Shown here: positions 1 through 64,000 of the stretch, in pieces
Position numbering within the stretch: the first letter of the stretch is position 1
Layout of the letters: the number at the start of each line of letters is the position of its first letter
NCBI GenBank assembly: GCA_004356105.1
Contig: SMYC01000105.1
Span: forward strand, 1 to 64,000
From: Acidobacteriota bacterium
GTDB lineage: Bacteria > Acidobacteriota > Vicinamibacteria > Marinacidobacterales > SMYC01
Direction of reading: 5' to 3'
Length of the DNA stretch: 64,000 bases
Position numbers and translations under genes: made by a program
The notes under the pieces: generated by a model
Told to the model about the DNA's origin: nothing
Seen by the model: the letters and a program-made list of their open reading frames with translations, nothing else
The model's database searches: none

Positions 1-1614
1 CGGGTCGCTTTGCTTCGCTACGCGAGAACGAGAGGCGGCGCGGACGGACGGGGCGGTACGCCCATTCGAACAGAGCCGATCGTCGTACGTGCGGGGCAGC
101 ATCGTGTCTCTGCGGCGTTCATCCGCAGGTCCGACGGCCCCTACGAAGATTTGATCCGCCCGCACGACTGGTCCTTCGCTGGAGGCGGTGCGGGTGGCGC
201 GGGCATCACGACTTTGCCGCACTTGCAGAACTTGATCGTGAGCGGCCCGTACAACACGACGGGACTCTCGTTGACGCCGAGCCGTCAGCGGATCTTCTCC
301 TGCCGCCCGACGATCGCGAGCGAAGAGCGGCCTTGCGCGGAAGCCATCATTGCTCGGCTCGGGAGCGAAGCGTACCGGCGACCTTTGACTCCAGGCGATA
401 TTGACGGCCTCACCGCATTCTATGATACCGGCGCCAAGAAGGGCGGTTTCGAGATCGGTATCCGCGAGGCGCTCGAGGCGATTCTAGCGAGCCCAAACTT
501 CGTGCTGCGGCTCGAGCGGCAGCCGCGAGACGCTACACCTGGCGAAGTCCAGCGCGTCGCGGATTTGGATTTGGCGACCCGTCTTTCGTTCTTCCTTTGG
601 GGCACGCCGCCTGACAACGAGCTGCAAACGATAGCAAGCGAAGGAAGGCTCTCGAATCCATCCGAGCTCGAGCGCCAAGCCGAGCGTATGCTCGCCGACC
701 CGCGCGCCGAAGCGCTCGGTACGCGCTTCGCGGCGCTCTGGTTCCGGCTGCAGGACTTGTACAAGAACCGCCCCGACCCGAACTTCTATCCCAATTTCGA
801 CGAGAACCTCGCCAACGACATGCGGCGCGAGACAGAGCTTTTCTTCGACAACCTCGTGCGCGAGAACCGCAGTTTGATGGAGCTGTTCAACGCCGACTAC
901 ACCTTCGTGAACGAACGTCTCGCCAAGCACTACGAGATCCCGAACGTCGCGGGAAAAGAGTTCCGCCGGGTCACTTATTCCGATGACTCACGTCGTGGCA
1001 TTCTCGGACATGGCAGCGTGCTCGTGCTCACTTCGATGGCGAACCGTACGTCTCCCGTTCTCCGTGGCAAGTGGGTCATGGAAGTTTTGATGGGGATGCC
1101 TCCCCCACCGCCGCCGCCGGACGTTCCGAGTTTGGATCAGACCGAAGGGGCACAAGACGGCCGGCTGCTCACGACACGCGAGCGACTCGAGATTCATCGT
1201 GCGAACCCCACCTGTAATGCCTGTCATCGGTTCATGGACCCGATCGGCCTCGCGCTCGATAACTATGACGTGACCGCGAAATGGCGGCGACGTGAGAACG
1301 GCGTAGAGCTCGACACGCGCGGTGAATTCTACGACGGCACGCCGATCACGAACCCTCCGGAGCTCGTCGAGGCACTCTTGAAGCGCCCGGAGCTGCTCGC
1401 GAGAAACTTCACCGAGAATCTCATGGCTTATGCCTTGGGCCGGCGGGTGGAGTATTACGACCAACCGACGATTCGAGCGATTAGCGAGAAAGCCAAAGCG
1501 AATGACTATCGCGTGCCGACGTTTATCTTCGGCGTAGTGACGAGCGACGCATTTCGGATGAAACGAGAATTATCGATGGTGGCTGAGGACGCAACGACCG
1601 CAGCCCCGCACTAA
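1..1614 (+). CDS. DUF1592/DUF1588/DUF1585 protein, 5' end outside window
   Basis: The frame is open to the left edge, so the N-terminus (probably signal peptide and DUF1587) is missing. The visible order fits the planctomycete-type family: a DUF1595-like helix segment (about residues 105-170), DUF1592 (about 190-315, LSFFLWGTPPDNEL), DUF1588 (about 330-430, with the MPPPPPPPDVP stretch) and DUF1585 at the C-terminus. A CNACH motif near residue 410 can hold a covalent c-type heme, suggesting a periplasmic redox role; the substrate is unknown. It lies 27 nt before a DUF1552 gene, the usual genetic partner of this family. Family assignment is firm; the redox role is inferred from CxxCH and family knowledge. 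Confidence 0.9.
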   Translation, partial: RVALLRYARTRGGADGRGGTPIRTEPIVVRAGQHRVSAAFIRRSDGPYEDLIRPHDWSFAGGGAGGAGITTLPHLQNLIVSGPYNTTGLSLTPSRQRIFSCRPTIASEERPCAEAIIARLGSEAYRRPLTPGDIDGLTAFYDTGAKKGGFEIGIREALEAILASPNFVLRLERQPRDATPGEVQRVADLDLATRLSFFLWGTPPDNELQTIASEGRLSNPSELERQAERMLADPRAEALGTRFAALWFRLQDLYKNRPDPNFYPNFDENLANDMRRETELFFDNLVRENRSLMELFNADYTFVNERLAKHYEIPNVAGKEFRRVTYSDDSRRGILGHGSVLVLTSMANRTSPVLRGKWVMEVLMGMPPPPPPPDVPSLDQTEGAQDGRLLTTRERLEIHRANPTCNACHRFMDPIGLALDNYDVTAKWRRRENGVELDTRGEFYDGTPITNPPELVEALLKRPELLARNFTENLMAYALGRRVEYYDQPTIRAISEKAKANDYRVPTFIFGVVTSDAFRMKRELSMVAEDATTAAPH

Positions 1615-1641
1615 TAGAAACCGAACAAAAGGAGCCTGCCA

Positions 1642-3045
1642 ATGTCGACTATAACGGGAAAGCACTTGCCCCGCCGGACGTTTCTTCGAGGTCTCGGTGC
1701 CAGCGTCGCGCTTCCTTTCTTGGACGCGATGGTGCCGGCCGGACGCCGGGCGGCGGCGGCGACCTCGGCCGCGGTCGACCGCACGCCACTCGTGTGTATC
1801 GAGGAGGTCCACGGCCTCGCCGGGTGCAACGAGTGGGGAGCGAGCCGGAATTTATTCGCGCCCGCCACGACGGGTCCGGACTTCACGCTGACCGAGGAAA
1901 ACGCGCTGAGCCCCCTGACGCCGTTCCAAGACTACCTCACGATCGTAAGCAACACCGACGTGCGCATGGCGGAGGCGTTCTCGCCTCCCGAAATCGGCGG
2001 GGACCACTTCCGCTCGAGCGCTGTGTTTCTGACCCATAGCCATCCGAAGCAGACCCAGGGCTCCGACATTTTCGCCGGCACGTCGATGGACCAGATGTAT
2101 GCTCGGCGCTACGGGCAGGACACCCCGATGCCGTCGATGCAGCTCTGCATCGAGAATCTCGACCAAGCTGGCGGCTGCACGTACAACTATTCCTGTGTCT
2201 ACACGGACTCGATCAGCTGGGCTTCGCCGACGGAACCGCTTCCGATGATCCGAGACCCACGCGTTGCCTTCGACATGCTGTTCGGCGCCGGTGATTCTCC
2301 CGAAGAGCGAGAGGAACGTCGCCAGACACGACGCAGCATTCTCGACTGGATTGCGGAAGACGTCGTCGCGTTGCGCGGACAGCTGGGTGCTACCGATCGC
2401 CCGCGCCTCGATCAATATCTCGACAATGTCCGTGAGGTCGAGCGCCGCATCCAGATGGTCGAAGCGCATAATAGCGGTGGCGATGCCCGCGAGCTTCCCG
2501 AAGCGCCAGCAGGTGTACCCGATTCGTTCTCAGAGCACATGCGACTCATGTTCGACCTTCAGGTGCTCGCGCTCGAGACCGACATGACCCGCGTCATCTC
2601 GTTCAAGCTCGGACGCGACTCCCAAAACCGCGTCTTCCCAGAAAGCGGCTCGAGCAAGCCGTTCCACCCAGCGTCGCATCACGGCAACAAAGAAGACTCG
2701 ATCCTCGAGTTCAACAAGATCTGCCGCTACCGCATGAGCATGCTCCCCTACTTTCTGGAGAAGATGAAGAGCTCGGAAGAGGCCGGGGTGTCGCTCCTGG
2801 ACAAGACGATGATCGTTTGGGGCTCTCCGATGGCGGACCCCAACATCCACAACCATCGACGCTGCCCGCTTGTGCTTCTAGGAAAAGCCAACGGCCACCT
2901 CAAAGGCAACTTGCATCTCAAAGCCGCCGATGAGACGCCGATGGCGAACGTCATGTTGACCTTGCTGCGCGAGCTCGGGTTCGACGAGTTGACCAGCTTC
3001 GGCGACAGCACGGGCACGTTCGACCTGACCACGAGCGCAACATGA
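1642..3045 (+). CDS. DUF1552 protein, Tat-exported
   Basis: 467 residues. The N-terminus has a twin-arginine signal (PRRTFLRGLG followed by a hydrophobic stretch), so the folded protein is probably exported, possibly with a bound cofactor. The body matches DUF1552, which is almost always encoded next to DUF1592/1588/1585 proteins; the biochemical function of either is not established. The start ATG has AAAGGAG about 11 nt upstream. The last codons overlap the next start in an ATGA, indicating translational coupling. His- and Asp-rich segments in the second half (HPASHHGN) could bind metal, but that is a guess. Confidence 0.9.
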   Translation: MSTITGKHLPRRTFLRGLGASVALPFLDAMVPAGRRAAAATSAAVDRTPLVCIEEVHGLAGCNEWGASRNLFAPATTGPDFTLTEENALSPLTPFQDYLTIVSNTDVRMAEAFSPPEIGGDHFRSSAVFLTHSHPKQTQGSDIFAGTSMDQMYARRYGQDTPMPSMQLCIENLDQAGGCTYNYSCVYTDSISWASPTEPLPMIRDPRVAFDMLFGAGDSPEEREERRQTRRSILDWIAEDVVALRGQLGATDRPRLDQYLDNVREVERRIQMVEAHNSGGDARELPEAPAGVPDSFSEHMRLMFDLQVLALETDMTRVISFKLGRDSQNRVFPESGSSKPFHPASHHGNKEDSILEFNKICRYRMSMLPYFLEKMKSSEEAGVSLLDKTMIVWGSPMADPNIHNHRRCPLVLLGKANGHLKGNLHLKAADETPMANVMLTLLRELGFDELTSFGDSTGTFDLTTSAT

Positions 3046-4910
3046 GAAACACGCTAGGCTTCACGGCCCTCCTCCTAACTGCGCTCTTTATGGGGGTCGT
3101 CTTCGCGGCAGCGCCTTCCTCGCCGGTGGCGGACTTCGCCACGCACGGAGATCGCGACGCGGTGCGCACCCTTCTTCAGCAAGGGGCCGATGTCAACGCC
3201 GCACAAGGCGACGGCATGACGGCGCTTCACTGGGCCGCCGAGCTCGGCGACGCCGAGATGGCGGAGATGCTCGTTTACGCGGGGGCGAACGTCGAGGCAG
3301 AAACGCGCGTGGGCCACTACACGCCGCTTCACGTGGCCTGCCGGAACGCCAGTGCCGCCGTAGCCGAGATCTTGCTCGAGGCCGGAAGTAACGTCATGGC
3401 GCGCACCATGCCCGCGGGCTCGACCCCGCTTCATCTGGCGGCCGCATCGGGCAGCGCCGACATCGTGCGGTCGCTCTCGAGCCGGGGCGCCGAAGTGAAC
3501 GCGAAAGACCATGAGTGGGAACAAACCCCGCTGATCTTCGCGTCCGCCCAAAACAGGATCGCGGCCATTCAGGCGCTTCTCGAAGGCGGCGCCGACCCGA
3601 GCATCGCAAGCAAAGTGATCGATCTCGAAGAGGATCGCAAGCTCGCCGAAGCTTCCGAGAACCGCCAGAAAAAAGTTCTTCGCTCCTACATAATGAAAAA
3701 CGAGATCGAAGGCGAGTTCATTCCGAGCGCGAGCCAGTTCCAAGCGGCGATCGTCGCGGGTCGCGATCTTTATCTCTCCGGCAATCTCCCCGAGATCTCC
3801 GAGGCGGACCCGGACGAGCGCCGTTTTCGTCCGCGCATGGTTTTGAAGAGCAAAGGCGGCCTGACGGCCCTTCTCCACGCCGCACGTCAAGGTCATACCG
3901 AAGCGGTCGTGGCGCTTCTCGAAGGCGACGCGGATATCAATCAAGTAAGCGCGGGCGACGGCACGAGCCCGCTTCTCATGGCGACCATCAATGGGCAGTA
4001 CGATCTCGCGCTTCGTCTGCTTCAGCGCGGCGCGGACCCGAACGTGGCCGCGAAGATCAACGGGGTGACGCCGCTCTGGGCCGCCATCAACGCAAAGTGG
4101 CAGCCTCGTACGCGTTTCCCGCAACCGCAGGAGCAGGACCGTCAGAACGCAACCTATCTCGATCTGGCGGAGGCGTATTTGACCGCGGGCGCCGATCCCG
4201 ACGCGCGGCTAGAGAGCCACCCCTGGTACATGGTCTATACCGGCTGCGGCAATCGGAACTGCGGCCTCGAGGACACCAAAGGCTCGACGGCGTTTTGGCG
4301 CGCCGCCTATGCAACGGACGTCGCCGCGATGCGCCTTCTTGTCGCTCACGGCGCGGACCCGAGCATCCCGACTTTGACCCCGCCGCCGCGGCGGCCTCGC
4401 TCCGGCACGATCGCGGAGAACACCGAAGCGACAGAGATACGACCCGTGCAGCCTTTCGGACCCGGCCTCTGGCCGGCGACGGATGAGCGCACCGTCAACC
4501 CAGACCCGTCCGGCCTTCCACGCGTCAAAGAGGGCGACCCGGGTGTTTTTGCCCTTCACGCCGCCTCGGGCGTCGGCTATGGCGAAGGTTTTACCGGCAA
4601 CGCGCACCGCACCGCACCGGGCGCTTGGCTCGACGCCGTGAAATATCTCATCGAGGAGCTCGGCGTCGATGTGAACGCGCGCGACTTCAACGGCTACAAC
4701 GCGCTTCATCACGCCGCCGCGCGCGGGGACGACGAGATGATCTTGTATCTGGTGGAAAAGGGCTGTGACGTGACCGCCGTGAGCCGCACCGGTCAAACGA
4801 CCGCGGACTTGGCCAACGGTCCCGTGCAGCGCGTGTCTCCGTTCCCAGAGACCGTGGCGCTTCTCGAGAACCTCGGCTCGAAGAACAACCACAACTGCGT
4901 GTCGTGCTGA
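3042..4910 (+). CDS. Secreted ankyrin-repeat protein
   Basis: 622 residues with an N-terminal signal peptide (short basic start, then LLLTALFMGVVFAAA). Ankyrin repeats are visible through most of the chain: GMTALHWAAELGDAEMAEML, TPLHVACRN, TPLHLAAASG, TPLIFASAQ, TPLLMATINGQYD, TPLWAAINAK and NALHHAAARGDD. A long repeat-poor segment (about 180-270) separates two blocks. The C-terminus ends in CVSC. It overlaps DUF1552 upstream (ATGA) and the next gene downstream, so it belongs to the same operon. Ankyrin proteins in this context are thought to act as periplasmic binding or scaffold partners; no enzymatic motif is seen. Confidence 0.9.
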   Translation: MRNTLGFTALLLTALFMGVVFAAAPSSPVADFATHGDRDAVRTLLQQGADVNAAQGDGMTALHWAAELGDAEMAEMLVYAGANVEAETRVGHYTPLHVACRNASAAVAEILLEAGSNVMARTMPAGSTPLHLAAASGSADIVRSLSSRGAEVNAKDHEWEQTPLIFASAQNRIAAIQALLEGGADPSIASKVIDLEEDRKLAEASENRQKKVLRSYIMKNEIEGEFIPSASQFQAAIVAGRDLYLSGNLPEISEADPDERRFRPRMVLKSKGGLTALLHAARQGHTEAVVALLEGDADINQVSAGDGTSPLLMATINGQYDLALRLLQRGADPNVAAKINGVTPLWAAINAKWQPRTRFPQPQEQDRQNATYLDLAEAYLTAGADPDARLESHPWYMVYTGCGNRNCGLEDTKGSTAFWRAAYATDVAAMRLLVAHGADPSIPTLTPPPRRPRSGTIAENTEATEIRPVQPFGPGLWPATDERTVNPDPSGLPRVKEGDPGVFALHAASGVGYGEGFTGNAHRTAPGAWLDAVKYLIEELGVDVNARDFNGYNALHHAAARGDDEMILYLVEKGCDVTAVSRTGQTTADLANGPVQRVSPFPETVALLENLGSKNNHNCVSC

Positions 4911-5689
4911 GCGCCGCCGTCAAAAAGACGATCTTCGCGATTCTAGTCGCGACGGCCGCCGCGCCCGCCGCGGCGCAGGAGGAAGCACCTCCGCCATGGG
5001 TGCAGATGAACGTCATACAAGTCCGTCCAGAGATGGTCGACGAGTTCATGGCCGTCCAGCGCGAGCTCTCGTCACGCGCCAAAGAAGCCAAAGTTCCGTG
5101 GCGGAGCGTGAGCCGCACGCACGTTTTCGGAGACACCTATCGCTTCCTCATCACGACACCGGTGCAGAATCTCGCGAGCTTCGACGGTGAGGACGACGCC
5201 GACCCGGAAACCGAATCGCTCATCAACCGTCTCCGGCGCTGTGTAACGAGCCGTACGAGCTACGCCGTGCGCGTACTTCACGACGTCGGGAACCCGTTGC
5301 CAGAAGGTGAAGAGCCCGACTTGATGGTCGTGAACATCTCCAAAGTTGCGCCCGGACACGAGCAGGACTACATGAACGTGATGATGGAAGACTTTCTCCC
5401 GCATTTCAACGCGGCTAAAGTCCACCATGCGACGGGGGCGATGACTTTCGGCGGCGAGTCGGGCTTCGTGCACGTCTTCTACTTCGAGAACTTCGCCGAG
5501 CTCGACAAAGGCTCTCCCGTGATGCGGGAGCTCGGGGCGGAAGGCGCTCAGAAGGTGACCGCCAAGTTCGGCGGCATCGTGTCGAGCAGCGAGACCTGGA
5601 TCATGCAACGCATCCCCGAGCTCAGCTATGGTCCCGAGCCCGAGGCCGCCACTGATAAAGATAAAGCCAAAGCCAAAGGCAAGCCGTAG
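4904..5689 (+). CDS. Exported protein with two ABM-like alpha/beta-barrel halves
   Basis: 261 residues from a GTG start that overlaps the stop of the ankyrin gene. The N-terminus is a signal peptide (KKTIFAILVATAAAPAAAQ). Two similar halves follow: VQMNVIQVRPEMVDEFMAVQ and LMVVNISKVAPGHEQDYMNV each begin a strand-helix unit like that of the dimeric alpha/beta barrel (antibiotic biosynthesis monooxygenase or stress-responsive barrel) fold. The tail is Lys/Ala-rich. The tandem-barrel reading comes from the pattern of the two halves, and the function is unknown. It is probably part of the exported operon and overlaps the next ORF by 62 nt in another frame. Confidence 0.65.
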   Translation: MLSAAVKKTIFAILVATAAAPAAAQEEAPPPWVQMNVIQVRPEMVDEFMAVQRELSSRAKEAKVPWRSVSRTHVFGDTYRFLITTPVQNLASFDGEDDADPETESLINRLRRCVTSRTSYAVRVLHDVGNPLPEGEEPDLMVVNISKVAPGHEQDYMNVMMEDFLPHFNAAKVHHATGAMTFGGESGFVHVFYFENFAELDKGSPVMRELGAEGAQKVTAKFGGIVSSSETWIMQRIPELSYGPEPEAATDKDKAKAKGKP

Positions 5690-6179
5690 CAGACCTCCTC
5701 GAGCAGACACTCTTCGCGCGGAGCTCAAACGCCTCGGTGTCTCGCATGTTGTCGGCATTCCGGATAACAGCTCGGCCGCGCTATTTCATCTTCTCGAAGA
5801 AGACGGAGCGATTCGTCTGGTGACGGTGACCCGCGAAGGGGAAGCCTTTGCCGTCGCTTCGGGTCTCTGGCTCGGAGGGGCGCACCCCGTCGTGCTCATC
5901 CAGAACACGGGACTCCTCGAGAGCGGCGACAGCTTGCGCGGGACCGCGATGCGCATGGGCGTCCCCTTGCTCTGTCTCGTAACTTATCGTGGGTACCACA
6001 AGCTCCCCAAACAGGACGAGTTGCAGGACGTGATGACACGCGCGGATGTGGACTCCGTCAACGTCACGGTCGCGCCCGCATCCGAGGGACCCATTTCCAG
6101 AAGCGACGCCGAAGAGGCGCGCTATTTGAAGACGTCGCTTTTCGACTGGTCGCGCCGATTCCGCGAGGCGCTGAGGTAG
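5628..6179 (+). CDS. ThDP-binding N-domain protein, sulfo/phosphonopyruvate decarboxylase alpha-like
   Basis: About 183 residues. The body (from TLRAELKRLGVSHVVGIPD) matches the pyrimidine-binding domain of ThDP enzymes such as sulfopyruvate decarboxylase subunit alpha (ComD) and phosphonopyruvate decarboxylase. It includes the activating Glu (VTREGEAFAVASG) and the QNTGLLESGDSLRG segment. A beta half carrying the pyrophosphate-binding GDG motif would be needed for catalysis and is not encoded next to it. The ATG start at 5628 gives a Lys/Pro-rich leader of about 25 residues and a 62-nt overlap with the preceding gene; conserved sequence begins only near residue 28, so the true start is uncertain. 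A DapA-family gene follows. Confidence 0.7.
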   Translation: MVPSPRPPLIKIKPKPKASRSRPPRADTLRAELKRLGVSHVVGIPDNSSAALFHLLEEDGAIRLVTVTREGEAFAVASGLWLGGAHPVVLIQNTGLLESGDSLRGTAMRMGVPLLCLVTYRGYHKLPKQDELQDVMTRADVDSVNVTVAPASEGPISRSDAEEARYLKTSLFDWSRRFREALR

Positions 6180-6204
6180 AATCGGGCCCTATGGAGACAC
6201 CCAA

Positions 6205-7116
6205 ATGAACGCGAGCTCACTCATGTCCGGCGTACTCGCGCCGGTCGTCACTCCTTTCAAAGACGACTATACGCCCGACAGGGACCGATACCTGAAGCAC
6301 TGCCAATGGCTCGCGGCGCAAAATTGCGGCCTCGCCGTGTTCGGGACGAACAGCGAAGCCAACTCGCTCTCGATCGACGAACGGATGTCACTTCTCGACA
6401 TGCTCGTCGAAGGAGGCGTCGACCCGACGCGCATGATGCCCGGGACCGGCTGTTGCTCGATCCCCGACACCGTAAAGCTCACGAAGCACGCCGTCGACCA
6501 CGGCGTGGGCGGCGTCCTGATGCTGCCACCGTTCTACTACAAGAACGTGAGCGACGAAGGCCTCTATCGTTCGTTCGCTGAGATCATCGAGCGCGTCGGC
6601 GACGACCGGTTACGCATCTATCTCTATCACTTCCCGCAGATGTCCGCGGTGCCTCTCGGGATCGAGCTCGTGGGACGGCTCCAGGAAGCTTTTCCCAGCA
6701 TCGTCGTCGGCATGAAGGACAGCTCGGGCGATCGCGAGAACTTGGAAGCGATGCTGCGTAACTTTCCAGGCTTCGGCTATTTCGTGGGAAGCGAGGCGCT
6801 GCTTCTCGCAAACATGCGGGCCGGCGGCGTCGGCTGCATCTCGGCGACGGCCAACATCAACCCCGCGGGCATCGACGGTCTATTCCAAAAATGGAAAACG
6901 GACGAGGCGGACGCGCTCCAGGAATCTCTAAATCAGGTGCGCGGGACGGTTCAGCAATTTCCGCTCGTCCCAGCTCTCAAGACCATCATCTCGCACTACG
7001 GTTCCGACTCGGAGTGGAATCGGCTGCGGCCACCGCTCGTCGAGCTCGACGACGCTCAGGGCGAAAAGCTGATCGCCGACCTCCAAGCAATAGGCTTCGA
7101 GATGCCGGGCCTCTAG
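6205..7116 (+). CDS. DapA-family lyase/aldolase
   Basis: 303 residues, a full-length N-acetylneuraminate lyase / dihydrodipicolinate synthase fold. The Schiff-base lysine is in VGMKDSSGD and the partner tyrosine in IYLYHFP. The usual GTNSEANSLS segment replaces the GTTGE pyruvate-binding loop, so the substrate is probably a 2-oxo acid other than that of DapA; the enzyme need not make lysine precursor. The ATG at 6205 is 25 nt after the ThDP gene. Its stop overlaps the stop of an antisense M20 relic by 4 nt. A pathway with the ThDP half-enzyme is inferred from adjacency only. Confidence 0.85.
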   Translation: MNASSLMSGVLAPVVTPFKDDYTPDRDRYLKHCQWLAAQNCGLAVFGTNSEANSLSIDERMSLLDMLVEGGVDPTRMMPGTGCCSIPDTVKLTKHAVDHGVGGVLMLPPFYYKNVSDEGLYRSFAEIIERVGDDRLRIYLYHFPQMSAVPLGIELVGRLQEAFPSIVVGMKDSSGDRENLEAMLRNFPGFGYFVGSEALLLANMRAGGVGCISATANINPAGIDGLFQKWKTDEADALQESLNQVRGTVQQFPLVPALKTIISHYGSDSEWNRLRPPLVELDDAQGEKLIADLQAIGFEMPGL

Positions 7117-7340
7117 TCGATCGGTTGCGCCAGCACGGCGAGGATCACGCGAATCCCCTCGACGAAGTGCCCGACGCGAATGTTCTCGTTCGGGCTGTGC
7201 TGATTGTTGTCCGGGTTAACGCTCGAAACACCTACCGCGGGAACGCCTAGCGTTGTGACGAAAGGCGAGATCGGGATCGAGCCCCCCGCCGTACGGATGC
7301 GGATCGGCGCTTCGCCATAGACATGCGTCATCGCCCCAGA
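7113..7340 (-). pseudogene. C-terminal stub of an M20-family metallopeptidase
   Basis: About 75 residues survive: GAMTHVYGEAP, then GGSIPISPFVTTLGVPAVG and NNQHSPNENIRVGHFVEGI, the typical last segment of M20 dipeptidases including the metal-ligand His. Everything upstream (the catalytic and most metal-binding residues of a roughly 450-residue family) is absent, and unrelated sequence begins before PSGAM. The stub ends tail-to-tail on the DapA-family gene. I read it as the remains of a deleted peptidase gene. Confidence 0.75.
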
Positions 7341-7400
7341 CGGAGTTAAAAGTACTACTTGAGGTCTTATCTCACAAACAAAAGGACTGAGTGGCGGGCA

Positions 7401-9056
7401 CTAGTGTTTCTTCTTCACGTAGTCGAGCGCGTGAGCGAATGCTTGCGTCGTGGATTCGAGGATGGTTGCGCGCGCGACGAAAACGTTCTCGGGGCCCAGC
7501 ACGTCGATCAGATGGACGCGGTGCAAGAGCTCCTCCACTTCAGGCGTCGCGCCTGAGATGATGAGGAGCTTGTCCTGGCGCTTCATCGCCGCGCTCACAT
7601 TCCCGAGAGCCAGCAGCGTCGTGGCATCGAGGGCGGCCGTCTGCTTGAGCCGCAGAATCAACGCCTGCACTTCTGGACGAGAAGCCACCTTCAAGCACTT
7701 CTCTTCGAGATAGTCGGCGGCGCCAAAGAACAAGGGACCCTCCACGTGGACGATCGCCACTTCGGGGCAGGGCCGCTCGTCGGCGTCCGTGACCTCGCGA
7801 AACCCTTTCTTCTCGTCGTACACGAGCTCCACGACACGGGGGACCCGCGCTCTTCTGACAAAGAGTGCGAGGGACACGCCCACGCCGACATAGATGGCAT
7901 CGGCGAGAGGCAGCAGAAGCGCCGCGGCAAACGTTGCGAGGAACGCGAGAGCGTCGGAGCGTGTCGCGGTGAGGGCCAGCTTGACATGTTCCCAGCGGAC
8001 CATTTTCACGGCGATGATCAGGAGAATCCCTGCCAGTGAGGCCACCGGGATGTATCGGGTGACAGGGCCGAGTGCGAACACGAGCCCGGCGAGCATGACG
8101 CCCGAGAACACGTGCGCTTTCTTGCTCTCGGCGCCCGCCTGATACATGAGGGCGCTTCGAGTCAGCGACCCCGATACCGGGATCCCGCTGAAAAACGCGA
8201 CAACGATCTTGGCCACGCCTTGCCCAACGAACTCCCGATTGGTGTCGATGCGATCGCCGGAAAAACTCGCGACAGATTTCGCGCTCGCAAAAGCTTCGGC
8301 GAGTCCAATGAGCGACAGAGCAATCGCGCCGGACGCTAGGGCCTGGATGAGCTCCCAACTGAATGCCGGCATGCTCAGCGGTGGAAGTGAGGCCGGAATG
8401 TTACCGACGACACGTACACCCGTCTCGTGCAGTCCGAGAAAGGCCACCACGCCCGCCGCACCAAGTATCGCCAATAGGTAAGCGGGAAAAAGCGGCGCGC
8501 CCGCGGGCGTTTTCGGGCTCACCTTGGACAGAAGCAGAGCCAAAAAGAACGTCCCCACTCCGAGCGCGAGGACAGTGGGATCCGTGTCGGCAATGCCCGA
8601 GGCCACGTAGCGGAGCTGACCGAGAACCGAGACGCTACCCTTGGACGGCAGTCCGAGAAGATTAGGGAGCTGGTTGGCGACGATGAGAACGCCGGCGCCG
8701 CTAGTGAAGCCGAGGAGAACCGAGCTCGAGACGAGCTGGGTGAGGTTCCCGAGTTTGAGCAGTCCGAGTGTGAGTTGGAATAGGCCAGAGAGAAGTGTCA
8801 GGAGAAACACGATAGCCATGAAGTCTTCGCGTCCCACATAAGCGGCAACGGCACTCGCGGCAACGATGGAGCTTGCGTTTGTGGGTCCGGTTTGGAGATG
8901 ACGCGACGAGCCCGCGAGCGAGCCCACAATCGAGGCCACCATGAAAGCGTAGAGCCCGTATTGGGGCGCCACGCCAGCGAGCAGCGCGTAGGCCATGCAC
9001 TGAGGCAAGGCGACGAAGGCGACGGTCAGCCCGGCGAGAAGATCTTTCTGCAGCAC
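7401..9056 (-). CDS. SulP-family anion (sulfate) transporter with STAS domain
   Basis: 551 residues. It begins directly at DLLAGLTVAFVALPQCMAYALLAG, the first conserved SulP helix, and continues through about a dozen membrane segments to a C-terminal STAS domain (about 420-540, CPEVAIVHVEGPLFFGAADYLEEK). The family moves sulfate, bicarbonate or other anions across the inner membrane. The start is GTG at 9056; an in-frame TGA lies three codons upstream, so the cytoplasmic N-terminus is very short for the family. The Sat-CysC genes at the far end of the window would give imported sulfate a use, but they are not linked to it. Confidence 0.9.
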   Translation of the reverse strand: MLQKDLLAGLTVAFVALPQCMAYALLAGVAPQYGLYAFMVASIVGSLAGSSRHLQTGPTNASSIVAASAVAAYVGREDFMAIVFLLTLLSGLFQLTLGLLKLGNLTQLVSSSVLLGFTSGAGVLIVANQLPNLLGLPSKGSVSVLGQLRYVASGIADTDPTVLALGVGTFFLALLLSKVSPKTPAGAPLFPAYLLAILGAAGVVAFLGLHETGVRVVGNIPASLPPLSMPAFSWELIQALASGAIALSLIGLAEAFASAKSVASFSGDRIDTNREFVGQGVAKIVVAFFSGIPVSGSLTRSALMYQAGAESKKAHVFSGVMLAGLVFALGPVTRYIPVASLAGILLIIAVKMVRWEHVKLALTATRSDALAFLATFAAALLLPLADAIYVGVGVSLALFVRRARVPRVVELVYDEKKGFREVTDADERPCPEVAIVHVEGPLFFGAADYLEEKCLKVASRPEVQALILRLKQTAALDATTLLALGNVSAAMKRQDKLLIISGATPEVEELLHRVHLIDVLGPENVFVARATILESTTQAFAHALDYVKKKH

Positions 9057-9219
9057 GCCGCCGAATCAGTCCTTGAAGTCCCACTTGTCTACCTCGCGGA
9101 CTAGAGATGCGCCGGCAGGGGCTCCGCACGACGGTGCAATTTTACGGTCTCGCTCCATCTTTCTTGCATTTTTACCACAAAACGTACCAAGGCGGTTGGT
9201 GGGCCGCCGGCGCCGTTAC

Positions 9220-9591
9220 CTACAAAGGCTCGAGCCACATCGCGAGGGGAAGCAGAGCGTAGGCCGAGAAGACGGAAAGCCCAAAAACGAGTGTCGCTCC
9301 TCGAAGCACCCACTTCTGAACCTGGAGAGGCCGCGCATCCCCGATATCGCACGATGCCGCTAGCGTGCGAACCCGCCACCACGAGTACCCGAGTGCCGCG
9401 GCGGTAAGACCGAAGGTTGCGAGCTTGTATTTCGAAAGGGCTACGAGCCACGGGAGAGCGGACGCCATCGAGGCCATGGCCCCGCCGGCGCCAAGAGCCA
9501 CTAGCACCATGGGAAGTGCACAGCAGGTCGTCCCCAGGAGCGTGAGGCTTGCCGCCGCGGCAAGGCTCGCGTTGTCTTTTGCCCCATCCAT
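9220..9591 (-). CDS. MerT-like small membrane protein
   Basis: About 123 residues, with a Cys-Cys pair in the first membrane helix (LLGTTCCALPMVLVALGAGG), as in MerT-type mercuric-ion transporters, followed by two or three further helices. The second cysteine pair of classical MerT is not complete (only one Cys, AASCDIGD). The ATG shares its first base with the TGA stop of the outer-membrane gene upstream (TGATG), so the two are translationally coupled. It closes a four-gene minus-strand operon for metal handling. Mercury is the best guess by homology; another soft metal is possible. Confidence 0.65.
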   Translation of the reverse strand: MDGAKDNASLAAAASLTLLGTTCCALPMVLVALGAGGAMASMASALPWLVALSKYKLATFGLTAAALGYSWWRVRTLAASCDIGDARPLQVQKWVLRGATLVFGLSVFSAYALLPLAMWLEPL

Positions 9592-10466
9592 CAAAAAGTC
9601 AGTCCGATACCGATGTTGAAATCGGTTCCGTGCGACAGCTGAATGCCGAACACGTCTTGATATACGGGGAACTTGAGCTCCGCGCGCACCATGATGTTGT
9701 TCCAATAACCCACCAGGACGGGGCCAAGTGAGATCCGTTTGCCCCCCGTGGGACCCACGGTGTCCCGGCCTCGGCCCTCATACCTGGCTGACAGGTCCGC
9801 CATCACGAAAATGCCCGTGTTCGTGAGATTGTCGTGGTAGGGATGGATGCCTATGTTCATGTCGAACCCGACTTCGTTACCCTGGTCAATGCCTCGCTTC
9901 CCTTTCGAGTTCCGCCAGTAAAAAACGTCATAAAACTGATAGACGAACGGCGCCTCGGCGCTAAAGGAAGCGCTTATTCCAGCGTCCCAGCTCCCGTCTC
10001 CCACAGGGAAGGAATCCTTCGTCGAGCCCGTCGGAAGGCGGAGACTCGGAGTGATGCTGAAATTACCCGTGCTGCCCGCTTTGTTGTAATAGTGTTTGAG
10101 TTGCAGTCCCAAAACGGTATCACCGATCCCGCGACCACTCTGGTTCACGGGAGCTCCTCCCTGGACGACGACTCGGCTTTGCTGGATTAACGGCACTTTG
10201 GAGGTCAGTCGGATCTCACGTTTGAACGTGAAGACGCTCTCGATCCACGTCGTGTTGACCATCCGCTCCCGATCGAAGGGATTGGGTGCTTGGTCCGTAC
10301 CACCGAGAAGCTCACCGGAGAAGCGATACTCGTTTCGAACTTGGAAGCCCCAACCGTGCTCCCACCGAGGCGCCATGTCCATCACCGGTTGGTGCGCGCC
10401 GGCCATCTCCGATACTCCCAGCATGAATATCGCCAGAGAAACGATCCCCCGCATGACGCTATTCAT
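9591..10466 (-). CDS. Outer-membrane beta-barrel protein, MetA-pathway/transporter-like
   Basis: 291 residues with an N-terminal signal peptide (IVSLAIFMLGVSEMAGA). The rest is a run of alternating amphipathic strands with an aromatic C-terminus (GIGLTF), typical of an outer-membrane barrel. Wording such as GIGDTVLGLQLKHYY and SITPSLRLPTGSTKD resembles the transporter-like family annotated as phenol MetA pathway proteins, often found with metal genes. It overlaps the HMA-domain gene by 8 nt (ATGAATAG) and shares TGATG with the MerT-like gene, so it is an operon member. The transported compound is unknown. Confidence 0.7.
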   Translation of the reverse strand: MNSVMRGIVSLAIFMLGVSEMAGAHQPVMDMAPRWEHGWGFQVRNEYRFSGELLGGTDQAPNPFDRERMVNTTWIESVFTFKREIRLTSKVPLIQQSRVVVQGGAPVNQSGRGIGDTVLGLQLKHYYNKAGSTGNFSITPSLRLPTGSTKDSFPVGDGSWDAGISASFSAEAPFVYQFYDVFYWRNSKGKRGIDQGNEVGFDMNIGIHPYHDNLTNTGIFVMADLSARYEGRGRDTVGPTGGKRISLGPVLVGYWNNIMVRAELKFPVYQDVFGIQLSHGTDFNIGIGLTF

Positions 10467-11076
10467 CGTTGTCGACGGAATCCGAAATCCACTTGTCGAC
10501 GACCACCGGAATGGGCGCTCCGTCGTTCACGGATGCGAAGGCATCGTCGACGACTCGAGCCTGTACGTCGACGCTCTGGCCCACGGCTCTCGAGCGGTCC
10601 GAGCCCACGATGGAGAAGAGCTGGCCGCTCTGTGCATCCTTTAATAAGAGGTTGCCGCCAACGCTTTCGAGGGTGCCCGCTATGCGAAGGTAAACCGCCA
10701 CCGGGTCATAGCCCGCCTTCCTGATGCGACGGTGAATATCCTCGATCGGGATTTCCGTTCCTGGAGTCATGGCGAGGGTGATGCGCTGCGTATGGATATC
10801 GACGAGCACGCCATTTCCAAATTCGGATCGGTCGAGGCCGTCGAGTTTCGACAAGGACTTCTCGGCCCCATAGGCGCAGAACGAGCACACCACGCCGTTC
10901 ACCTGAATGACGGTGTGATGCGGCTCGACGAAGACGTCCACGCCCTCCGCCTCGAGGGACGCTCGACTCTTCTCACTGTCCGAGTGGCGGTGAGTCTTAC
11001 CGTCTGGGTGAGTTTGGACCGGGAAGGCCACGCTAGCTGCAAAAAAAGTCAAAGCGAAGAACAAGGTTCCTCTCAT
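10459..11076 (-). CDS. Exported heavy-metal-associated (HMA) domain protein
   Basis: 205 residues from the ATG at 11076, chosen because GGAGAAG lies at ideal distance and a clean signal peptide (GTLFFALTFFAASVAFP) follows. A His-rich stretch (THPDGKTHRHSD) comes next. Then an HMA ferredoxin-like domain appears (about 50-120) whose metal site is CSFC in VNGVVCSFCAYGAEKSL, a variant of GMTCxxC. The C-terminal half (about 125-205) resembles a small beta domain. It probably binds a soft metal in the periplasm and passes it to or from the membrane partners encoded on either side. Confidence 0.75.
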   Translation of the reverse strand: MRGTLFFALTFFAASVAFPVQTHPDGKTHRHSDSEKSRASLEAEGVDVFVEPHHTVIQVNGVVCSFCAYGAEKSLSKLDGLDRSEFGNGVLVDIHTQRITLAMTPGTEIPIEDIHRRIRKAGYDPVAVYLRIAGTLESVGGNLLLKDAQSGQLFSIVGSDRSRAVGQSVDVQARVVDDAFASVNDGAPIPVVVDKWISDSVDNDE

Positions 11077-11119
11077 CTGTTTCTTCTCCATTCTTTGGGC
11101 CGAGCTCTTGAACATCGGT

Positions 11120-11401
11120 TCAACCCCACGACGCGAGATAAGGTGCGAATCGCCAGGCCCACAACGCCACGGCGGCCAACGAAAAGAGGGCGGTCCATCG
11201 GCGAGCGGCGCGAGCCCCTTGACGTCGCACCCAAACGAGCCAGTTGGCCCGTGCAATGAGCGCCACGCTCAACGCAACCGGGCCCCATCCAAGAGGCCCC
11301 ATGAACCCTCCGGCGAGGCCGGCGCCCGCTCCCGAGAACGCCAGAGCGGCCGGCACGACGCAGCACCATGGCAGTGCGAGAGCTCCGCCCCAGCCAGCCA
11401 A
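11120..11401 (-). CDS. Small membrane protein with Trp-Cys-Cys helix (MerT-like)
   Basis: First gene of the metal operon, about 93 residues from the TTG at 11401. That start is chosen because AGGAG lies 5 nt upstream; an in-frame ATG at 11425 would fall inside the operator and leave almost no leader. It has three predicted helices, and the first carries LPWCCVVPAALAF, the Cys-Cys arrangement of MerT-like transporters. With the second MerT-like protein downstream, the operon has two such carriers. The family link rests on the CC helix and context only. Confidence 0.55.
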   Translation of the reverse strand: MAGWGGALALPWCCVVPAALAFSGAGAGLAGGFMGPLGWGPVALSVALIARANWLVWVRRQGARAARRWTALFSLAAVALWAWRFAPYLASWG

Positions 11402-11424
11402 GCGTGCTCCTGTTTCAATACCCA

Positions 11425-11462
11425 TACCCCCATAGGGTACCCGAAGAAAGGGAGCGTGTCAA
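11425..11462 (-). promoter_or_regulatory. Promoter with CsoR-like operator for metal operon
   Basis: On the minus strand a TTGACA -35 box (11457-11462) is followed after 17 nt by TACCCT as a poor -10 box (11434-11439). Overlapping the -10 is the inverted repeat TACCC-TAT-GGGGGTA (11425-11439), the G/C-tract type of operator bound by CsoR/RcnR-family metal sensors. A weak -10 buried in an operator fits metal-inducible repression. No CsoR-type gene lies in the window. Confidence 0.55.
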
Positions 11463-11490
11463 CAGTTTTGCGATCCCACACACGGCGCGC

Positions 11491-12804
11491 TCATTTCGCC
11501 GCGAGCGATAGGCGCAGAATCTCCTTGTCGTTTCGGGCCACGATGTGCCGGTTCGCATAAGCCGGGTGGGACCAGTTGACGGCGCCGAGCTCGCGACGCC
11601 GGCCTGGATCGGAGGTCGGCTCGATAAGCTGGGTGCGACTCGTTTCCTGGAAACCCTCGGGGGTGAATCTCCCGATGATCAGCTCACCGCGATCGTTGTT
11701 GATGAAGTAGCGATTACCGTTTCGCACGAAAATGGCCGCGGCCCATCGCGCCTTCTCTTTCGTGATCTCGAGGCTCTCCCACACCCGTTTTCCCGTGGCC
11801 ACTTCGAGCGCGCGAGCCTGACCGTAGCTGTCGATGCCGTATAAATAGTCGCCTTCGATAACGGCGGTGTTGATGAGGGTGTGGATCTTGTCGGTTACGA
11901 TCTCGCTCTGGCTCGAGCTGCTCCAAAGGAGCTCGGCGCCCGGTCGTCTCGTGTCGAGCTTTAGCATGTGGGCACCGTCGTAGAACGTCGAAACGAACAA
12001 ATGTGAACCACTCAGGACCGGTGTCGACACCGTCATCCCGCTACGCACTTTGAACGGCACTTCCCAGTAGATTTCGCCCGTTTCCGGATTGAGGGAGCTG
12101 ACCGCCCGCGGATGCCAGATGATGAGCTGGCGCACGCCGCCGATCTCGAAAATGATGGGCTGCGTGTAGCCGGGCTCGAAGTCCGAGGACAAGGCTCGCC
12201 AGACTTCCTTGCCGGTGCGCTTGTCGAACGCCATGACTTTCGCATCCGGCTCGCCACCAGCGAGACAGATCACCAGGTCGCCCTCTACAAGCGGCGCTCC
12301 CGTCGTGCCCCACGTGGGAACGCTCAGGCCATAATCCTCGACGAAATCCTTTTGCCAGACGATCTCACCGCTCCCGACATCCAGGACGACGAGATGTCCC
12401 GTGGCGCCGTACGCGAAGACGAGGTCCTCGTCGACGGTAGGCGTGGCCCGCGGCCCGGTGGCGTAGACCCGCATCATGCTCCCGTAGTCGACTTCCCACT
12501 GCTGCTCCCAGAGGATCGTTCCCGTTTCTTCGTCGAGAGCGAGGATGCGCTCGAAGCCGCGATATGCCTGCGTTGGCCGGAAGTCGGTAACGAAGACGCG
12601 CCCGTCCGCAACCGAGGGGCCGGTGAAGCCGCTTCCGATCGGTGTGCGCCAGACCACATCCAGCCCGTCGGCAGGAAAGGTCTCCAAGATGCCGGTCTCG
12701 TTCCAGACACCGAGGCGCCCGCGTCCGCGCCATTCGGGCCAATCCTCGGCGTAGGTGACTTGCGTGGTGAGGCAGGACAACAAGAGCAGCCATTGAAATC
12801 TCAT
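11491..12804 (-). CDS. Exported PQQ-like beta-propeller protein
   Basis: 437 residues from the ATG at 12804, chosen because it gives a signal peptide (RFQWLLLLSCLTTQVTYA). The body is made of repeated propeller blades of the PQQ/BamB type: RVFVTDF, ILALDEETGTILWEQQ, LVVLDVGSGEIVWQK, VMAFDKRTGKEVWRA, SSLNPETGEIYWEVP and ALEVATGKRVWES. No methanol-dehydrogenase catalytic Asp or disulfide ring is evident, so a binding or scaffold role in the periplasm is more likely than PQQ catalysis. It is on the same strand as the metal operon but downstream of a separate promoter region. Confidence 0.8.
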   Translation of the reverse strand: MRFQWLLLLSCLTTQVTYAEDWPEWRGRGRLGVWNETGILETFPADGLDVVWRTPIGSGFTGPSVADGRVFVTDFRPTQAYRGFERILALDEETGTILWEQQWEVDYGSMMRVYATGPRATPTVDEDLVFAYGATGHLVVLDVGSGEIVWQKDFVEDYGLSVPTWGTTGAPLVEGDLVICLAGGEPDAKVMAFDKRTGKEVWRALSSDFEPGYTQPIIFEIGGVRQLIIWHPRAVSSLNPETGEIYWEVPFKVRSGMTVSTPVLSGSHLFVSTFYDGAHMLKLDTRRPGAELLWSSSSQSEIVTDKIHTLINTAVIEGDYLYGIDSYGQARALEVATGKRVWESLEITKEKARWAAAIFVRNGNRYFINNDRGELIIGRFTPEGFQETSRTQLIEPTSDPGRRRELGAVNWSHPAYANRHIVARNDKEILRLSLAAK

Positions 12805-12882
12805 GATGGCAGAGTACGCAATGGGGCTCGAGACTTCAAACGGACTCACGATTCAGGATCTTCTTGGCCCGCTCTCGAGAAC

Positions 12883-13436
12883 CGGCCTGTCGGTCGCTGC
12901 GCGCGTCCCCAAGTGAACACGTGTGCACTGGCGTCACGAGTGGGAGCTCATGATTAGCCTGGCGACTGCCGGAAGTCGTGGCCGATCATTCGCGAGGAAG
13001 CACGCCGAACGGCCTCCGTTCCGACGCAGCTGTGTCAGCGCCGGTTTAGATTGGTCCATTTCGGCGGTCAGTGGCCCCTGCAAATCTGCTTCTAAAGGAA
13101 TGAAGTGACTGTACTTGCTTAGAAACAGCTGCCTCTGAGTGGACTCTTTTCCGCCGCAAGTTTTGGTCAAGTTTCAAACCGGCGTCGACGGAGAGAGCTA
13201 TTCGGCCCGTCGGCGGTCGCTGCGCACGTCCCCAAGTGAACACGTGCGCAGGCGTCACGGTTGGAAGCTCATGATTACACAGGCGACTGCCGGAAGTCGT
13301 GGCCGATCACTCCCGAGAAGGCACTCCGAACGGCCTCCGTTCCAAGATAGCCGAGCTCTTCGGCCCGTCGGTCGCTGCGCGCGGCCCGAGCGAACACGTG
13401 TGCACTGGCGTCACGGTTGGGAGCTCATGCTTACCC
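12883..13436 (+). repeat. Three-copy direct repeat (A 12883-13022, B 13203-13342, C 13361-13436)
   Basis: Copies A and B are about 140 bp and match over nearly all their length, from CGGTCGCTGCGC through AAGTGAACACGTG, GGCGTCACG, AGCTCATGATTA, GCGACTGCCGGAAGTCGTGG and CGAACGGCCTCCGTTCC. Copy C holds only the first half and ends near AGCTCATGCTTACC. Offsets differ (320 and 158 nt), so this is not a simple tandem array. No coding sense is conserved between the copies. The rest of 12805-13522 shows no gene I can support. Confidence 0.8.
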
Positions 13437-13522
13437 TGTTGGTGGCGGTCAAAAAAGGGGCCAAAACGCCGGCGAAAAAGGGCCACTTTGAGACAGGTCT
13501 TCTGCGGAGCGCCGAAGCGAAG

Positions 13523-13772
13523 ACCGAGACGTGGACCATCTACTGGGTCGACAGCCGCAACCCCGAGCTGAGAGAACAAGTCACGGGGTCCTTTCGAAAA
13601 CGGCGCCGCGGAGCTCTTCGGAGAAGAGCTGTACCAAGGAAAGACCGTCGAGATGCGCTTCATTTGGTCCGAAATCACCCCGCGCTCAGCCCGGCGGGAG
13701 CAGGCCTATCTCGATGCGTCTTCCGGCGAATGGGAGACGAACTGGATTATGGAGTTCACCAAAGCGCCGTAG
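13523..13772 (+). pseudogene. Frameshifted C-terminal relic, DUF1579-like
   Basis: The frame WTIYWVDSRNPELREQVTGSF runs to 13594. After one surplus C at 13595 the same protein continues in the next frame as ENGAAELFGEELYQGKTVEM, RFIWSEITP, REQAYLDAS and ETNWIMEFTKAP, then TAG. This is the usual end of a widespread family of small proteins annotated DUF1579-like. The normal N-terminal part is not present upstream, where repeat copy C lies instead. Family name is moderate confidence; the frameshift is plain. Confidence 0.6.
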
Positions 13773-13779
13773 CACTTCC

Positions 13780-15231
13780 CTACTGGTTGTCCGTCGCCTC
13801 CATGTGAACCGCCTTCAACACTTCTCTCGTAAGGTCCCAGCGATTGAAGCCCTGGCGTCGGTAGTCCAAGCCGCGACGGACGATAACGAGGTCGTGCGTC
13901 GGAACGACGATGACATACTGCCCGCGGTTTCCGGCCGTCGAGTACGCGCTCTTGGGCACGTCTTTCCGATCGTCAGGAACGAGCCACCACTGGCCGCCGT
14001 AGAAGTTGCCGCGCTCGGCCGTCGCTGGAGCCGGAGTGCGAACGAAGTCGATCCACTCCTTCGAGAGCAGCCGCTCGCCGTTCCACATGCCAGACTGCAG
14101 GTACAAGAGCCCGAAGCGCGCGAGATCCCGCGCGTTCGTATAGACCTGGCTGCTGAGAATGAAATCCCCGAACCGATCCACACTGAGGAGGGTGTTCCGC
14201 ATTCCGATGCGATCGAGGAGAGCTCGGCGCGGGAACTCCAAGTACGTCTCCTGGTCCCCGAGTGCCCGCTTCATGGCATAGACAGCAAGCAGGGTGTCGT
14301 AGTTCTCGTAATCCCAGTAAGTGCCGGGCTCACGGATCAACCCGCGATTTCTCATGCCCTGGATCGAGCTCCCCCCGGCCCAGTACGACAACCCGGAGCC
14401 GATAGCGTATTCGAGTCCGGCATTGTCCACGGTATAGAGGCCGCTCGACATGTTCAATACGTTCCGGAGCGTGATAGCCGAGCGCGGATCGCTCTCGGGC
14501 GATGCGACTCCCGGAAGAAACTCGAACCCGAGCGGCTCGTTGAGCGCCATCCGGTCCTGGTCGACCATCATGCCGATGAGCGTGACTGCGATGCTCTTGG
14601 CCGTCGACCAAGTGCGGGTCCTCGTCGTAACGTCCACGCCTGGGGCGTAGCGCTCGTGGATGATTTGCCCGCCCTTGACGACGAGCAAGCTGAGCGTCAC
14701 CTGCTCGGGCGACTCGCGATCGAAGGCCCAGTCGGAGACCGCCTGAAGCGCCGCAGCATCCACCCCGGCCGGAAGGGGCGCGTCGTCCGTCCTATCGCCA
14801 TCGGGCCACGCAATCTCCGCAGGATTGCCCGCTAGCGGCGCCATCTCGAGAATCGGCAGACTGTCGAGATCCTCGAAGGTTTGGTCCGGCGCCATGATGA
14901 CGCAGCCAAGCCCCTTGCGGAACGCAGCACGCATCGTCGGCGTCCCGCCGGGCGCCCCTATGGCGACGGTCTTGCGCTCCCAATCGATAACGTAGTCACC
15001 CGAATCGGGCGTCCCGACGGGGTGGCGCAGATAGGCGAGCTCCTGCGCGAATACTTGCTCGAGGGTCCGGTGGGACGTGAACAGGCCGTTGCACATGAAG
15101 ATAGCCTGCTGGCCGTGTTGGATCATGTCCCGATTGAAACGCCAGTAGTCGTAGGCTTCCTCCTGCTGGCTGCTGGCCGGCGCGGGAAGAACGAGTGCGA
15201 GAGCAAAGAAAAGGACGAGGATCTGCTTCAT
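13780..15231 (-). CDS. Exported serine hydrolase, class C beta-lactamase family
   Basis: 483 residues with a signal peptide (QILVLFFALALVLPAPASS). The catalytic SxxK is STAK in TRTWSTAKSIAVTLIG (about residue 206) and the YxN motif is probably YEN in YWDYENYDTLLAVY. An extra N-terminal domain of about 150 residues precedes the fold, as in many environmental homologues. The ATG has GGAGG about 6 nt upstream. Such enzymes are usually esterases or peptidases of the periplasm, not drug-resistance lactamases; the substrate is unknown. It is convergent with the DUF1579-like relic and divergent from the VPS10-like gene. Confidence 0.85.
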   Translation of the reverse strand: MKQILVLFFALALVLPAPASSQQEEAYDYWRFNRDMIQHGQQAIFMCNGLFTSHRTLEQVFAQELAYLRHPVGTPDSGDYVIDWERKTVAIGAPGGTPTMRAAFRKGLGCVIMAPDQTFEDLDSLPILEMAPLAGNPAEIAWPDGDRTDDAPLPAGVDAAALQAVSDWAFDRESPEQVTLSLLVVKGGQIIHERYAPGVDVTTRTRTWSTAKSIAVTLIGMMVDQDRMALNEPLGFEFLPGVASPESDPRSAITLRNVLNMSSGLYTVDNAGLEYAIGSGLSYWAGGSSIQGMRNRGLIREPGTYWDYENYDTLLAVYAMKRALGDQETYLEFPRRALLDRIGMRNTLLSVDRFGDFILSSQVYTNARDLARFGLLYLQSGMWNGERLLSKEWIDFVRTPAPATAERGNFYGGQWWLVPDDRKDVPKSAYSTAGNRGQYVIVVPTHDLVIVRRGLDYRRQGFNRWDLTREVLKAVHMEATDNQ

Positions 15232-15341
15232 GAGTGCCTCCGTGAGCTCAGCAATTATTTAGCGCCGCGGGACGCGAGGTCAAGCGAGCTAGGATGCCGA
15301 ACCTTGTCTGGGATATTATCGTGCGCTCAATAGGAGGATCC

Positions 15342-18300
15342 ATGCGGCTTCGCAACACACTCGCCATCATTGTTACCTTTCTCACCGCTACCCTGGCTCA
15401 GGCACAACCCGAGCCCACAATCGATGAAGCCTTTCTCGAGGCGATGCAGTACCGGAGCATCGGACCCTATCGCGGGGGCCGCGTGACCGCCGTCGCCGGG
15501 GTAAACGATTCGCTGCATACCTTCTATATGGGCTCCACCGGAGGCGGCGTCTGGCGAACCGATGACGCTGGCCAGAACTGGCGGAACCTCACCGACGGTC
15601 AGATCGATACGGGCTCGATCGGCAGCATCGCGGTGGCGCCTTCCGATCCCAACGTCATCTATGTCGGGACCGGCTCCGCCTGTCCGCGCGGCAACGTGTC
15701 CGCCGGCGTCGGCATGTACCGCTCCACCGACGGGGGGAAAACGTGGAAACACATAGGCCTTCCGGAAGCGGGACAAATCGGCCGCGTGCGCGTCCATCCG
15801 AAGAATCCCGACATCGTCTTCGCTGCCGTGCTCGGCCACATTTTTGGCCCCAACGAGGAACGCGGTGTGTACCGCTCGAAGGATGGCGGCGAGAGCTGGG
15901 AAAAAGTCCTCTACATCAGCGAGAAGACGGGCGCCATCGACCTATCGATGGATTCCAGCAATCCGCGCATTCTCTACGCGGCGATGTGGCGTGCCGAGCG
16001 CAAGCCTTTCTCGATGCTGAGCGGGGATCCCGTCGAGGGCGGTGTCTACAAAACGACGGATGGCGGCGACACGTGGGACGAGCTCACCGAGGGGCTTCCC
16101 AAAGGACCCACGGGCCGCATCGGCGTCTCCGTCTCGCCCGCCAACCCGGAACGGGTCTTCGCGCTCATCGAAGCGGAAGGTCCGGAAGCTGGGCTCTATC
16201 GCTCGGACGACGCTGGCGAGTCGTTCGAGCACATCAATAAGGATAGGAACTACGTGCAGCGCGCCTGGTACTACACGCACGTCTTCGCCGATCCGGTTGA
16301 TCCCGATACGGTCTACATCAACAACGTGATGATGAACCGCTCGGTTGACGGCGGGAAGACTTTTACCACCATTCGCGTGCCGCATGGCGACACCCACGAC
16401 CTCTGGATCCACCCGACAGACAACCAAACCATGGTCTACGGAGATGACGGCGGCGCCGCGGTGAGCTTCAATGCGGGAGCCACGTGGTCGCTGCAATCGA
16501 ACCAGGCCACGGCGGAGTTCTATCGGGTAACGACCGATCACCGATTCCCTTACTGGGTCTATGGCGCACAACAGGACAACACGACGGTCCGCATCCTGAG
16601 CCGCACCAACGGCATCGGCATCTCGAACAAGAACTGGCACCAGGTCGGCGGCTGCGAGAGCGGCCACATCGCCATCGACCCGCGCGACCCGGACGCGAAC
16701 ATCGTTTACGCGGGATGCTACGGCGGCTCCATCACGCGCTACGACCATCGCTCCGGACAGGTGCGCGAGATCACAACAGCTCCTCAGCTCGCGCTCGGCC
16801 GCGCCGCGGAAGACCTCGACTACCGGTTCCAATGGAACGCCCCCATCCGCATCTCGAAACACGACCCGCAAGTGCTCTACCACACGTCCAACTACGTCCA
16901 TCGTTCGACGGACGAGGGACAGACCTGGCGCATCGTCAGCCCCGACCTCACGGTCGCCAACGCGGAGATGCTCCAAGACGCCGGCGGCCCGATCACAAAG
17001 GATCAGACCGGCGTAGAAGTCTACGCGACGATCTTCGTGTTCGAAGAATCCCTTAGCAACGCGGGCGAGCTCTGGGCAGGTACGGACGACGGAAGGGTCC
17101 AAATCACCCGGGACGACGGCGCGACATGGACGGAGATAACACCCTCGGGCATCCCGGAATTTGGAACGGTGAACTCGATCGACATCTCGACGCATCAAGC
17201 CGGGCGCGCGACGATCTCGGTCTACAACTATCGCTTCGATGACTTCACGCCTTACATCTTTCAGACCAACGACTACGGCAGCTCTTGGGAGCGCATCGCC
17301 GACGGCACCCGCGGCATTCCCGAACGACATTTCGTGCGCGCCGTGCGTGAAGACCCGGATCGCCGCGGGCTTCTCTATGCGGGAACGGAGTATGGCATCT
17401 ACGTCTCTTTCAACGACGGCGACAGCTGGCAGTCACTGCAGCTGAATCTACCCGTGACCCCCGTAACGGACCTCCAGATCAAGAACCAAGACCTCGTGCT
17501 CTCCACCCAAGGCCGTTCGTTTTGGATCCTCGACGACCTCACACCTCTCCATCAGCTCACCGACGAAATAACTCAGGTAAGCCAGCACCTCCTGAAGCCG
17601 CGAGACGCCTATCGCATCCGCGGAGGCGGCTTCGACATCCCATCGGGTTCGCAAGGAAAAAACCCGCCGAGCGGCACGGTGATCTACTACACCCTCGCAG
17701 AGGAACTGCCCGAGGACCAGGAGATGACACTCGAGATCCTCGACGCTACCGGCAATTTGGTCCGCTCGTTCTCGAGCAAGACCCCGGAAAAGCGCGCCCC
17801 CAACTTGTTCGCGGAGTTCTTCGGCCTTTCTCGCGACGCAGGATTGCCTCCGGTGAAAAAGGGATTGAACCGCTGGGTGTGGGACCTCGGCTATCCCGAC
17901 GGCCGACCCGCTCCGAACACGAGCATGTGGGGCGCCATCTCAGGACCGCCGGCGCCTCCAGGAAATTATCAAGTGCGGATGACGATCGGTGACTGGACCG
18001 CGACCGAAACCTTCGCAGTGAAGAAGGACCCGCGGGTGGACGCGACACAAGCCGATCTGCAAGAGCAGTTCCGCCTCGCCATCGAAGTGCGCGATCTGTT
18101 CTCGGAGAGCCACGAGGCCCTCATCAAGATTCGAAGCGTCCGGGACCAAGTGGAAGACCTCGTGGAACGGCTGGGCGCGGCGGAACAAGCCGAGGGTCTG
18201 GACGAAACGAAGGCGGCGCTGACCGACGCTCTGACCGCGGTCGAGAAAAAGATCTACCAGACGCAGAACCAGGCCATGCAGGACCCGCTCAACTTCCAGC

Positions 18301-18515
18301 CGATGCTCGACAACCGCATCGCGAACCTCTACGGGATCCTGCTGACCGCCGAGGCAAAGCCAACCGCCGTGAGCCACGCGCATTACGAAGATCTGAAGGC
18401 GGAGCTTGCGGGCTACCAAGCGGAGCTCGACGCCGCTCTCGCAAACGAGCTCGTCGCTTTCCAAGACGCGGTCGCGGCGAAAGGGGCGCCACCGGTGATT
18501 GTGCCGACGAAGTAA
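15342..18515 (+). CDS. Exported VPS10/sortilin-like propeller protein
   Basis: 1,057 residues from the ATG at 15342, preferred because AGGAGG lies 7 nt upstream and a signal peptide follows (NTLAIIVTFLTATLAQAQ). The N-terminal two thirds is a large propeller with BNR-type blades: GGVWRTDDAGQNW, GMYRSTDGGKTWKH, GVYRSKDGGESWE, GVYKTTDGGDTWD and GSSWERIADG. The C-terminal third has a beta domain and a helical region (about 900-1,050). Homologues are labelled glycosyl hydrolase or VPS10-containing proteins, but no catalytic function is established. A second paralogue lies at 45976-49020. Confidence 0.85.
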   Translation: MRLRNTLAIIVTFLTATLAQAQPEPTIDEAFLEAMQYRSIGPYRGGRVTAVAGVNDSLHTFYMGSTGGGVWRTDDAGQNWRNLTDGQIDTGSIGSIAVAPSDPNVIYVGTGSACPRGNVSAGVGMYRSTDGGKTWKHIGLPEAGQIGRVRVHPKNPDIVFAAVLGHIFGPNEERGVYRSKDGGESWEKVLYISEKTGAIDLSMDSSNPRILYAAMWRAERKPFSMLSGDPVEGGVYKTTDGGDTWDELTEGLPKGPTGRIGVSVSPANPERVFALIEAEGPEAGLYRSDDAGESFEHINKDRNYVQRAWYYTHVFADPVDPDTVYINNVMMNRSVDGGKTFTTIRVPHGDTHDLWIHPTDNQTMVYGDDGGAAVSFNAGATWSLQSNQATAEFYRVTTDHRFPYWVYGAQQDNTTVRILSRTNGIGISNKNWHQVGGCESGHIAIDPRDPDANIVYAGCYGGSITRYDHRSGQVREITTAPQLALGRAAEDLDYRFQWNAPIRISKHDPQVLYHTSNYVHRSTDEGQTWRIVSPDLTVANAEMLQDAGGPITKDQTGVEVYATIFVFEESLSNAGELWAGTDDGRVQITRDDGATWTEITPSGIPEFGTVNSIDISTHQAGRATISVYNYRFDDFTPYIFQTNDYGSSWERIADGTRGIPERHFVRAVREDPDRRGLLYAGTEYGIYVSFNDGDSWQSLQLNLPVTPVTDLQIKNQDLVLSTQGRSFWILDDLTPLHQLTDEITQVSQHLLKPRDAYRIRGGGFDIPSGSQGKNPPSGTVIYYTLAEELPEDQEMTLEILDATGNLVRSFSSKTPEKRAPNLFAEFFGLSRDAGLPPVKKGLNRWVWDLGYPDGRPAPNTSMWGAISGPPAPPGNYQVRMTIGDWTATETFAVKKDPRVDATQADLQEQFRLAIEVRDLFSESHEALIKIRSVRDQVEDLVERLGAAEQAEGLDETKAALTDALTAVEKKIYQTQNQAMQDPLNFQPMLDNRIANLYGILLTAEAKPTAVSHAHYEDLKAELAGYQAELDAALANELVAFQDAVAAKGAPPVIVPTK

Positions 18516-18538
18516 ACGGACTACATCAGGAGGACCAG

Positions 18539-18798
18539 ATGCCGAGAAAGTCTCACGGTCTCGGAGTCGAAGAAAAGCTTGCGCGCCTTGCTCGACCAGA
18601 TACGAATGCGGACCTCTCACGCCAGTCAATCAAAGAGAGCTGCCTTGATTGGACGAAGCGGCCCAGTGGGCCAAAGAACACCACCCCAGTCTGGTTGCCG
18701 ACGCCGTAAGGGCCGCCGCCGTTGTGAGCTACGGACGGTGGATTCACGACCGGGACTCGAAGTTCAGCGAGTCGTTTCGGCTGTATCCAGCAAGTTGA
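18539..18798 (+). pseudogene. Small unrecognised gene broken by one frameshift
   Basis: An AGGAGG sits 4 nt before the ATG, directly after the VPS10-like gene, so this was or is its operon partner. The first frame gives MPRKSHGLGVEEKLARLARP, then NADLSRQSIKESCLD, and on its own runs to TAA at 18707. Near 18645 the protein-like sense moves to another frame: DEAAQWAKEHHPSLVADAV, then VVSYGRWIHDRDSKFSESF, ending at TGA 18798. Together this would be an 86-residue basic, helical protein. I do not recognise the family. It could be a true break, a sequencing error or programmed frameshifting. Confidence 0.5.
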
Positions 18799-18907
18799 TT
18801 CCGGCATCGAACGCTCGGTCGCGCATCCGGATGCATTCCGGCAGAGGCGTCGGGTCCGCGAAGTTGTCGGTCCCGAAGAAAGGGGAGAGACCCTCACCGG
18901 TCCGACC
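18785..18907 (-). pseudogene. N-terminal remnant of an aldo/keto reductase
   Basis: Read on the minus strand, about 40 residues match the N-terminus of the intact reductase at 21599-22633: [20 protein letters not shown] here against [20 protein letters not shown] there, and FDAGINLLDT here against [10 protein letters not shown] there. Nothing after the first cofactor-domain strand remains. It is a degraded partial copy separated from the intact gene by the M24 and proline-racemase genes. Confidence 0.75.
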
Positions 18908-18926
18908 TAATTGACGATCCTCCATG

Positions 18927-20270
18927 TCAGGGAACCAGAATGATCTTCTTGTTCGGCGGATACAGCCATTCCACGCCGTTGGCGGTCACGATGTGATTGT
19001 CCTCGAAGTTGATGCTCAATCGCCGGTTCCACTCCGGGATCCAGGTATGGACGATGTACTCGAACGAGAACAAGTTGTTCGGTTGGATCATGACGTGTGC
19101 ACGATAGGGCCGAAACGGCGCGAATGCCGGGCCAACCGATACTTCACTGTTTCCGGTATTACCAACAGTATGGCAGTCGAGGGAGATCCCGGGACGCGCA
19201 TCGTCAGAGAGGGCGGCAACGATCTCCCGGTCTTGCGGCGTGTCCACGAAAGGCGTGTAAACGTATCCGGCTTCTTCGAGCGCGGCGACCACCGCCTCCA
19301 GGGTCTGGCCCGCGGTGCGGCCCACCTTGATGTTTCGGCGGATGATGGGTCTCGCGTCCAGCCCGTGTTGCCAGGCACGCGCGACACTTTCGGGAAGGTC
19401 GGTCTCGCCTTCGCGCAGGAGATAGGCGTTGCGCTTGAAGTCGGTGCCGAAGTTCAGATATCTCAGCCCGGTGTCCCACGACAACAGATCGCCGCGTTGA
19501 AGAATGTAGTCCCCTCTTCTCGTGTCCGAACGGTCGGATAGGTGTGAGTGCAGCACCCCCGGCATGCTGGCGCCATACAAAGACGTCCACAAGCCTTTCT
19601 CCATTTGGCGATCTTGCGCCCACCAACCCACGTCTTCCCTCGTCGTGACTCCCGGTTCGATTTGGCGAAGCACCGCTTCCATGATTCCTCTTTGAATCTC
19701 GGATATGTTCGCAAAGGCGATGATCTCCCTCTGTACTCTTCTTACCCGGAAATCGGTGATGACGTTTTCCGAAGAGACCAACCGAGCCGCGTATTTGTCG
19801 CCGAGGAGCTCGACGAGCTTCAGATAGCCCGTGTGAGAGAGTCCGTCGGCATGGGAGAGCCATTCCGACATGTTGACGGCAATGCGCTCAGGATCGCGCT
19901 CCGCGACGAATTGGGGCAGCTCGCTTTCCTCGCCGAAGATATCGTAAACGGACTCGTCGGCGAGGAAGGCAAAACTGTGGCCGAGGAGCGCGCGCTCGAT
20001 GCGATCGCCTCCGCGGTCGGTGAAGATGATCCAGCCCGCCGTCGCGCCGAAGTCCAGGTCGAACGCGTCGGGGTCCCCCCTTCTCATCGAGTGGATCCAC
20101 ATGTCGACGTCGTTGTCGCGCATGGCGCCCGGAAGAATGAGATCGAACTTTTCCTGTCGGATCAAGTTCATCATCTGATAGCGCGCCCGTGCCTCTTGTG
20201 AATAGGCGCCCTGTCCTTTCAGGAGGACCACGGCAACGAGCGCTAGCTGCAGAATCTTTGGCCTTCTCAT
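18927..20270 (-). CDS. Exported M24-family metallopeptidase (Xaa-Pro aminopeptidase-like)
   Basis: 447 residues from the ATG at 20270, which gives a signal peptide (ILQLALVAVVLLKGQGAYS). The C-terminal half has the pita-bread fold typical of M24 enzymes: an Asp pair in LLSWDTGLRYLNFGTDF, with later His and Glu candidates. The metal ligands are not all obvious by eye, so activity is not assured. A peptidase releasing proline or hydroxyproline would fit the neighbouring proline-racemase family gene, which is divergent with a 143-nt shared upstream region. The pathway link is inference. Confidence 0.75.
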   Translation of the reverse strand: MRRPKILQLALVAVVLLKGQGAYSQEARARYQMMNLIRQEKFDLILPGAMRDNDVDMWIHSMRRGDPDAFDLDFGATAGWIIFTDRGGDRIERALLGHSFAFLADESVYDIFGEESELPQFVAERDPERIAVNMSEWLSHADGLSHTGYLKLVELLGDKYAARLVSSENVITDFRVRRVQREIIAFANISEIQRGIMEAVLRQIEPGVTTREDVGWWAQDRQMEKGLWTSLYGASMPGVLHSHLSDRSDTRRGDYILQRGDLLSWDTGLRYLNFGTDFKRNAYLLREGETDLPESVARAWQHGLDARPIIRRNIKVGRTAGQTLEAVVAALEEAGYVYTPFVDTPQDREIVAALSDDARPGISLDCHTVGNTGNSEVSVGPAFAPFRPYRAHVMIQPNNLFSFEYIVHTWIPEWNRRLSINFEDNHIVTANGVEWLYPPNKKIILVP

Positions 20271-20413
20271 ATGTCTTTTGGGTTCGTGATTGTTCTCTCC
20301 GTGGCGTAGGCGAGCGCGGCCATCATACAAGGAAACTCGTCAAAGTCGAGCGAATGGATTGTCCCCGGTTCGTCGCTGCGATAGGCTCTCAACTGTCGAA
20401 AGGAACGTGACGG

Positions 20414-21481
20414 ATGCGGCTTGCAAGCATGATTAATGCAGTAGATCTCCACTGTTGTGGAGAGCCAGGCCGGGTCATCGTGGGCGGAGTCCTCGATGTC
20501 CCTGGCAACACGATGTTCGAGAAAATGAAATACCTCGAGACGCAGGCGGACGACCTTCGCAAGCGCATGCTTCGCGAACCGCGCGGATTCCCTGCGGCGA
20601 ACTGCAACTTGATCCTGCCGCCTACGTTGCCTGAAGCCGACGCGGGGTACGTGATCATGGAGCAAACCGAATACCCGCCGATGTCGGGAACGAACACGAT
20701 TTGCGTCACGACTGCCCTCATCGAGACCGGCATGGTGCCGGTGGAAGAGCCGATCACGAAATTGCTGCTGGAATCACCTGCGGGCCCGATCCGCGTGACC
20801 GCGGAAGTCAATAACGGCAAGGTCAAGCGCGTGACGTTCGAGAACCTGCCGGGATTCGCCGTGCACCTGGACTCCCCCGTCGAAGTGCCGGAGCTCGGTA
20901 CGATCAAAGTCGACGTGGCCTACGGAGGCATGTTCTATGTCATCGCCGATGCGACACAGTTCGGGCTACGACTGACTGCAGACGAAGGCCGGGACATCGT
21001 TCGCATCGGGGAGATGATCAAAGCAGCGGCCGCCGAGAAGTTTCAGGTCGTGCATCCCGAGAACCCCGAGATCAACGGGATTACCATCGCCCAGCTTTCC
21101 GGACCGCCGGCGCACCCCGAGGCCACCCTCAAGAACGCCGTGATCGTCTCGACCGGCGTCCTCGACTGGGACAAACCCACGTCCTGGACGGGGGTGCTCG
21201 ACCGCTCGCCCTGCGGCACCGGCACCTGCGCCAAGATGGCGGTCCTTCATGCCAAAGGGGAGCTGCCGTTGAACCAGGATTTCCATCACGAGGGACCCTT
21301 GGGCACGCTCTTTACCGGCCGATTGGTGCGGGAGACAAAGGTCGGAGACTACAAAGCGGTCGTTCCCACCTTGAGCGGCCAGGCGTGGATCACGGGCTTC
21401 GCCCAGTACGTCCTCGATCCGGACGACCCCTTCCCCAACGGATTCACTGTCGGAGATATCTGGGGAAAGGTCGACGATTGA
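20414..21481 (+). CDS. Proline racemase-family enzyme, Ser/Cys type (hydroxyproline epimerase or dehydratase)
   Basis: 355 residues, full length. In this family two acid/base residues face the substrate. The second is the conserved Cys in DRSPCGTGTCA. At the first, where proline racemase has Cys, this protein has Ser in PPMSGTNTICV. In published comparisons Cys/Cys enzymes act as racemases or 4-hydroxyproline epimerases, while Ser/Cys and Thr/Cys forms include trans-3-hydroxy-L-proline dehydratases and bifunctional enzymes. AGGA lies 9 nt before the ATG. The TRAP genes and a DapA-family lyase nearby support hydroxyproline use. Confidence 0.85.
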   Translation: MRLASMINAVDLHCCGEPGRVIVGGVLDVPGNTMFEKMKYLETQADDLRKRMLREPRGFPAANCNLILPPTLPEADAGYVIMEQTEYPPMSGTNTICVTTALIETGMVPVEEPITKLLLESPAGPIRVTAEVNNGKVKRVTFENLPGFAVHLDSPVEVPELGTIKVDVAYGGMFYVIADATQFGLRLTADEGRDIVRIGEMIKAAAAEKFQVVHPENPEINGITIAQLSGPPAHPEATLKNAVIVSTGVLDWDKPTSWTGVLDRSPCGTGTCAKMAVLHAKGELPLNQDFHHEGPLGTLFTGRLVRETKVGDYKAVVPTLSGQAWITGFAQYVLDPDDPFPNGFTVGDIWGKVDD

Positions 21482-21598
21482 AGCCTACACCTACTTGATC
21501 ACGCCTAGCCAACGGACTCCAAGCGTCCAGGACGAAACGGCTCGGGAAGCATGCTCATCCCCTAGAAAGCTAACCAGTCAGAATCGTAGACCACGCTG

Positions 21599-22633
21599 CT
21601 ACGGAATTCGCATCTTCATCCAGCCGGCGGTGTTGTGAAAATTGGCCACCGCACTTCCTGGCGGCACCAATGCATCGCATGCGGCGCGCGTCGCATCGTC
21701 CAAGGTCATGTCCTTCACCGGCAGTAGATCCTCCAAATGCTTCTCGGTTCGGGGACCGATGAGAGGTGCGGTGATCCCTGGCTGATCCTTGCACCAAAGC
21801 ACGGCAAGCTGCGCCGGCGCCAAGCCTGCCTCTTTCGCTATGCGCGTGAACTCGATACCCACCTCGATGCCGCGATTGCTGACCCGATCCGCGTAAAAAC
21901 CTCCCCGTAATTTGGCCCGCGAGCCTTCCGGATATTCGCCCGCCTTTGCATATCGGCCAGCGAGAACGTCCATCGCCATGGGCGCCCAAGTAATGATGCC
22001 CACCCCATTGGCCTGGCACATGGGAACGAGCTCGTTCTCGATGCGTCGATCGAGGAGGTTGTAGGGTGGCTGCTCCGAGATGTAGCGCGCATAGCCCTTC
22101 AACTCGCTCACCATGATGGCCTCCTGAACGACCCAGGCCGGATGGGTCGAGCAACCGACATAGCGCACCTTGCCCTGGCGCACGAGGTCGTTCAAAGCGC
22201 TCAAGGTCTCATCGAGAGGAATGTCGGGAGAGTAGCGATGGACCTGGTAGAGATCGATGTAGTCGGTCTGCAATCGCCGCAGCGAGCTCTCGCACGCACG
22301 GATCACGTTCAAGCGCGTGTGGCCGTGGTCATTGGGACCAAAAGTGCTCGGGTCGTCCAGAGAAAACCCCGGCCGCCTCTTGCCGTGGTCGACCTTCGTC
22401 GCGATGATCACATCGTGCCGGCGCCCGTTGGCTTTGAGCGCCCTTCCGATGATCTTCTCCCCTTCCCCGTCCGCATAGACGTCACCGGTATCGAGAAGAT
22501 TGAGGCCTTCGTCGAGGGCTCGGTTCAGAATCCGCGTCGCCTCGTCTTCAGGCGTCGGGTCCGCGAAATTGTCGGTGCCCAGGCATATGGGTGAGATCCG
22601 AACGCCGGTGCGGCCCAGTACTCGATATTCCAT
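21599..22633 (-). CDS. Aldo/keto reductase
   Basis: 344 residues, full-length TIM-barrel oxidoreductase using NAD(P)H. Catalytic tetrad residues are visible: Asp and Tyr in [11 protein letters not shown], Lys in IIATKVDHG and His in YQVHRYSPD. It belongs to the voltage-gated-channel-beta-like or YghZ-like side of the family by the [10 protein letters not shown] loop. The substrate is unknown. It lies immediately 5' of the TRAP genes' 3' end on the same strand. A decayed copy of its first 40 codons lies at 18785-18907. Confidence 0.9.
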
Positions 22634-22677
22634 AGAAGCTCCTTGTCAGAATGGACCCTGCTACTCCGCCATATTCA

Positions 22678-23963
22678 TCAGTTCCCCACGTAGCCCAGGA
22701 GTGTCGGCAGAAACATCGTAATGACCGGGACGTAGCTGATCAAGAGAAGCGTTGCAATGAGGATCGCGAGAAATGGGATCAAAGGCCGTACCACGGCTTC
22801 GATCGGTGTCCCGCTGATACCGCAGGAAACGTAAAGGCAGATTCCGACGGGCGGCGAGATCATGCCGATGCCGACATTCGCCGCCACGAGGATGCCGAGA
22901 TGAATGGGCTCTATCCCCAAAGCGACACCTGCTGGAACGAGAATGGGCATCAGGACGATGATGGGCGGCAAGGCATCCATGATCATTCCGAGCAACAGGA
23001 ACACCACATGCACCATCAGTAGAAACACTATCCAGTTGGAGGCATGTTCGGTAATCAGCTCCGCCAGGAGGTGAGGGATGCGCTCGAAGGTCAAGACGAA
23101 GGAGAACAAGGAGGCCGTGCCGAGTATGAGCAAAACCACGCCGGTGAGAGAGCAGGTCCGCAAGAGAATCTTGGGCAGATCTACCAGCTCGAGCTCTTTA
23201 TACACGAAGAAAGACACGACGAACCCGTAGACGACGGCGACCGCGGAGGCTTCGGTAGGTGTGAAGATACCGCCATAGATGCCGCCGAGAATAATCACGA
23301 CCATCAATATAGGAAGGACGCCTTTCGAGCAGATGCGGAGCTTCTCTCGCCAAGCAATCCTGGGCTCCAGGGGAAGGTTCAGCTTGCGCGCAAAATAGTA
23401 AGCGAGCGCCATGATGGCGAGGCCGTTCACCGCGGCTGGGAGGACACCTGCCGCAAACAGGCCACCAATCGAAATATTGGCCACCACACCGATAATAATG
23501 AGGTCGATGGCCGGCGGAACGAGTGTAGAGACGCCTCCCGCGGCGGCGAAGATGGCGGTCGCGAAAGGCGCGGGGTACTTCTTTGCTTCATCTCCGGGAG
23601 GGCTACCGAGCCGATGGCGGCGGTGTTCGCGCTGGGCGAGCCCGAGATTCCCGAGAACAACATCGTCGAAAAAATGACCACCAGGCCCAGCCCGCCGCGG
23701 ATCCTGCCGACGAAAACGAGCGCCATATCCACGATGCGCTGAGCGAAACCGCCCTCTGACATCAGTGTGCCCGCGAGCACGAAGAGCGGTATGGCGAGGA
23801 GGGGAAACGAATCGAGGCCGGCAAGAAACTTCTGCGGCAACACGATGAGAAAGTCGGTCGAAACGTAAAGGAGTCCGGCGAGCGCCGACAAACCGAGAGC
23901 CAGACCGACGGGTACGGATAGAAGCAGGGTTGCCACCAGAGTGATGGCGACGATCAGTCCCAT
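22678..23963 (-). pseudogene. dctM: TRAP transporter large membrane subunit, frameshifted
   Basis: Two overlapping frames together make one DctM of about 428 residues. The first part runs from GLIVAITLVATLLLSVPVG to IGSVALPEMK; the second resumes as KYPAPFATAIFAAAGGVSTL and runs to the end (LPTLLGYVGN). A one-base deletion around 23577-23588 (GAAGCAAAGAAG on the minus strand) separates them. If real, the protein would be cut to its first third. All typical 12 helices are otherwise preserved, so the break is recent or an error. Confidence 0.85.
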
Positions 23964-23967
23964 CCGC

Positions 23968-24428
23968 TCATTCTTCCGTAGTAACGGCCCCGCGCTCCGA
24001 CCACCAGTTTCGGAGCACGTAATAGAGCATCAACGCACCGCCGACGACCGCCGACGAGTACGGGATCGCCATGGACATCTGGGTGCCGGGCGCCGTCTGG
24101 TTCGTGACGCTCAGCGTGTAGCGGACGTGAACACGATCAAAAAAATCGAGATCGAGAGCACGACGAGGTTAGCCACCGCGGCTCGCAATTTGGGCCCGAA
24201 ACGGTCGACCATGAACCTCAAGGCGAAATGGGATTTAGTCTTGAAGGCGTAGGCGGAACTGAGCGCGGCCAACCACATGAAAAGGAAACGGGCGAGCTCC
24301 TCCGACCAGTCCAGCGAGACGCGGAACACGTAGCGGAAAATAACTTGTGAGAACGTTACGGCGACCATGGCGATGAGCACGACGCACAGCACGACTTCCA
24401 GGGGATTTTTTCTGAGCACGCTCAACAT
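23968..24428 (-). pseudogene. dctQ: TRAP transporter small membrane subunit, frameshifted near C-terminus
   Basis: The frame begins MLSVLRKNPLEVVLCVVLIA and shows the first three helices including DWSEELARFLFMWLAALSSA, then ends early at a TGA after IFLIVFTSATR. In another frame the protein continues SVTNQTAPGTQMSMAIPYS, then GGALMLYYVLRNWWSERGA, to a natural stop 4 nt before dctM. The break lies about 24111-24125. The lost part is the fourth helix. It sits between dctP and dctM in standard order. Confidence 0.85.
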
Positions 24429-24441
24429 CGAGACCCACGCG

Positions 24442-25440
24442 CTATTGATCCAGGACCTGCTGGATCACTTCCAAGCCGCCCACCTTGTCGGCGTTGTTCG
24501 CGTACACGCTCTGTACCTTGTCCTGAAATAGCTTCCGGTCCACTTCGTGGAATTGCAGACCCTTGTCTTTCAGCTCCGAGAGAGCGGTCGCGGTCACCGT
24601 CTCCATCGCTTGGCGCTGTGCGACGACCGATGCTCGACCCGCTTTGAGCACTGCGGTCTGTATGTCCGCTGGTAGACGGTCGTACTGGGCGCGGCTGAAG
24701 AGGAGCCCAACGGCGAGAAACAGATGGTTGGTGTAGGAAACGTGCTCGGTCACCTCGTAGAACTTTTCGTACAAGAGGTCGATGTGATCGGTTTCCGCCC
24801 CATCGACCACGCCTTGCTGCAGGCCGGAATAGAGCTCGCCGAACGACATCGGGGTAGCCTGTGCTCCGAGCGTATTGAAGGTCTCGACCAGAACCGGACT
24901 CGACATGACCCGAATCTTGAGCCCAGCGAAATCACCCGGCACGAGGATGGGCTTCTTCGAATTCCACACGTTCCTGACCCCGGAGAACCAGTAACCCAGC
25001 ACCACACAGTCGAGAGCCTCCTCGATGGCCAGTCCGATGCGGCGGCCGATCGGGCCATCGACGACACGGTAGAAGTGGTCCAAATCCCTAAAGAGGAACG
25101 GAAAATTGAAGAGTTCCGCTTCCGGAACGAAAGGCGCCAGTCCCCCACCGGCGCCCGCCGCCGTCGCCGCAATGGTGCCCACTTTCACCATTTGGCTGGC
25201 CTCCTCCTCGGTGCCGAGCTGCTCAGCTGGGAAAATCTGGACCTCGACGCGCCCCTGGGTCTCGGCCTCGAGAACTTCTTTGAACTTCTCGAAACCGACA
25301 TTGTGGGGATGGTGAACGCTACCGTTATGTGCGACTCGCAATACGATCTTCTCACCCGCACCGCCGCCGCCACCCTTGCCTTCGCAAGAAAACACGGTAC
25401 AGGCCAGAAGAAAAATAATCGAGGCTTTGTGAAGATGCAT
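24442..25440 (-). CDS. dctP: TRAP transporter solute-binding lipoprotein
   Basis: 332 residues. The N-terminus is a lipoprotein signal with lipobox VFSC (ACTVFSCEGKGG) and a Gly-rich linker. The DctP fold is clear: FEKFKEVLEAETQGRVEVQI, FPAEQLGTEEEASQM, then MSSPVLVETFNTLGAQATPM and YSGLQQGVVDGAE, with the substrate-binding Arg in GLKIRVMSSP. It binds an organic acid or amino-acid-like compound outside the membrane and delivers it to DctQM. It is intact while both membrane subunits carry frameshifts. Nearby genes suggest hydroxyproline or a related compound as ligand, which is inference. Confidence 0.9.
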   Translation of the reverse strand: MHLHKASIIFLLACTVFSCEGKGGGGGAGEKIVLRVAHNGSVHHPHNVGFEKFKEVLEAETQGRVEVQIFPAEQLGTEEEASQMVKVGTIAATAAGAGGGLAPFVPEAELFNFPFLFRDLDHFYRVVDGPIGRRIGLAIEEALDCVVLGYWFSGVRNVWNSKKPILVPGDFAGLKIRVMSSPVLVETFNTLGAQATPMSFGELYSGLQQGVVDGAETDHIDLLYEKFYEVTEHVSYTNHLFLAVGLLFSRAQYDRLPADIQTAVLKAGRASVVAQRQAMETVTATALSELKDKGLQFHEVDRKLFQDKVQSVYANNADKVGGLEVIQQVLDQ

Positions 25441-25541
25441 GAGATCGCTCCCTTGTTCGCGCGAGCAGCGACGTATTCTATCCTGAACTTCTCACGATCG
25501 TGCTACGCTTCCGGCGGAAACAAGTACCAGCGAGGTTCGCC

Positions 25542-26447
25542 ATGAGTGATATGAAATTCGCCGGAGTGATGCCGGCCATTACCACCGCCCTCAAAGATGA
25601 TCTTTCGGTGGATCATCCGTTCATCGCAAAGCATGTTCGGTGGCTCGTCGAGCACGGATCCACAGGCATCGTGCCGTTGGGGTCTCTGGGTGAAAGCTCC
25701 ACGCTGAGCTTCGATGAAAAATGCGACATCCTGCGCACCTGTGTCTCGGAACTTGGAGACAGCGCGCCGGTGGTGCCGGGGATCGCCTCGCTCAGCACCT
25801 CGGAGGCCGTGCGCCTCGCCAAGGAGTCGGAGCAAATCGGTTGCCGGGGCTTGATGGTGCTTCCACCCTACGTTTACCAAGGGCAATGGCATGAGACCAA
25901 AGCGCACTTCAAGGCGTTGCTCGAATCCACCAATCTCCCGTGCATGCTCTACAACAACCCCATCGCTTACGGCACGGACGTGACGCCGCCTCAGATCGCA
26001 GAGCTAGCCGAGGAGCACGAGAACTTGCGCGCGGTGAAGGAGTCGAGCGGAAATTTGCGTCGGATCACCGGCATCAAGGCTCTGCTCGGAGACAGGCTCG
26101 TTGTGTTCGCCGGCCTGGATGACATGGTCGTGGAGGGTGTCGCCGCGGGAGCCACGGGCTGGATCGCCGGGTTGATCAACGCCTTGCCGAAGGAATCTAT
26201 CGCCCTCTTCGATGCCGCTATGGCGGGAGACGCCGAGCGGGCCTTCGAGATCTATCGTTGGTTCCTGCCGCTGCTGCGGCTCGACACGCTTCCCGAGTTC
26301 GTGCAGCACATCAAACTAGTTCAAGCACAAGTCGACATGGGCTCGGAGACGGTGCGCCCACCTCGGCTGCCGCTTCCGCCGAGCGTGCGAGAAGCAACCA
26401 TCAAGCTGACGCAGGAATCTCTGGCCAACCGACCGTCGCTCGGGTAG
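25542..26447 (+). CDS. DapA-family lyase, candidate pyrroline-hydroxycarboxylate deaminase
   Basis: 301 residues from the ATG at 25542, where family homology begins (MKFAGVMPAITTALKDDLS). The Schiff-base Lys is in RAVKESSGN, the Tyr in CMLYNNPIAYG and the pyruvate loop is LGSLGESSTLS. In bacterial hydroxyproline breakdown a DapA-family enzyme (LhpC/HypD type) deaminates 1-pyrroline-4-hydroxy-2-carboxylate. The company of a Ser/Cys proline-racemase family gene and TRAP transporter makes this the best guess, but the same fold serves many 2-oxo acids. It is divergent from dctP. Confidence 0.8.
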   Translation: MSDMKFAGVMPAITTALKDDLSVDHPFIAKHVRWLVEHGSTGIVPLGSLGESSTLSFDEKCDILRTCVSELGDSAPVVPGIASLSTSEAVRLAKESEQIGCRGLMVLPPYVYQGQWHETKAHFKALLESTNLPCMLYNNPIAYGTDVTPPQIAELAEEHENLRAVKESSGNLRRITGIKALLGDRLVVFAGLDDMVVEGVAAGATGWIAGLINALPKESIALFDAAMAGDAERAFEIYRWFLPLLRLDTLPEFVQHIKLVQAQVDMGSETVRPPRLPLPPSVREATIKLTQESLANRPSLG

Positions 26448-26455
26448 AGGCGAAG

Positions 26456-27215
26456 ATGCCGACAATGGAAGAAGAAAGGGTCCTTCTCGTCACCGGCTCG
26501 TCGAGTGGGCTGGCTGGGTGCTGCGTTGATCGAAAATTTCGCGAAGAAAGGCTTCGGCGTCGTCATCAACTACATCCTCGACGACCAAGCGGAAGAGTTT
26601 TATCGAAAACTTGCCGCGGACATCGACCAGTCGAAGCTGATGAAGTACAAAGCCGACGTGGCCAACCGCGAGCAGGTCAAGAACATGTTCGATGCGGTCA
26701 TCGACAAATTCGGCAGAATCGACATTCTCGTCAACTGCGCTGGAATCAACCGGGACGCGCCTTTTTTGGAACTGACGGACGCCAACTGGGACGCGGTGGT
26801 CTCCGCCCACCTCAAAGGTCACTTCGTCTGTAGTCAAGAATACGCTTTCCACAATACCTCCCGGCAAGGCGCGATCATCACCATCGGAGCTGCTTGCGGA
26901 TTCGCAGGTCGGAAAAACGGCGCCAACTTCTGCAGCGCCAAGAGCGGCATCATCGCCCTGACCAAATGTATGGCGCGGGAGCTCGCTCCCCGGATTCGGG
27001 TGAATTGTCTCGTGCCAGGATCGGTGAAGACGCGGGAAGTCATCGACCGTTACAAGCTGGAGACGAAAGAGGGCCTCGAAAAAGAACTGGCGAGCCTACC
27101 AATGAACCGCCTGGGCGAGTTCGAAGACATCATCAAGATGGTCGAATGCATGATCGACGCCGAGTACACGACCGGTGCGAACTTCTTCGTAAACGGCGGT
27201 CAATTCATGCATTAG
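26456..27215 (+). pseudogene. Short-chain dehydrogenase/reductase, frameshifted in cofactor loop
   Basis: The start at 26456 gives EEERVLLVTGSSSGL, the first SDR strand. At about 26511 a 4-nt tandem duplication (GCTG repeated) shifts the frame. The remaining protein then continues as LGAALIENFAKKGFGVVIN and keeps all later motifs: NCAGINRD, the catalytic Ser region IITIGAA, and LVPGSVKT. The usual Tyr-x-x-x-Lys is replaced by FCSAKSG (Phe for Tyr), which is odd for an active SDR. A GTG at 26505 could start a product lacking the nucleotide-binding strand. Confidence 0.8.
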
Positions 27216-27236
27216 TGCTGTCGATCGAAGTCAATG

Positions 27237-27335
27237 GTCGAAACCAGGGCGGCCGCGGAGGACTGGGACGCTTCGATAGTCGAACACGAGGAGATCCTGC
27301 GGGCCATCGAGAACAAGATTACGAACGAGGTCTCG
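27237..27335 (+). pseudogene. Possible C-terminal remnant of a GntR/FCD regulator
   Basis: The reading frame AAAEDWDASIVEHEEILRAI resembles the last helices of FadR/GntR FCD regulators (typical pattern EHxxIxxAIxxxD). It is short and then loses similarity. A GntR regulator would be a normal member of the hydroxyproline locus upstream. Low confidence. Confidence 0.3.
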
Positions 27336-27398
27336 AGGTACCCAATAAGAACCGCCTCACGACGTCGCGGTCGTCGCAAAAGGAGACTGAACCCCACG

Positions 27399-28481
27399 AT
27401 GCCTAAGATTTGCAAATTCGTTTCGATTCTTGTCTTGATTGGCTGTTCGTCGTGCGGCGGACGGGACTCTCCCGTGCTACCGGACATCGACATCTCCGGC
27501 TCTGAAAACGGTATCGTCCCTCTGCCCGAGGACGTGGACGAAGTCTTCAGCGTCTTCGATCGATATACGAAAGTCGTAGCGCCCAATGGCAAGCCCATCC
27601 ACATCGTGATCGAAGAGGGCTACACGGACACGCAGGCCGTTCACTCGCGGAGGGTCCTCGCCCAACATCTCACCGACGTGCCAGGGTCCCGCTACGGGAG
27701 CGACAAGTCCGCCATCGCCAACGCCATTGCGGAGCGGAGTGCCGTGCTGGCCTTGTTCTACAGCACCGAGTCCATGCGAAGCGCTGCGGCCCGCCCGTTC
27801 TTCGACTCCGGCGTCCGTACGCAGGACCTACGAGGCTACGAAACGATCCTGGAGGGCACGCCGGAATACATGGACAACGAAGACCCCACCCGGAATGCCT
27901 CTTACGAGGAGACCCTGCATTTCGTCCAGGCCCATGGTATCGATCCCGCGGATCCGGTGCTGACCTCGGCCCTCGACAACGCGTTCAAAAACGCGAAGGA
28001 GAAAGACATCTACAAGCTGGACGACGACGAGACCCACGAGTACTTCATTTGCGGCCTAGAGCCGCCTTCCTCTGATTCGTGTAGTTCTTGTCTTCAGGTG
28101 GCGCCGTTGCCGTTAGAGCGAGGGCGTAAAAGATGGCGATCTCGGAATCATCAGGAAACTGCGCGTGCAGGTCGGCCATCACCCGCTCGAACGCTTTTTC
28201 CCTCGCGGGATAATCCGGCGGTTCGGGGCCGACGAATATTTTCGACACAGCGTCGATATGTCCCTTCTCTTGGGGCGTCCCACCTCCGAGAGCTACGGCC
28301 TTTGCCGTCGCGCGCTTGCCCTTCTCGTAGTTGGGAGTTCCCGGCCAAAGAGGATGAACGGCCGTCATCGCAACTCCCCAATGCGCCATCGCGCACTCGG
28401 GGTCTGCTTCCGCGATCTCCAGGAAGGCCGCTTCCGCCGCCTCGTACCAGAAAGAATGAAGCAGCGCCATCGCCCGGTTGA
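27399..28481 (+). CDS. Unrecognised lipoprotein, 3' part replaced by antisense sequence
   Basis: Starts at the ATG 27399 with a lipoprotein signal (FVSILVLIGCSSCGG, lipobox LIGC). Residues 25-215 look like a normal acidic soluble domain (VFDRYTKVVAPNGKPIHIVI, ETILEGTPEYMDNEDP, FVQAHGIDPADPVLTSAL) that I do not recognise. From about 28050 the frame runs antisense through the truncated TPR gene and is Arg/Pro/Ser-rich nonsense to 28481. The real C-terminus has therefore been lost at a junction near 28050. If translated the product would carry a junk tail of about 140 residues. Confidence 0.55.
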   Translation: MPKICKFVSILVLIGCSSCGGRDSPVLPDIDISGSENGIVPLPEDVDEVFSVFDRYTKVVAPNGKPIHIVIEEGYTDTQAVHSRRVLAQHLTDVPGSRYGSDKSAIANAIAERSAVLALFYSTESMRSAAARPFFDSGVRTQDLRGYETILEGTPEYMDNEDPTRNASYEETLHFVQAHGIDPADPVLTSALDNAFKNAKEKDIYKLDDDETHEYFICGLEPPSSDSCSSCLQVAPLPLERGRKRWRSRNHQETARAGRPSPARTLFPSRDNPAVRGRRIFSTQRRYVPSLGASHLRELRPLPSRACPSRSWEFPAKEDERPSSQLPNAPSRTRGLLPRSPGRPLPPPRTRKNEAAPSPG

Positions 28482-28617
28482 AGCTCGATCGAATCTCGGG
28501 AGCGCACGAAGTCTGAAAGGACACTTGTCCCAATTTCTCCTCGTGCGAGTCTTGCGCAACCCCAGGACTCGTGAGCGAGGCAACCAACACCAAAAGAACC
28601 GAGTACGTTCTCGTCAC
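28045..28617 (-). pseudogene. TPR protein truncated after first third
   Basis: Starts at a GTG with AGGAGG just upstream and a signal peptide (SVLLVLVASLTSPGVAQ). It matches the N-terminus of a common exported TPR family: SFNRAMALLHSFWYEAAEAA, CAMAHWGVAMTAVHPLW, YPAREKAFERVMADLHAQFP and YALALTATAPPEDKNYTNQR. Family members usually go on for several hundred residues; here the frame stops within five codons of KAA. The break coincides with the end of the lipoprotein homology on the other strand, so both genes were cut by the same event. Confidence 0.75.
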
Positions 28618-28879
28618 GCTTCCTCCTTGAATCGAGCTTTCGTCGAATCCAGCATTATATCGTCGAGGCCAGCGAAACGGCCGCGTCTTGAGCCTTCTCA
28701 TACAGTGAAATAGAATGCTCGCGGCCCGCGCAGAGCGATCGAGCCAGCTCATGCTGCTCCGCGTGTCTCCAATGGACGGAGACCTCAGCCCGGACCGGAG
28801 AGTTGTATAACGGTGGGGGTGACGGACTGGAGTAGCGGTCGGGCGCTTTCCCGCGCCAATGGGGAAGCCGAAAAAGTAC

Positions 28880-29344
28880 CTAGAAAGGACCGGGGAGTGA
28901 CGAATCGTCTTCGGTTTGCACAGAGCGGACCGGCGAGGTCACGATAGGACCCTGTTTGCCGTAAATCTCCATCCGCATCCCGAGCCCAATCCAGCGTGTC
29001 TTGAGCATGCAGCCCCCGTAGCTGGAGCCGCAGAGGTTCGCTTCGGCAGGCTCGGCGAAAAACTGTCCACCTTGAACGATGACTTTAGCCTCCCAGGGAC
29101 TGAGGATGGTCAATCGGTAGAGGGTGTTGCACGTCTGAACCTTCAACCGCGTGAGAGGCTCCAGCTGGCTCAAGTCCATACCGTCGCTCTCGTCGGCCTC
29201 CTGGCGAAAGCCGTCGAGCGTGCAACGCCGCGGCAGCCAGCGCTCGTCGCTTTCCGTCGGAGCTTTGGTGTCGCTAACTTTCAGACGGTCGCTCAATTTT
29301 GGACCCACGTGTGTGCTCATAGCTCGAGATAGACGATGTCTCAT
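28880..29344 (-). CDS. Small conserved hypothetical protein
   Basis: 154 residues (or 146 from the ATG at 29320). The core LKVQTCNTLYRLTILSPWEA, VIVQGGQFFAEPAEANLCGS and GGCMLKTRWIGLGMRMEI reads as a compact beta-rich domain that I have seen as a conserved hypothetical in environmental bacteria; no function is known to me. No signal peptide or membrane helix. It stands alone between gene fragments. Confidence 0.6.
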   Translation of the reverse strand: MRHRLSRAMSTHVGPKLSDRLKVSDTKAPTESDERWLPRRCTLDGFRQEADESDGMDLSQLEPLTRLKVQTCNTLYRLTILSPWEAKVIVQGGQFFAEPAEANLCGSSYGGCMLKTRWIGLGMRMEIYGKQGPIVTSPVRSVQTEDDSSLPGPF

Positions 29345-29472
29345 CGTCGCCCTTCGGCCTAGTATCTACCTTTTGCCTCCTGTGTTCAACCGTCTCACTT
29401 GCACCAGTCGCAGGGCCCCGCATGGGTTGACCCCGACGCAAATAAGCATCATCCTTCCTCGTCTGAAGAACT

Positions 29473-29553
29473 TTCGGTGTCCCGATAGATGACACCCATT
29501 CCACCCGCACCGATCTCTTTGGTGACACGGTAGTGCAGGAGCGATTCACCGAT
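29473..29553 (-). pseudogene. Ser/Thr kinase N-terminal shard
   Basis: Minus-strand frame IGESLLHYRVTKEIGAGGMG then VIYRDTE is the start and Gly-rich loop of a Pkn-type kinase. It is cut off before the invariant Lys. The sequence on either side does not continue the kinase. It lies back to back with the tail of another kinase on the plus strand. Confidence 0.75.
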
Positions 29554-29607
29554 CGTTCGAGAAATACCCGATGTTTCAAATTCGAGAAGCCGTCCGTCGG
29601 CGGAGTA

Positions 29608-29727
29608 TATGACGTGATGCCTGACGGCCAGAGCTTCGTCATGATCGATGACAGCGAGGCGGCGCCGCCACCGACTCAGTTGGTCCTCGTTCAGAAACTC
29701 GACTGGCGGGTCAAGAGACCGGGGTAG
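29608..29727 (+). pseudogene. C-terminal shard of kinase/TolB-propeller protein
   Basis: YDVMPDGQSFVMIDDSEAAP and PTQLVLVQKLDWRVKRPG then stop is the standard end of Pkn-type kinases carrying a TolB/WD40-like propeller (usual wording: VxPDGQRFVM...LVxNWxEELKR). Nothing of the preceding propeller is attached in frame. Confidence 0.75.
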
Positions 29728-29738
29728 CCACCTCCCCA

Positions 29739-30671
29739 GTGGCCCTTTCCCCCGACGGCCGGAGCATTGCATTTATTAGCGAGAGAAACGGCACGACGCA
29801 AGTGTTCGTTCACCGTCTCGGTGAGATGACGACCGAGTCGGTTCCCAATACCCACCACGCTCGCAGCGTTTTCTTTTCGCCGGACGGAGGGTCGCTGGGT
29901 TTCTACGTGACCGACGGCTCGCGCTCACATACTGGTTCCCTCAAGAAAATCTCTCTACCGAACGGAGCCCCAGTGACGCTTCACGAGGGCACCGTTGTAG
30001 GCGCGAACTGGGAGCTTGACGGGTCCATTCTGTTCGGAAGCTACGCTGGAGTCTCGAAGATCGCGTCATCAGGTGGCGAAGCGACGCAGGTCGCGATCGT
30101 CGATGGAGCTTTCTACTCTTCACCGCAGCTTCTTCCCGGTGGCAGCGCTCTTCTCTTGACCATCGACCGCGCCGGCCGAACGGATATCGCAGTCTTACCC
30201 GAGGCAGGGCGAGAGGCGAAGGTGCTGGCGGAAGGTGCTCAAGCACGCTACCTGCACACGGGTCATATTCTGTTTTATCGCGAAACGTCTTTGTGGGCTC
30301 TCCCGTTCGACGCCGAGCGTCTCCAAGCGACGGGCGACGCCGTGCCGGTTCTCTCTAACCTTGGTGATGATCGTCCGAGTCCTTTCTTTTCCGCTGATAG
30401 AAACGGAAATCTCGTCTATATACCTGAGTCGGCGACGCCGAGCCGCGATGGGCTATTCGTGTGGGTCGCCCTGCACAGAAATTTCATTTATCGGCTGTGC
30501 GGATACACGATGTGTCTCTGTATTGTTCTCATTGCCGTCTATAAGCTATTCATCGACAGTCACGGCTATCCTGTTGAAACTATCCAACCCGTCTTTTGGT
30601 TAGAATCGCTCGCAATCGTCGTTTTCGCAATCTCCTGGCTCACGAAGGGTGGAATATTTCTGAAAGACTGA
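29739..30671 (+). pseudogene. Chimera: kinase TolB propeller fused to tail of a membrane protein
   Basis: Residues 1-245 are TolB/WD40-type blades from the middle of a kinase-propeller gene (ALSPDGRSIAFISERNG, VFFSPDGGSLGFYVTDG, GANWELDGSILFGSY, ARYLHTGHILFYRETSLWAL). The GTG start is in mid-blade; homology already begins near 29727. At about nt 30477 (GLFVWV then ALHRNFIYRLCG) the sequence changes to a two-helix membrane tail (CLCIVLIAVYKLFI, ESLAIVVFAISWLTKGG) typical of an unrelated small membrane-protein family. The fusion is in frame, so a product is possible, but the gene looks like a deletion product. Confidence 0.65.
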
Positions 30672-30719
30672 GAAGTGCGTGTCTCTTCCGTGAACTCGAA
30701 TGTGCGAGTTCTGACGGAG

Positions 30720-30936
30720 CTGCAAATCGGCGGCCGCTTCCAGGTCGGCGAATCCGCGACCTTGTTCACGATCCGGAGGGTGGGCGACAGCTTCAGCCTA
30801 GCTCTAGCCTCTAGCCGACTACGCGGTGACGCCGGACGGCCAGCGCTTCCTGGTCAACCAAGCACAAGAACCAGCCGTCGATCCTCTCAAGGTTGTCTTA
30901 AACTTAAACTGGACCGCGGAGTTGCGGACCCGGTAA
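30720..30936 (+). pseudogene. C-terminal shard of kinase/TolB-propeller protein, frameshifted
   Basis: LQIGGRFQVGESATLFTIRR is a last-blade sequence; about 20 codons later the sense moves to another frame, VTPDGQRFLVNQAQEPAVDP then LNLNWTAELRTR and stop. This is a different paralogue from the shard at 29608-29727 judging by wording. Confidence 0.65.
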
Positions 30937-31055
30937 TGTGCCATCGTCGGTATCGTCGCCCGAGACGCCAGTCCCACCGATCGAGCAACTCACCTGCGAC
31001 GATCTCCAGTTGCCCACCGCACCCGATCGTCGTACCATCGCCGCTCTGACATAGC

Positions 31056-31873
31056 ATGCTGAAGAAAGTGCGTCTCGACGGAGTGGGAGCGGTGACGATC
31101 ATCGACACCGATCACCGCGAAGGCAGCTGGGACCGTGGCGCCAGCTGGGGGCCCGGCGGCGATATCGTGTTCGCGGGGGGGCGTCTTAGCGAGCTCATGA
31201 AGGTTTCCTCGGATGGTGGGACACCGGAAGTTCTGACGACGCTCGATGCAGACAGGCGTGTAGCAGAGCCACCGCTATCCTCACATCCTGCCGAATGGCG
31301 AGGCCGTGCTCTTCCTCGCATGGACGGGCGGGAGCATGGATGACGCCACTTACATCGAAACAAACTCCGACACTGGGCGTGACATCGGAGTGCTGTCCGT
31401 CGGGGACAATACGTTCCGTGAACTGTTCGCTACTGAGTTCACCGAGGATGGTCCGGCGGTGTCCCCCAATGGGCGTTTCATCGCGTTCTCATCAACAGAA
31501 TCGGATCGCGGCGAGGTTTACGTCACGTCAGCCCGTTTCCGAATGTGGCGGAGAACCGCTGGCAAATCTCGCGTGACGGAGGTCTCTTTCCCGCGTGGTC
31601 ACCCGACGGCAAAGAGCTCTTCTTCTTGAACGAAGGTGCGATGATGGTGGCGCGCATCGACGAGGAACCGAGTTTTACATGGGACACACCACGAGTTCTG
31701 TTCGAAGGGGACTACGTCTTCCAGGATACTTTCGGCCGACCGTACGACGTCGCACCGGACGGCCAGGGCGGTTCTTGATGATGAAGCGGGTCGATTCCGC
31801 TCCGAGACGAAATATCCACATCGTCCTGAATTGGGACGAGGAACTCGAACGCCTAGTTCCCACGAACGACTAG
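31056..31873 (+). pseudogene. TolB-propeller half of a kinase with three frameshifts
   Basis: Reading across frames gives a continuous C-terminal propeller: KKVRLDGVGAVTIIDTDHRE, SHRYPHILPNGEAVLFLAW, AVSPNGRFIAFSSTESDRGE, FPNVAENRWQISRDGGLFPA, YDVAPDG, then FLMMKRVDSAPRRNIHIVL and the standard end ELERLVPTND. Frameshifts fall near 31265, 31530 and 31767. The kinase domain that should precede it is missing. Confidence 0.8.
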
Positions 31874-32025
31874 CATCGTTTCATCCGGCACCCCACTCGG
31901 TGAGGCGCAGCGGACCCAACCGGGCGCGATCCGCGTCGCCATTTTTTCACGAAAACCGTGACAAAAAAGGGAATCCGACGCCTTTCCATTTCGGGGCTCT
32001 GTCTGACACAATGCTCCTGGGAAAC

Positions 32026-32763
32026 ATGGCTAATTCCACTCCGAGTCGGGTCGACCTCACGAACAAGTTTCCCGTCCGAATTCGCTCGATCTTCAACACC
32101 GACAAGGGCACACTGCTGAACCTGTCCTCGACTGGCGCCTACATCGCGACACCCATGTTGCTACTGCCCCAAGCTCAAATCAAACTCCAGATCGTGCTGC
32201 GTGAGGAGAAGCGTTGGGTCGAGGCCGAGGCCGTCGTCGTCTGGGAGAATCGTGGCACCGGGGAACGGCGCGACAGCCTGCCACCGGGCTACGGGTTGCG
32301 CTTCCTGGACTTGCCGGCGGAGACGCGCTCGGTCTTCCAGACACTGCTCACAAACGATGCGCCAGCGCCGGTTCCCGCACTGGCGGCTCCGGAAGCCGAG
32401 GCAGCCTCCGCCCACCACTCGGAGCCCGATGGCCCTCCCTATCGGCTACGCGCCGATGTCGTGGAAGCACACACGCCAGAAAAGCAAGCCGGTATTTTCG
32501 TGCTCTCCTACGACCGCACCCAGGAAGCCCGCGTCGGGAGGGCGGACGAAGATTTGCGGTCTACCATCGCTTCGTTCGAGGGCGAGTACGGCTACTTCTA
32601 TTGCGAGACGATCGAGAATCTCGAAGAGCGTTACGCCCGAGAGTGTGAGCTGTTCCATCGCCTCGGCGGTGATCACTTGCAGCTCGATAACGCGGAGCAC
32701 CCGGCCGCGCCGGAGGGCTCGGACCTCAAGTGTCCCGTCTGCGTGTCCGAAGAAGCGACCTGA
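32026..32763 (+). CDS. PilZ domain joined to GIY-YIG-like domain
   Basis: 245 residues from the ATG at 32026 (an in-frame ATG at 32011 is possible). The N-terminal PilZ-like domain (about 5-108) has NLSSTG, the (N/D)xSxxG cyclic-di-GMP-contact motif, but no clear RxxxR. After an Ala/Pro linker, residues 145-235 read GIFVLSYDRTQEARVGRADE, then FYCETIENLEERYARECELF and HRL. That resembles compact GIY-YIG-like domains (GIYxLS...VGRSD...EC.LYH). The C-terminus holds a CPVC pair. The gene is intact in a region of broken kinases. A nuclease or nucleic-acid-binding protein controlled by cyclic di-GMP is possible but unproven. Confidence 0.6.
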   Translation: MANSTPSRVDLTNKFPVRIRSIFNTDKGTLLNLSSTGAYIATPMLLLPQAQIKLQIVLREEKRWVEAEAVVVWENRGTGERRDSLPPGYGLRFLDLPAETRSVFQTLLTNDAPAPVPALAAPEAEAASAHHSEPDGPPYRLRADVVEAHTPEKQAGIFVLSYDRTQEARVGRADEDLRSTIASFEGEYGYFYCETIENLEERYARECELFHRLGGDHLQLDNAEHPAAPEGSDLKCPVCVSEEAT

Positions 32764-32817
32764 CAAACAGCGCACTGACATGCCGCCTATTTCTGCGAGC
32801 GGCCGAAACGGAAGGCC

Positions 32818-33210
32818 TCACTCCTCTATCATGACCGCCATCCCGCTCGCGACTTGAGTGGCGCCTTCGACATCATCAACGCCGAGAACAACATCGCCGC
32901 GGACAGTGACGTAAACGCAATCGATATTGATCCCCGCCTCCGACATCACGAGCGCCACGTCGCCCAACGTGCCCGGCTGGTCCAGAATGTTCACCACAAC
33001 AACTTCGCGCTTGCTGTAGGGAATACCGGACTCCTCGAGAGCGGCAGCAGCCGCTTCGGTATCGCTCGCTACAAAATGCACGACGGTTACCCCGCGGCCG
33101 CTCCGGGCTTCGATCGCGTCGAAGTTGACGTTGGCATCACCGATCACGGAACCTAGCCAGGCAAGCGAGCCCGGCTTGTCTTCGAGACTGACCTGAAACT
33201 CAATAGGCAT
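32818..33210 (-). CDS. Tandem ACT-domain protein
   Basis: 130 residues made of two ACT-like units: EFQVSLEDKPGSLAWLGSVI (about 4-65) and VVVNILDQPGTLGDVALVMS (about 72-130). ACT pairs bind amino acids and usually control an enzyme or act as stand-alone sensors. No catalytic domain is attached and no amino-acid biosynthesis gene is adjacent. It is convergent with the PilZ fusion gene. Confidence 0.85.
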   Translation of the reverse strand: MPIEFQVSLEDKPGSLAWLGSVIGDANVNFDAIEARSGRGVTVVHFVASDTEAAAAALEESGIPYSKREVVVVNILDQPGTLGDVALVMSEAGINIDCVYVTVRGDVVLGVDDVEGATQVASGMAVMIEE

Positions 33211-33496
33211 GCCCTTGTCCCCCGATCCTCACAGCGTTGTGTCACATTAACATCGAAACGAGGACAAGGGCAGTGCCAATACGTTGCGGAATACAGAGGA
33301 GCATAAGTGCCCAAAACAGTCGGGGTTCCCTTTCCGTAGACTTCGATTGGCGCACGTACTTGAAGCATTTGGCGGGCTGGCGAGACTCGAGCTCGCGACC
33401 TCCGAAAGATAGCACCGGCTCCCGACGCGCCTACACAGTTGAGAGTGTCCCCTGGTTGCCCGCTACCCACCGTTGTCGTAGCATTGATGCCCTGAA

Positions 33497-33565
33497 ATGT
33501 CACTGTCACCCGGCCACAAACTCGCGCACTACGAGATCCTCGAGCCCATTGGCAAAGGCGGGATG
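33497..33565 (+). pseudogene. Ser/Thr kinase N-terminal shard
   Basis: An ATG followed by [20 protein letters not shown] and GMG: the start and Gly-rich loop of a Pkn-type kinase. It breaks at once into sequence from the opposite strand of another kinase (next feature). Confidence 0.8.
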
Positions 33566-33720
33566 GGTGACAGGTCTCGATGGACGATGCCTTTTTCGTG
33601 GGCCGCTTCCAGACCTTCGGCGATCTGCATAAATAAAGTTAGCGCTTCTTCGATGGGAATCGGACCTCTCGCGATGCGCTCCGCGAGCGTCTCCCCTTCC
33701 ACGAGCTCCATGACGAGGTA
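33566..33720 (-). pseudogene. Ser/Thr kinase hinge-to-HRD shard, inverted
   Basis: On the minus strand: [50 protein letters not shown]. This is the hinge to catalytic-loop segment of a Pkn-type kinase. It is cut at both ends, and its 5' edge meets the plus-strand shard at 33720 at the equivalent residue of the kinase fold. Confidence 0.8.
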
Positions 33721-34283
33721 TCACGATGCAGCTCGTTCGGGGAAAGACCTTGACTGAGCTTCTGCCTAGAAACGGCTTTCCGCTGAAGAAATTCTTCGAC
33801 CTCGCGATTCCACTTACAGACGCCGTCGCAGCGGCCCATCAAGAGGGCATCACCCACCGCGATCTCAAGCCGGACAACATGATGGTGGGCGACGACGGAC
33901 GTGTGAGGGTGCTCGACTTCGGGCTAGCGAAACCGATGAGTGGGTTCGTGGGCGGCAACGCCGAGAGTGCCCTTCCCACGGCGGCAACGACGGCGGAGGG
34001 CGTGATTATCGGAACGCTGAACTACATGTCCCCCGAGCAGGCACAGGGCAAGGCGGTGGACGCGCGCTCGGATATTTTCTCGTTGGGCGTGGTTCTCTAC
34101 GAGATGTTGACGGCGCGGCGCCCTTTCGGAGGGGACACGCCGGCCGAGGTGCTGTCCTCCCTAAGTGGTCGCTGGGGAAGGTTAGCCTGGGAAATGACCA
34201 CGGACGGCTCGTATCTCTACTTCGCCTGGCAGGCAGATATCGGCGACATCTGGGTTATGGATATCATAACGGACGAGCAATGA
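33720..34283 (+). pseudogene. Kinase catalytic-domain piece joined to propeller tail
   Basis: Begins at the kinase hinge (TMQLVRGKTLTELLPRNG) and carries the catalytic loop HRDLKPDN, DFG in VLDFGLAKP, and YMSPEQAQGKAVDARSDIFS through EVLSS. Then it jumps directly to WEMTTDGSYLYFAWQADIGD and IWVMDI, which belongs to a WD40-type propeller. The N-lobe with the nucleotide-binding Lys and the kinase C-lobe end are absent, so no active kinase can be made. Confidence 0.8.
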
Positions 34284-34318
34284 TCGGTCGCACTCTTTCC
34301 CAATAAAAGAGTCGAGTC

Positions 34319-34792
34319 ATGCCAGACCAAATCGAAGAGCTCATGGCGCGTGCCTATGCTTTGGCGCGGAGCGCCGTCGCCCACGGTAATCACCCCTTCG
34401 GGGCGCTGCTGGTCAAAGACGGCGAGATACTCGTCGAGGCAGAGAACGAGGTCGTGACGACACGAGACGTCACGCGGCACGCCGAGACGGCACTCGTCGC
34501 CAAGGCGACGATGGAGCTCGACGGGAAGACACTCGCAGCAAGCACCCTCGTCACGAGCACGGAGCCTTGCATCATGTGTTGCGGCGCCATCCATTGGGCC
34601 GGCATCGGCCGCATCGTCTTCGGCGTCCGCGCCCAGCAAATGGTCCGGACCTTTGACGGCGAGTATCGCGGCATCCCGTGCCGCGACGTCTTCGCACGCA
34701 TCAACCCCGAGGTCGAGATCAATGGCCCCGTCCTCGAGAACGAAGGACTCCAGACACACGCCGAGTTTTGGCCTGAGTTCCTCGGACGCTAG
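34319..34792 (+). CDS. Nucleoside/guanine deaminase, CDA superfamily
   Basis: 157 residues, full-length zinc deaminase. The zinc site is RHAETALV (HAE) with TEPCIMCCGAIHW (PCxxC), as in guanine deaminases and TadA-like enzymes. The C-terminus (NEGLQTHAEFWPEF) resembles the guanine deaminase side of the family more than TadA. It deaminates a free base or nucleoside in the cytoplasm. An ATG after a short AT-rich leader is the start. It is intact and lies between kinase fragments. Confidence 0.85.
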   Translation: MPDQIEELMARAYALARSAVAHGNHPFGALLVKDGEILVEAENEVVTTRDVTRHAETALVAKATMELDGKTLAASTLVTSTEPCIMCCGAIHWAGIGRIVFGVRAQQMVRTFDGEYRGIPCRDVFARINPEVEINGPVLENEGLQTHAEFWPEFLGR

Positions 34793-34877
34793 CAAACAGC
34801 CGCTACGTTTACTTCTCCCGGGAGGAGAACGTGGGCGACATCTGGGTCATGACTTCGTCACGTATGAACACGACTAA
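34793..34877 (+). pseudogene. Propeller-tail shard
   Basis: In one frame RYVYFSREENVGDIWVMT, continuing in another as FVTYEHD and stop. This matches the last strand of the WD40-type propeller seen at the end of 33720-34283 (YLYFAWQADIGDIWVMD). Only about 25 residues remain. Confidence 0.6.
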
Positions 34878-34895
34878 TCGGAGAAAAGCCATCGT

Positions 34896-37534
34896 TCACT
34901 TACTGCTGGAAACGAGCTTTTCGAGCTCCGGCAGCCAATTCACGATGACGTGGAGTCGGGGTGGAGGCGCGTCGTCGGCGCGTCTCATCATGACGAAGCG
35001 CTTACCGTCCGGGGAAATGTCGAAGCTCCTTGGTTCGTACCGGTCGTCGAACAAGGCCACGGGGGCGGAGATTTGGAGCGCAGGCTCCGTTTGAAGGATC
35101 CGGACGGCCATCACTTTGCCATCGGTGCTCCGGTAGAAAAGCTCGCGGCCGTCCGGTGCCCAGAGAGGCTCGTCACCGCCGTTCGTCGAGATTTGACTGC
35201 GCCGTTCTCCCTCGGGAAACTCTTGCACGTAGACTTCCGCTCCCGTTCATGAACGCGAGCCAACGGCCATCCGGGGACAGTCTTGCGTTGCCGTCCCTCC
35301 CCAGCGAGACCACGACGAGGCGTGATTTGAGCTCCTCCTCGAAAGACAACGACCAAATTTCGCCGGAGTTGTCCGTAGAGGTCCTATAGTAAACAATCTG
35401 TTTCCCGTCGGCCGACCAAGATTGCGGCACTTGATATCGTTCTGTCGGAAGAGGTTGCTCCGCCTCGAGGGTAGAGCCTACCTGCTTCAAAAAGATATTC
35501 CCTCGACCTCCCGCTCTGTCTGATGCGAACGCAATGCGATTGCCGTCGGGCGACCATATCGGGGAAGCGTTGTTGCCTGTCGATGTCAAACGCTCCAGAG
35601 CCTGGCGCTCCGTATCCAGAATCCAGATGTCGCTTCGTTCTCCTTGAACTCCCACCGCGACACGTCGTCCGTCCGGCGACAAACGGGCTGAGAGAAACGC
35701 GCGCTTGTAGTGACTCAAAGGTTGTTCCTCGCCGTTCCGGTCTACCCATACGAGCACGCGCTCATCGCTCCCGCGGCTCGAGACGTAGACGAGGGAGCCG
35801 GATGCGGAGAAACGGACGGCCGCCTCTCCGATATTCGAGTTGTAGCTCACGTGCTCGAGGAGGGGCACGGCCGGTCCTGTCAGCTCGAGCTTGTCTCGAT
35901 CGAACGGCGCCACCAAAACGACTCCCGCGCGCACCCACGCGAGATGGCCGCTCGACAAATACGTGGGACGGGTACCACCTTCGACCAGAACTTTCTGCTC
36001 GCCCGAGGCCAGAGAGAAGGCTGCGATCGTGGCTTCGTCAAAGCTCCCCTCGGTCTCGATGGCAAAGAGGACCGTCCCGCCGTCGGGAAGAACGTCTGGA
36101 AACCGATGGCTCTGCTCTCCGCGCTCGCTGTCGGGCGTCGTGATACGCTCGGCGGCGGCACCACTCGGCGCGATCCGCCACAGGCCCTCGCGGACGCCCG
36201 CGTTGTAGATGATGCTTCCGTCCGGCCCCCAGGTCATACCCCGCACGCGCCCGACGACCGCATTCTCGAGGGGAAGAGGTGGTCCTCCCTGAAGGGACAT
36301 TCTCTTCAATTGACGCTGCTGAGCGAACACGAGCCAGCGGCCGTCGGGAGAGAAAACGGGATGGTACGCTCCGTTCGTACCCTCTAGCTCTAGGGGCTCG
36401 AGGCTCGCCAGGCGACGCAGCATGAGCCCGGTCCCACCCTCGTAGACCACCGAGCTTCCATCGGGCGACATGGCTATGCTTGAACTTTGGCGTTGCGCCC
36501 CATTCTCCGCGATGTCGATGGCGAAATGGATCGTGGGCGCATCCGCACGCGGTGCTCGAAAAAACCGAGCTCCGCCGAACGCGCCGAGCACGAGCGCTCC
36601 GATGGCTAGAAGCATCGTTCTACGGGAGCTGGCCGGTGCAGAACGTCTGTCCTCTACTACCGCGCCCACGGTCGACGGCTCCGAAAGCAGCTGGCCGAGC
36701 TCCACGCGCAGGTCCCACGCGTCGCGAGCCCTCTGGCGCAGATCCTTTGTGAGACAGCGCTTCAAGAGTCTGAGGAGCGATGACGGCGTCTCGCCCGGCA
36801 GCTTGTTCCAGTCGGGCTCGTGATGAACGATGGCCGCGAGGGTATCGGTGACCGTGTCTCCGTGGAAGGCCTTCGTCGCAGTGAGCGCTTCAAAGAAGAC
36901 GCAGCCGAAGGCCCAAATGTCTGCGCGGCGATCCACCCGACGCCCCCGCGCTTGCTCTGGGCTCATGTACGAAGCCGTTCCGATGATCGCGCCGAGCGCC
37001 GTTCCCTTGGTCAGCGTCGGAGACTGCGAGGAATCCGGCGCGGCGTCGTCGTCCGCTCCGAAAGCTTTGGCGAGACCGAAGTCGAGAATCTTTGGCTTTC
37101 CGTCGGGCCCAATTTTGATGTTCGCGGGCTTCAGATCTCGATGGATGATGCCTTTTTCGTGCGCGACCTCGAGACCCTCGGCAATCTGCAGCAGGAGCGG
37201 GATGGCTTCATTGACGGGAGACCCGCGGCGATGCGCTCCGCCAACGTCTCGCCCTCGATGTACTCCATCACGATGAAATCGACGCCGTTCTGCTCGCCCA
37301 CGTCGTAGAGAGTGCAGATGGACGGATGGTTGAGCTGCGAGATGGCCTTGGCTTCACGTTCGAAACGGGCCTTGCGCTCGGGACTCCCGGCGAGATGCTC
37401 TAGAAGGACTTTGATATGGCCACGGTTCGGTCGAGGCGGGTGTCGTTGGCCTTGTAGACCTCACCCATGCCACCTGCGCCTATCGGCGAGAGGATTTCAT
37501 AGGGGCCGAGGCGGGTTCCGGAGGCGAGCGCCAT
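34896..37534 (-). pseudogene. Ser/Thr kinase with TolB propeller, three frameshifts
   Basis: The most complete kinase gene here, about 880 residues if frames are joined. N-lobe [20 protein letters not shown]; a 2-nt insertion near 37414 interrupts VAIK; a one-base loss near 37220 lies before EAIPLLLQIAEGLEVAHEKG; then HRDLKPANIKIG, ILDFGLAKAFG and YMSPEQARGRRVDRRADIW. A membrane helix (LLAIGALVLGAFGGARFF) joins it to a periplasmic TolB propeller with IWSPDGNRIAFASDRAGG. A further frameshift near 35245 precedes VYVQEFPEGERRSQISTNGG and the end LPELEKLVSSSK. All domains are present, so decay is recent or the shifts are errors. Confidence 0.85.
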
Positions 37535-37762
37535 GGCTAACTGTACTGATAATGTTGAAATTTAGCGAGAAGCGACCGGCGAGCTCCAGGCGGACCTCGT
37601 TGAGAGATGCGCGCGCCACGAGATTTCTGCCATCCCTGCAACTTGGTCCGGAACGAGTTCAATCGCAACGACGTTGGCGACCATTTAGCCTGAGCTTGCC
37701 TTGGAGGCACTCGAGTCTTTCGATCGATGCCTCCGTGTCGTCAACGACACAAACGCGAGGCG
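37535..37762 (-). other. Region without a supported gene
   Basis: The minus strand has a stretch VCVVDDTEASIERLEC that recalls the start of a response-regulator receiver domain, but it stops within 20 codons. I could not support a gene here. Confidence 0.25.
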
Positions 37763-38170
37763 CTACGAAAACGGGTCTACCATTTCCACTCCGGCTTTAT
37801 CGAAGTCGCTCCGATTGCGCGTGGCAAGGGTGAGCTGATGAGCAAGTGCGGTAGAAGCGATTAGACTATCCTTGATCGGCATGGACCGCCCCGCAGCGCG
37901 AAGGTCAGCGAGAAGCTCGGCCCATCGTAAACCGACGCTAGCGTCCCACGAGACGCATTGGATGCGCCGGACTCCCTCATCAAACCAAGTCTCTAGCTGA
38001 TCACGCCGTTTTCCTTGCGCCAGAAGCAGAATGCCGAACCTTATCTCGCCGACAATGATCGGATCGACGGCGATTTCAAGCTCATGACTTCTCAACCACT
38101 GTACGACCGCTGGATTCGGGTCGGGCTTGGTGGGCTCACTCAGTACGTTTGCGTCGACAAGGTAGCTCAC
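37763..38170 (-). CDS. PIN-domain toxin, VapC type
   Basis: 135 residues from the GTG at 38170, which overlaps the antitoxin stop by 4 nt (GTGA). The PIN acidic residues are visible: Asp in SYLVDANVLSEPTKP, Glu in VGEIRFGI, Asp in PIKDSLIASTALAH and Asp in TRNRSDFDKAG. Such toxins cut RNA. It forms a pair with an AbrB-type antitoxin, a common pairing for VapC. Confidence 0.85.
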   Translation of the reverse strand: MSYLVDANVLSEPTKPDPNPAVVQWLRSHELEIAVDPIIVGEIRFGILLLAQGKRRDQLETWFDEGVRRIQCVSWDASVGLRWAELLADLRAAGRSMPIKDSLIASTALAHQLTLATRNRSDFDKAGVEMVDPFS

Positions 38171-38394
38171 AGGGTGTCTGTAGACTCGGATTCGATCGGA
38201 ACGAAAAAGCCCTTGACCGGACAAGCCAGAAGCCAGTCCACAACGCCTTCGTTACACGGCGCTCGCCTCGTTAATCGGTACTCCCCGCGATCGATGCGTT
38301 CGATTTCGAACTCTTGCCCGGCCTCTATATCGTCTTGCTCCCGAATCTCAGCTGGGAGAACGATCTGACCCTTCGTCGAAATCTTAGTCTTCAT
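38167..38394 (-). CDS. AbrB/SpoVT-fold antitoxin
   Basis: 75 residues. The N-terminus KTKISTKGQIVLPAEIRE is the SpoVT-AbrB swapped-hairpin DNA-binding domain; the C-terminal half would bind the VapC toxin. It is the first gene of a minus-strand toxin-antitoxin pair. A perfect palindrome just upstream of its ATG is the likely autoregulatory operator. Confidence 0.85.
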   Translation of the reverse strand: MKTKISTKGQIVLPAEIREQDDIEAGQEFEIERIDRGEYRLTRRAPCNEGVVDWLLACPVKGFFVPIESESTDTL

Positions 38395-38396
38395 CT

Positions 38397-38417
38397 GGGT
38401 AAGATACTATCTTACCC
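38397..38417 (-). promoter_or_regulatory. Perfect palindromic operator for AbrB-VapC module
   Basis: Two 10-bp arms (GGGTAAGATA and its complement) separated by a single C, placed 2 nt upstream of the antitoxin ATG. Position and symmetry fit binding of the antitoxin-toxin complex to its own promoter. Confidence 0.7.
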
Positions 38418-38441
38418 ATCGATTGTCAAGCGTGTGCATAG

Positions 38442-38470
38442 ATAGTATGCTATTAAGCGCTTATAGTATG
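38442..38470 (+). promoter_or_regulatory. Repeat-palindrome operator upstream of ParD-like gene
   Basis: Two direct copies of ATAGTATG (38442-38449 and 38463-38470) flank the palindrome TAAGCGCTTA (38454-38463). It lies 17 nt before the ParD-like start in an AT-rich stretch and is the likely ParD binding site. Confidence 0.6.
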
Positions 38471-38487
38471 ATGCCGCAGAGGGTAGA

Positions 38488-38742
38488 ATGGGAACCGTTC
38501 GAAAAACGATAACGCTCACGGAGAAGCAGGATGAGTGGGTTAAGGCCCAGATAGCGAACGGGGATTACACAAACGACAGCGAGTATTTTCGGGACCTAGT
38601 ACGCCGCCATCAGGAACAAGACGCAAAGTCAAAGACGCTGAAGGACGCGATTCTGGAAGGACTGGAGAGCGGCGTCAGGGAAAAAACCGTCGGCGAGCTA
38701 TGGGCGGAAGCTGAAGCTCGGTACAAGACGCGGGAAGGCTAA
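38488..38742 (+). CDS. ParD-like ribbon-helix-helix antitoxin, apparently without toxin
   Basis: 84 residues. RKTITLTEKQDEWVKAQIAN and GDYTNDSEYFRDLVRRHQEQ match the ParD/CC2985 antitoxin family, with the C-terminal toxin-binding tail ELWAEAEARYKTREG. A ParE toxin normally follows within a few bases, but the next 220 nt show no such protein; the next gene is an Rpn-family relic. It is therefore an orphan antitoxin or has lost its toxin. Confidence 0.85.
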   Translation: MGTVRKTITLTEKQDEWVKAQIANGDYTNDSEYFRDLVRRHQEQDAKSKTLKDAILEGLESGVREKTVGELWAEAEARYKTREG

Positions 38743-38964
38743 GTATCAATTCTTGCTGAGAATCCCGGGCTCGTCAGACGTGCCGAGCCGTTCGCACCAG
38801 ACCTCAGGCGCTTCGAGCACCGGGCGAAGGTCAACGCGAGAACTGCCATAGGTAAGGCTGCATGAGCCGCGCGTATCGCGAACGCACGCACGAGCCAAAA
38901 AAAGACCCTGCCAGGGAGGTCTACGCCTAGTTTTCTCGTCCCTTGTTAACAGAAGGGAGAGAAA

Positions 38965-39905
38965 TTGGGACACGACCAACGCTTCAAGGAGTTCCTGCAC
39001 GCGTTCCTGCAGGATTTCTTGAAGCTGTTCTACCCTGACGTCGAGGAGCGACTCGACTTTCACGGCATTGAGTTCCTCGACACCGAGGTCTTCACAGACC
39101 TTTACGACGGCAGTCGGCGTGAGGCCGATGTCGTGGCAAAGTTGCGCACGCATGACGGAAAGCCGGAGCTCGTTCTGATTCACATCGAGGTCCAGGCTCG
39201 CACGGAGCCGGACGTGAACGAGCGCATGTTCGAGTACTATTCCTTGCTCCGCGCGCGGTACAAGTTGCCGATCTTCCCGATCGTGGTATACCTTCATCGG
39301 GGGAAGGAGGGGCTCGTGATCGAGGAATACCACGAGTCGCTCTTCGAGGTCGAAATTCTCCGGTTCCGCTACGGGAGCGTTCGGTTGGCGCGGCTGAATG
39401 CGGAGGATATCTTGAAAGAGGCGGTCCGGTCGGCGCCGGCTTGGCGGCTCTGATGAACAGGTCGGCTCGATCGCGAAGCCGCAGTCTCGAGTCACTTCGG
39501 GTCTCGATGCTGTGGAAGATAGTAGAGAGTGCACTCGACGAAACCAAACAGCTCCTGCTGATCGACCTCATTCAGACGTACTTCACGCTAACTGACGAGC
39601 AGATGGAAAGATATCAGCGACTGGCCTCGAGAAAGGAGAATCGAAAAGTGCAGGATGTAGATTTGACGTGGTCTGAAAAGCTCGAGCAGAAAGGTCTCGA
39701 AAAAGGTTTCGAGAAGGGGCGCGAGGAGGGACTGGTCACGGGCAAACGCGAGGCTGTCTTGAGGCTTCTGACAGCGAAGTTCGGCGCACTTCCCCAGTCG
39801 ACCAGGAAGCACATAGGGCGTATCGATTCCGCCGACGAGCTCGACGGTTACCTCGATCGCGTTCTCGTGGCTAGCTCTCTAGACGACATGAAACTCGACA
39901 CTTGA
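38965..39905 (+). pseudogene. Rpn-family recombination-promoting nuclease, frameshifted
   Basis: A TTG start with AAGGGAG upstream begins a PD-(D/E)xK nuclease domain: GHDQRFKEFLHAFLQDFLKL, Asp in READVVAKLR, and Glu in LVLIHIEVQARTEPDV (ExQ). Near 39445 the frame shifts from SAPAW to ALMNRSARSRSRSLESL, and the family's C-terminal helical region follows, with SEKLEQKGLEKGFEKGREEG. Rpn proteins were classed as transposase-like (DUF4351/PDDEXK). The catalytic part is whole but the C-terminal half is out of frame. Confidence 0.75.
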
Positions 39906-40115
39906 GCTTCGACGGCGTCTCCGCTTAGGTTAGGTAAGGCCAGTAAAAAGATCGACTGGGTTTCGTCCCTCGAGGAGCGGACCGTGCAACGACTGGCTAT
40001 TTTCAACCACAGCTCACTCGCCCCGAGCACGTTCCCAACGCCGCGAGACCAGCGAAGCCGCAGCTCGACTCCGGGGTTGAACATCCGCTGACACCGGCAT
40101 ATCGTAGCTCCTCAC

Positions 40116-41968
40116 ATGACTCCCGGAACGAAGCTCGCGCATTACGAGATCCTCGAGCCCATCGGGGCTGGAGCCATGGGAGAAGTGCACCTTGCCCGGG
40201 ATACCAGGCTTGGCCGGCTGGCCGCCATCAAGACGCTTCCCACCGAGCTCGCCGCCGACCCGTGTGCGGCGATTCGAGCAGGAAGCGCGCGCGGCATCCT
40301 CGCTCAACCATCCCAACATTGTGCACATCTACGACGTCGGAACTCACGAGGGCGTCCACTTCATCGCCATGGAATATGTCGAGGGCCAGACGCTTCGCGA
40401 GATCCTCGAATCCGGAGCGCTCGTCCCCGAGCGGCTCCTCTCCTATGCGCGCCAGCTCGCCGAGGGACTGGCCAAAGCGCACGGCGCGAAGGTGGTCCAT
40501 CGGGATCTGAAGCCCGAGAACGTGATGGTGACGACGGACGGCTACGTGAAGATCCTGGACTTCGGTCTAGCGAAGCTCTACGCGGACGTCGTCGACGGAC
40601 AGACCGAAGCGCCGACGCTCGAGCGGGCGGGAACTACGCCCGGGACGGTTCTGGGAACGGCGGGCTACATGTCGCCGGAACAGGCGAGAGGGCTCACCGC
40701 CGATTACCGCGCGGACCAGTTTGCATTTGGTGCGATCCTTTACGAGATGGCGCAAGGCGGGGGGCCGCGTCCGGATCACCGCCCAGCTCGTGCACGTTCA
40801 GGATGGCTATCCCCTCTGGTCGGAGCGTTTCGATCGGGAGCTCGACGACGTTTTTGCCATTCAAGAAGAGATTGCTTTGGCTATCGCCGACAAGCTCCGC
40901 GTCGATCTCGCCGCGAGCGCGAGAGACTCTCTCGCCAGACACGGCACGGCCAATCTCGAAGCCCACGACGCTTACCTGCTCGGACTTCATGAGCTCAACC
41001 GCCGCACGACACAAAGCGTCGAGCACGCGATTCAGCATTTCGAGCGCGCCGTCGAGCTCGATCCGGAATTTGCAGAAGCCTATGCGGGGCTCGCAGATGC
41101 GCTGTCTCAGGCTGCGCTCTGGCTCAGCACGCTGCCGGACAGCGCGGGCTCGAGTCGCTCAAAAAGAGCCGCCGAACGAGCCGCCGCATTGGACCCGAAC
41201 CTACACAGCGCGCACACGTCTATCGGATATTGCCGGCTGCTCGAGTGGGACCTTGCGGGTGCGGAGACCGCCTTCGCGCGATCGCTAGAGCTCAGCCCCA
41301 ACTATACGAAAGCGCTTCAGTGGCAGGCACACGTTCTCATAGCCAAAGGTGAGTACGAGCCATCTCGCGAATCGTTCCGCCGCGCTCTCGAATGCGATCC
41401 GCTCTCGATCCTTGTGAGGAACGAAGCAGGTTGGCCTTATCTCTTTATGGGGCGACACGCGGAGGCCGTCGACCATTACAAAGGTGTTCTCGAGGACGAC
41501 CCTTCGTTCGGCCTGGCGCACTACAACCTTGGGAACAGCTACGAAATCGCTCGGCAATACGACGCCGCGATCGAGTGTTACGACCGGGCGATCACTATCA
41601 TGGGTCGCTCTCCCCTAATCCTTCTGTGGCTGGCGCCCGCTCATGCGTTGGACGACCAAATGAGCGAAGCCCTGACGATTAAAGAGGAGCTTCTCGAGCT
41701 TGCGGGTTCGTCCGACGGGATGTTTCTGTTCCTTGCGGTTGTGTGCGATGCCATGCACGAGACAACAGAAGCTCTCGACTGGCTCGAGCGCGCCTTCCAG
41801 GAGCGGAACCCCTGGCTGGTGTTCGTGGTAGCTGGCAATAGCATTCTGCCGTTCGACAACATTCGAGACAAGCCTAGATTTCGCGCGATTATGAAGAAAG
41901 TGACGGCCGCGCAGCCGGCACGCAAGGGCGCGGGATCGTCGGGCGAGACGAGTCGCTCACCGTCCTGA
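40116..41968 (+). pseudogene. Ser/Thr kinase-TPR gene with frameshift and internal deletion
   Basis: Starts [20 protein letters not shown] with AAIKTLP, then shifts frame near 40263 and continues RRFEQEARAASSLNHPNIVH, HRDLKPENVMVT, ILDFGLAKLY and YMSPEQARGLTADYRADQFA up to LYEMAQ. At about 40752-40762, inside a G-rich run, it jumps to GRVRITAQLVHVQDGYPLWS, the region before the TPRs. The kinase end, membrane helix and linker are missing. A TPR array of about eight repeats (HAIQHFERAVELDPEFAEAY, ALQWQAHVLIAKGEYEPSRE) follows in one open frame to 41968. Confidence 0.8.
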
Positions 41969-42375
41969 GCGAAGCTCTCAAAAGCACCTCCGAGCGCGGA
42001 GTCCTGGCGACGGTGTCAGGCGAGCCAGGCATTGGAAAGACGACCCTCGTCGACGCGTTCTTGAAAGATGTGGACGGCGCCGCGATCGGGCGCGGCCGAT
42101 GTTCGGAGCGACTCGCGGGCACGGAAGCTTACCTCCCGATTCTCGAATGCCTGGAAAGCCTGGAAGCTTCGAGCGAAGCTACCGCTGCCCTGCTCGCCCG
42201 TGTGGCGCCAGGTTGGAAGCAACAGCTCGAGGGACATTTCGACGCGTCCCTCGTTCAGGAAAAGCTCAAGCGTGAGCTGAGTGCTTTGCTTCACGAGGCG
42301 TCGCAATCGCAGCGCGTCATCTTGGTCCCGGAAGACGTGCAGACGGTTCTCTCACGAATGAGCTTCCCCAAATAG
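41932..42375 (+). pseudogene. Truncated AAA-type ATPase domain
   Basis: The frame opens with GIVGRDESLTVLSEALKSTS and the Walker A motif GEPGIGKTTLVDAF, the start of an Orc1-like/STAND ATPase of the kind fused to TPR signalling proteins. It ends after RVILVPEDVQTVLSRMSF, just where Walker B and the rest should follow. Its 5' edge is fused to the end of the TPR region in a different frame. No functional ATPase can be made. Confidence 0.65.
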
Positions 42376-42502
42376 CGTAGGGCTTCTGACTCACGTGAGT
42401 CACGGGGCGTCGGAGTTGAACACCTCCGCCCGGTGCCACTGGCATCCAAGCTTCAGACCCCGGTCGCGCCCGACGTTTCATTCATCAACCGAGCCCAGTG
42501 TA

Positions 42503-42723
42503 ATCCGGCTTGGCACGTACGAAATCGTGGAGGCGATTGGACTCTCGAGGGAGAGACCCTGGCCGCGCGCCAAACGTCTAGCCGGCCGAGGTGCTCGGCG
42601 CCGCACAGGGCAGGCATCTTTAGCTCAAACCAAGTAGCACTTGATTCCTATCGCCGCGATCGCTAGATTCCTGCAATGCCACTATGTGCGGGCGGCATGG
42701 GCAAGGTTTACAAGGCTTTGAGA
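42503..42723 (+). pseudogene. Cluster of tiny kinase shards before sulfatase
   Basis: Three short kinase pieces in order but different frames: RLGTYEIVEAIG (42503-42540), LEGETLAAR (about 42541-42570) and CAGGMGKVYKALR (about 42685-42723). These are the N-terminus, hinge and Gly-rich loop of Pkn-type kinases, out of natural order. Region 42376-42502 shows no other feature. Confidence 0.5.
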
Positions 42724-42756
42724 TTTCCTATCCTTTCGAACAAAGGTGACTCATCC

Positions 42757-44409
42757 ATGAAGTTCAAACTGCGTTCGCTGATTCTTGTCTATGTGGCCCT
42801 GCTCCCGATTTCGAGCCGGGCAGACGAGCGACCCAACATCGTGCTGATCGTGGGAGACGACGTCGGCTTTTCGGATATCGGCGCATTCGGCGGCGAGATC
42901 CGGACACCCAACCTCGACGCGCTGGCAAAGGAGGGCGTGCGACTGACCAATTACCACGCGGCGCCGACCTGCGGTCCATCGCGATCTATGTTGCTGACCG
43001 GCGTCGATCATCACCTGGCCGGATCCGGGGTCAATCGCGCCGGTCTTTTTCGACTGCCGGAACTGCAGGGACGGCCCGGATATGAGGGTTACCTCAATGA
43101 CAGCGTCGTGACATTTGCGACCTTGTTGAAAGATGCCGGCTATCACACCTATATAAGCGGTAAATGGGATCCCGGCACTCGTCCCGGGCAGTTGCCAATC
43201 GATCACGGTTTCGAGCAATCGTTTGTGATGGCTGCCGGTGGTGCCAGCCATTTCGACGATATGGCTGGGTTAACCCGTCCGGTCGCGGTGGCGCCCTATT
43301 ATGAGAACGATAGGAAAGTCGAAAAGCTGCCGGAAGATTTTTATTCATCCGAGTTCTACACAGATCGGATCATCGACTACATCGATAGTAACGACGATGG
43401 TCGGCCGTTCATGGCGTATCTGTCCTTTACCGCGGGTCACTGGCCGTTGCAGGTTCCGGATGACTGGCTCGACCGCTACGAAGACAAATACGAGGAAGGC
43501 TGGCGCGCGATAAGAGAAGAGCGCTTCAAGCGTCAAAAGGATATGGGCATCATTCCTGCTCACGCGCAATTGTCAGAAGGACACCCGGCGGTAAAGGACT
43601 GGGACACTCTATTGCCGGCCGAGCGGCAGGTCGAGTTGAAGCGCATGCGGATCTATGCCGCCATGATCGAGAACATGGACCATCATATCGGTCGGCTATT
43701 GGAGGCGTTGAAAGAACGGGATACGGAACGCGAAACGTTCATTATTTTCCTGTCTGACAACGGCGCCGAAGGCAATGCTATCGACGGGATAATGGACAAC
43801 AAGTACTGGATCCCGTCCAACTTCGACAACCGGTTCGAAAACCTGGGACGGCAGGGCTCTTATGTGTGGCTAGGCCTCGGCTGGGGCGACGCGGCTGTCA
43901 CTCCGTTCAGACTATTCAAGTCATACACGACAGCGGGCGGAATTCGGACGCCGGCCATTCTCTACAGCACGCACGGTCGAACCGACAACGGTATCAAGGA
44001 TGCGATCGTTACGGTCAGAGATATTGCACCAACCATTCTCGAGCTGGCGGGCGTCGAAAAGCCGGAGGGCTCCTACGACGGCAAGACCGTCCATCGCATG
44101 TCAGGGAAGTCACTTCTCGATTACCTGGGGGGGCAATCGGAAACCGTGCACGATAATGAGCCGCTCGGTTGGGAAGTCTATGGTAGCCGCGCTCTGATCA
44201 AGGGAGAATGGAAGGCGGTCAGAATATACCCACCTGCCGGAAATGGGCAATGGGAACTGTTCAACATCAGGACAGACCCGACGGAAACGGCAAATCTCGC
44301 GGGCGACTTTCCGGACGTAATCGCCGAGCTCATCGCTGACTGGGACGCGTACGCAGAAGCGAACGGCGTTGCGGTTTTCGAAAGAGACGTGGGTTACGGC
44401 CGCTACTAG
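42757..44409 (+). CDS. Exported arylsulfatase, formylglycine type
   Basis: 550 residues from the ATG at 42757, chosen for AAAGGTGA upstream and a signal peptide (LILVYVALLPISSRA). The type I sulfatase motif CGPSR, whose Cys becomes formylglycine, is in PTCGPSRSMLLTGVD. Metal ligands are visible in IVLIVGDDVGF and FLSDNGAEGN; Lys in ISGKWDPGT. The sequence is less GC-rich than its neighbours by eye (about 55 percent in a sampled stretch). It hydrolyses a sulfate ester outside the cytoplasm; the substrate is unknown. A frame open upstream contains kinase shards and is not part of the gene. Confidence 0.9.
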   Translation: MKFKLRSLILVYVALLPISSRADERPNIVLIVGDDVGFSDIGAFGGEIRTPNLDALAKEGVRLTNYHAAPTCGPSRSMLLTGVDHHLAGSGVNRAGLFRLPELQGRPGYEGYLNDSVVTFATLLKDAGYHTYISGKWDPGTRPGQLPIDHGFEQSFVMAAGGASHFDDMAGLTRPVAVAPYYENDRKVEKLPEDFYSSEFYTDRIIDYIDSNDDGRPFMAYLSFTAGHWPLQVPDDWLDRYEDKYEEGWRAIREERFKRQKDMGIIPAHAQLSEGHPAVKDWDTLLPAERQVELKRMRIYAAMIENMDHHIGRLLEALKERDTERETFIIFLSDNGAEGNAIDGIMDNKYWIPSNFDNRFENLGRQGSYVWLGLGWGDAAVTPFRLFKSYTTAGGIRTPAILYSTHGRTDNGIKDAIVTVRDIAPTILELAGVEKPEGSYDGKTVHRMSGKSLLDYLGGQSETVHDNEPLGWEVYGSRALIKGEWKAVRIYPPAGNGQWELFNIRTDPTETANLAGDFPDVIAELIADWDAYAEANGVAVFERDVGYGRY

Positions 44410-44411
44410 AA

Positions 44412-44867
44412 CTATTTGGGATTCTCGATGGCGGCCAAATGGTCGAGAGGATGCTGCCATGTGAGCCCGGGGAAGCGCGCAAAATCGCGATCTGTTGTGA
44501 TCCACGTGCAACCCGATTCGATCGCAAGAGCAGCAAACCAGGCGTCTGTGACGAGGTTGGCTTTCGCATTCGTGGTTTTGCAGAGCCGAACGAAGGACGA
44601 CCAATGCCGAGTTGATGAGCGTATGACGCGGCAGTTAGGGTGCTCCTGTATCGATTCGGTGAACGCAATCGCCTCCCCGAGCACCGTAGGCTCTTTGAAG
44701 ATTCTCGGATGCGTGGTGATGCGAATGACGCTTGTGAGCACCTGTTCGGAAATAGCGAAAGCTGTGCTCCCGTTCATCAAGTCTAGTAGCCACGCTCGGA
44801 ACATGTCGTGTCGCTCCGAATCTCGTCTGAAAGAATAGATGAGGACGTTGACGTCTAGCAGGTTCAC
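44412..44867 (-). CDS. vapC: PIN-domain toxin, VapC type
   Basis: 151 residues. MNLLDVNVLIYSFRRDS holds the first PIN Asp; further acidic residues lie in EQVLTSVIR (Glu), LVTDAWFAALAIESG and ITTDRDFARFP (Asp). It resembles the mycobacterial-type VapC group acting on RNA. It overlaps its antitoxin by 4 nt and ends 3 nt from the sulfatase stop (convergent). Confidence 0.85.
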   Translation of the reverse strand: MNLLDVNVLIYSFRRDSERHDMFRAWLLDLMNGSTAFAISEQVLTSVIRITTHPRIFKEPTVLGEAIAFTESIQEHPNCRVIRSSTRHWSSFVRLCKTTNAKANLVTDAWFAALAIESGCTWITTDRDFARFPGLTWQHPLDHLAAIENPK

Positions 44868-45106
44868 TCGCGTCCTTCCATGACGTCTTCGAGCCCGGCG
44901 TTCGAATCTAGATCTACGCCAGGGCGCAAGCCTCCTTTTCCCGAAACAGGGAGCGTGAAGCGCCGGGAGCGAGTCTTTTCTGGCGTGTCTCGATATGTGG
45001 CGAGTATCGCCTCGGTGATGGCCTCACCGAGCGAGATCCCTTTCTGCTGAGCTTTGTCCTTACATAGTTCCAGCGCTTCGTCTTGAATGTTGACGGTAGT
45101 TCTCAT
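44864..45106 (-). CDS. vapB: VapB-type ribbon-helix-helix antitoxin
   Basis: 80 residues. RTTVNIQDEALELCKDKAQQ is a ribbon-helix-helix DNA-binding start; the C-terminal tail (PGVDLDSNAGLEDVMEGRE) would wrap the toxin. It precedes the vapC gene with a 4-nt overlap. An inverted repeat upstream is the likely operator. Confidence 0.85.
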   Translation of the reverse strand: MRTTVNIQDEALELCKDKAQQKGISLGEAITEAILATYRDTPEKTRSRRFTLPVSGKGGLRPGVDLDSNAGLEDVMEGRE

Positions 45107-45127
45107 ACTCGAGATTCTACCTAGTCT

Positions 45128-45154
45128 AGCATCAAGATGTCAATATATGATGCT
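45128..45154 (-). promoter_or_regulatory. Inverted-repeat operator of vapBC
   Basis: AGCATCA (45128-45134) and TGATGCT (45148-45154) form an inverted repeat with a 13-nt AT-rich spacer, 22 nt upstream of the vapB start. It fits autoregulation by the VapB-VapC complex. Confidence 0.55.
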
Positions 45155-45168
45155 GTGATGATGGCTAC

Positions 45169-45198
45169 CATCTGTGGTCCGAGCGCTTCGACCGCGAG
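45169..45198 (+). pseudogene. Ten-codon shard of a kinase-TPR gene
   Basis: Plus-strand codons HLWSERFDRE match the highly conserved pre-TPR segment at 40809-40840 (PLWSERFDRE). It is only 30 nt and lies between vapBC and the next gene. The rest of 45155-45325 shows no gene. Confidence 0.45.
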
Positions 45199-45325
45199 CG
45201 CTGAGATCCGCTCCGCGACCAGCCCTGCCTCCAAGCCGTTCTCTCACGGATGAGTATGCAGAGGTCACATTTGTCTTGTTCCTTCTTTTGATGCATATTA
45301 GAGTATAAAATGAGGATTTCTGAAC

Positions 45326-45667
45326 ATGACGAGGATTCAACCTGTACTAAATGAAGCTGAGGCGTCGCTGGTAAACCAGATGGCAGCCTTGACGGGCACG
45401 AAGCGCACGGATGTCATCAAGAATGCTCTCACGGTTTACCACTGGTTCATCAAACAAGCCATCATCGGTGCAAGCGTCGTCGCCCGCAAGCCCTCGGGTG
45501 AGGAGGTGGTCCTCGAGACAGCCGAGCTATCAGCGCTGGAGGGGCAAGCGCAGTTGCTGAGCCCAGCAGAACTGCAAGCTCTAGCCAAGAAGCTGGCGGC
45601 GGCCTCCGACCCAAAGGAAGCTGCCCGACTCAAGGAACGGTTGGCCCGTGGATTCTACGGGATCTGA
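45326..45667 (+). CDS. Small helical protein, possible RHH antitoxin-like member of two-gene module
   Basis: 113 residues, start ATG after an AT-rich leader. RIQPVLNEAEASLVNQMAAL and TGTKRTDVIKNALTVYHWFI look like a ribbon-helix-helix start with a helical arm (T-x-R-x-D-V-I-x-x-A-L). The C-terminus SALEGQAQLLSPAELQALAK and AARLKERLARGFYGI is helical and charged. It lies 3 nt before a second small gene. I do not recognise the family; the RHH reading is by pattern. Confidence 0.6.
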   Translation: MTRIQPVLNEAEASLVNQMAALTGTKRTDVIKNALTVYHWFIKQAIIGASVVARKPSGEEVVLETAELSALEGQAQLLSPAELQALAKKLAAASDPKEAARLKERLARGFYGI

Positions 45668-45670
45668 ACG

Positions 45671-45916
45671 GTGCCTCGCATTCGCCGGAAAAACCTCCCG
45701 CCGGCGCTGTTCCATCACTTGCTCGAGCGGATCCAGGAGCGTCAGATCGACGCTAGTCAGCTCGAGTTGCTGGCCGAGTGGCTGGATGGTGACCCGGAGG
45801 TTCCGGAAGGTCTCTGGTACAAGCAATTCCCTGGCATGACGGTTTGCGGAGAAGGTGATCTGATTCGGACGTTGCTCCTACCAGGGCAAGCTGCCAAGGG
45901 AAAACTGGTTTCCTGA
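45671..45916 (+). CDS. Small unrecognised protein, partner of upstream gene
   Basis: 81 residues from a GTG 3 nt after the previous stop. PRIRRKNLPPALFHHLLERI, QERQIDASQLELLAEWLDGD and FPGMTVCGEGDLIRTLLLPG look like a compact helical domain plus a beta part. I recall this sequence type as a widespread uncharacterised small protein, without a name. Size and order (DNA-binding-like gene first, tight spacing) resemble a toxin-antitoxin module. Confidence 0.6.
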   Translation: MPRIRRKNLPPALFHHLLERIQERQIDASQLELLAEWLDGDPEVPEGLWYKQFPGMTVCGEGDLIRTLLLPGQAAKGKLVS

Positions 45917-45975
45917 CTGAGGTCGTCCCAGACAGCGGAACGTGCTCCACCAGACGAGCTAGCCGAACCGCGTCG

Positions 45976-48900
45976 CTAACGATCCTCCTCGGTCGCGCCC
46001 AAGATCTCGTCGAGCTTTCCGATTTGCTCTTCGAGCTGAGCGGCGAGGCTCTCGTAGCGCTCGACAGCATCGCGGCCCGCACGTTGATCGGCGCGGTCCA
46101 GGTTCTGGTACAGATAGGAGATCTGATCCACGAGCATCGGCTGCGAGTAGCGCCGAGACACCGTGTTGAGCTCTTCGTCGATCTGCTCGAGAGCGGCTTT
46201 CTGCCCGTCCGAAGCGCTCTCGAGCGCTTTCTCGAGCCGCGAAGCCGCGAGCCGAGCTCGACTGAGTGCATCCCGTGCCTTCAGCGCCAAGCTCACCTGG
46301 CCGGTGACATCTTCCGGTGAGACGTAGCCTTCTTTCACGATGCGGGGATCCATGAGGGCTTCGAAAGAGACCGTCTCGGTCCAGTCACCGACTTTGAGAC
46401 GCGCCTGATAGGTCCCCGGCGCGGCCAAGGGGCCGCGGCGTCCGGAGCTCGAAGCATCGTCGTTCCATGGTCCCGCGTGGCGAAGATCCCACGTGAATCG
46501 GTGCATGCCCGCGCTCTTGTCGAGCTTGGCTGTACCCACACGTTCGAGCCGCCACTCGCGCATGCTCGCTTCCTCGGGCAAGACGTTGGTCTCACCGCTC
46601 GCGTCGCTAGAGAAGCTGCGCACGACCTGACCCTCTCCGTCGAGAATCTCGAGCTCGATCTCTCCCGTCGGTTCGCTCGCGAGATAGTAATCGATGTTAG
46701 CGCCAGCTTCGGGATATTGAGGCTCGTCGGGCGACATCACTGTGCGATTCCCGCGACGAGGCATCCGAAGCCGATAAGGATCTTTGACCGCGAAAAGGTG
46801 CGCGTCGGCAGAGGCGACACGCTCGTCGATCTCGTGCAGCGGCGTCAAATCGTAAAGGATCCAAAAGCTTCGTCCCATCGTGGACATCACAAGGTCTTTG
46901 TCGACGATTTTCAAATCTGTGATCGGCGTGACCGGCAAGTTCAACTGAAACGTCTGCCAGCTCTCGCCGTCGTCGAAAGAGATGAACATCCCGAACTCGG
47001 TGCCGGCATAGAGAAGCCCGGCGCGGTCCGGATCCTCGCGCACCACACGGACGGGATGATCGTTCGGAATGCCGTTGTCTCCTGTCGTGATGCGCGTCCA
47101 GGTCTCACCGTAATTCTCAGTCTTATAAACGTGAGGCTCGAAATCGCCCACTTGGTAACGAAGGATCGCCGCGTAGGCTTTCGACGGCATGTGCGGGGAC
47201 ACTTCGATATTCTGTACGCGTCCGTACGGCCCGATCCCGGGAGGCGTGACGTTCTTCCAGTTCTTGCCGTTGTCTCGCGTGAGATGGATCGGTCCATCGT
47301 TGGCGCCAACCCAAATGACGCCCTTCTCGTGCGGGGATTCTTGAATCTCGTAAATGACCGCGAAGTGCTCCTCGCCGGTCACGTCGATCGTGATGGGATC
47401 GCCGGAAACAACTTGGGTCTCTGATGTGAACGCGGTGAGATCCGGAGAGATGGTCTGCCAAACGCGCCCGCCATCCTCGGTCACGTGGACGTATTGCGAC
47501 GTGTGGTACACGCGATCCGGGTTGTGCGGCGACACATGGATAGGCGCCACCCGCTGAAACCGATACTGAAGGTCTTTCGGGTTGTGCCCGTAGATGTTCC
47601 AGAAGCCTACATAATAATGTTGCTCCTGACCGGTGCGGCGATTGAAGATCCCAAATCGGCCTTTGCAATCCGCGTAGACGATGGCCGGGTCTCCCGGTTT
47701 CGGCACGGCGGGGCCGGTCTCGCAGCCTCCTTGCGCTTCCCAAAGCGCCGTGTGCCCGCCGGGCATGCTCCTCGGCGGTAGGCTCGGAACCGAAATCGTC
47801 GAGTTGTCCTGCTGGCCGGCATAGAGGCGGTAGGGAAACTCGTCGCTGATATCGACTTGATAGAGCTCCGCCGTGGGCTGGTTGTGCTGTGACGACCACG
47901 TCTTGCCACCGTCGAGGGTAACGTTCGCGCCTCCATCATTCGATTGGACGAAAATATCCGGGTTGTCAGGGTTGATCCACATATCGTGGTTGTCACCGTG
48001 CGGGGTGGAGTGACGGGTCCACGTGGCGCCCGCGTCCTCGGACTTGTAATAGCCCTCCGCCATTCCCCAAAGGATGTCCGGGTTTTTCGGATGCGCTTCG
48101 AGGTTGCAGTAGTAAAAAGGCCGATTCCGGATGGGTTGGAAGTCCGACACTTGACGCCAGCCGGCGCCGCGATTATCGGAGCGGTAGACGCCGCCTTCTT
48201 TTCCCGGCGCCTCGATGAGCACATAGACACGGTTGGGATCCCCCGCGGAAACCGCTAAATCTGATTTACCGCGAAGCCCGTTCGGCAAGCCGGTCGTCAA
48301 ATGCTCCCACGTATCGCCGCCATCATCCGTCTTGTAAACGCCGCCTTCGTGCCCACCGCTGATGATGGTCCACGGTTTGCGCTCGACGCGCCACATGGAG
48401 GCATAGATCTCGTTCGGGTTGTCGGGAGCGAATTCCAGGTCGACAGCACCTGTCTCGTCGGAGACGTAAAGGACTAGCTCCCAGCTCTCGCCGCCGTCTT
48501 TCGAGCGATAGACACCGCGCTCGGGGTTCGCGGCGAACGGGTTGCCGATGGCCGCGACATAGACGAGGTTGTAATCGTCGGGGTGGATGAGTACGGCGCC
48601 GCTATTGCCCGTCTTCTCGAGCCCCATATGCGTCCACGTCTCGCCCGCATCGGTGGATTTGTAAACGCCTTTGCCGATGATGACGTTGCTGCGCAATCCG
48701 TCCGAGCCGGTGCTTACGTAAATAATGTTAGGGTTCGAGTCCGCAACACGGATCGCGCCGATCGATCCCGTGGCGAAGTAGCCATCGGAGATGGGATGCC
48801 AATGGATCCCGTTGTCCTCGGTCTTCCAGACGCCGCCGCCGACCGTTCCCATGTAGAAGGTGGACGGTTGCGCACGATGCCCGGCCACAGCCGTCACACG

Positions 48901-49020
48901 TCCGCCGCGGGACGGGCCCACCATCCGGTACTCTAGGCCTGAGAACAAGTTTTTGGGATACTCGGCCATCGCGGCCGGAACCAATCCCAAGACAGCCAAA
49001 GCCATCGCGATTTTCTTCAT
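45976..49020 (-). CDS. Exported VPS10/sortilin-like propeller protein, second paralogue
   Basis: 1,014 residues with a signal peptide (KKIAMALAVLGLVPAAMA); GGAGT lies 8 nt upstream of the ATG. BNR-type blades recur: GGVWKTEDNGIHWHPI, GVYKSTDAGETWTHMG, GVYRSKDGGESWELV, GVYKTDDGGDTWEHL and GGRVWQTISPD. The C-terminal 150 residues are helical (ARLAASRLEKALESASDGQK). It shares domain plan and wording with 15342-18515, so they are paralogues. Function is unknown; substrate-binding or hydrolase roles are only database labels. Confidence 0.85.
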   Translation of the reverse strand: MKKIAMALAVLGLVPAAMAEYPKNLFSGLEYRMVGPSRGGRVTAVAGHRAQPSTFYMGTVGGGVWKTEDNGIHWHPISDGYFATGSIGAIRVADSNPNIIYVSTGSDGLRSNVIIGKGVYKSTDAGETWTHMGLEKTGNSGAVLIHPDDYNLVYVAAIGNPFAANPERGVYRSKDGGESWELVLYVSDETGAVDLEFAPDNPNEIYASMWRVERKPWTIISGGHEGGVYKTDDGGDTWEHLTTGLPNGLRGKSDLAVSAGDPNRVYVLIEAPGKEGGVYRSDNRGAGWRQVSDFQPIRNRPFYYCNLEAHPKNPDILWGMAEGYYKSEDAGATWTRHSTPHGDNHDMWINPDNPDIFVQSNDGGANVTLDGGKTWSSQHNQPTAELYQVDISDEFPYRLYAGQQDNSTISVPSLPPRSMPGGHTALWEAQGGCETGPAVPKPGDPAIVYADCKGRFGIFNRRTGQEQHYYVGFWNIYGHNPKDLQYRFQRVAPIHVSPHNPDRVYHTSQYVHVTEDGGRVWQTISPDLTAFTSETQVVSGDPITIDVTGEEHFAVIYEIQESPHEKGVIWVGANDGPIHLTRDNGKNWKNVTPPGIGPYGRVQNIEVSPHMPSKAYAAILRYQVGDFEPHVYKTENYGETWTRITTGDNGIPNDHPVRVVREDPDRAGLLYAGTEFGMFISFDDGESWQTFQLNLPVTPITDLKIVDKDLVMSTMGRSFWILYDLTPLHEIDERVASADAHLFAVKDPYRLRMPRRGNRTVMSPDEPQYPEAGANIDYYLASEPTGEIELEILDGEGQVVRSFSSDASGETNVLPEEASMREWRLERVGTAKLDKSAGMHRFTWDLRHAGPWNDDASSSGRRGPLAAPGTYQARLKVGDWTETVSFEALMDPRIVKEGYVSPEDVTGQVSLALKARDALSRARLAASRLEKALESASDGQKAALEQIDEELNTVSRRYSQPMLVDQISYLYQNLDRADQRAGRDAVERYESLAAQLEEQIGKLDEILGATEEDR

Positions 49021-49094
49021 GACATGACTCCTAACGAAACCCCTCGCCGCGAAGGATAGTATCTAGCATGAAAGCATATGACAAACGCGGCTTT

Positions 49095-50528
49095 TTAAAC
49101 CAGTGGAAGAATGGTGCTCAGCACGAGCACCTCCAATAGTCCAATCACCCCGATAACGACGAGGGCCAGAGACCAAGTGCGGAACGTCTCCGTCTCCGAG
49201 AAACCGCTCATCTTGCAAACGACCCAGAACCCGCTATCGTTCATCCACGAAACGATGCCGGAGCCGAATCCAATGGCGGCGTAGACGTAGATGCGGTGGT
49301 ACGGCAAGGTCTCCGGCAACACGGCCGTCATCAAAGCTGCCGTCGTGATCATGGAAACCGTGCCCGAGCCTTGAGCGATCTTCATCACCGAGGCGACGGC
49401 GAAGGCGAGCCACAAATACGTCGCGCCGCTACCCCCGACGGCCCATTCACGGAGAATCGTATCGATGCCGATACGCGACAACATGCCGCCGAACGCACCA
49501 CCGGCGCTCGTAATAAGAATGATGACGCCCGCGCTCACGATCGCAGGCTCGAGCGACTCGCTGAGCTCTCGAAACGTCAGGTCTCTTTGCCGCTTGAGCA
49601 CCCACGCGGCGATGAGAGCAGCCGCAAGAAGTGCGAAGTTCTTGTTGCCGAAAAACGCGGTCCAAACCAAAAGCTCGCTCCACCCGACTACGCCCACAAT
49701 GCTATGACCGGCGATCAACAGCACGGGGAGCAGCACGGGCAAAACCGACACCCAAAGCCCCGGCAGAACCGGTTCCTCACGCGCTGGTTCGGGGACCGCC
49801 GTCTCAATAATGTTGGGCGTCAGCGTTTTGTCGACGCGATGGCAGACAAACAGTACAACCACTGCCGGCGGAATGCTCATGAGAAGGCCGCCGATGATGG
49901 CCGTTCCCAAATCGAGGCCGAGTGTTTCGGCCATCACGAGCGGGCCGGGTGTGGGCGGCACGAGCGAGTGCGCGATGAACGCACCCGCGCTCATCGCCAT
50001 CACGTAGAGAACGTAGTGCCCGCCCGTGCGCCGCCTGAGCGAGCGGGCGAGCGGTACGAGCAAAAGGAACACGGTATCGAAGAAGACCGGAATCGACAGG
50101 ACGTAGCCACTAGCCATGAGAGCCGCACCCGCACGGCGCTCACCAAAAAGAAGGAGCATCGCGGAAACGATGCGATCGGCCGCCCCGCTTCCAATGAGGC
50201 ACTGCCCGATCACGGCGGCGAGCACAATGACGATCCCGATGCTCGCCGCCGTCGCGCCGAATCCTTCCGCGGTGAGCTCGAGAGCCAAGACGGGTTGCGG
50301 CAAGTCTTTGCCAGCGAGAATCTCGGAACGTACACCCTCTAGCTCTTCCGGTGGGAGGTCAGGGTGGCGGCGCTCGGCGCGCTCGAGCTCCGCCTCCATC
50401 AACGGGCGCGGGGAGACAACGCCCACGAGCACCGAGGCGAGCACGAGAGCCAAGAAAGGATGGAGATCGAGCACGACGATGGCCAAGATGATGAAAACAA
50501 TGGACGTAACGAGAACGATGAAGGCCAT
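49095..50528 (-). CDS. GntP-family permease
   Basis: 477 residues with about 13 membrane helices. ALMASGYVLSIPVFFDTVFL and VPPTPGPLVMAETLG are GntP-family signatures, and GFGSGIVSWMNDSGFWVV is the conserved late segment. The family imports gluconate and other sugar acids or hydroxy acids with protons. An insertion of about 40 charged residues after helix 2 (RPLMEAELERAERRHPDLPP) is unusual. It is downstream of the VPS10-like gene in the chromosome but 74 nt upstream in transcription order, so a joint operon is possible. Confidence 0.9.
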   Translation of the reverse strand: MAFIVLVTSIVFIILAIVVLDLHPFLALVLASVLVGVVSPRPLMEAELERAERRHPDLPPEELEGVRSEILAGKDLPQPVLALELTAEGFGATAASIGIVIVLAAVIGQCLIGSGAADRIVSAMLLLFGERRAGAALMASGYVLSIPVFFDTVFLLLVPLARSLRRRTGGHYVLYVMAMSAGAFIAHSLVPPTPGPLVMAETLGLDLGTAIIGGLLMSIPPAVVVLFVCHRVDKTLTPNIIETAVPEPAREEPVLPGLWVSVLPVLLPVLLIAGHSIVGVVGWSELLVWTAFFGNKNFALLAAALIAAWVLKRQRDLTFRELSESLEPAIVSAGVIILITSAGGAFGGMLSRIGIDTILREWAVGGSGATYLWLAFAVASVMKIAQGSGTVSMITTAALMTAVLPETLPYHRIYVYAAIGFGSGIVSWMNDSGFWVVCKMSGFSETETFRTWSLALVVIGVIGLLEVLVLSTILPLV

Positions 50529-50687
50529 CTAGAAAACCTCGAGCTTGAGGCATCGTACACTAAGTGGCCCCAGTGGCCTCGATTGCCCATAAGGCGCCTC
50601 TCGTCAGGCCTTTACGGTACGTCTGTCCCCTTTTTCGCACCAAGTTGCTACAATTGAAGGTAAACCGCTCCCGCACAGTCAAAACAC

Positions 50688-52028
50688 ATGGGAAAAGACC
50701 GTATTCTGGTCGTTGATGACGACCCCGACAACCGGGTGATGATCACCCACTTCCTTTCGAGCTGGGGGTATGTCGTGGATGCCGCCAAGAACGGTAGAAT
50801 TGCGCTCGAAAGAGTCGAGTCCGATCCGCCCAATCTTGTCTTGTTGGATCTCCAGATGCCCGAGATGGACGGGTTCGAGGCGTGCGAACGGCTGAAGACG
50901 AACCCAAAGACCGAATGGATTCCTGTGATCATCTTTACCGGTCTAGAGAAGATGTCGCACCGGATCCGTGGGTTCCGGCACGGCGCGGACGACTATATAC
51001 TGAAAACCGTGGAGCCGGACGAGCTACGGACCCGCATCCAAGCCGTGTTGAAACGCACCAAGAAATATTCGAGTCTGGCCGTCCTGGGAGCGCAACAGGC
51101 CGCATCGGGCACCGCACCGGCACCCGCGGCTCGCCCGGCCCCGCCTGCCGCGGCTCCTGCTGATGCCGCGGCCAAACCCAAACCCAAAGGCAAGGCTAAA
51201 TCGAAGCCAAGCACGAAACCCGAGGCCGCCAAAAACGCTGCCGCGCCTCCGACAGCAAGCTCGGATTCAGCGGTATCGGTATCTCTTGCGCGCACCCCGT
51301 TCCCGGATGCCATGAAGCTGGTCCTGGCGCATGGCAGGAGCGGCGTCGTCGAGGTCCAAAACGGGAATCACCAGGGCAAGGTGCTCGTTCACGAGGGCGG
51401 CGTCATCCACGCGATTCACGAGCAGCACGTCGGCGAAGAGGCTTTCTACGAGCTCGCGCTCTGGAAAAAAGGACATTTCGAGTTCAAGGAAGGGGCTCCC
51501 GCAAAGAAACGGACCATCACGACACCGACCAGACGCCTTCTCGTCGAGGCGAGTCGCCGGTTGGACGCGTGGAACATGATCGCGTCCAAGGTCAAGAACT
51601 TCGACCTGATACCGAAATGGCTACCTATGTCTGCCAAGTCGATTCGTTTGACGAAGTCCGACTGGGCCATCATCCACCTCGTGGACGGGAGCCGCTCTAT
51701 CCGTGAAATCGTCGACGAGCTGAAGACCGATATCTTCGAGGCAGGGCGCGTCGTCTACAGTCTCATCACTGTTGGCGTGCTCCGATTGGACAAAGAATCC
51801 GAACCTCAGACCGGCGCGTTCGACCTCGTCCCGAAACGAGGAAACGACATCGTCATCGACGAGCCCTTTGCTCTGACTCTCCAGGAGTGGGAGCTTCTGT
51901 CGCAAGTCGACGGCCGGCGCGACCTCGGGACGATCCGCGCGTCGATGAAGATGGCGCTTCCGGAGTTCATGAAGAGTGTGCGCGGATTGAAGGAAAAAGG
52001 GTTCCTCAAGCTCGTTGCTCGCGGGTAA
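50688..52028 (+). CDS. Response regulator with DUF4388 and winged-helix-like C-terminus
   Basis: 446 residues. Receiver domain (about 4-125): DDDPDN acid pocket, phosphorylated Asp in LVLLDLQMPEMDG, Thr in IIFTGLEK, and Lys in DDYILKT. Then an Ala/Pro/Lys-rich linker (about 140-195), a DUF4388 domain (about 205-300; AMKLVLAHGRSGVVEVQNGN) and two helical units that look like winged-helix folds (about 315-440; LVDGSRSIREIVDEL and VDGRRDLGTIRAS). DUF4388 occurs in gliding and signalling proteins of delta-proteobacteria and Acidobacteriota. The cognate kinase is not in the window. Confidence 0.85.
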   Translation: MGKDRILVVDDDPDNRVMITHFLSSWGYVVDAAKNGRIALERVESDPPNLVLLDLQMPEMDGFEACERLKTNPKTEWIPVIIFTGLEKMSHRIRGFRHGADDYILKTVEPDELRTRIQAVLKRTKKYSSLAVLGAQQAASGTAPAPAARPAPPAAAPADAAAKPKPKGKAKSKPSTKPEAAKNAAAPPTASSDSAVSVSLARTPFPDAMKLVLAHGRSGVVEVQNGNHQGKVLVHEGGVIHAIHEQHVGEEAFYELALWKKGHFEFKEGAPAKKRTITTPTRRLLVEASRRLDAWNMIASKVKNFDLIPKWLPMSAKSIRLTKSDWAIIHLVDGSRSIREIVDELKTDIFEAGRVVYSLITVGVLRLDKESEPQTGAFDLVPKRGNDIVIDEPFALTLQEWELLSQVDGRRDLGTIRASMKMALPEFMKSVRGLKEKGFLKLVARG

Positions 52029-52033
52029 CGATA

Positions 52034-52118
52034 GCCGGCCTCCCTCTTGCTTTTTTCGTCCAGATTGCGGATAATCGAAGTATAAGACATTACCGATCTT
52101 CAACGGGGGGAGGCCGGC
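52034..52118 (+). promoter_or_regulatory. Long-range inverted repeat that would sequester an RBS
   Basis: GCCGGCCTCCC (52034-52044) and its exact complement GGGAGGCCGGC (52108-52118) are 63 nt apart. The right arm holds the GGGGGGAGG ribosome-binding site of the hydroxylase gene whose ATG is at 52120. Pairing of the arms would hide it. The loop is AT-rich with a T-run (GCTTTTTTC), which could also help end upstream transcription. Confidence 0.6.
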
Positions 52119-52119
52119 C

Positions 52120-52971
52120 ATGCAGCACCAATGGCCCATCATCAAGGTTGCTCTCGCAGCGATCCTGTCTTTCCTCGCCGTCAGTTTGCTCCATCTAGAC
52201 GCCTTCAGCACATCCGCCCTCTCACTCGGACTCATGGGATGGGTGTTTCTAGGAGCCCTGTACACTCAGTTCGTGGAATATTGGTGCCATCGCGTTCCGA
52301 TGCACCGCCGTGTGAAGATGCTCGAGTTCATTCGGCTCAGCCACATCCAACACCATCGCATCTTCCACGGTAAGAACTTTCAGATAAATGACGCGGCGAT
52401 GCTCGAGCACATCCCCGGGCGCTACTGGGGCTTCCCCCTCCTGTTCGTTCTTCACTACGCGGTGCTCGTTTGGATCTTGGCGCCCGCGGATTGCCTGGCC
52501 TTCCTCCTGGGAACGGTCCTTCACTACCTGGCATTCGAGATATCGCACTGGCTAACCCATATCGAGGACAATGTCGTCGATCGCGCCATCGCTCGGCTCC
52601 CCTGGTTGGGAGCCCTCCGTCTCCGCCAGATCGAGCACCATCGCATCCACCACGAAGTCCCGGAATACGCGTTCAACTTCAACCCCCCGTATCTCGGCGA
52701 CCGCCTCGCGGGCCGCATGCCGCCAAAAGAGGAACCCGCCCGCCTTCGCCCTTCGGGCTACGGAGGGGTAAACCCGCCGCCTGTCACAGCCATTCCCGTA
52801 ACGGTACCAGCAATCGTCGTCGAGCCGCGTTGGCCCCATCTGTGGCAGAAACCGTTCATTCGCTACGGGTCGGTCGCCGCCGCAAGCGTCGCCCTCGTGG
52901 GCGCGGTCGTACTCGCCCACGGCGTGTGGGCTCACCACAAAAACCTAACCCCCTCCGACCAAACCTCGTAG
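52120..52971 (+). CDS. Fatty acid hydroxylase/sterol desaturase family membrane enzyme
   Basis: 283 residues, four or five membrane helices. The di-iron His clusters are present: HRVPMH, HIQHH, HWLTH and HHRIHH, in the order typical of the superfamily. It hydroxylates or desaturates a lipid using O2 at the membrane. A Pro-rich hinge leads to a C-terminal helix (SVAAASVALVGAVVLAHGVW) not usual in the family. The right arm of an inverted repeat overlaps its RBS. Confidence 0.85.
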   Translation: MQHQWPIIKVALAAILSFLAVSLLHLDAFSTSALSLGLMGWVFLGALYTQFVEYWCHRVPMHRRVKMLEFIRLSHIQHHRIFHGKNFQINDAAMLEHIPGRYWGFPLLFVLHYAVLVWILAPADCLAFLLGTVLHYLAFEISHWLTHIEDNVVDRAIARLPWLGALRLRQIEHHRIHHEVPEYAFNFNPPYLGDRLAGRMPPKEEPARLRPSGYGGVNPPPVTAIPVTVPAIVVEPRWPHLWQKPFIRYGSVAAASVALVGAVVLAHGVWAHHKNLTPSDQTS

Positions 52972-53091
52972 CGTCCACGCGCGGGAAAACCGAGGGGTTC
53001 CCCCCCCCACTCCATCTTCTTCGTGTAGCCAATCCACTCCGCTTTTTCGGCGGATGCTGGTGTCGATATTGCAGTTAGCGCCGAAAATGGC

Positions 53092-53107
53092 GGGCACATA
53101 ACTTGCA
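53092..53107 (+). promoter_or_regulatory. Candidate sigma-54 promoter
   Basis: GGGCAC-N5-TTGCA, with GG and GC 10 nt apart, matches the -24/-12 consensus TGGCAC-N5-TTGC at all but one base. Transcription would begin near 53117, only a few nt before the GTG of the sigma-54 activator gene, so translation would be nearly leaderless or start further in. Confidence 0.6.
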
Positions 53108-53122
53108 ATCAATCTATGAGTT

Positions 53123-56100
53123 GTGAACCGAACGACAGGACTTCTTCGAGCTTATGCGACGCTGGTCCGCCGCGTGAGCGGTGCCGCCTCGGTTTGCCTC
53201 TACGTTCCTCCCGAAGGCGAGTGCGCGCCCATTCTGATCCACGACGGAGAGCCGACGGTAGGCGAGCTGTCCTCCTTGGAAACCGCCGCCACGTTCTCGC
53301 GGCAGAGCAATGGCTCAGCCCAGAACCAGATTCTCAAGATTCAGAGTGACACCGAAGGAGGCTGGCTCATCGGCGTTCGATGCGAACCGTCGCGTATTCC
53401 GCTGGACATGCGGACGTCGGACGCTTGGAGGCGGCGGGCCGAGGACAAGCCCAGCACGACGGATAGTTCTGTCGTTTGTTGGGTTGGACTTCGCTTCGGA
53501 CCCGAGGAGCTCGGAGGCCCCCAAGAGTCTGCCGCGTTTCGCTTATTGGGCGGCGACAATGCCGACCCCGACGCCATGGACGGCGAGCAGCAGGGATTGA
53601 CGTCTCTTCTCGACCTGGGCGGGGTGCTCGTTTGGTATGCCCGTCAGATCTCATCGATTCTCGACGATCCCGTTACTGGGCTCGCGGGCCGAGCAGAGTT
53701 CCAAGCGAGCTTGAACCACGCGTTCGAGACCGCGCGAGAGAGCGGCCGGCCTCTCAGTCTTCTATTCGTCAACCCGGACGACTTCACCGCCGTCAACGAG
53801 AACAACGGTCACGAGGCCGGGGATCGCGTCCTCCGCGAGATCGGCGAGAGGCTGCGCAAGACACAGCGTGTGTCGGATGCGATCGCCAAATATGGCGGCG
53901 CTATCTTCGCATCTTTTCTGCCGGAGACTCATATTTCCTCGGCGCAGATCGTTGCGGAGAAAATCTGGTCCCGCCTTTCCGAGACGCCATATCTGGACGG
54001 ATCGGTTCGACTCGGGATCAGCGTGGGCATCGCGGAGTTCGATCCCGAGAAGAAGGATGTCGAAGGTTCGCTCGAGCTCATCCGGCGCGCCGACAAAGCC
54101 TTGAACGCCGCCAAGCGCTTCGGTGGAAATCACGTCGTTGCCTGGAACCCCGAGCTGGAAGCGAAAGATCTCGGGAGTCTCGACCGGATGACCGGTATCT
54201 ATACCGGCAACATGGCCAAAGACTACCGGAACATGACGCTTCTCTCGGAAACGATGACCGCGGTCGCGGGTAGCGGCAATGTCAGAGAGCTCGCGGATCG
54301 AGTCGTCGAACGGCTGTTCAATACTCTGAAGGCGGATCGCATCAGCATCCTCGAATGGAGAGACGACGCGTTCGAGGTGCTCGAGAGCCTGACACGGACG
54401 CCGGATGGAGCGGAGAGCGCTTCCTCGAGTGAGTCTTTCGGGCCGCGGAAGAGCGAGAAGAAACTGATAGAGGACGCGCGGCGCAAGCGGCGCCCAGTCC
54501 ATGCAACGTTTTCCGACGGCGCTTTGGGCAAGAAAGTTCTGTCCTTTGCCGTCCCGCTTCTTCTGAACGACACGTGCATAGGCTGCCTGTACCTCGACGG
54601 GCGCGCCGATACGCTCACGCTCGAAGGCCATTCGGATCTCGGTTTTCTCCGAGCGCTCGCGACCCAGTTGGCCGTGGCGCTCGACCGCGCTCGGTTAGGA
54701 GAACAACAGCGAGAGCAGAACAAGAAGGAGCAGTCGCGACTGCGAGCCGAGCTGGATGTTCTTCGAACGTCGTTACAAAAGGCCGAGCTCGTCTACAAAT
54801 CTCCACAAATGGAATCCGTCATCGACACGGTGCGGCGGGTGGCGCCGACCAAGGCGACGGTGCTCGTCATCGGAGAAAGCGGTACCGGCAAAGAGCTGGT
54901 TGCGCGGACCGTGCACGAGCTGAGCCCCTTCAACAAGAAGCCCCTCGTCGTTGTCGACTGCGGCGCCATCCCGACGACTTTGATCGAGAGCGAGCTGTTC
55001 GGACACGAGCGAGGCGCTTATACGGGAGCCCAAGAGCGCCGGGTCGGGCGGCTCTTGGAAGCCGAAGGCGGCACGGTCATCCTCGATGAGATCGGTGAGC
55101 TTCCCCTCGAAGTTCAAAGCAGGCTGCTGCGCTTCGTCCAAGAGCGTCAGATCACACCCGTTGGAGGCACTCGGGTGCTGCGCGTCGACACACGGCTCGT
55201 CGCGGTCACGAATCGTGATCTCGCAGTCGAGGCCGCAGCAGGACGATTCCGAGAAGACCTCTACCATCGCTTGAACGTCGTGCGGATTACGGTCCCTCCC
55301 CTGCGCGAGCGCCCGGATGACATCCTCTTTCTCGCGGAGCACTTTCTGGAGCATTTCGCGCACCAGTATCAGAAGGGCGCCTTGCGCTTCTCGCCGCCAG
55401 CGCGGGCGTTGATGCAAGAACATGATTGGCCCGGGAATGTCCGTGAGCTCCATAACCGCATCATGCAGGCGGTGATTCTCGCCGAAGGATCCGAGATTGG
55501 CCTCCGAGAGCTCGATCTCGACACGGTGCCGCCCGAACAGACCCAGGAGTGGGACCGGACTTCGATTCAGCCACAGTCGCAGGGACTCGCGGTCTCGGAA
55601 GTGGTGGCGCGGCGTAGCGACGAAGACTTCTCGGATCTGACCGCCGTCGAATCGTGGGCCGCACTCGGTTCTGCGCTAACGCGCCAGATCCAAGCAGCTC
55701 TCAACGATCCATCGGGGCAACCCGTGCCTCTAGGCACTTGGCTCATGGAAGACATCGTCCTACAGGCCTTTGCCGCCGCCGGAGAAGTGTCGGGCCGCGC
55801 CCGTGCCCTTCTGGGCATTCCCGAGACGACTTTTCGTCGCCGCTTGCGGAAAGCGACATCGAAAGCAAAGACGAAGCTCTTGATCAGAAGGCCGCCCTGG
55901 CAAGAGGTAGTACCAAGTATCACCGCTCTCCTCCGCACGCCGGACATCGCGCGCACGGATGTGCTACAGACAGCACGCAACTTGCTGTTGTCCCAAGTCA
56001 GCGCCCACGTCGAGGATCCAGCTCTCGGCGCCGCTCTGATGGGAGTGACCGTGCGCACCTATCGACTCTGGATGGAAGAGCGACCCGACAAGACACTCGA

Positions 56101-56128
56101 CCATGAACCCTACGTTGCCGTCGTCTAG
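53123..56128 (+). CDS. Sigma-54 activator with degenerate GGDEF and GAF domains
   Basis: 1,001 residues. Domains: an N-terminal unknown region (1-175); a GGDEF fold (about 180-345) whose active motif is degraded to GGAIF (KYGGAIFASF); a GAF-like domain (about 370-525); the AAA+ domain (about 555-790) with GESGTGKELVA (Walker A), GAYTGA (variant of the sigma-54-contacting GAFTGA) and VILDEIGELP (Walker B); and two Fis-like helix-turn-helix segments at the end (about 880-915 and 945-985). It would activate sigma-54 promoters in response to a ligand or cyclic di-GMP. The start is GTG. Confidence 0.9.
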   Translation: MNRTTGLLRAYATLVRRVSGAASVCLYVPPEGECAPILIHDGEPTVGELSSLETAATFSRQSNGSAQNQILKIQSDTEGGWLIGVRCEPSRIPLDMRTSDAWRRRAEDKPSTTDSSVVCWVGLRFGPEELGGPQESAAFRLLGGDNADPDAMDGEQQGLTSLLDLGGVLVWYARQISSILDDPVTGLAGRAEFQASLNHAFETARESGRPLSLLFVNPDDFTAVNENNGHEAGDRVLREIGERLRKTQRVSDAIAKYGGAIFASFLPETHISSAQIVAEKIWSRLSETPYLDGSVRLGISVGIAEFDPEKKDVEGSLELIRRADKALNAAKRFGGNHVVAWNPELEAKDLGSLDRMTGIYTGNMAKDYRNMTLLSETMTAVAGSGNVRELADRVVERLFNTLKADRISILEWRDDAFEVLESLTRTPDGAESASSSESFGPRKSEKKLIEDARRKRRPVHATFSDGALGKKVLSFAVPLLLNDTCIGCLYLDGRADTLTLEGHSDLGFLRALATQLAVALDRARLGEQQREQNKKEQSRLRAELDVLRTSLQKAELVYKSPQMESVIDTVRRVAPTKATVLVIGESGTGKELVARTVHELSPFNKKPLVVVDCGAIPTTLIESELFGHERGAYTGAQERRVGRLLEAEGGTVILDEIGELPLEVQSRLLRFVQERQITPVGGTRVLRVDTRLVAVTNRDLAVEAAAGRFREDLYHRLNVVRITVPPLRERPDDILFLAEHFLEHFAHQYQKGALRFSPPARALMQEHDWPGNVRELHNRIMQAVILAEGSEIGLRELDLDTVPPEQTQEWDRTSIQPQSQGLAVSEVVARRSDEDFSDLTAVESWAALGSALTRQIQAALNDPSGQPVPLGTWLMEDIVLQAFAAAGEVSGRARALLGIPETTFRRRLRKATSKAKTKLLIRRPPWQEVVPSITALLRTPDIARTDVLQTARNLLLSQVSAHVEDPALGAALMGVTVRTYRLWMEERPDKTLDHEPYVAVV

Positions 56129-56148
56129 GGTTCATCCGCCGCTTTTGC

Positions 56149-56168
56149 AGCGGCCTTCGCCGCTTTTT
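56149..56168 (+). terminator. Intrinsic terminator after sigma-54 activator gene
   Basis: AGCGGC-CTTC-GCCGCT followed by TTTT makes a 6-bp GC stem with a tetraloop and T-run, 21 nt after the stop codon. An overlapping alternative hairpin uses GCCGCT upstream (56138-56143). Confidence 0.7.
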
Positions 56169-56288
56169 CACGAAATCCCCGCCAGCTTTACGGCGCCCGT
56201 CACGCCATTTTTGCCATGCCCGAACGACAAATGGTCGAAACGATTGAAGTTAGGTCCTTTTCTCCGTAGCTCCACCCGATGTGATCGG

Positions 56289-56304
56289 TGGCACGTCGCT
56301 TGCT
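56289..56304 (+). promoter_or_regulatory. Sigma-54 promoter of propeller-GGDEF gene
   Basis: TGGCAC-N5-TTGCT matches the -24/-12 consensus exactly, with GG and GC at 10-nt spacing. It lies between the terminator of the sigma-54 activator gene and the diguanylate cyclase gene, giving a leader of about 115 nt. Confidence 0.75.
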
Positions 56305-56374
56305 ATACCAAGAGAGTGTTCTTCTCTTTGAAGATTACAAATATGACGAGTGTAAAGGGTGACAGCGAGGGGGC

Positions 56375-56405
56375 GGACGCGTCCGCGGTTTCCGCGGGCG
56401 CGTCC
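56375..56405 (+). promoter_or_regulatory. Strong leader hairpin before diguanylate cyclase gene
   Basis: GGACGCG-T-CCGCGG-TTT-CCGCGG-G-CGCGTCC folds into a 13- to 14-bp GC stem with a 3-nt loop, followed by ATTTT. It lies in the leader 27 nt before the ATG. It could act as an attenuator or terminator, or set RNA stability. Confidence 0.6.
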
Positions 56406-56431
56406 ATTTTCTGGAGTTGCGCGGAGTGCGA

Positions 56432-59400
56432 ATGACCATTGCATTCAAGCCAATAGCGACGAAGGAGGCGCGTGAGCGAACGACGCGTCACACAGGGGGG
56501 ACCAGCGTCGTGGCCTTCACGGCCTGCAAGCGCGCCTTCTTCGCGTCGCTAATCGTTTGCGCGCTGCTCCCTGCTGAGCTTTTGGCCGTGGGGCCGCGCA
56601 ACATCCGCTTTCGCCACGTCTCTCTGCCAGAAACGTCGCACGGAGCCATCCACGCCATCGTTCAGGACCATCACGGCCTCATGTGGTTTGGCACGCGAAA
56701 CGGCCTGCATCGCTATGACGGTTACGAGACCACGAGCTTCGTTCACGATCCCTCCGACCCGACATCGCTTTCCAGCAGCACCGTCCGCGCCGTCTACGAA
56801 GATAGCGAGCACAGGCTCTGGGTCGGCACGGATTCCGGCCTCGATCGATTCGACCCTCGGACGGAGAGCTTCTCGCATTTCACCCACGACCCTAGCAACC
56901 CGAAAAGCTTGAGTCACAACAGCGTGCGCATCCTTTACGAGGACAGCTCGAAAACACTCTGGGTAGGAACGAATGGAGGCGGGCTCAATCGTCTGATGGC
57001 GGACGGAACCTTCGAGCGCATCATCCACAACCCGGCCAATCCGAAAAGTCTCAGCAGTGACCGCATCCGCGCGATCGTCGAAGGTCGTGATGGCACCCTA
57101 TGGATCGGCACCGACGGTGGTGGTCTCGAGCGCACCGATTCCGAAGGACGGCGATTCGATCACTACCGTCACGAGCCTGAGGACGCCACGAGTTTGAGCA
57201 GTAATCGGGTGCAAAGTCTGTACGAAGATGACAAGGGTGTGCTCTATGTCGGTACCCACGAATCCGGGCTCAATCGGCTCGATCGCGCGAGCGGCACGTT
57301 CGCGCGCTTTCGACACGATCCGGACGTGCCCGAAAGCCTCACCGACGACTCCGTCGTAGCCATCCGACAGGATTCGCGCGGAACGCTCTGGATCGCGACC
57401 GATGGCGGTCTTTGCGAATGGCAGCGCCACGAAGACCGCTGCCGAAGCTACCTTCACGACGCAAGCGATTCGGTAAGTCTCAGCGATAACCGCGTCACCG
57501 CACTCATGGAAGACCGCGGCTCGGTGCTCTGGGTCGGAACCGCCCGCGGCCTCGATAGCTGGAATCTGGCAGCGGGAAGCTTCGCGCTTTACAGGCACGA
57601 CACAGGCGGCCCGAATGAGCCTAGTGGAAACATCGTTTTCTCGTTCGCCGAGGATAAAGATGACGGGATCTGGATCGCCACTTACGACGGCGGGCTGAGT
57701 CGCTTGGATCGTCGAACGGAGCTTTTCACGCACCATCGCGCCGCCAGGGGAAATCCGTCTGGACACGCCGACGACCGCATTACGTCTTTGCTGGTGGACA
57801 GCGAAAGCTCGCTTTGGGTCGGTACGTTTCAGGACGGCCTCGGGAGATACGACCCCAAGACCGGTAGCTTCGAGCGCTATCGTCACGATCCCAATGACGA
57901 GAACACGCTCTCCTGGAATGGAGTCACGCGCATCTTCGAGGACAGTCGCGGTGATCTCTGGGTCGGCACCCATCGCGGCGGCTTGAACAAGCTTCAGAGA
58001 AAAGACGGCACGTTCATCCGTTACACGACGGAGAATACCAACCTTTCCGACAATCGCATCAGCGCCATCATCGAGGGTGAAGACGGCGTGCTCTGGATCG
58101 CGACCGACGGAGGTGGCCTCAATCGATTCGACCCGACCGATGCCAGCTTTTCGCATTTTCGGCACGACTCGAAAGACCCGACGAGCCTAGCGAGCGACAA
58201 CGTTCGCGTCCTCTATCGGGATCGCAAATCACGGCTCTGGATCGGTACGCGCGACGGAGGGCTCAATCGTTGGGACGCTCATACGCGGCGTGCGCACCGG
58301 GGCGAGTTTCGACGCTACACGACAAAGGACGGTCTTCCCAGCAGCGTCATTAACGGGATCCTCGAAGACGAAACGGGACTTCTTTGGATCAGCACGAATC
58401 GAGGCATCTCGAAATTCGATCCCGAGCGCGAGACTTTCAAGAACTATGGCGAGGCTGACGGTCTTCAGGGCGACGAGTTTCAGCACGGCGCCGCTTATCG
58501 AGCCCGTGATGGAGAGATGTTCTTCGGCGGACCTCACGGTTTCAACAGATTCTGGCCGGACGAGATCAAAGACAACCAACAGGCACCGCCAGTGGTTTTG
58601 AGAGCTTTTCTGAAGTTCAACGAATCCGTGGATCTCGGCCAGCCAATCACAGAAGTGCGGGAGATAGAGCTCACCCACAAGGACTACGTCGTCGCCTTCG
58701 AATTTGCGGCGCTCGACTATACCGACCCCGAGAAAAACCGCTACATGTATCAGCTCGAAGGCTTCGACGAAGACTGGATCGAGGCCGGGGATCTCCGCCG
58801 AGCCACCTATACGAATCTCGAGCCGCGTGAATATACGTTCCGGGTCAAGGCCGCCAATAGCGACGGGGTATGGAACGATGCAGGCCTCGCGATCCAGGTC
58901 AACGTCATTCCGCCACCGTGGCGCACGTGGTGGGCCTACATGATCTATGGCCTCAGCACCGTCGCCCTCGTCTACGCCTATACGCGCGTCCAGGCACGGA
59001 AGCTCGAGCGCAAGGCCGAATATAACCGCGAGCTCGAGCTCCAAGTAGCCGCCCGGACCGAAGAGCTCGCCGATCGCAACCGGGAGCTCGAAGAAGCGAG
59101 CCTCACGGACTCTCTCACGGGCTCTTGGAATCGCCGCTATCTCTTGCAGCAGATCCCCACGGAGATTGCGGAGATCGACCGTCAACTGAAGCTCGAACAG
59201 GATGGGGAGGAAGACCCCGCAAAGGGACAAAGCCTGCTGTTCTTGATGTTCGATCTCGACGGCTTCAAAGAGCTGAACGACAGCCATGGTCACGCCGCTG
59301 GCGATCGCGTTTTGGTTCAAGTGCGCAAGATGTTCCTCGACGTGTGCCGCCAGTCGGACATCATCGTTCGCTGGGGCGGCGACGAGTTCCTCCTCGTCGG

Positions 59401-59800
59401 CAAGAATGCCGATCCTGTCAGCGCCGAGAATCTCGCGGAGCGCATCAGAGCCGCCATAGAGGGAATGCCGTTCGACATCGGACTCGCCCAAAAGGTCCAT
59501 TTGAGCTGCTCCATCGGTTTCGCGTTCTATCCGTTCGACCGGCAAACGCCCAAGATGTTCTCGTGGGAGCAAATCGTCGGTATCGCCGATCGGGCGCTCT
59601 ACGTCACCAAACAAAGCGGCAAGAACGGCTGGGCCGGCCTGCTTGCAGCTGAAACGCTCGAGTCGCCGAGACTGCTCGAGCGCATCCATGACGAGCTCGA
59701 AGAGCTCGTTGCCGAAGGTGTCATAGCGCTTCGCGACTCGCGCCAACGCCGGCCCACTCTGGTGCAATCTCTCCCAAAAACTAAAGCAGGTGGCAAGTGA
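56432..59800 (+). CDS. Periplasmic double-propeller sensor diguanylate cyclase
   Basis: About 1,122 residues from the ATG at 56432. After a signal or membrane helix (ASLIVCALLPAELLAVG) come 14 two-component-regulator propeller repeats, such as LMWFGTRNGLHRYDG and TLWVGTNGGGLNRL, which make two 7-bladed propellers. A Y_Y_Y domain (about 760-830) and a membrane helix (about 833-852) follow, then a coiled-coil and a GGDEF domain (about 890-1,070) with an intact WGGDEF motif. No histidine kinase is attached. It would make cyclic di-GMP in response to an outside signal. It overlaps the next gene by 4 nt. Confidence 0.9.
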   Translation: MTIAFKPIATKEARERTTRHTGGTSVVAFTACKRAFFASLIVCALLPAELLAVGPRNIRFRHVSLPETSHGAIHAIVQDHHGLMWFGTRNGLHRYDGYETTSFVHDPSDPTSLSSSTVRAVYEDSEHRLWVGTDSGLDRFDPRTESFSHFTHDPSNPKSLSHNSVRILYEDSSKTLWVGTNGGGLNRLMADGTFERIIHNPANPKSLSSDRIRAIVEGRDGTLWIGTDGGGLERTDSEGRRFDHYRHEPEDATSLSSNRVQSLYEDDKGVLYVGTHESGLNRLDRASGTFARFRHDPDVPESLTDDSVVAIRQDSRGTLWIATDGGLCEWQRHEDRCRSYLHDASDSVSLSDNRVTALMEDRGSVLWVGTARGLDSWNLAAGSFALYRHDTGGPNEPSGNIVFSFAEDKDDGIWIATYDGGLSRLDRRTELFTHHRAARGNPSGHADDRITSLLVDSESSLWVGTFQDGLGRYDPKTGSFERYRHDPNDENTLSWNGVTRIFEDSRGDLWVGTHRGGLNKLQRKDGTFIRYTTENTNLSDNRISAIIEGEDGVLWIATDGGGLNRFDPTDASFSHFRHDSKDPTSLASDNVRVLYRDRKSRLWIGTRDGGLNRWDAHTRRAHRGEFRRYTTKDGLPSSVINGILEDETGLLWISTNRGISKFDPERETFKNYGEADGLQGDEFQHGAAYRARDGEMFFGGPHGFNRFWPDEIKDNQQAPPVVLRAFLKFNESVDLGQPITEVREIELTHKDYVVAFEFAALDYTDPEKNRYMYQLEGFDEDWIEAGDLRRATYTNLEPREYTFRVKAANSDGVWNDAGLAIQVNVIPPPWRTWWAYMIYGLSTVALVYAYTRVQARKLERKAEYNRELELQVAARTEELADRNRELEEASLTDSLTGSWNRRYLLQQIPTEIAEIDRQLKLEQDGEEDPAKGQSLLFLMFDLDGFKELNDSHGHAAGDRVLVQVRKMFLDVCRQSDIIVRWGGDEFLLVGKNADPVSAENLAERIRAAIEGMPFDIGLAQKVHLSCSIGFAFYPFDRQTPKMFSWEQIVGIADRALYVTKQSGKNGWAGLLAAETLESPRLLERIHDELEELVAEGVIALRDSRQRRPTLVQSLPKTKAGGK

Positions 59801-61530
59801 ATCCATCGAAAACGTCACGTGATTCGGTAACGGATATACTTCTCGAGGAAGAGCCCGTCGCACTCGTCGTGCACGACACGGAAGCTCGCGCGCTCGAAGA
59901 GGCTGGCTTCAACGTGCTCCACGTCACAGGAACCGACGAAGGGCTCCAAATCCTAAACGACAAGACGCCCGATCTCGTCATCGCGGGTCTCGCCGAGGCG
60001 TCGCTGGAAGAGGACCTGGGCTTCTTGCAGGCCGCGCGGCGCGAGGCCATGCCCCTCGTTGTCGTGACCGAGGCCAGAAATGCCGATCTTGCCTATGAGG
60101 CTGGGGCCACCGACGTCTGGCCCGACAATGCGAGCCCTGCGATGCTGCGGCAACGCCTCGCGTTCCTGGTAAAGGCCACGCGCGCTTTCCGCGAGCTTTG
60201 TCGCAAGAGCCAAAGTCTCGCCAATCACGATGCGGTAACAGGGCTTCCGAACCGGCACGTTTTCATCGATATGGTGCGCCGCGCACTCGAGCAAAGCCAG
60301 CGCCAATCGCGCCCCGTCGCTGTGCTCCTTCTCGACATCGACCGCTTCAAGAAGGTCAACGAGAGTCTCGGACACCGTGCGGGAGACAAACTTCTAAGAG
60401 ATGTCGCCGAGCGTCTCGTTCAATGCCTCCGAAAAGCCGACGTCGTCGCTCGCGAAAGCGACTGCAAGATCGCTCGTCGTGGCGGGGACGAGTTCCTTTT
60501 TCTTCTGAGCGATGTGAGCGAGGCGCACCATGCAGCCTCCGCCGCTCGACGACTGCTCGACGCACTCCGCCTTCCGTTCCGCGCCGAAGGCAAGGACGTT
60601 TACCTCACGGCGAGCATCGGCATCTCCATGAGCCAAAGCGCCGACGCCACGGAAGATCTGCTGCGCCAAGCCGAGATCGCGATGTACAGCGCGAAGGATT
60701 CCGGCCGCAACGCGTTTCAGTTTTTCGACGAGCCGATGCACGCGGCCGTCGTAGAGCGCTTCGAGATGGAGACCCATCTGCGGCGCGCGCTGGCGCAAGA
60801 CGAGCTCGAGCTCTTCTACCAACCTTTGGTCAACGCGAAGACACGCGCATTCGTGGGCGTCGAAGCGCTCCTGCGTTGGAACCACCCCACGATGGGCCGT
60901 CTGAGCCCGGACGCGTTCATCCCTCTGGCCGAAGAGACCGGCCTCATCATTTCCATGGGTCGCTGGGTCCTCCGAACCGCCTGCCAGCAGCTCCGTAGCT
61001 GGCGCAAACAAGGGGTTGGCGCCCTACGGATCTCCGTCAATGTCTCGCCGCGCGAATTTAGCGCACCTGGCTTCCTCGAGAGCCTCAAAAACATTCTCGA
61101 AGAAACGCGGATGCGCCCGGGTGAGCTCGAGCTCGAGCTCACCGAGCGAGGCGTCATGCAGCACGATAGCAAGACGCTCGAGGTGCTTCGCGCAGTCCAG
61201 AAGATGGGCGTGCGTCTCGCCGTGGACGATTTCGGAACCGGCCACACGACGTTTCACTATCTCAAACACTTTCCGCTCGACACAATCAAGATCGACAAGT
61301 CCTTCACACAGGGGGTCGCGAGCGACACGAAGGACGCCGCGATCACGACAGCTCTTCTCGTCATGGCCCACCGGCTGAAGCTGAACGTGGTGGCCGAGGG
61401 CGTCGAGACCGAAGCCCAGATGTCCTTTCTCGGAGACCATCGCTGCGACGAAGTTCAAGGCTACCTGTTCGGTCGTCCACTCCCGGCCGACAAGCTCTTC
61501 AGCGCACTCGAACGATACGTCTGCGCTTAG
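59797..61530 (+). CDS. Receiver-like GGDEF-EAL protein
   Basis: 577 residues from a GTG in GTGA overlap with the cyclase gene. The N-terminal receiver-like domain (about 15-130) lacks a clear acid pocket. GGDEF domain (about 140-310) has RRGGDEF, intact. EAL domain (about 325-570) has GVEALLRW, ELELTER, DDFGTG, IDKSF and AEGVET, all residues needed for metal and cyclic di-GMP hydrolysis. The protein may make and break cyclic di-GMP or use one domain as sensor. Coupled translation with the upstream cyclase suggests joint control by the sigma-54 promoter. Confidence 0.9.
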   Translation: MNPSKTSRDSVTDILLEEEPVALVVHDTEARALEEAGFNVLHVTGTDEGLQILNDKTPDLVIAGLAEASLEEDLGFLQAARREAMPLVVVTEARNADLAYEAGATDVWPDNASPAMLRQRLAFLVKATRAFRELCRKSQSLANHDAVTGLPNRHVFIDMVRRALEQSQRQSRPVAVLLLDIDRFKKVNESLGHRAGDKLLRDVAERLVQCLRKADVVARESDCKIARRGGDEFLFLLSDVSEAHHAASAARRLLDALRLPFRAEGKDVYLTASIGISMSQSADATEDLLRQAEIAMYSAKDSGRNAFQFFDEPMHAAVVERFEMETHLRRALAQDELELFYQPLVNAKTRAFVGVEALLRWNHPTMGRLSPDAFIPLAEETGLIISMGRWVLRTACQQLRSWRKQGVGALRISVNVSPREFSAPGFLESLKNILEETRMRPGELELELTERGVMQHDSKTLEVLRAVQKMGVRLAVDDFGTGHTTFHYLKHFPLDTIKIDKSFTQGVASDTKDAAITTALLVMAHRLKLNVVAEGVETEAQMSFLGDHRCDEVQGYLFGRPLPADKLFSALERYVCA

Positions 61531-61626
61531 GGGTTGGCCGAATTTACGCGCGCACGCCGGATCCGCTAGCATCACAAAGCCGGTGCCCTCGATACCGGCG
61601 ACCTCCTGCTCGTGCTCGAAAAAGCG

Positions 61627-62049
61627 ATGGATCCGTTCAACGAGGAAGTCGTGGTCACGACCGCCGAACATGACAAAAAGCCAAAAAGAACGGGGAAAGA
61701 AGCGCGCGTTGAGACACGCTACGGGCCCTTCACCATCCCGGCCGAGCTATTTCTTCCCCATGCGACCCTTTCCGGCTATTTGACTAATCTGAGCCGGGGA
61801 GGTACCTTCTTCCACACGGACGAGTTGCCCGAGGAGGGCACCGTGGGCCGCGTACGCTTCGAGCTCCCGTGGGAGCTCGGGCAATGCAGAGCCAAGGTCA
61901 AAGTGGCCTGGCAGCGGTCAAAAGGGGCCGAGCCCAAAAAGGGTGTCGGACTCTCTTTTCTCGAGTTCTCCCCCGATAGCAAGAGAAGAGTGGCCCTTTG
62001 TTTGGAACGTTTCGCGGAGCTCGCCACGGATGTAGATTTCGAGGCCTAG
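61627..62049 (+). CDS. PilZ-domain cyclic-di-GMP effector
   Basis: About 140 residues from the ATG at 61627 (a GTG at 61612 is possible). The PilZ domain has both ligand motifs: RVETR (RxxxR) and NLSRGG (NxSxxG) in the expected spacing, so it probably binds cyclic di-GMP. No other domain is fused. It lies 97 nt after the GGDEF-EAL gene, a natural reader for that signal. Confidence 0.85.
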   Translation: MDPFNEEVVVTTAEHDKKPKRTGKEARVETRYGPFTIPAELFLPHATLSGYLTNLSRGGTFFHTDELPEEGTVGRVRFELPWELGQCRAKVKVAWQRSKGAEPKKGVGLSFLEFSPDSKRRVALCLERFAELATDVDFEA

Positions 62050-62073
62050 GGTCCGAAACTTCAAGGAGAAGGA

Positions 62074-63792
62074 ATGTCCACAAATTTGATCGAGCCCCAT
62101 GGCGGGAGTCTCGTCGACCTCATCGTCACGCCGGAGCGACAGGAAGAAATCAAAACGGAATCTCGGGACTGGCCGTCCTGGGATCTCACACCTCGCCAGC
62201 TTTGCGACCTCGAGCTTCTGCTCAATGGCGGCTTCTCGCCGCTGAACGGTTTTCTCGGCCGCGCCGACTATGACGGCGTGTGCGCCGACATGCGGCTCGC
62301 GAACGGCACCCTCTGGCCCATACCCATCACCTTGGACCTGCCCGAAGCTCTCGCGAAAGGGCTCTCTTCGGGGTCCAAGCTCGCGCTTCGCGATCCCGAA
62401 GGCGTGATGCTGGCCGTGCTTCACGTCGAAGACGTCTGGCAACCGAACCGAGAGAAAGAAGTCGAGTCGGTATTCGGAACGACGAATCGCGACCATCCCG
62501 CGGTCGCTTACACGCTCGACCAAGCCAACCCCTGCTACGTTGGCGGGCGCCTCGAAGGCCTACAGCTTCCGAGCCACTACGACTTTCGCGCGATACGCGC
62601 AACGCCCAAGCGGCTGCGCGAAGAGTTCACGCGCCTCGGTTGGAGGAAGGTCGTTGCCTTCCAAACGAGAAACCCCATGCACCGCGCCCATCACGAGCTC
62701 ACCCTCAGAGCGGCGAAAGAGGTCGGGGCGAACTTGCTGATCCACCCCGTCGTGGGGATGACCAAGCCCGGCGATCTCGACCACTACACGCGCGTGCGCT
62801 GCTACCAGGCGATTTCGGCGCACTATCCGACCAACACCGCGCACCTTTCGCTGCTGCCTCTTGCGATGCGCATGGGCGGCCCGCGCGAAGCGGTCTGGCA
62901 CGCGATCATCCGGAAGAATTACGGATGCACGCATCTCATCGTCGGCCGGGACCACGCCGGACCAGGAAGCGATTCGAGCGGCAAGCCCTTTTACGGCCCC
63001 TACGACGCGCAGGAGCTTCTGCAAAAGCACGAAGAAGAGCTCGGGGTCGCGATGGTGCCGTTCAAGATGATGGTCTATCTCGAGGACAAAGACACGTACA
63101 TGCCGCAGGACGAAGTGCCCGAAGGCGCCCGCGTTTCCAGCATCTCTGGAACGGAGCTGCGGGAGCGCCTCGCGACGGGGAAGGACTTGCCGGAATGGTT
63201 CACGTTTCCAGAAGTGGCCACGGAGCTCCGACGCACCCATCCTCCCCGAAAGCAGCAAGGTCTCACCGTGTTCTTCACGGGCCTCTCGGGCTCGGGGAAA
63301 TCCACCGTCGCGAACGTGCTGCTCGTGAAGCTTCTCGAAATGGGCGGACGGCCGGTCACGCTTCTCGACGGCGATATCGTGCGTAAGAACCTGTCCTCGG
63401 AGCTCGGCTTCTCGAAAGAGCATCGCGATATCAACATCCGCCGTATCGGCTATGTCGCTTCCGAGATCACGAAGAACAAAGGCATCGCGATTTGCGCACC
63501 CATAGCCCCTTACGATTCGGTGCGCACGGAAGTCGAAGCCATGATCGCACCGCATGGCGGCTATGTTCTCGTTCACATGTCGACGCCCCTCGAAGTCTGT
63601 GAGAAGCGCGATCGAAAAGGCATGTACGCGAAGGCGCGCCAGGGCATCATCAAGGAGTTCACCGGCATCTCGGATCCTTATGAAGTCCCTGAGAACGCCG
63701 CCATCACGATCGACACGACCGATATCAGCCCTGAAGAGGCGGCCCAAGAGATATTCTTGCATCTCGAGAGCCTCGGGTTCATCGGGGCCTAG
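62074..63792 (+). CDS. Bifunctional ATP sulfurylase/APS kinase
   Basis: 572 residues. Sulfurylase domain (about 1-390): FQTRNPMHRAHHEL (QxRNP and HxxH) and GRDHAGPG. APS kinase domain (about 395-570): Walker A GLSGSGKST and the DGDIVRKNL region. It turns sulfate to APS and then PAPS in the cytoplasm. AAGGAGAAGG sits just before the ATG. The order sulfurylase then kinase is common in Bacteroidota-, Acidobacteria- and cyanobacteria-like Sat-CysC. It precedes a CysQ-like gene that would clear PAP. Confidence 0.95.
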   Translation: MSTNLIEPHGGSLVDLIVTPERQEEIKTESRDWPSWDLTPRQLCDLELLLNGGFSPLNGFLGRADYDGVCADMRLANGTLWPIPITLDLPEALAKGLSSGSKLALRDPEGVMLAVLHVEDVWQPNREKEVESVFGTTNRDHPAVAYTLDQANPCYVGGRLEGLQLPSHYDFRAIRATPKRLREEFTRLGWRKVVAFQTRNPMHRAHHELTLRAAKEVGANLLIHPVVGMTKPGDLDHYTRVRCYQAISAHYPTNTAHLSLLPLAMRMGGPREAVWHAIIRKNYGCTHLIVGRDHAGPGSDSSGKPFYGPYDAQELLQKHEEELGVAMVPFKMMVYLEDKDTYMPQDEVPEGARVSSISGTELRERLATGKDLPEWFTFPEVATELRRTHPPRKQQGLTVFFTGLSGSGKSTVANVLLVKLLEMGGRPVTLLDGDIVRKNLSSELGFSKEHRDINIRRIGYVASEITKNKGIAICAPIAPYDSVRTEVEAMIAPHGGYVLVHMSTPLEVCEKRDRKGMYAKARQGIIKEFTGISDPYEVPENAAITIDTTDISPEEAAQEIFLHLESLGFIGA

Positions 63793-63796
63793 GCAT

Positions 63797-64000
63797 TTGA
63801 GCACGACGCCTATCGAGCGCATCTACGAAGCTCTAGCGGCCGCGGAGAAAGTGCTGTCGGCCTTCACACCCGGCGAAGTCGAAGCGGAAAAAAAAGCTAG
63901 CGGCGATCCGGTCACCGCCGCGGACAACGCCGTTAACGACCTGCTTCACGAGCTTCTACCGCGCGACGGCGAGGGCTGGCTCTCGGAGGAGACGACCGAC
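63797..64000 (+). CDS. CysQ/inositol monophosphatase-family protein, 3' end outside window
   Basis: 68 residues of the N-terminus from a TTG 4 nt after the sulfurylase stop: IERIYEALAAAEKVLSAFTP, SGDPVTAADNAVNDLLHELL and DGEGWLSEETTD. Glu and Asp of SEETTD and the PVTAAD motif are metal ligands of this family. Next to Sat-CysC it most likely acts as PAP phosphatase (CysQ). The rest lies beyond the window. Confidence 0.8.
   Translation, partial: MSTTPIERIYEALAAAEKVLSAFTPGEVEAEKKASGDPVTAADNAVNDLLHELLPRDGEGWLSEETTD

Follow-up and report, generated by a model that had tools for sequence, protein, structure and literature searches.

Clustered remnants of Hanks-type Ser/Thr kinase genes in an acidobacterial genome, probably dead members of a large recombining family

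How did pieces of Ser/Thr kinase genes come to lie, on both strands and between intact genes, in one part of an acidobacterial contig? The stretch of DNA considered here, referred to as the window, covers 64,000 nucleotides of contig C260, in an assembly of 6.77 Mb and 335 contigs (G000). It was compared with three genomes from the same family and about 190 from the class (192 class relatives in the motif counts); a class member represented by a single 7,480,314-bp contig (G032) served as control. The region probably collects defunct genes from a very large Hanks-type kinase family that recombines and evolves by birth and death.

Kinase-derived sequence was mapped by tblastn with 40 long kinase frames of the same genome, by an HMM of the kinase domain built from these frames, and by Pfam; the remnants match PF00069 as well as the HMM and contain conserved kinase motifs. 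The original prediction had listed at least ten kinase pieces on both strands. Their kinase origin, strands and positions were recovered by these searches, while their number was not, since several of them prove to be consecutive frames of a single gene and the whole set collapses to seven remnants with propeller, TPR or AAA tails, spread over some 13 kb (29.4-42.4 kb):

29,455-29,601, minus strand: K1, start of a kinase gene (N-terminus to glycine loop, HMM 9-38), then unrelated sequence (HMM, tblastn)
29,673-30,668, plus strand: K2, propeller segment (residues ~320-604) from a kinase-propeller gene (tblastn, PD40)
31,053-31,867, plus strand: K3, propeller tail, residues ~413-474 and then ~720-888 (tblastn, PD40)
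33,494-33,571, plus strand: K4a, kinase start codon to glycine loop, 26 aa (tblastn)
33,571-33,720, minus strand: K4b, inverted 147-bp hinge-to-HRD segment, HMM 88-144 (HMM, tblastn)
33,720-34,163, plus strand: K4c, hinge to helix F, HMM 94-228 (HMM, tblastn)
34,164-34,283, plus strand: K4d, final ~40 residues of a propeller tail, with stop (DNA match)
34,902-37,552, minus strand: K5, near-complete kinase-propeller gene with three frameshifts (HMM, tblastn)
40,077-41,914, plus strand: K6, broken kinase-TPR gene (Pfam, HMM, tblastn)
41,887-42,351, plus strand: K7, truncated AAA_16 segment (Pfam)

Each of the seven has lost its intact frame or essential domains through frameshifts, deletions or truncations, as seen in the tblastn mapping. 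The propeller segment K2 is 34% identical to its best paralogue, and K3 carries an internal deletion together with frameshifts at about 31,264, 31,524 and 31,766. In K5 the frameshifts lie near 37,415, 37,218 and 35,240; its N-lobe is about 85% identical to kinases on C94, C165 and C98, its C-lobe 67% identical to one on C263. K6 is interrupted by a frameshift at about 40,259 and by a frameshift plus deletion at about 40,758, where residues 230-420 are lost, and the AAA_16 domain of K7 is of the type found after the kinase domain in another kinase subfamily (cf. L191).

The most composite remnant is K4 (33,494-34,283, 790 bp), a mosaic of start, inverted hinge-to-HRD, hinge-to-helix-F and tail-end pieces. 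The minus-strand hinge-to-HRD piece, already proposed from the sequence alone, does sit inverted between two plus-strand pieces. Each part of K4 finds its best match in a different kinase, in agreement with the earlier suggestion that several paralogues were the sources: K4a plus the region upstream is 89% identical to C110, the best DNA match of K4b is 82% (C167), that of K4c 73-74% (C302), and K4d shares 89% DNA identity with C64:19598-19659. No microhomology was evident at the K4 junctions, as judged by eye.

Between and beside these remnants lie the other genes that had been reported for this stretch, all of which are present, together with an additional, Rpn-like gene:

31,831-32,763: PilZ gene
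32,818-33,210: ACT gene
34,319-34,792: deaminase gene
37,766-38,739: PIN gene adjoining a gene of ribbon-helix-helix type
38,905-39,899, plus strand: Rpn-like nuclease gene (PDDEXK_2 / Transposase_31, DUF4351), frameshifted
42,676-44,409: sulfatase gene
44,415-45,139: PIN gene adjoining a gene of ribbon-helix-helix type

The non-kinase genes of the window have long intact frames, and the two PIN/RHH pairs are likely toxin-antitoxin pairs; a small gene pair is also found at 45,314-45,913. The frameshift of the Rpn-like gene lies near 39,410-39,510, and an intact homologue is encoded at C274:15246-16271. The C-terminal part of the frameshifted gene is open in another frame; in known systems, the C-terminal region of Rpn genes encodes RpnS. 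On the right flank, a sortilin gene, whose best named neighbours are in acidobacterial MAGs, is conserved in the family and the order, and the left flank is not. An empty site was sought through flank synteny in relatives and none was demonstrable, because no relative locus spans the region. As regards a possible integron cassette array, a scan of the window gave no Rfam family at the gathering threshold, Rfam not being specific for attC, and the Pfam scan of the window frames, likewise not specific for attC, revealed no integrase.

The decay seen in the window extends to the kinases of the whole genome. In 1.45 Mb of G000, most of it taken from the surroundings of kinase hits, a census counted 73 intact kinase units, 16 full-length units with frameshifts, 61 partial units and 11 cut by contig ends. 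Outside contig ends, some 77 broken units thus stand against 73 intact ones, i.e., about half of roughly 150 loci. As an in-genome control, about 55 of the 59 ABC_tran domains of G000 are complete in one open frame, and most of the 88 kinase matches of G032 are complete, with far fewer broken than in G000; the broken fraction is therefore high for the kinases of G000. The window holds a dense cluster of such broken kinases and C263 another. Apparent relics of other kinds were mostly propellers or frames without family assignment in this sample, which is biased to kinase loci; as loci picked by kinase hits sample the debris of other families unevenly, no claim is made that decay is absent from those families. 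A further type of remnant is exemplified by a 125-bp fragment on C264, which is 97% identical to K5 and has unrelated sequence on both sides. A literature search found no papers on kinase pseudogenes in this class.

The intact kinases bear marks of exchange as well. For each of them, the closest relative of the N-lobe was compared with that of the C-lobe, random splits of the alignment columns into sets of the same sizes serving as null. In G000, the two lobes had the same closest relative in 10-11 of 57 intact kinases, against 20.7 +/- 2.7 expected, and none of 200 random column splits reached a value as low as 10; the residual scatter between lobe identities was 0.069 versus 0.052 in random splits. 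The control genome G032, with 49 kinases and a similar range of nearest-neighbour identities, showed no such effect (19 versus 20.6 +/- 2.2). Many of the points at which a switch is inferred fall close to the hinge (alignment columns 110-115), and the clearest mosaic, on C94, matches the C98 kinase at 82% identity over the N-lobe and at 45% over the C-lobe. These data support the view, put forward in the original prediction, that kinase paralogues have repeatedly recombined, the intact G000 kinases appearing as mosaics across the hinge. Identities of 60-85% mark the mosaic-forming events as old. The signal could partly reflect different rates of evolution in the two lobes, although it is absent from the control genome.

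It had also been suggested that the pieces are cut at domain-like points. Breaks were simulated by cutting the 57 intact kinases at random, joining them to random sequence of the same genome and running the same HMM; the observed positions (44 3' ends and 33 5' starts) are spread much as in these random cuts, and a preference for domain borders is thus weakly supported. Mild excesses are confined to the surroundings of the glycine loop and to the SPEQ region (HMM 195-239). A large excess of 5' starts at HMM 27-35 arises because most of these starts are one-base deletions splitting the domain rather than cuts.

Taken at face value, these patterns are consistent with the following course of events. 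New kinase copies would come from duplication and from paralogues exchanging segments, frequently close to the interlobe hinge. Most copies would be dispensable, and would die by frameshift (K5, K6), deletion (K3, K6) or truncation (K1, K2, K7). Illegitimate joining would in addition insert short kinase fragments in either orientation, as in K4 and in the 125-bp copy of K5 on C264. The joining may proceed by end joining, or alternatively by short-patch illegitimate integration. End joining is possible since Ku is encoded at C245:10367-10909, and the K4 junctions without evident microhomology, together with Ku, would fit it. The remnant pieces are presumably without function.

One feature of the family calls for separate treatment. 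About nine G000 kinases outside the window have each lost a single G from one particular glycine-loop codon (GGN-ATG-GG[N]-GAG), at C135:5923, C110:10960, C229:1003, C320:11135, C80:23901, C301:8542, C53:12804, C150:20434 and L242:3792; three further kinases miss one base elsewhere in the glycine loop. Three of the one-G-deleted genes are otherwise open over ~760-860 codons; others are broken elsewhere too. For the exact motif, 8 copies are deleted and 52 normal in G000 (8/60), as compared to 10 deleted and 1,217 normal (10/1,227) in the 192 class relatives together, with at most one per genome; the associated Fisher p of about 4e-7 is descriptive only, because the observed pattern itself prompted the search. 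Relatives with 40-56 normal glycine-loop motifs have zero deletions. Within G000, eight other kinase motifs show about nine single-base losses versus 387 intact copies, and the glycine-loop motif nine losses versus 45 intact (p about 6e-5).

Several possible causes of these deletions and of the kinase relics were considered and set aside. Spreading of one deletion by gene conversion does not agree with the bases within 3 nt on both sides, which differ between genes; as the neighbouring third positions differ, the deletions do not descend from a single event and look independent. Programmed ribosomal frameshifting is not favoured either, a common slippery heptamer not being seen in the listed sites. 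Rearrangement junctions also fall at the same glycine-loop site in K4 and on C48, C167, C257 and C269. At L171 (C257:10357-10468) and L174 (C269:1-142), two different kinases adjoin one and the same 112-bp stretch of non-kinase DNA, in both cases at the same position of the glycine loop. The idea of a mobile element with its end at the glycine loop was rejected, this flank occurring only twice in the genome, both times at contig ends, and the other junctions there having different flanks. In L180 (C301:8542 onwards), the start of a one-G-deleted kinase runs straight into a winged-helix-like regulator domain, possibly a fusion relic of a kinase start and a winged-helix regulator domain. Finally, the palindrome AATCTCGTT-CTG-AACGAGATT characterises an intergenic repeat, some 120 bp long, that was noticed at L170:1640-1830 (C106) and also on C91, C179, C264, C263, C234, C147, C110 and C229; it sometimes adjoins broken kinases, with relics close by on C106, C263, C264, C91 and C179. 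It was not retained as a cause, as it is also found far from kinases and not in the window. The glycine-loop deletions may reflect a hotspot of mutation, a targeted process or a fault in the assembly.

Could the whole pattern then be an artefact, paralogous kinases having been misjoined into chimeras with false frameshifts? Kinases evidently trouble this assembly, as many contigs end inside kinase genes; contig ends and breakpoints both tend toward conserved motifs, and both mosaicism and glycine-loop deletions are strong here and not in the tested relatives. Such an explanation is nonetheless unlikely. At the hinge, the sequence that a strongly mosaic kinase has in common with any other is mostly 16-28 bp long, which, by an indirect argument, is too short to join contigs at usual k, and about 4% of intact kinases have a common 31-mer in the hinge bin. 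Moreover, the other genes of the window keep their long frames, other genomes contain 40-56 normal kinase motifs without deletions, and the joins to unrelated sequence and the inverted inserts of the kinase remnants cannot stem from shared k-mers. Less probable still is targeted breakage, in which a lineage-specific agent, for instance a nuclease or a mobile element, would recognise kinase DNA and break the glycine-loop sequence, end joining then leaving one-base deletions and captured fragments. The repeated loss of a single G from one codon amid neighbour bases that vary, the frequency of such deletions here relative to the 192 relatives, their rarity in the eight other motifs, the five junctions at the same site (those on C257 and C269 with the shared 112-bp flank) and the presence of Ku all speak for it. 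However, no candidate nuclease or element emerged, rearrangement ends are only mildly clustered at the glycine loop, 52 motifs are unbroken, and a mutation hotspot or an artefact may lie behind the deletions instead. It is similarly improbable that, in this lineage, a specific DNA-breaking agent recurrently breaks kinases at this one codon and re-pairs them at the hinge, leaving the window pieces as by-products; if it did, the kinase repertoire would undergo constant inactivation while its lobes were shuffled into ever new combinations.

A silent cassette store, the second explanation offered originally, would mean that the pieces donate sequence to an expressed kinase through gene conversion, just as pilS does to pilE. 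Partial copies are indeed many, the intact kinases show hinge mosaicism, and the inverted segment of K4 starts and stops near the conserved hinge and HRD motifs. The idea is nevertheless highly improbable, as no long near-identical tract is shared with any intact kinase: in the fetched set, the longest exact matches of window pieces to kinase genes are 41, 40 and 35 bp, longer stretches are only 73-89% identical to intact kinases, and the sole 97% tract (the 125 bp of K5 and C264) pairs two relics and not an expressed gene. In addition, the pieces are frameshifted with ends that are not uniform, their best matches are different kinases with no dominant recipient, and K5 and K6 are simply whole dead genes. 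Decay of a recombining family is thus the preferred reading: the processes are ordinary duplication, recombination and decay, at unusual intensity in one family, plus one unexplained hotspot.

Bacterial kinase families are usually described by counts of intact genes. With about half of its units dead and its intact ones apparent mosaics, this genome could show the turnover of large bacterial signalling repertoires, and the nine or so paralogues that lost a single base from the same codon provide a sharp test between hotspot, targeted process and assembly fault.

Among known systems, pilE/pilS and vlsE rely on gene conversion from silent cassettes. The region resembles them in containing partial silent copies of an expressed family and differs in having no near-identical tracts, no single expression site and no uniform cassette ends. 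Short fragments out of place and in both orientations would likewise be expected if short DNA integrated illegitimately in the course of transformation or repair, a class of events mentioned in PMC8116780. In E. coli, recombination independent of RecA is promoted by Rpn proteins, RpnA being reportedly sequence-unspecific (PMC5350276); an Rpn-like gene does lie in the region but is frameshifted, and a link to recombination would be a lead only. Fragmentation tracks of pseudogenes and gene remnants have been described in Rickettsia (PMC2374718), and the present remnants are similar in their frameshifts, deletions, truncations and interleaved intact genes; in contrast to Rickettsia, they belong to one expanded family in a large genome, include inverted and ectopic short fragments, and do not reflect general genome reduction. 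Candidatus Solibacter usitatus, of the same phylum, also has many divergent Ser/Thr kinase paralogues, for which positive selection is reported to have left no trace (PMC3174227). The word "pseudogene" is absent from the main text of that report, whereas broken units make up about half of the kinase complement here, and the intact kinases look like mosaics of lobes.
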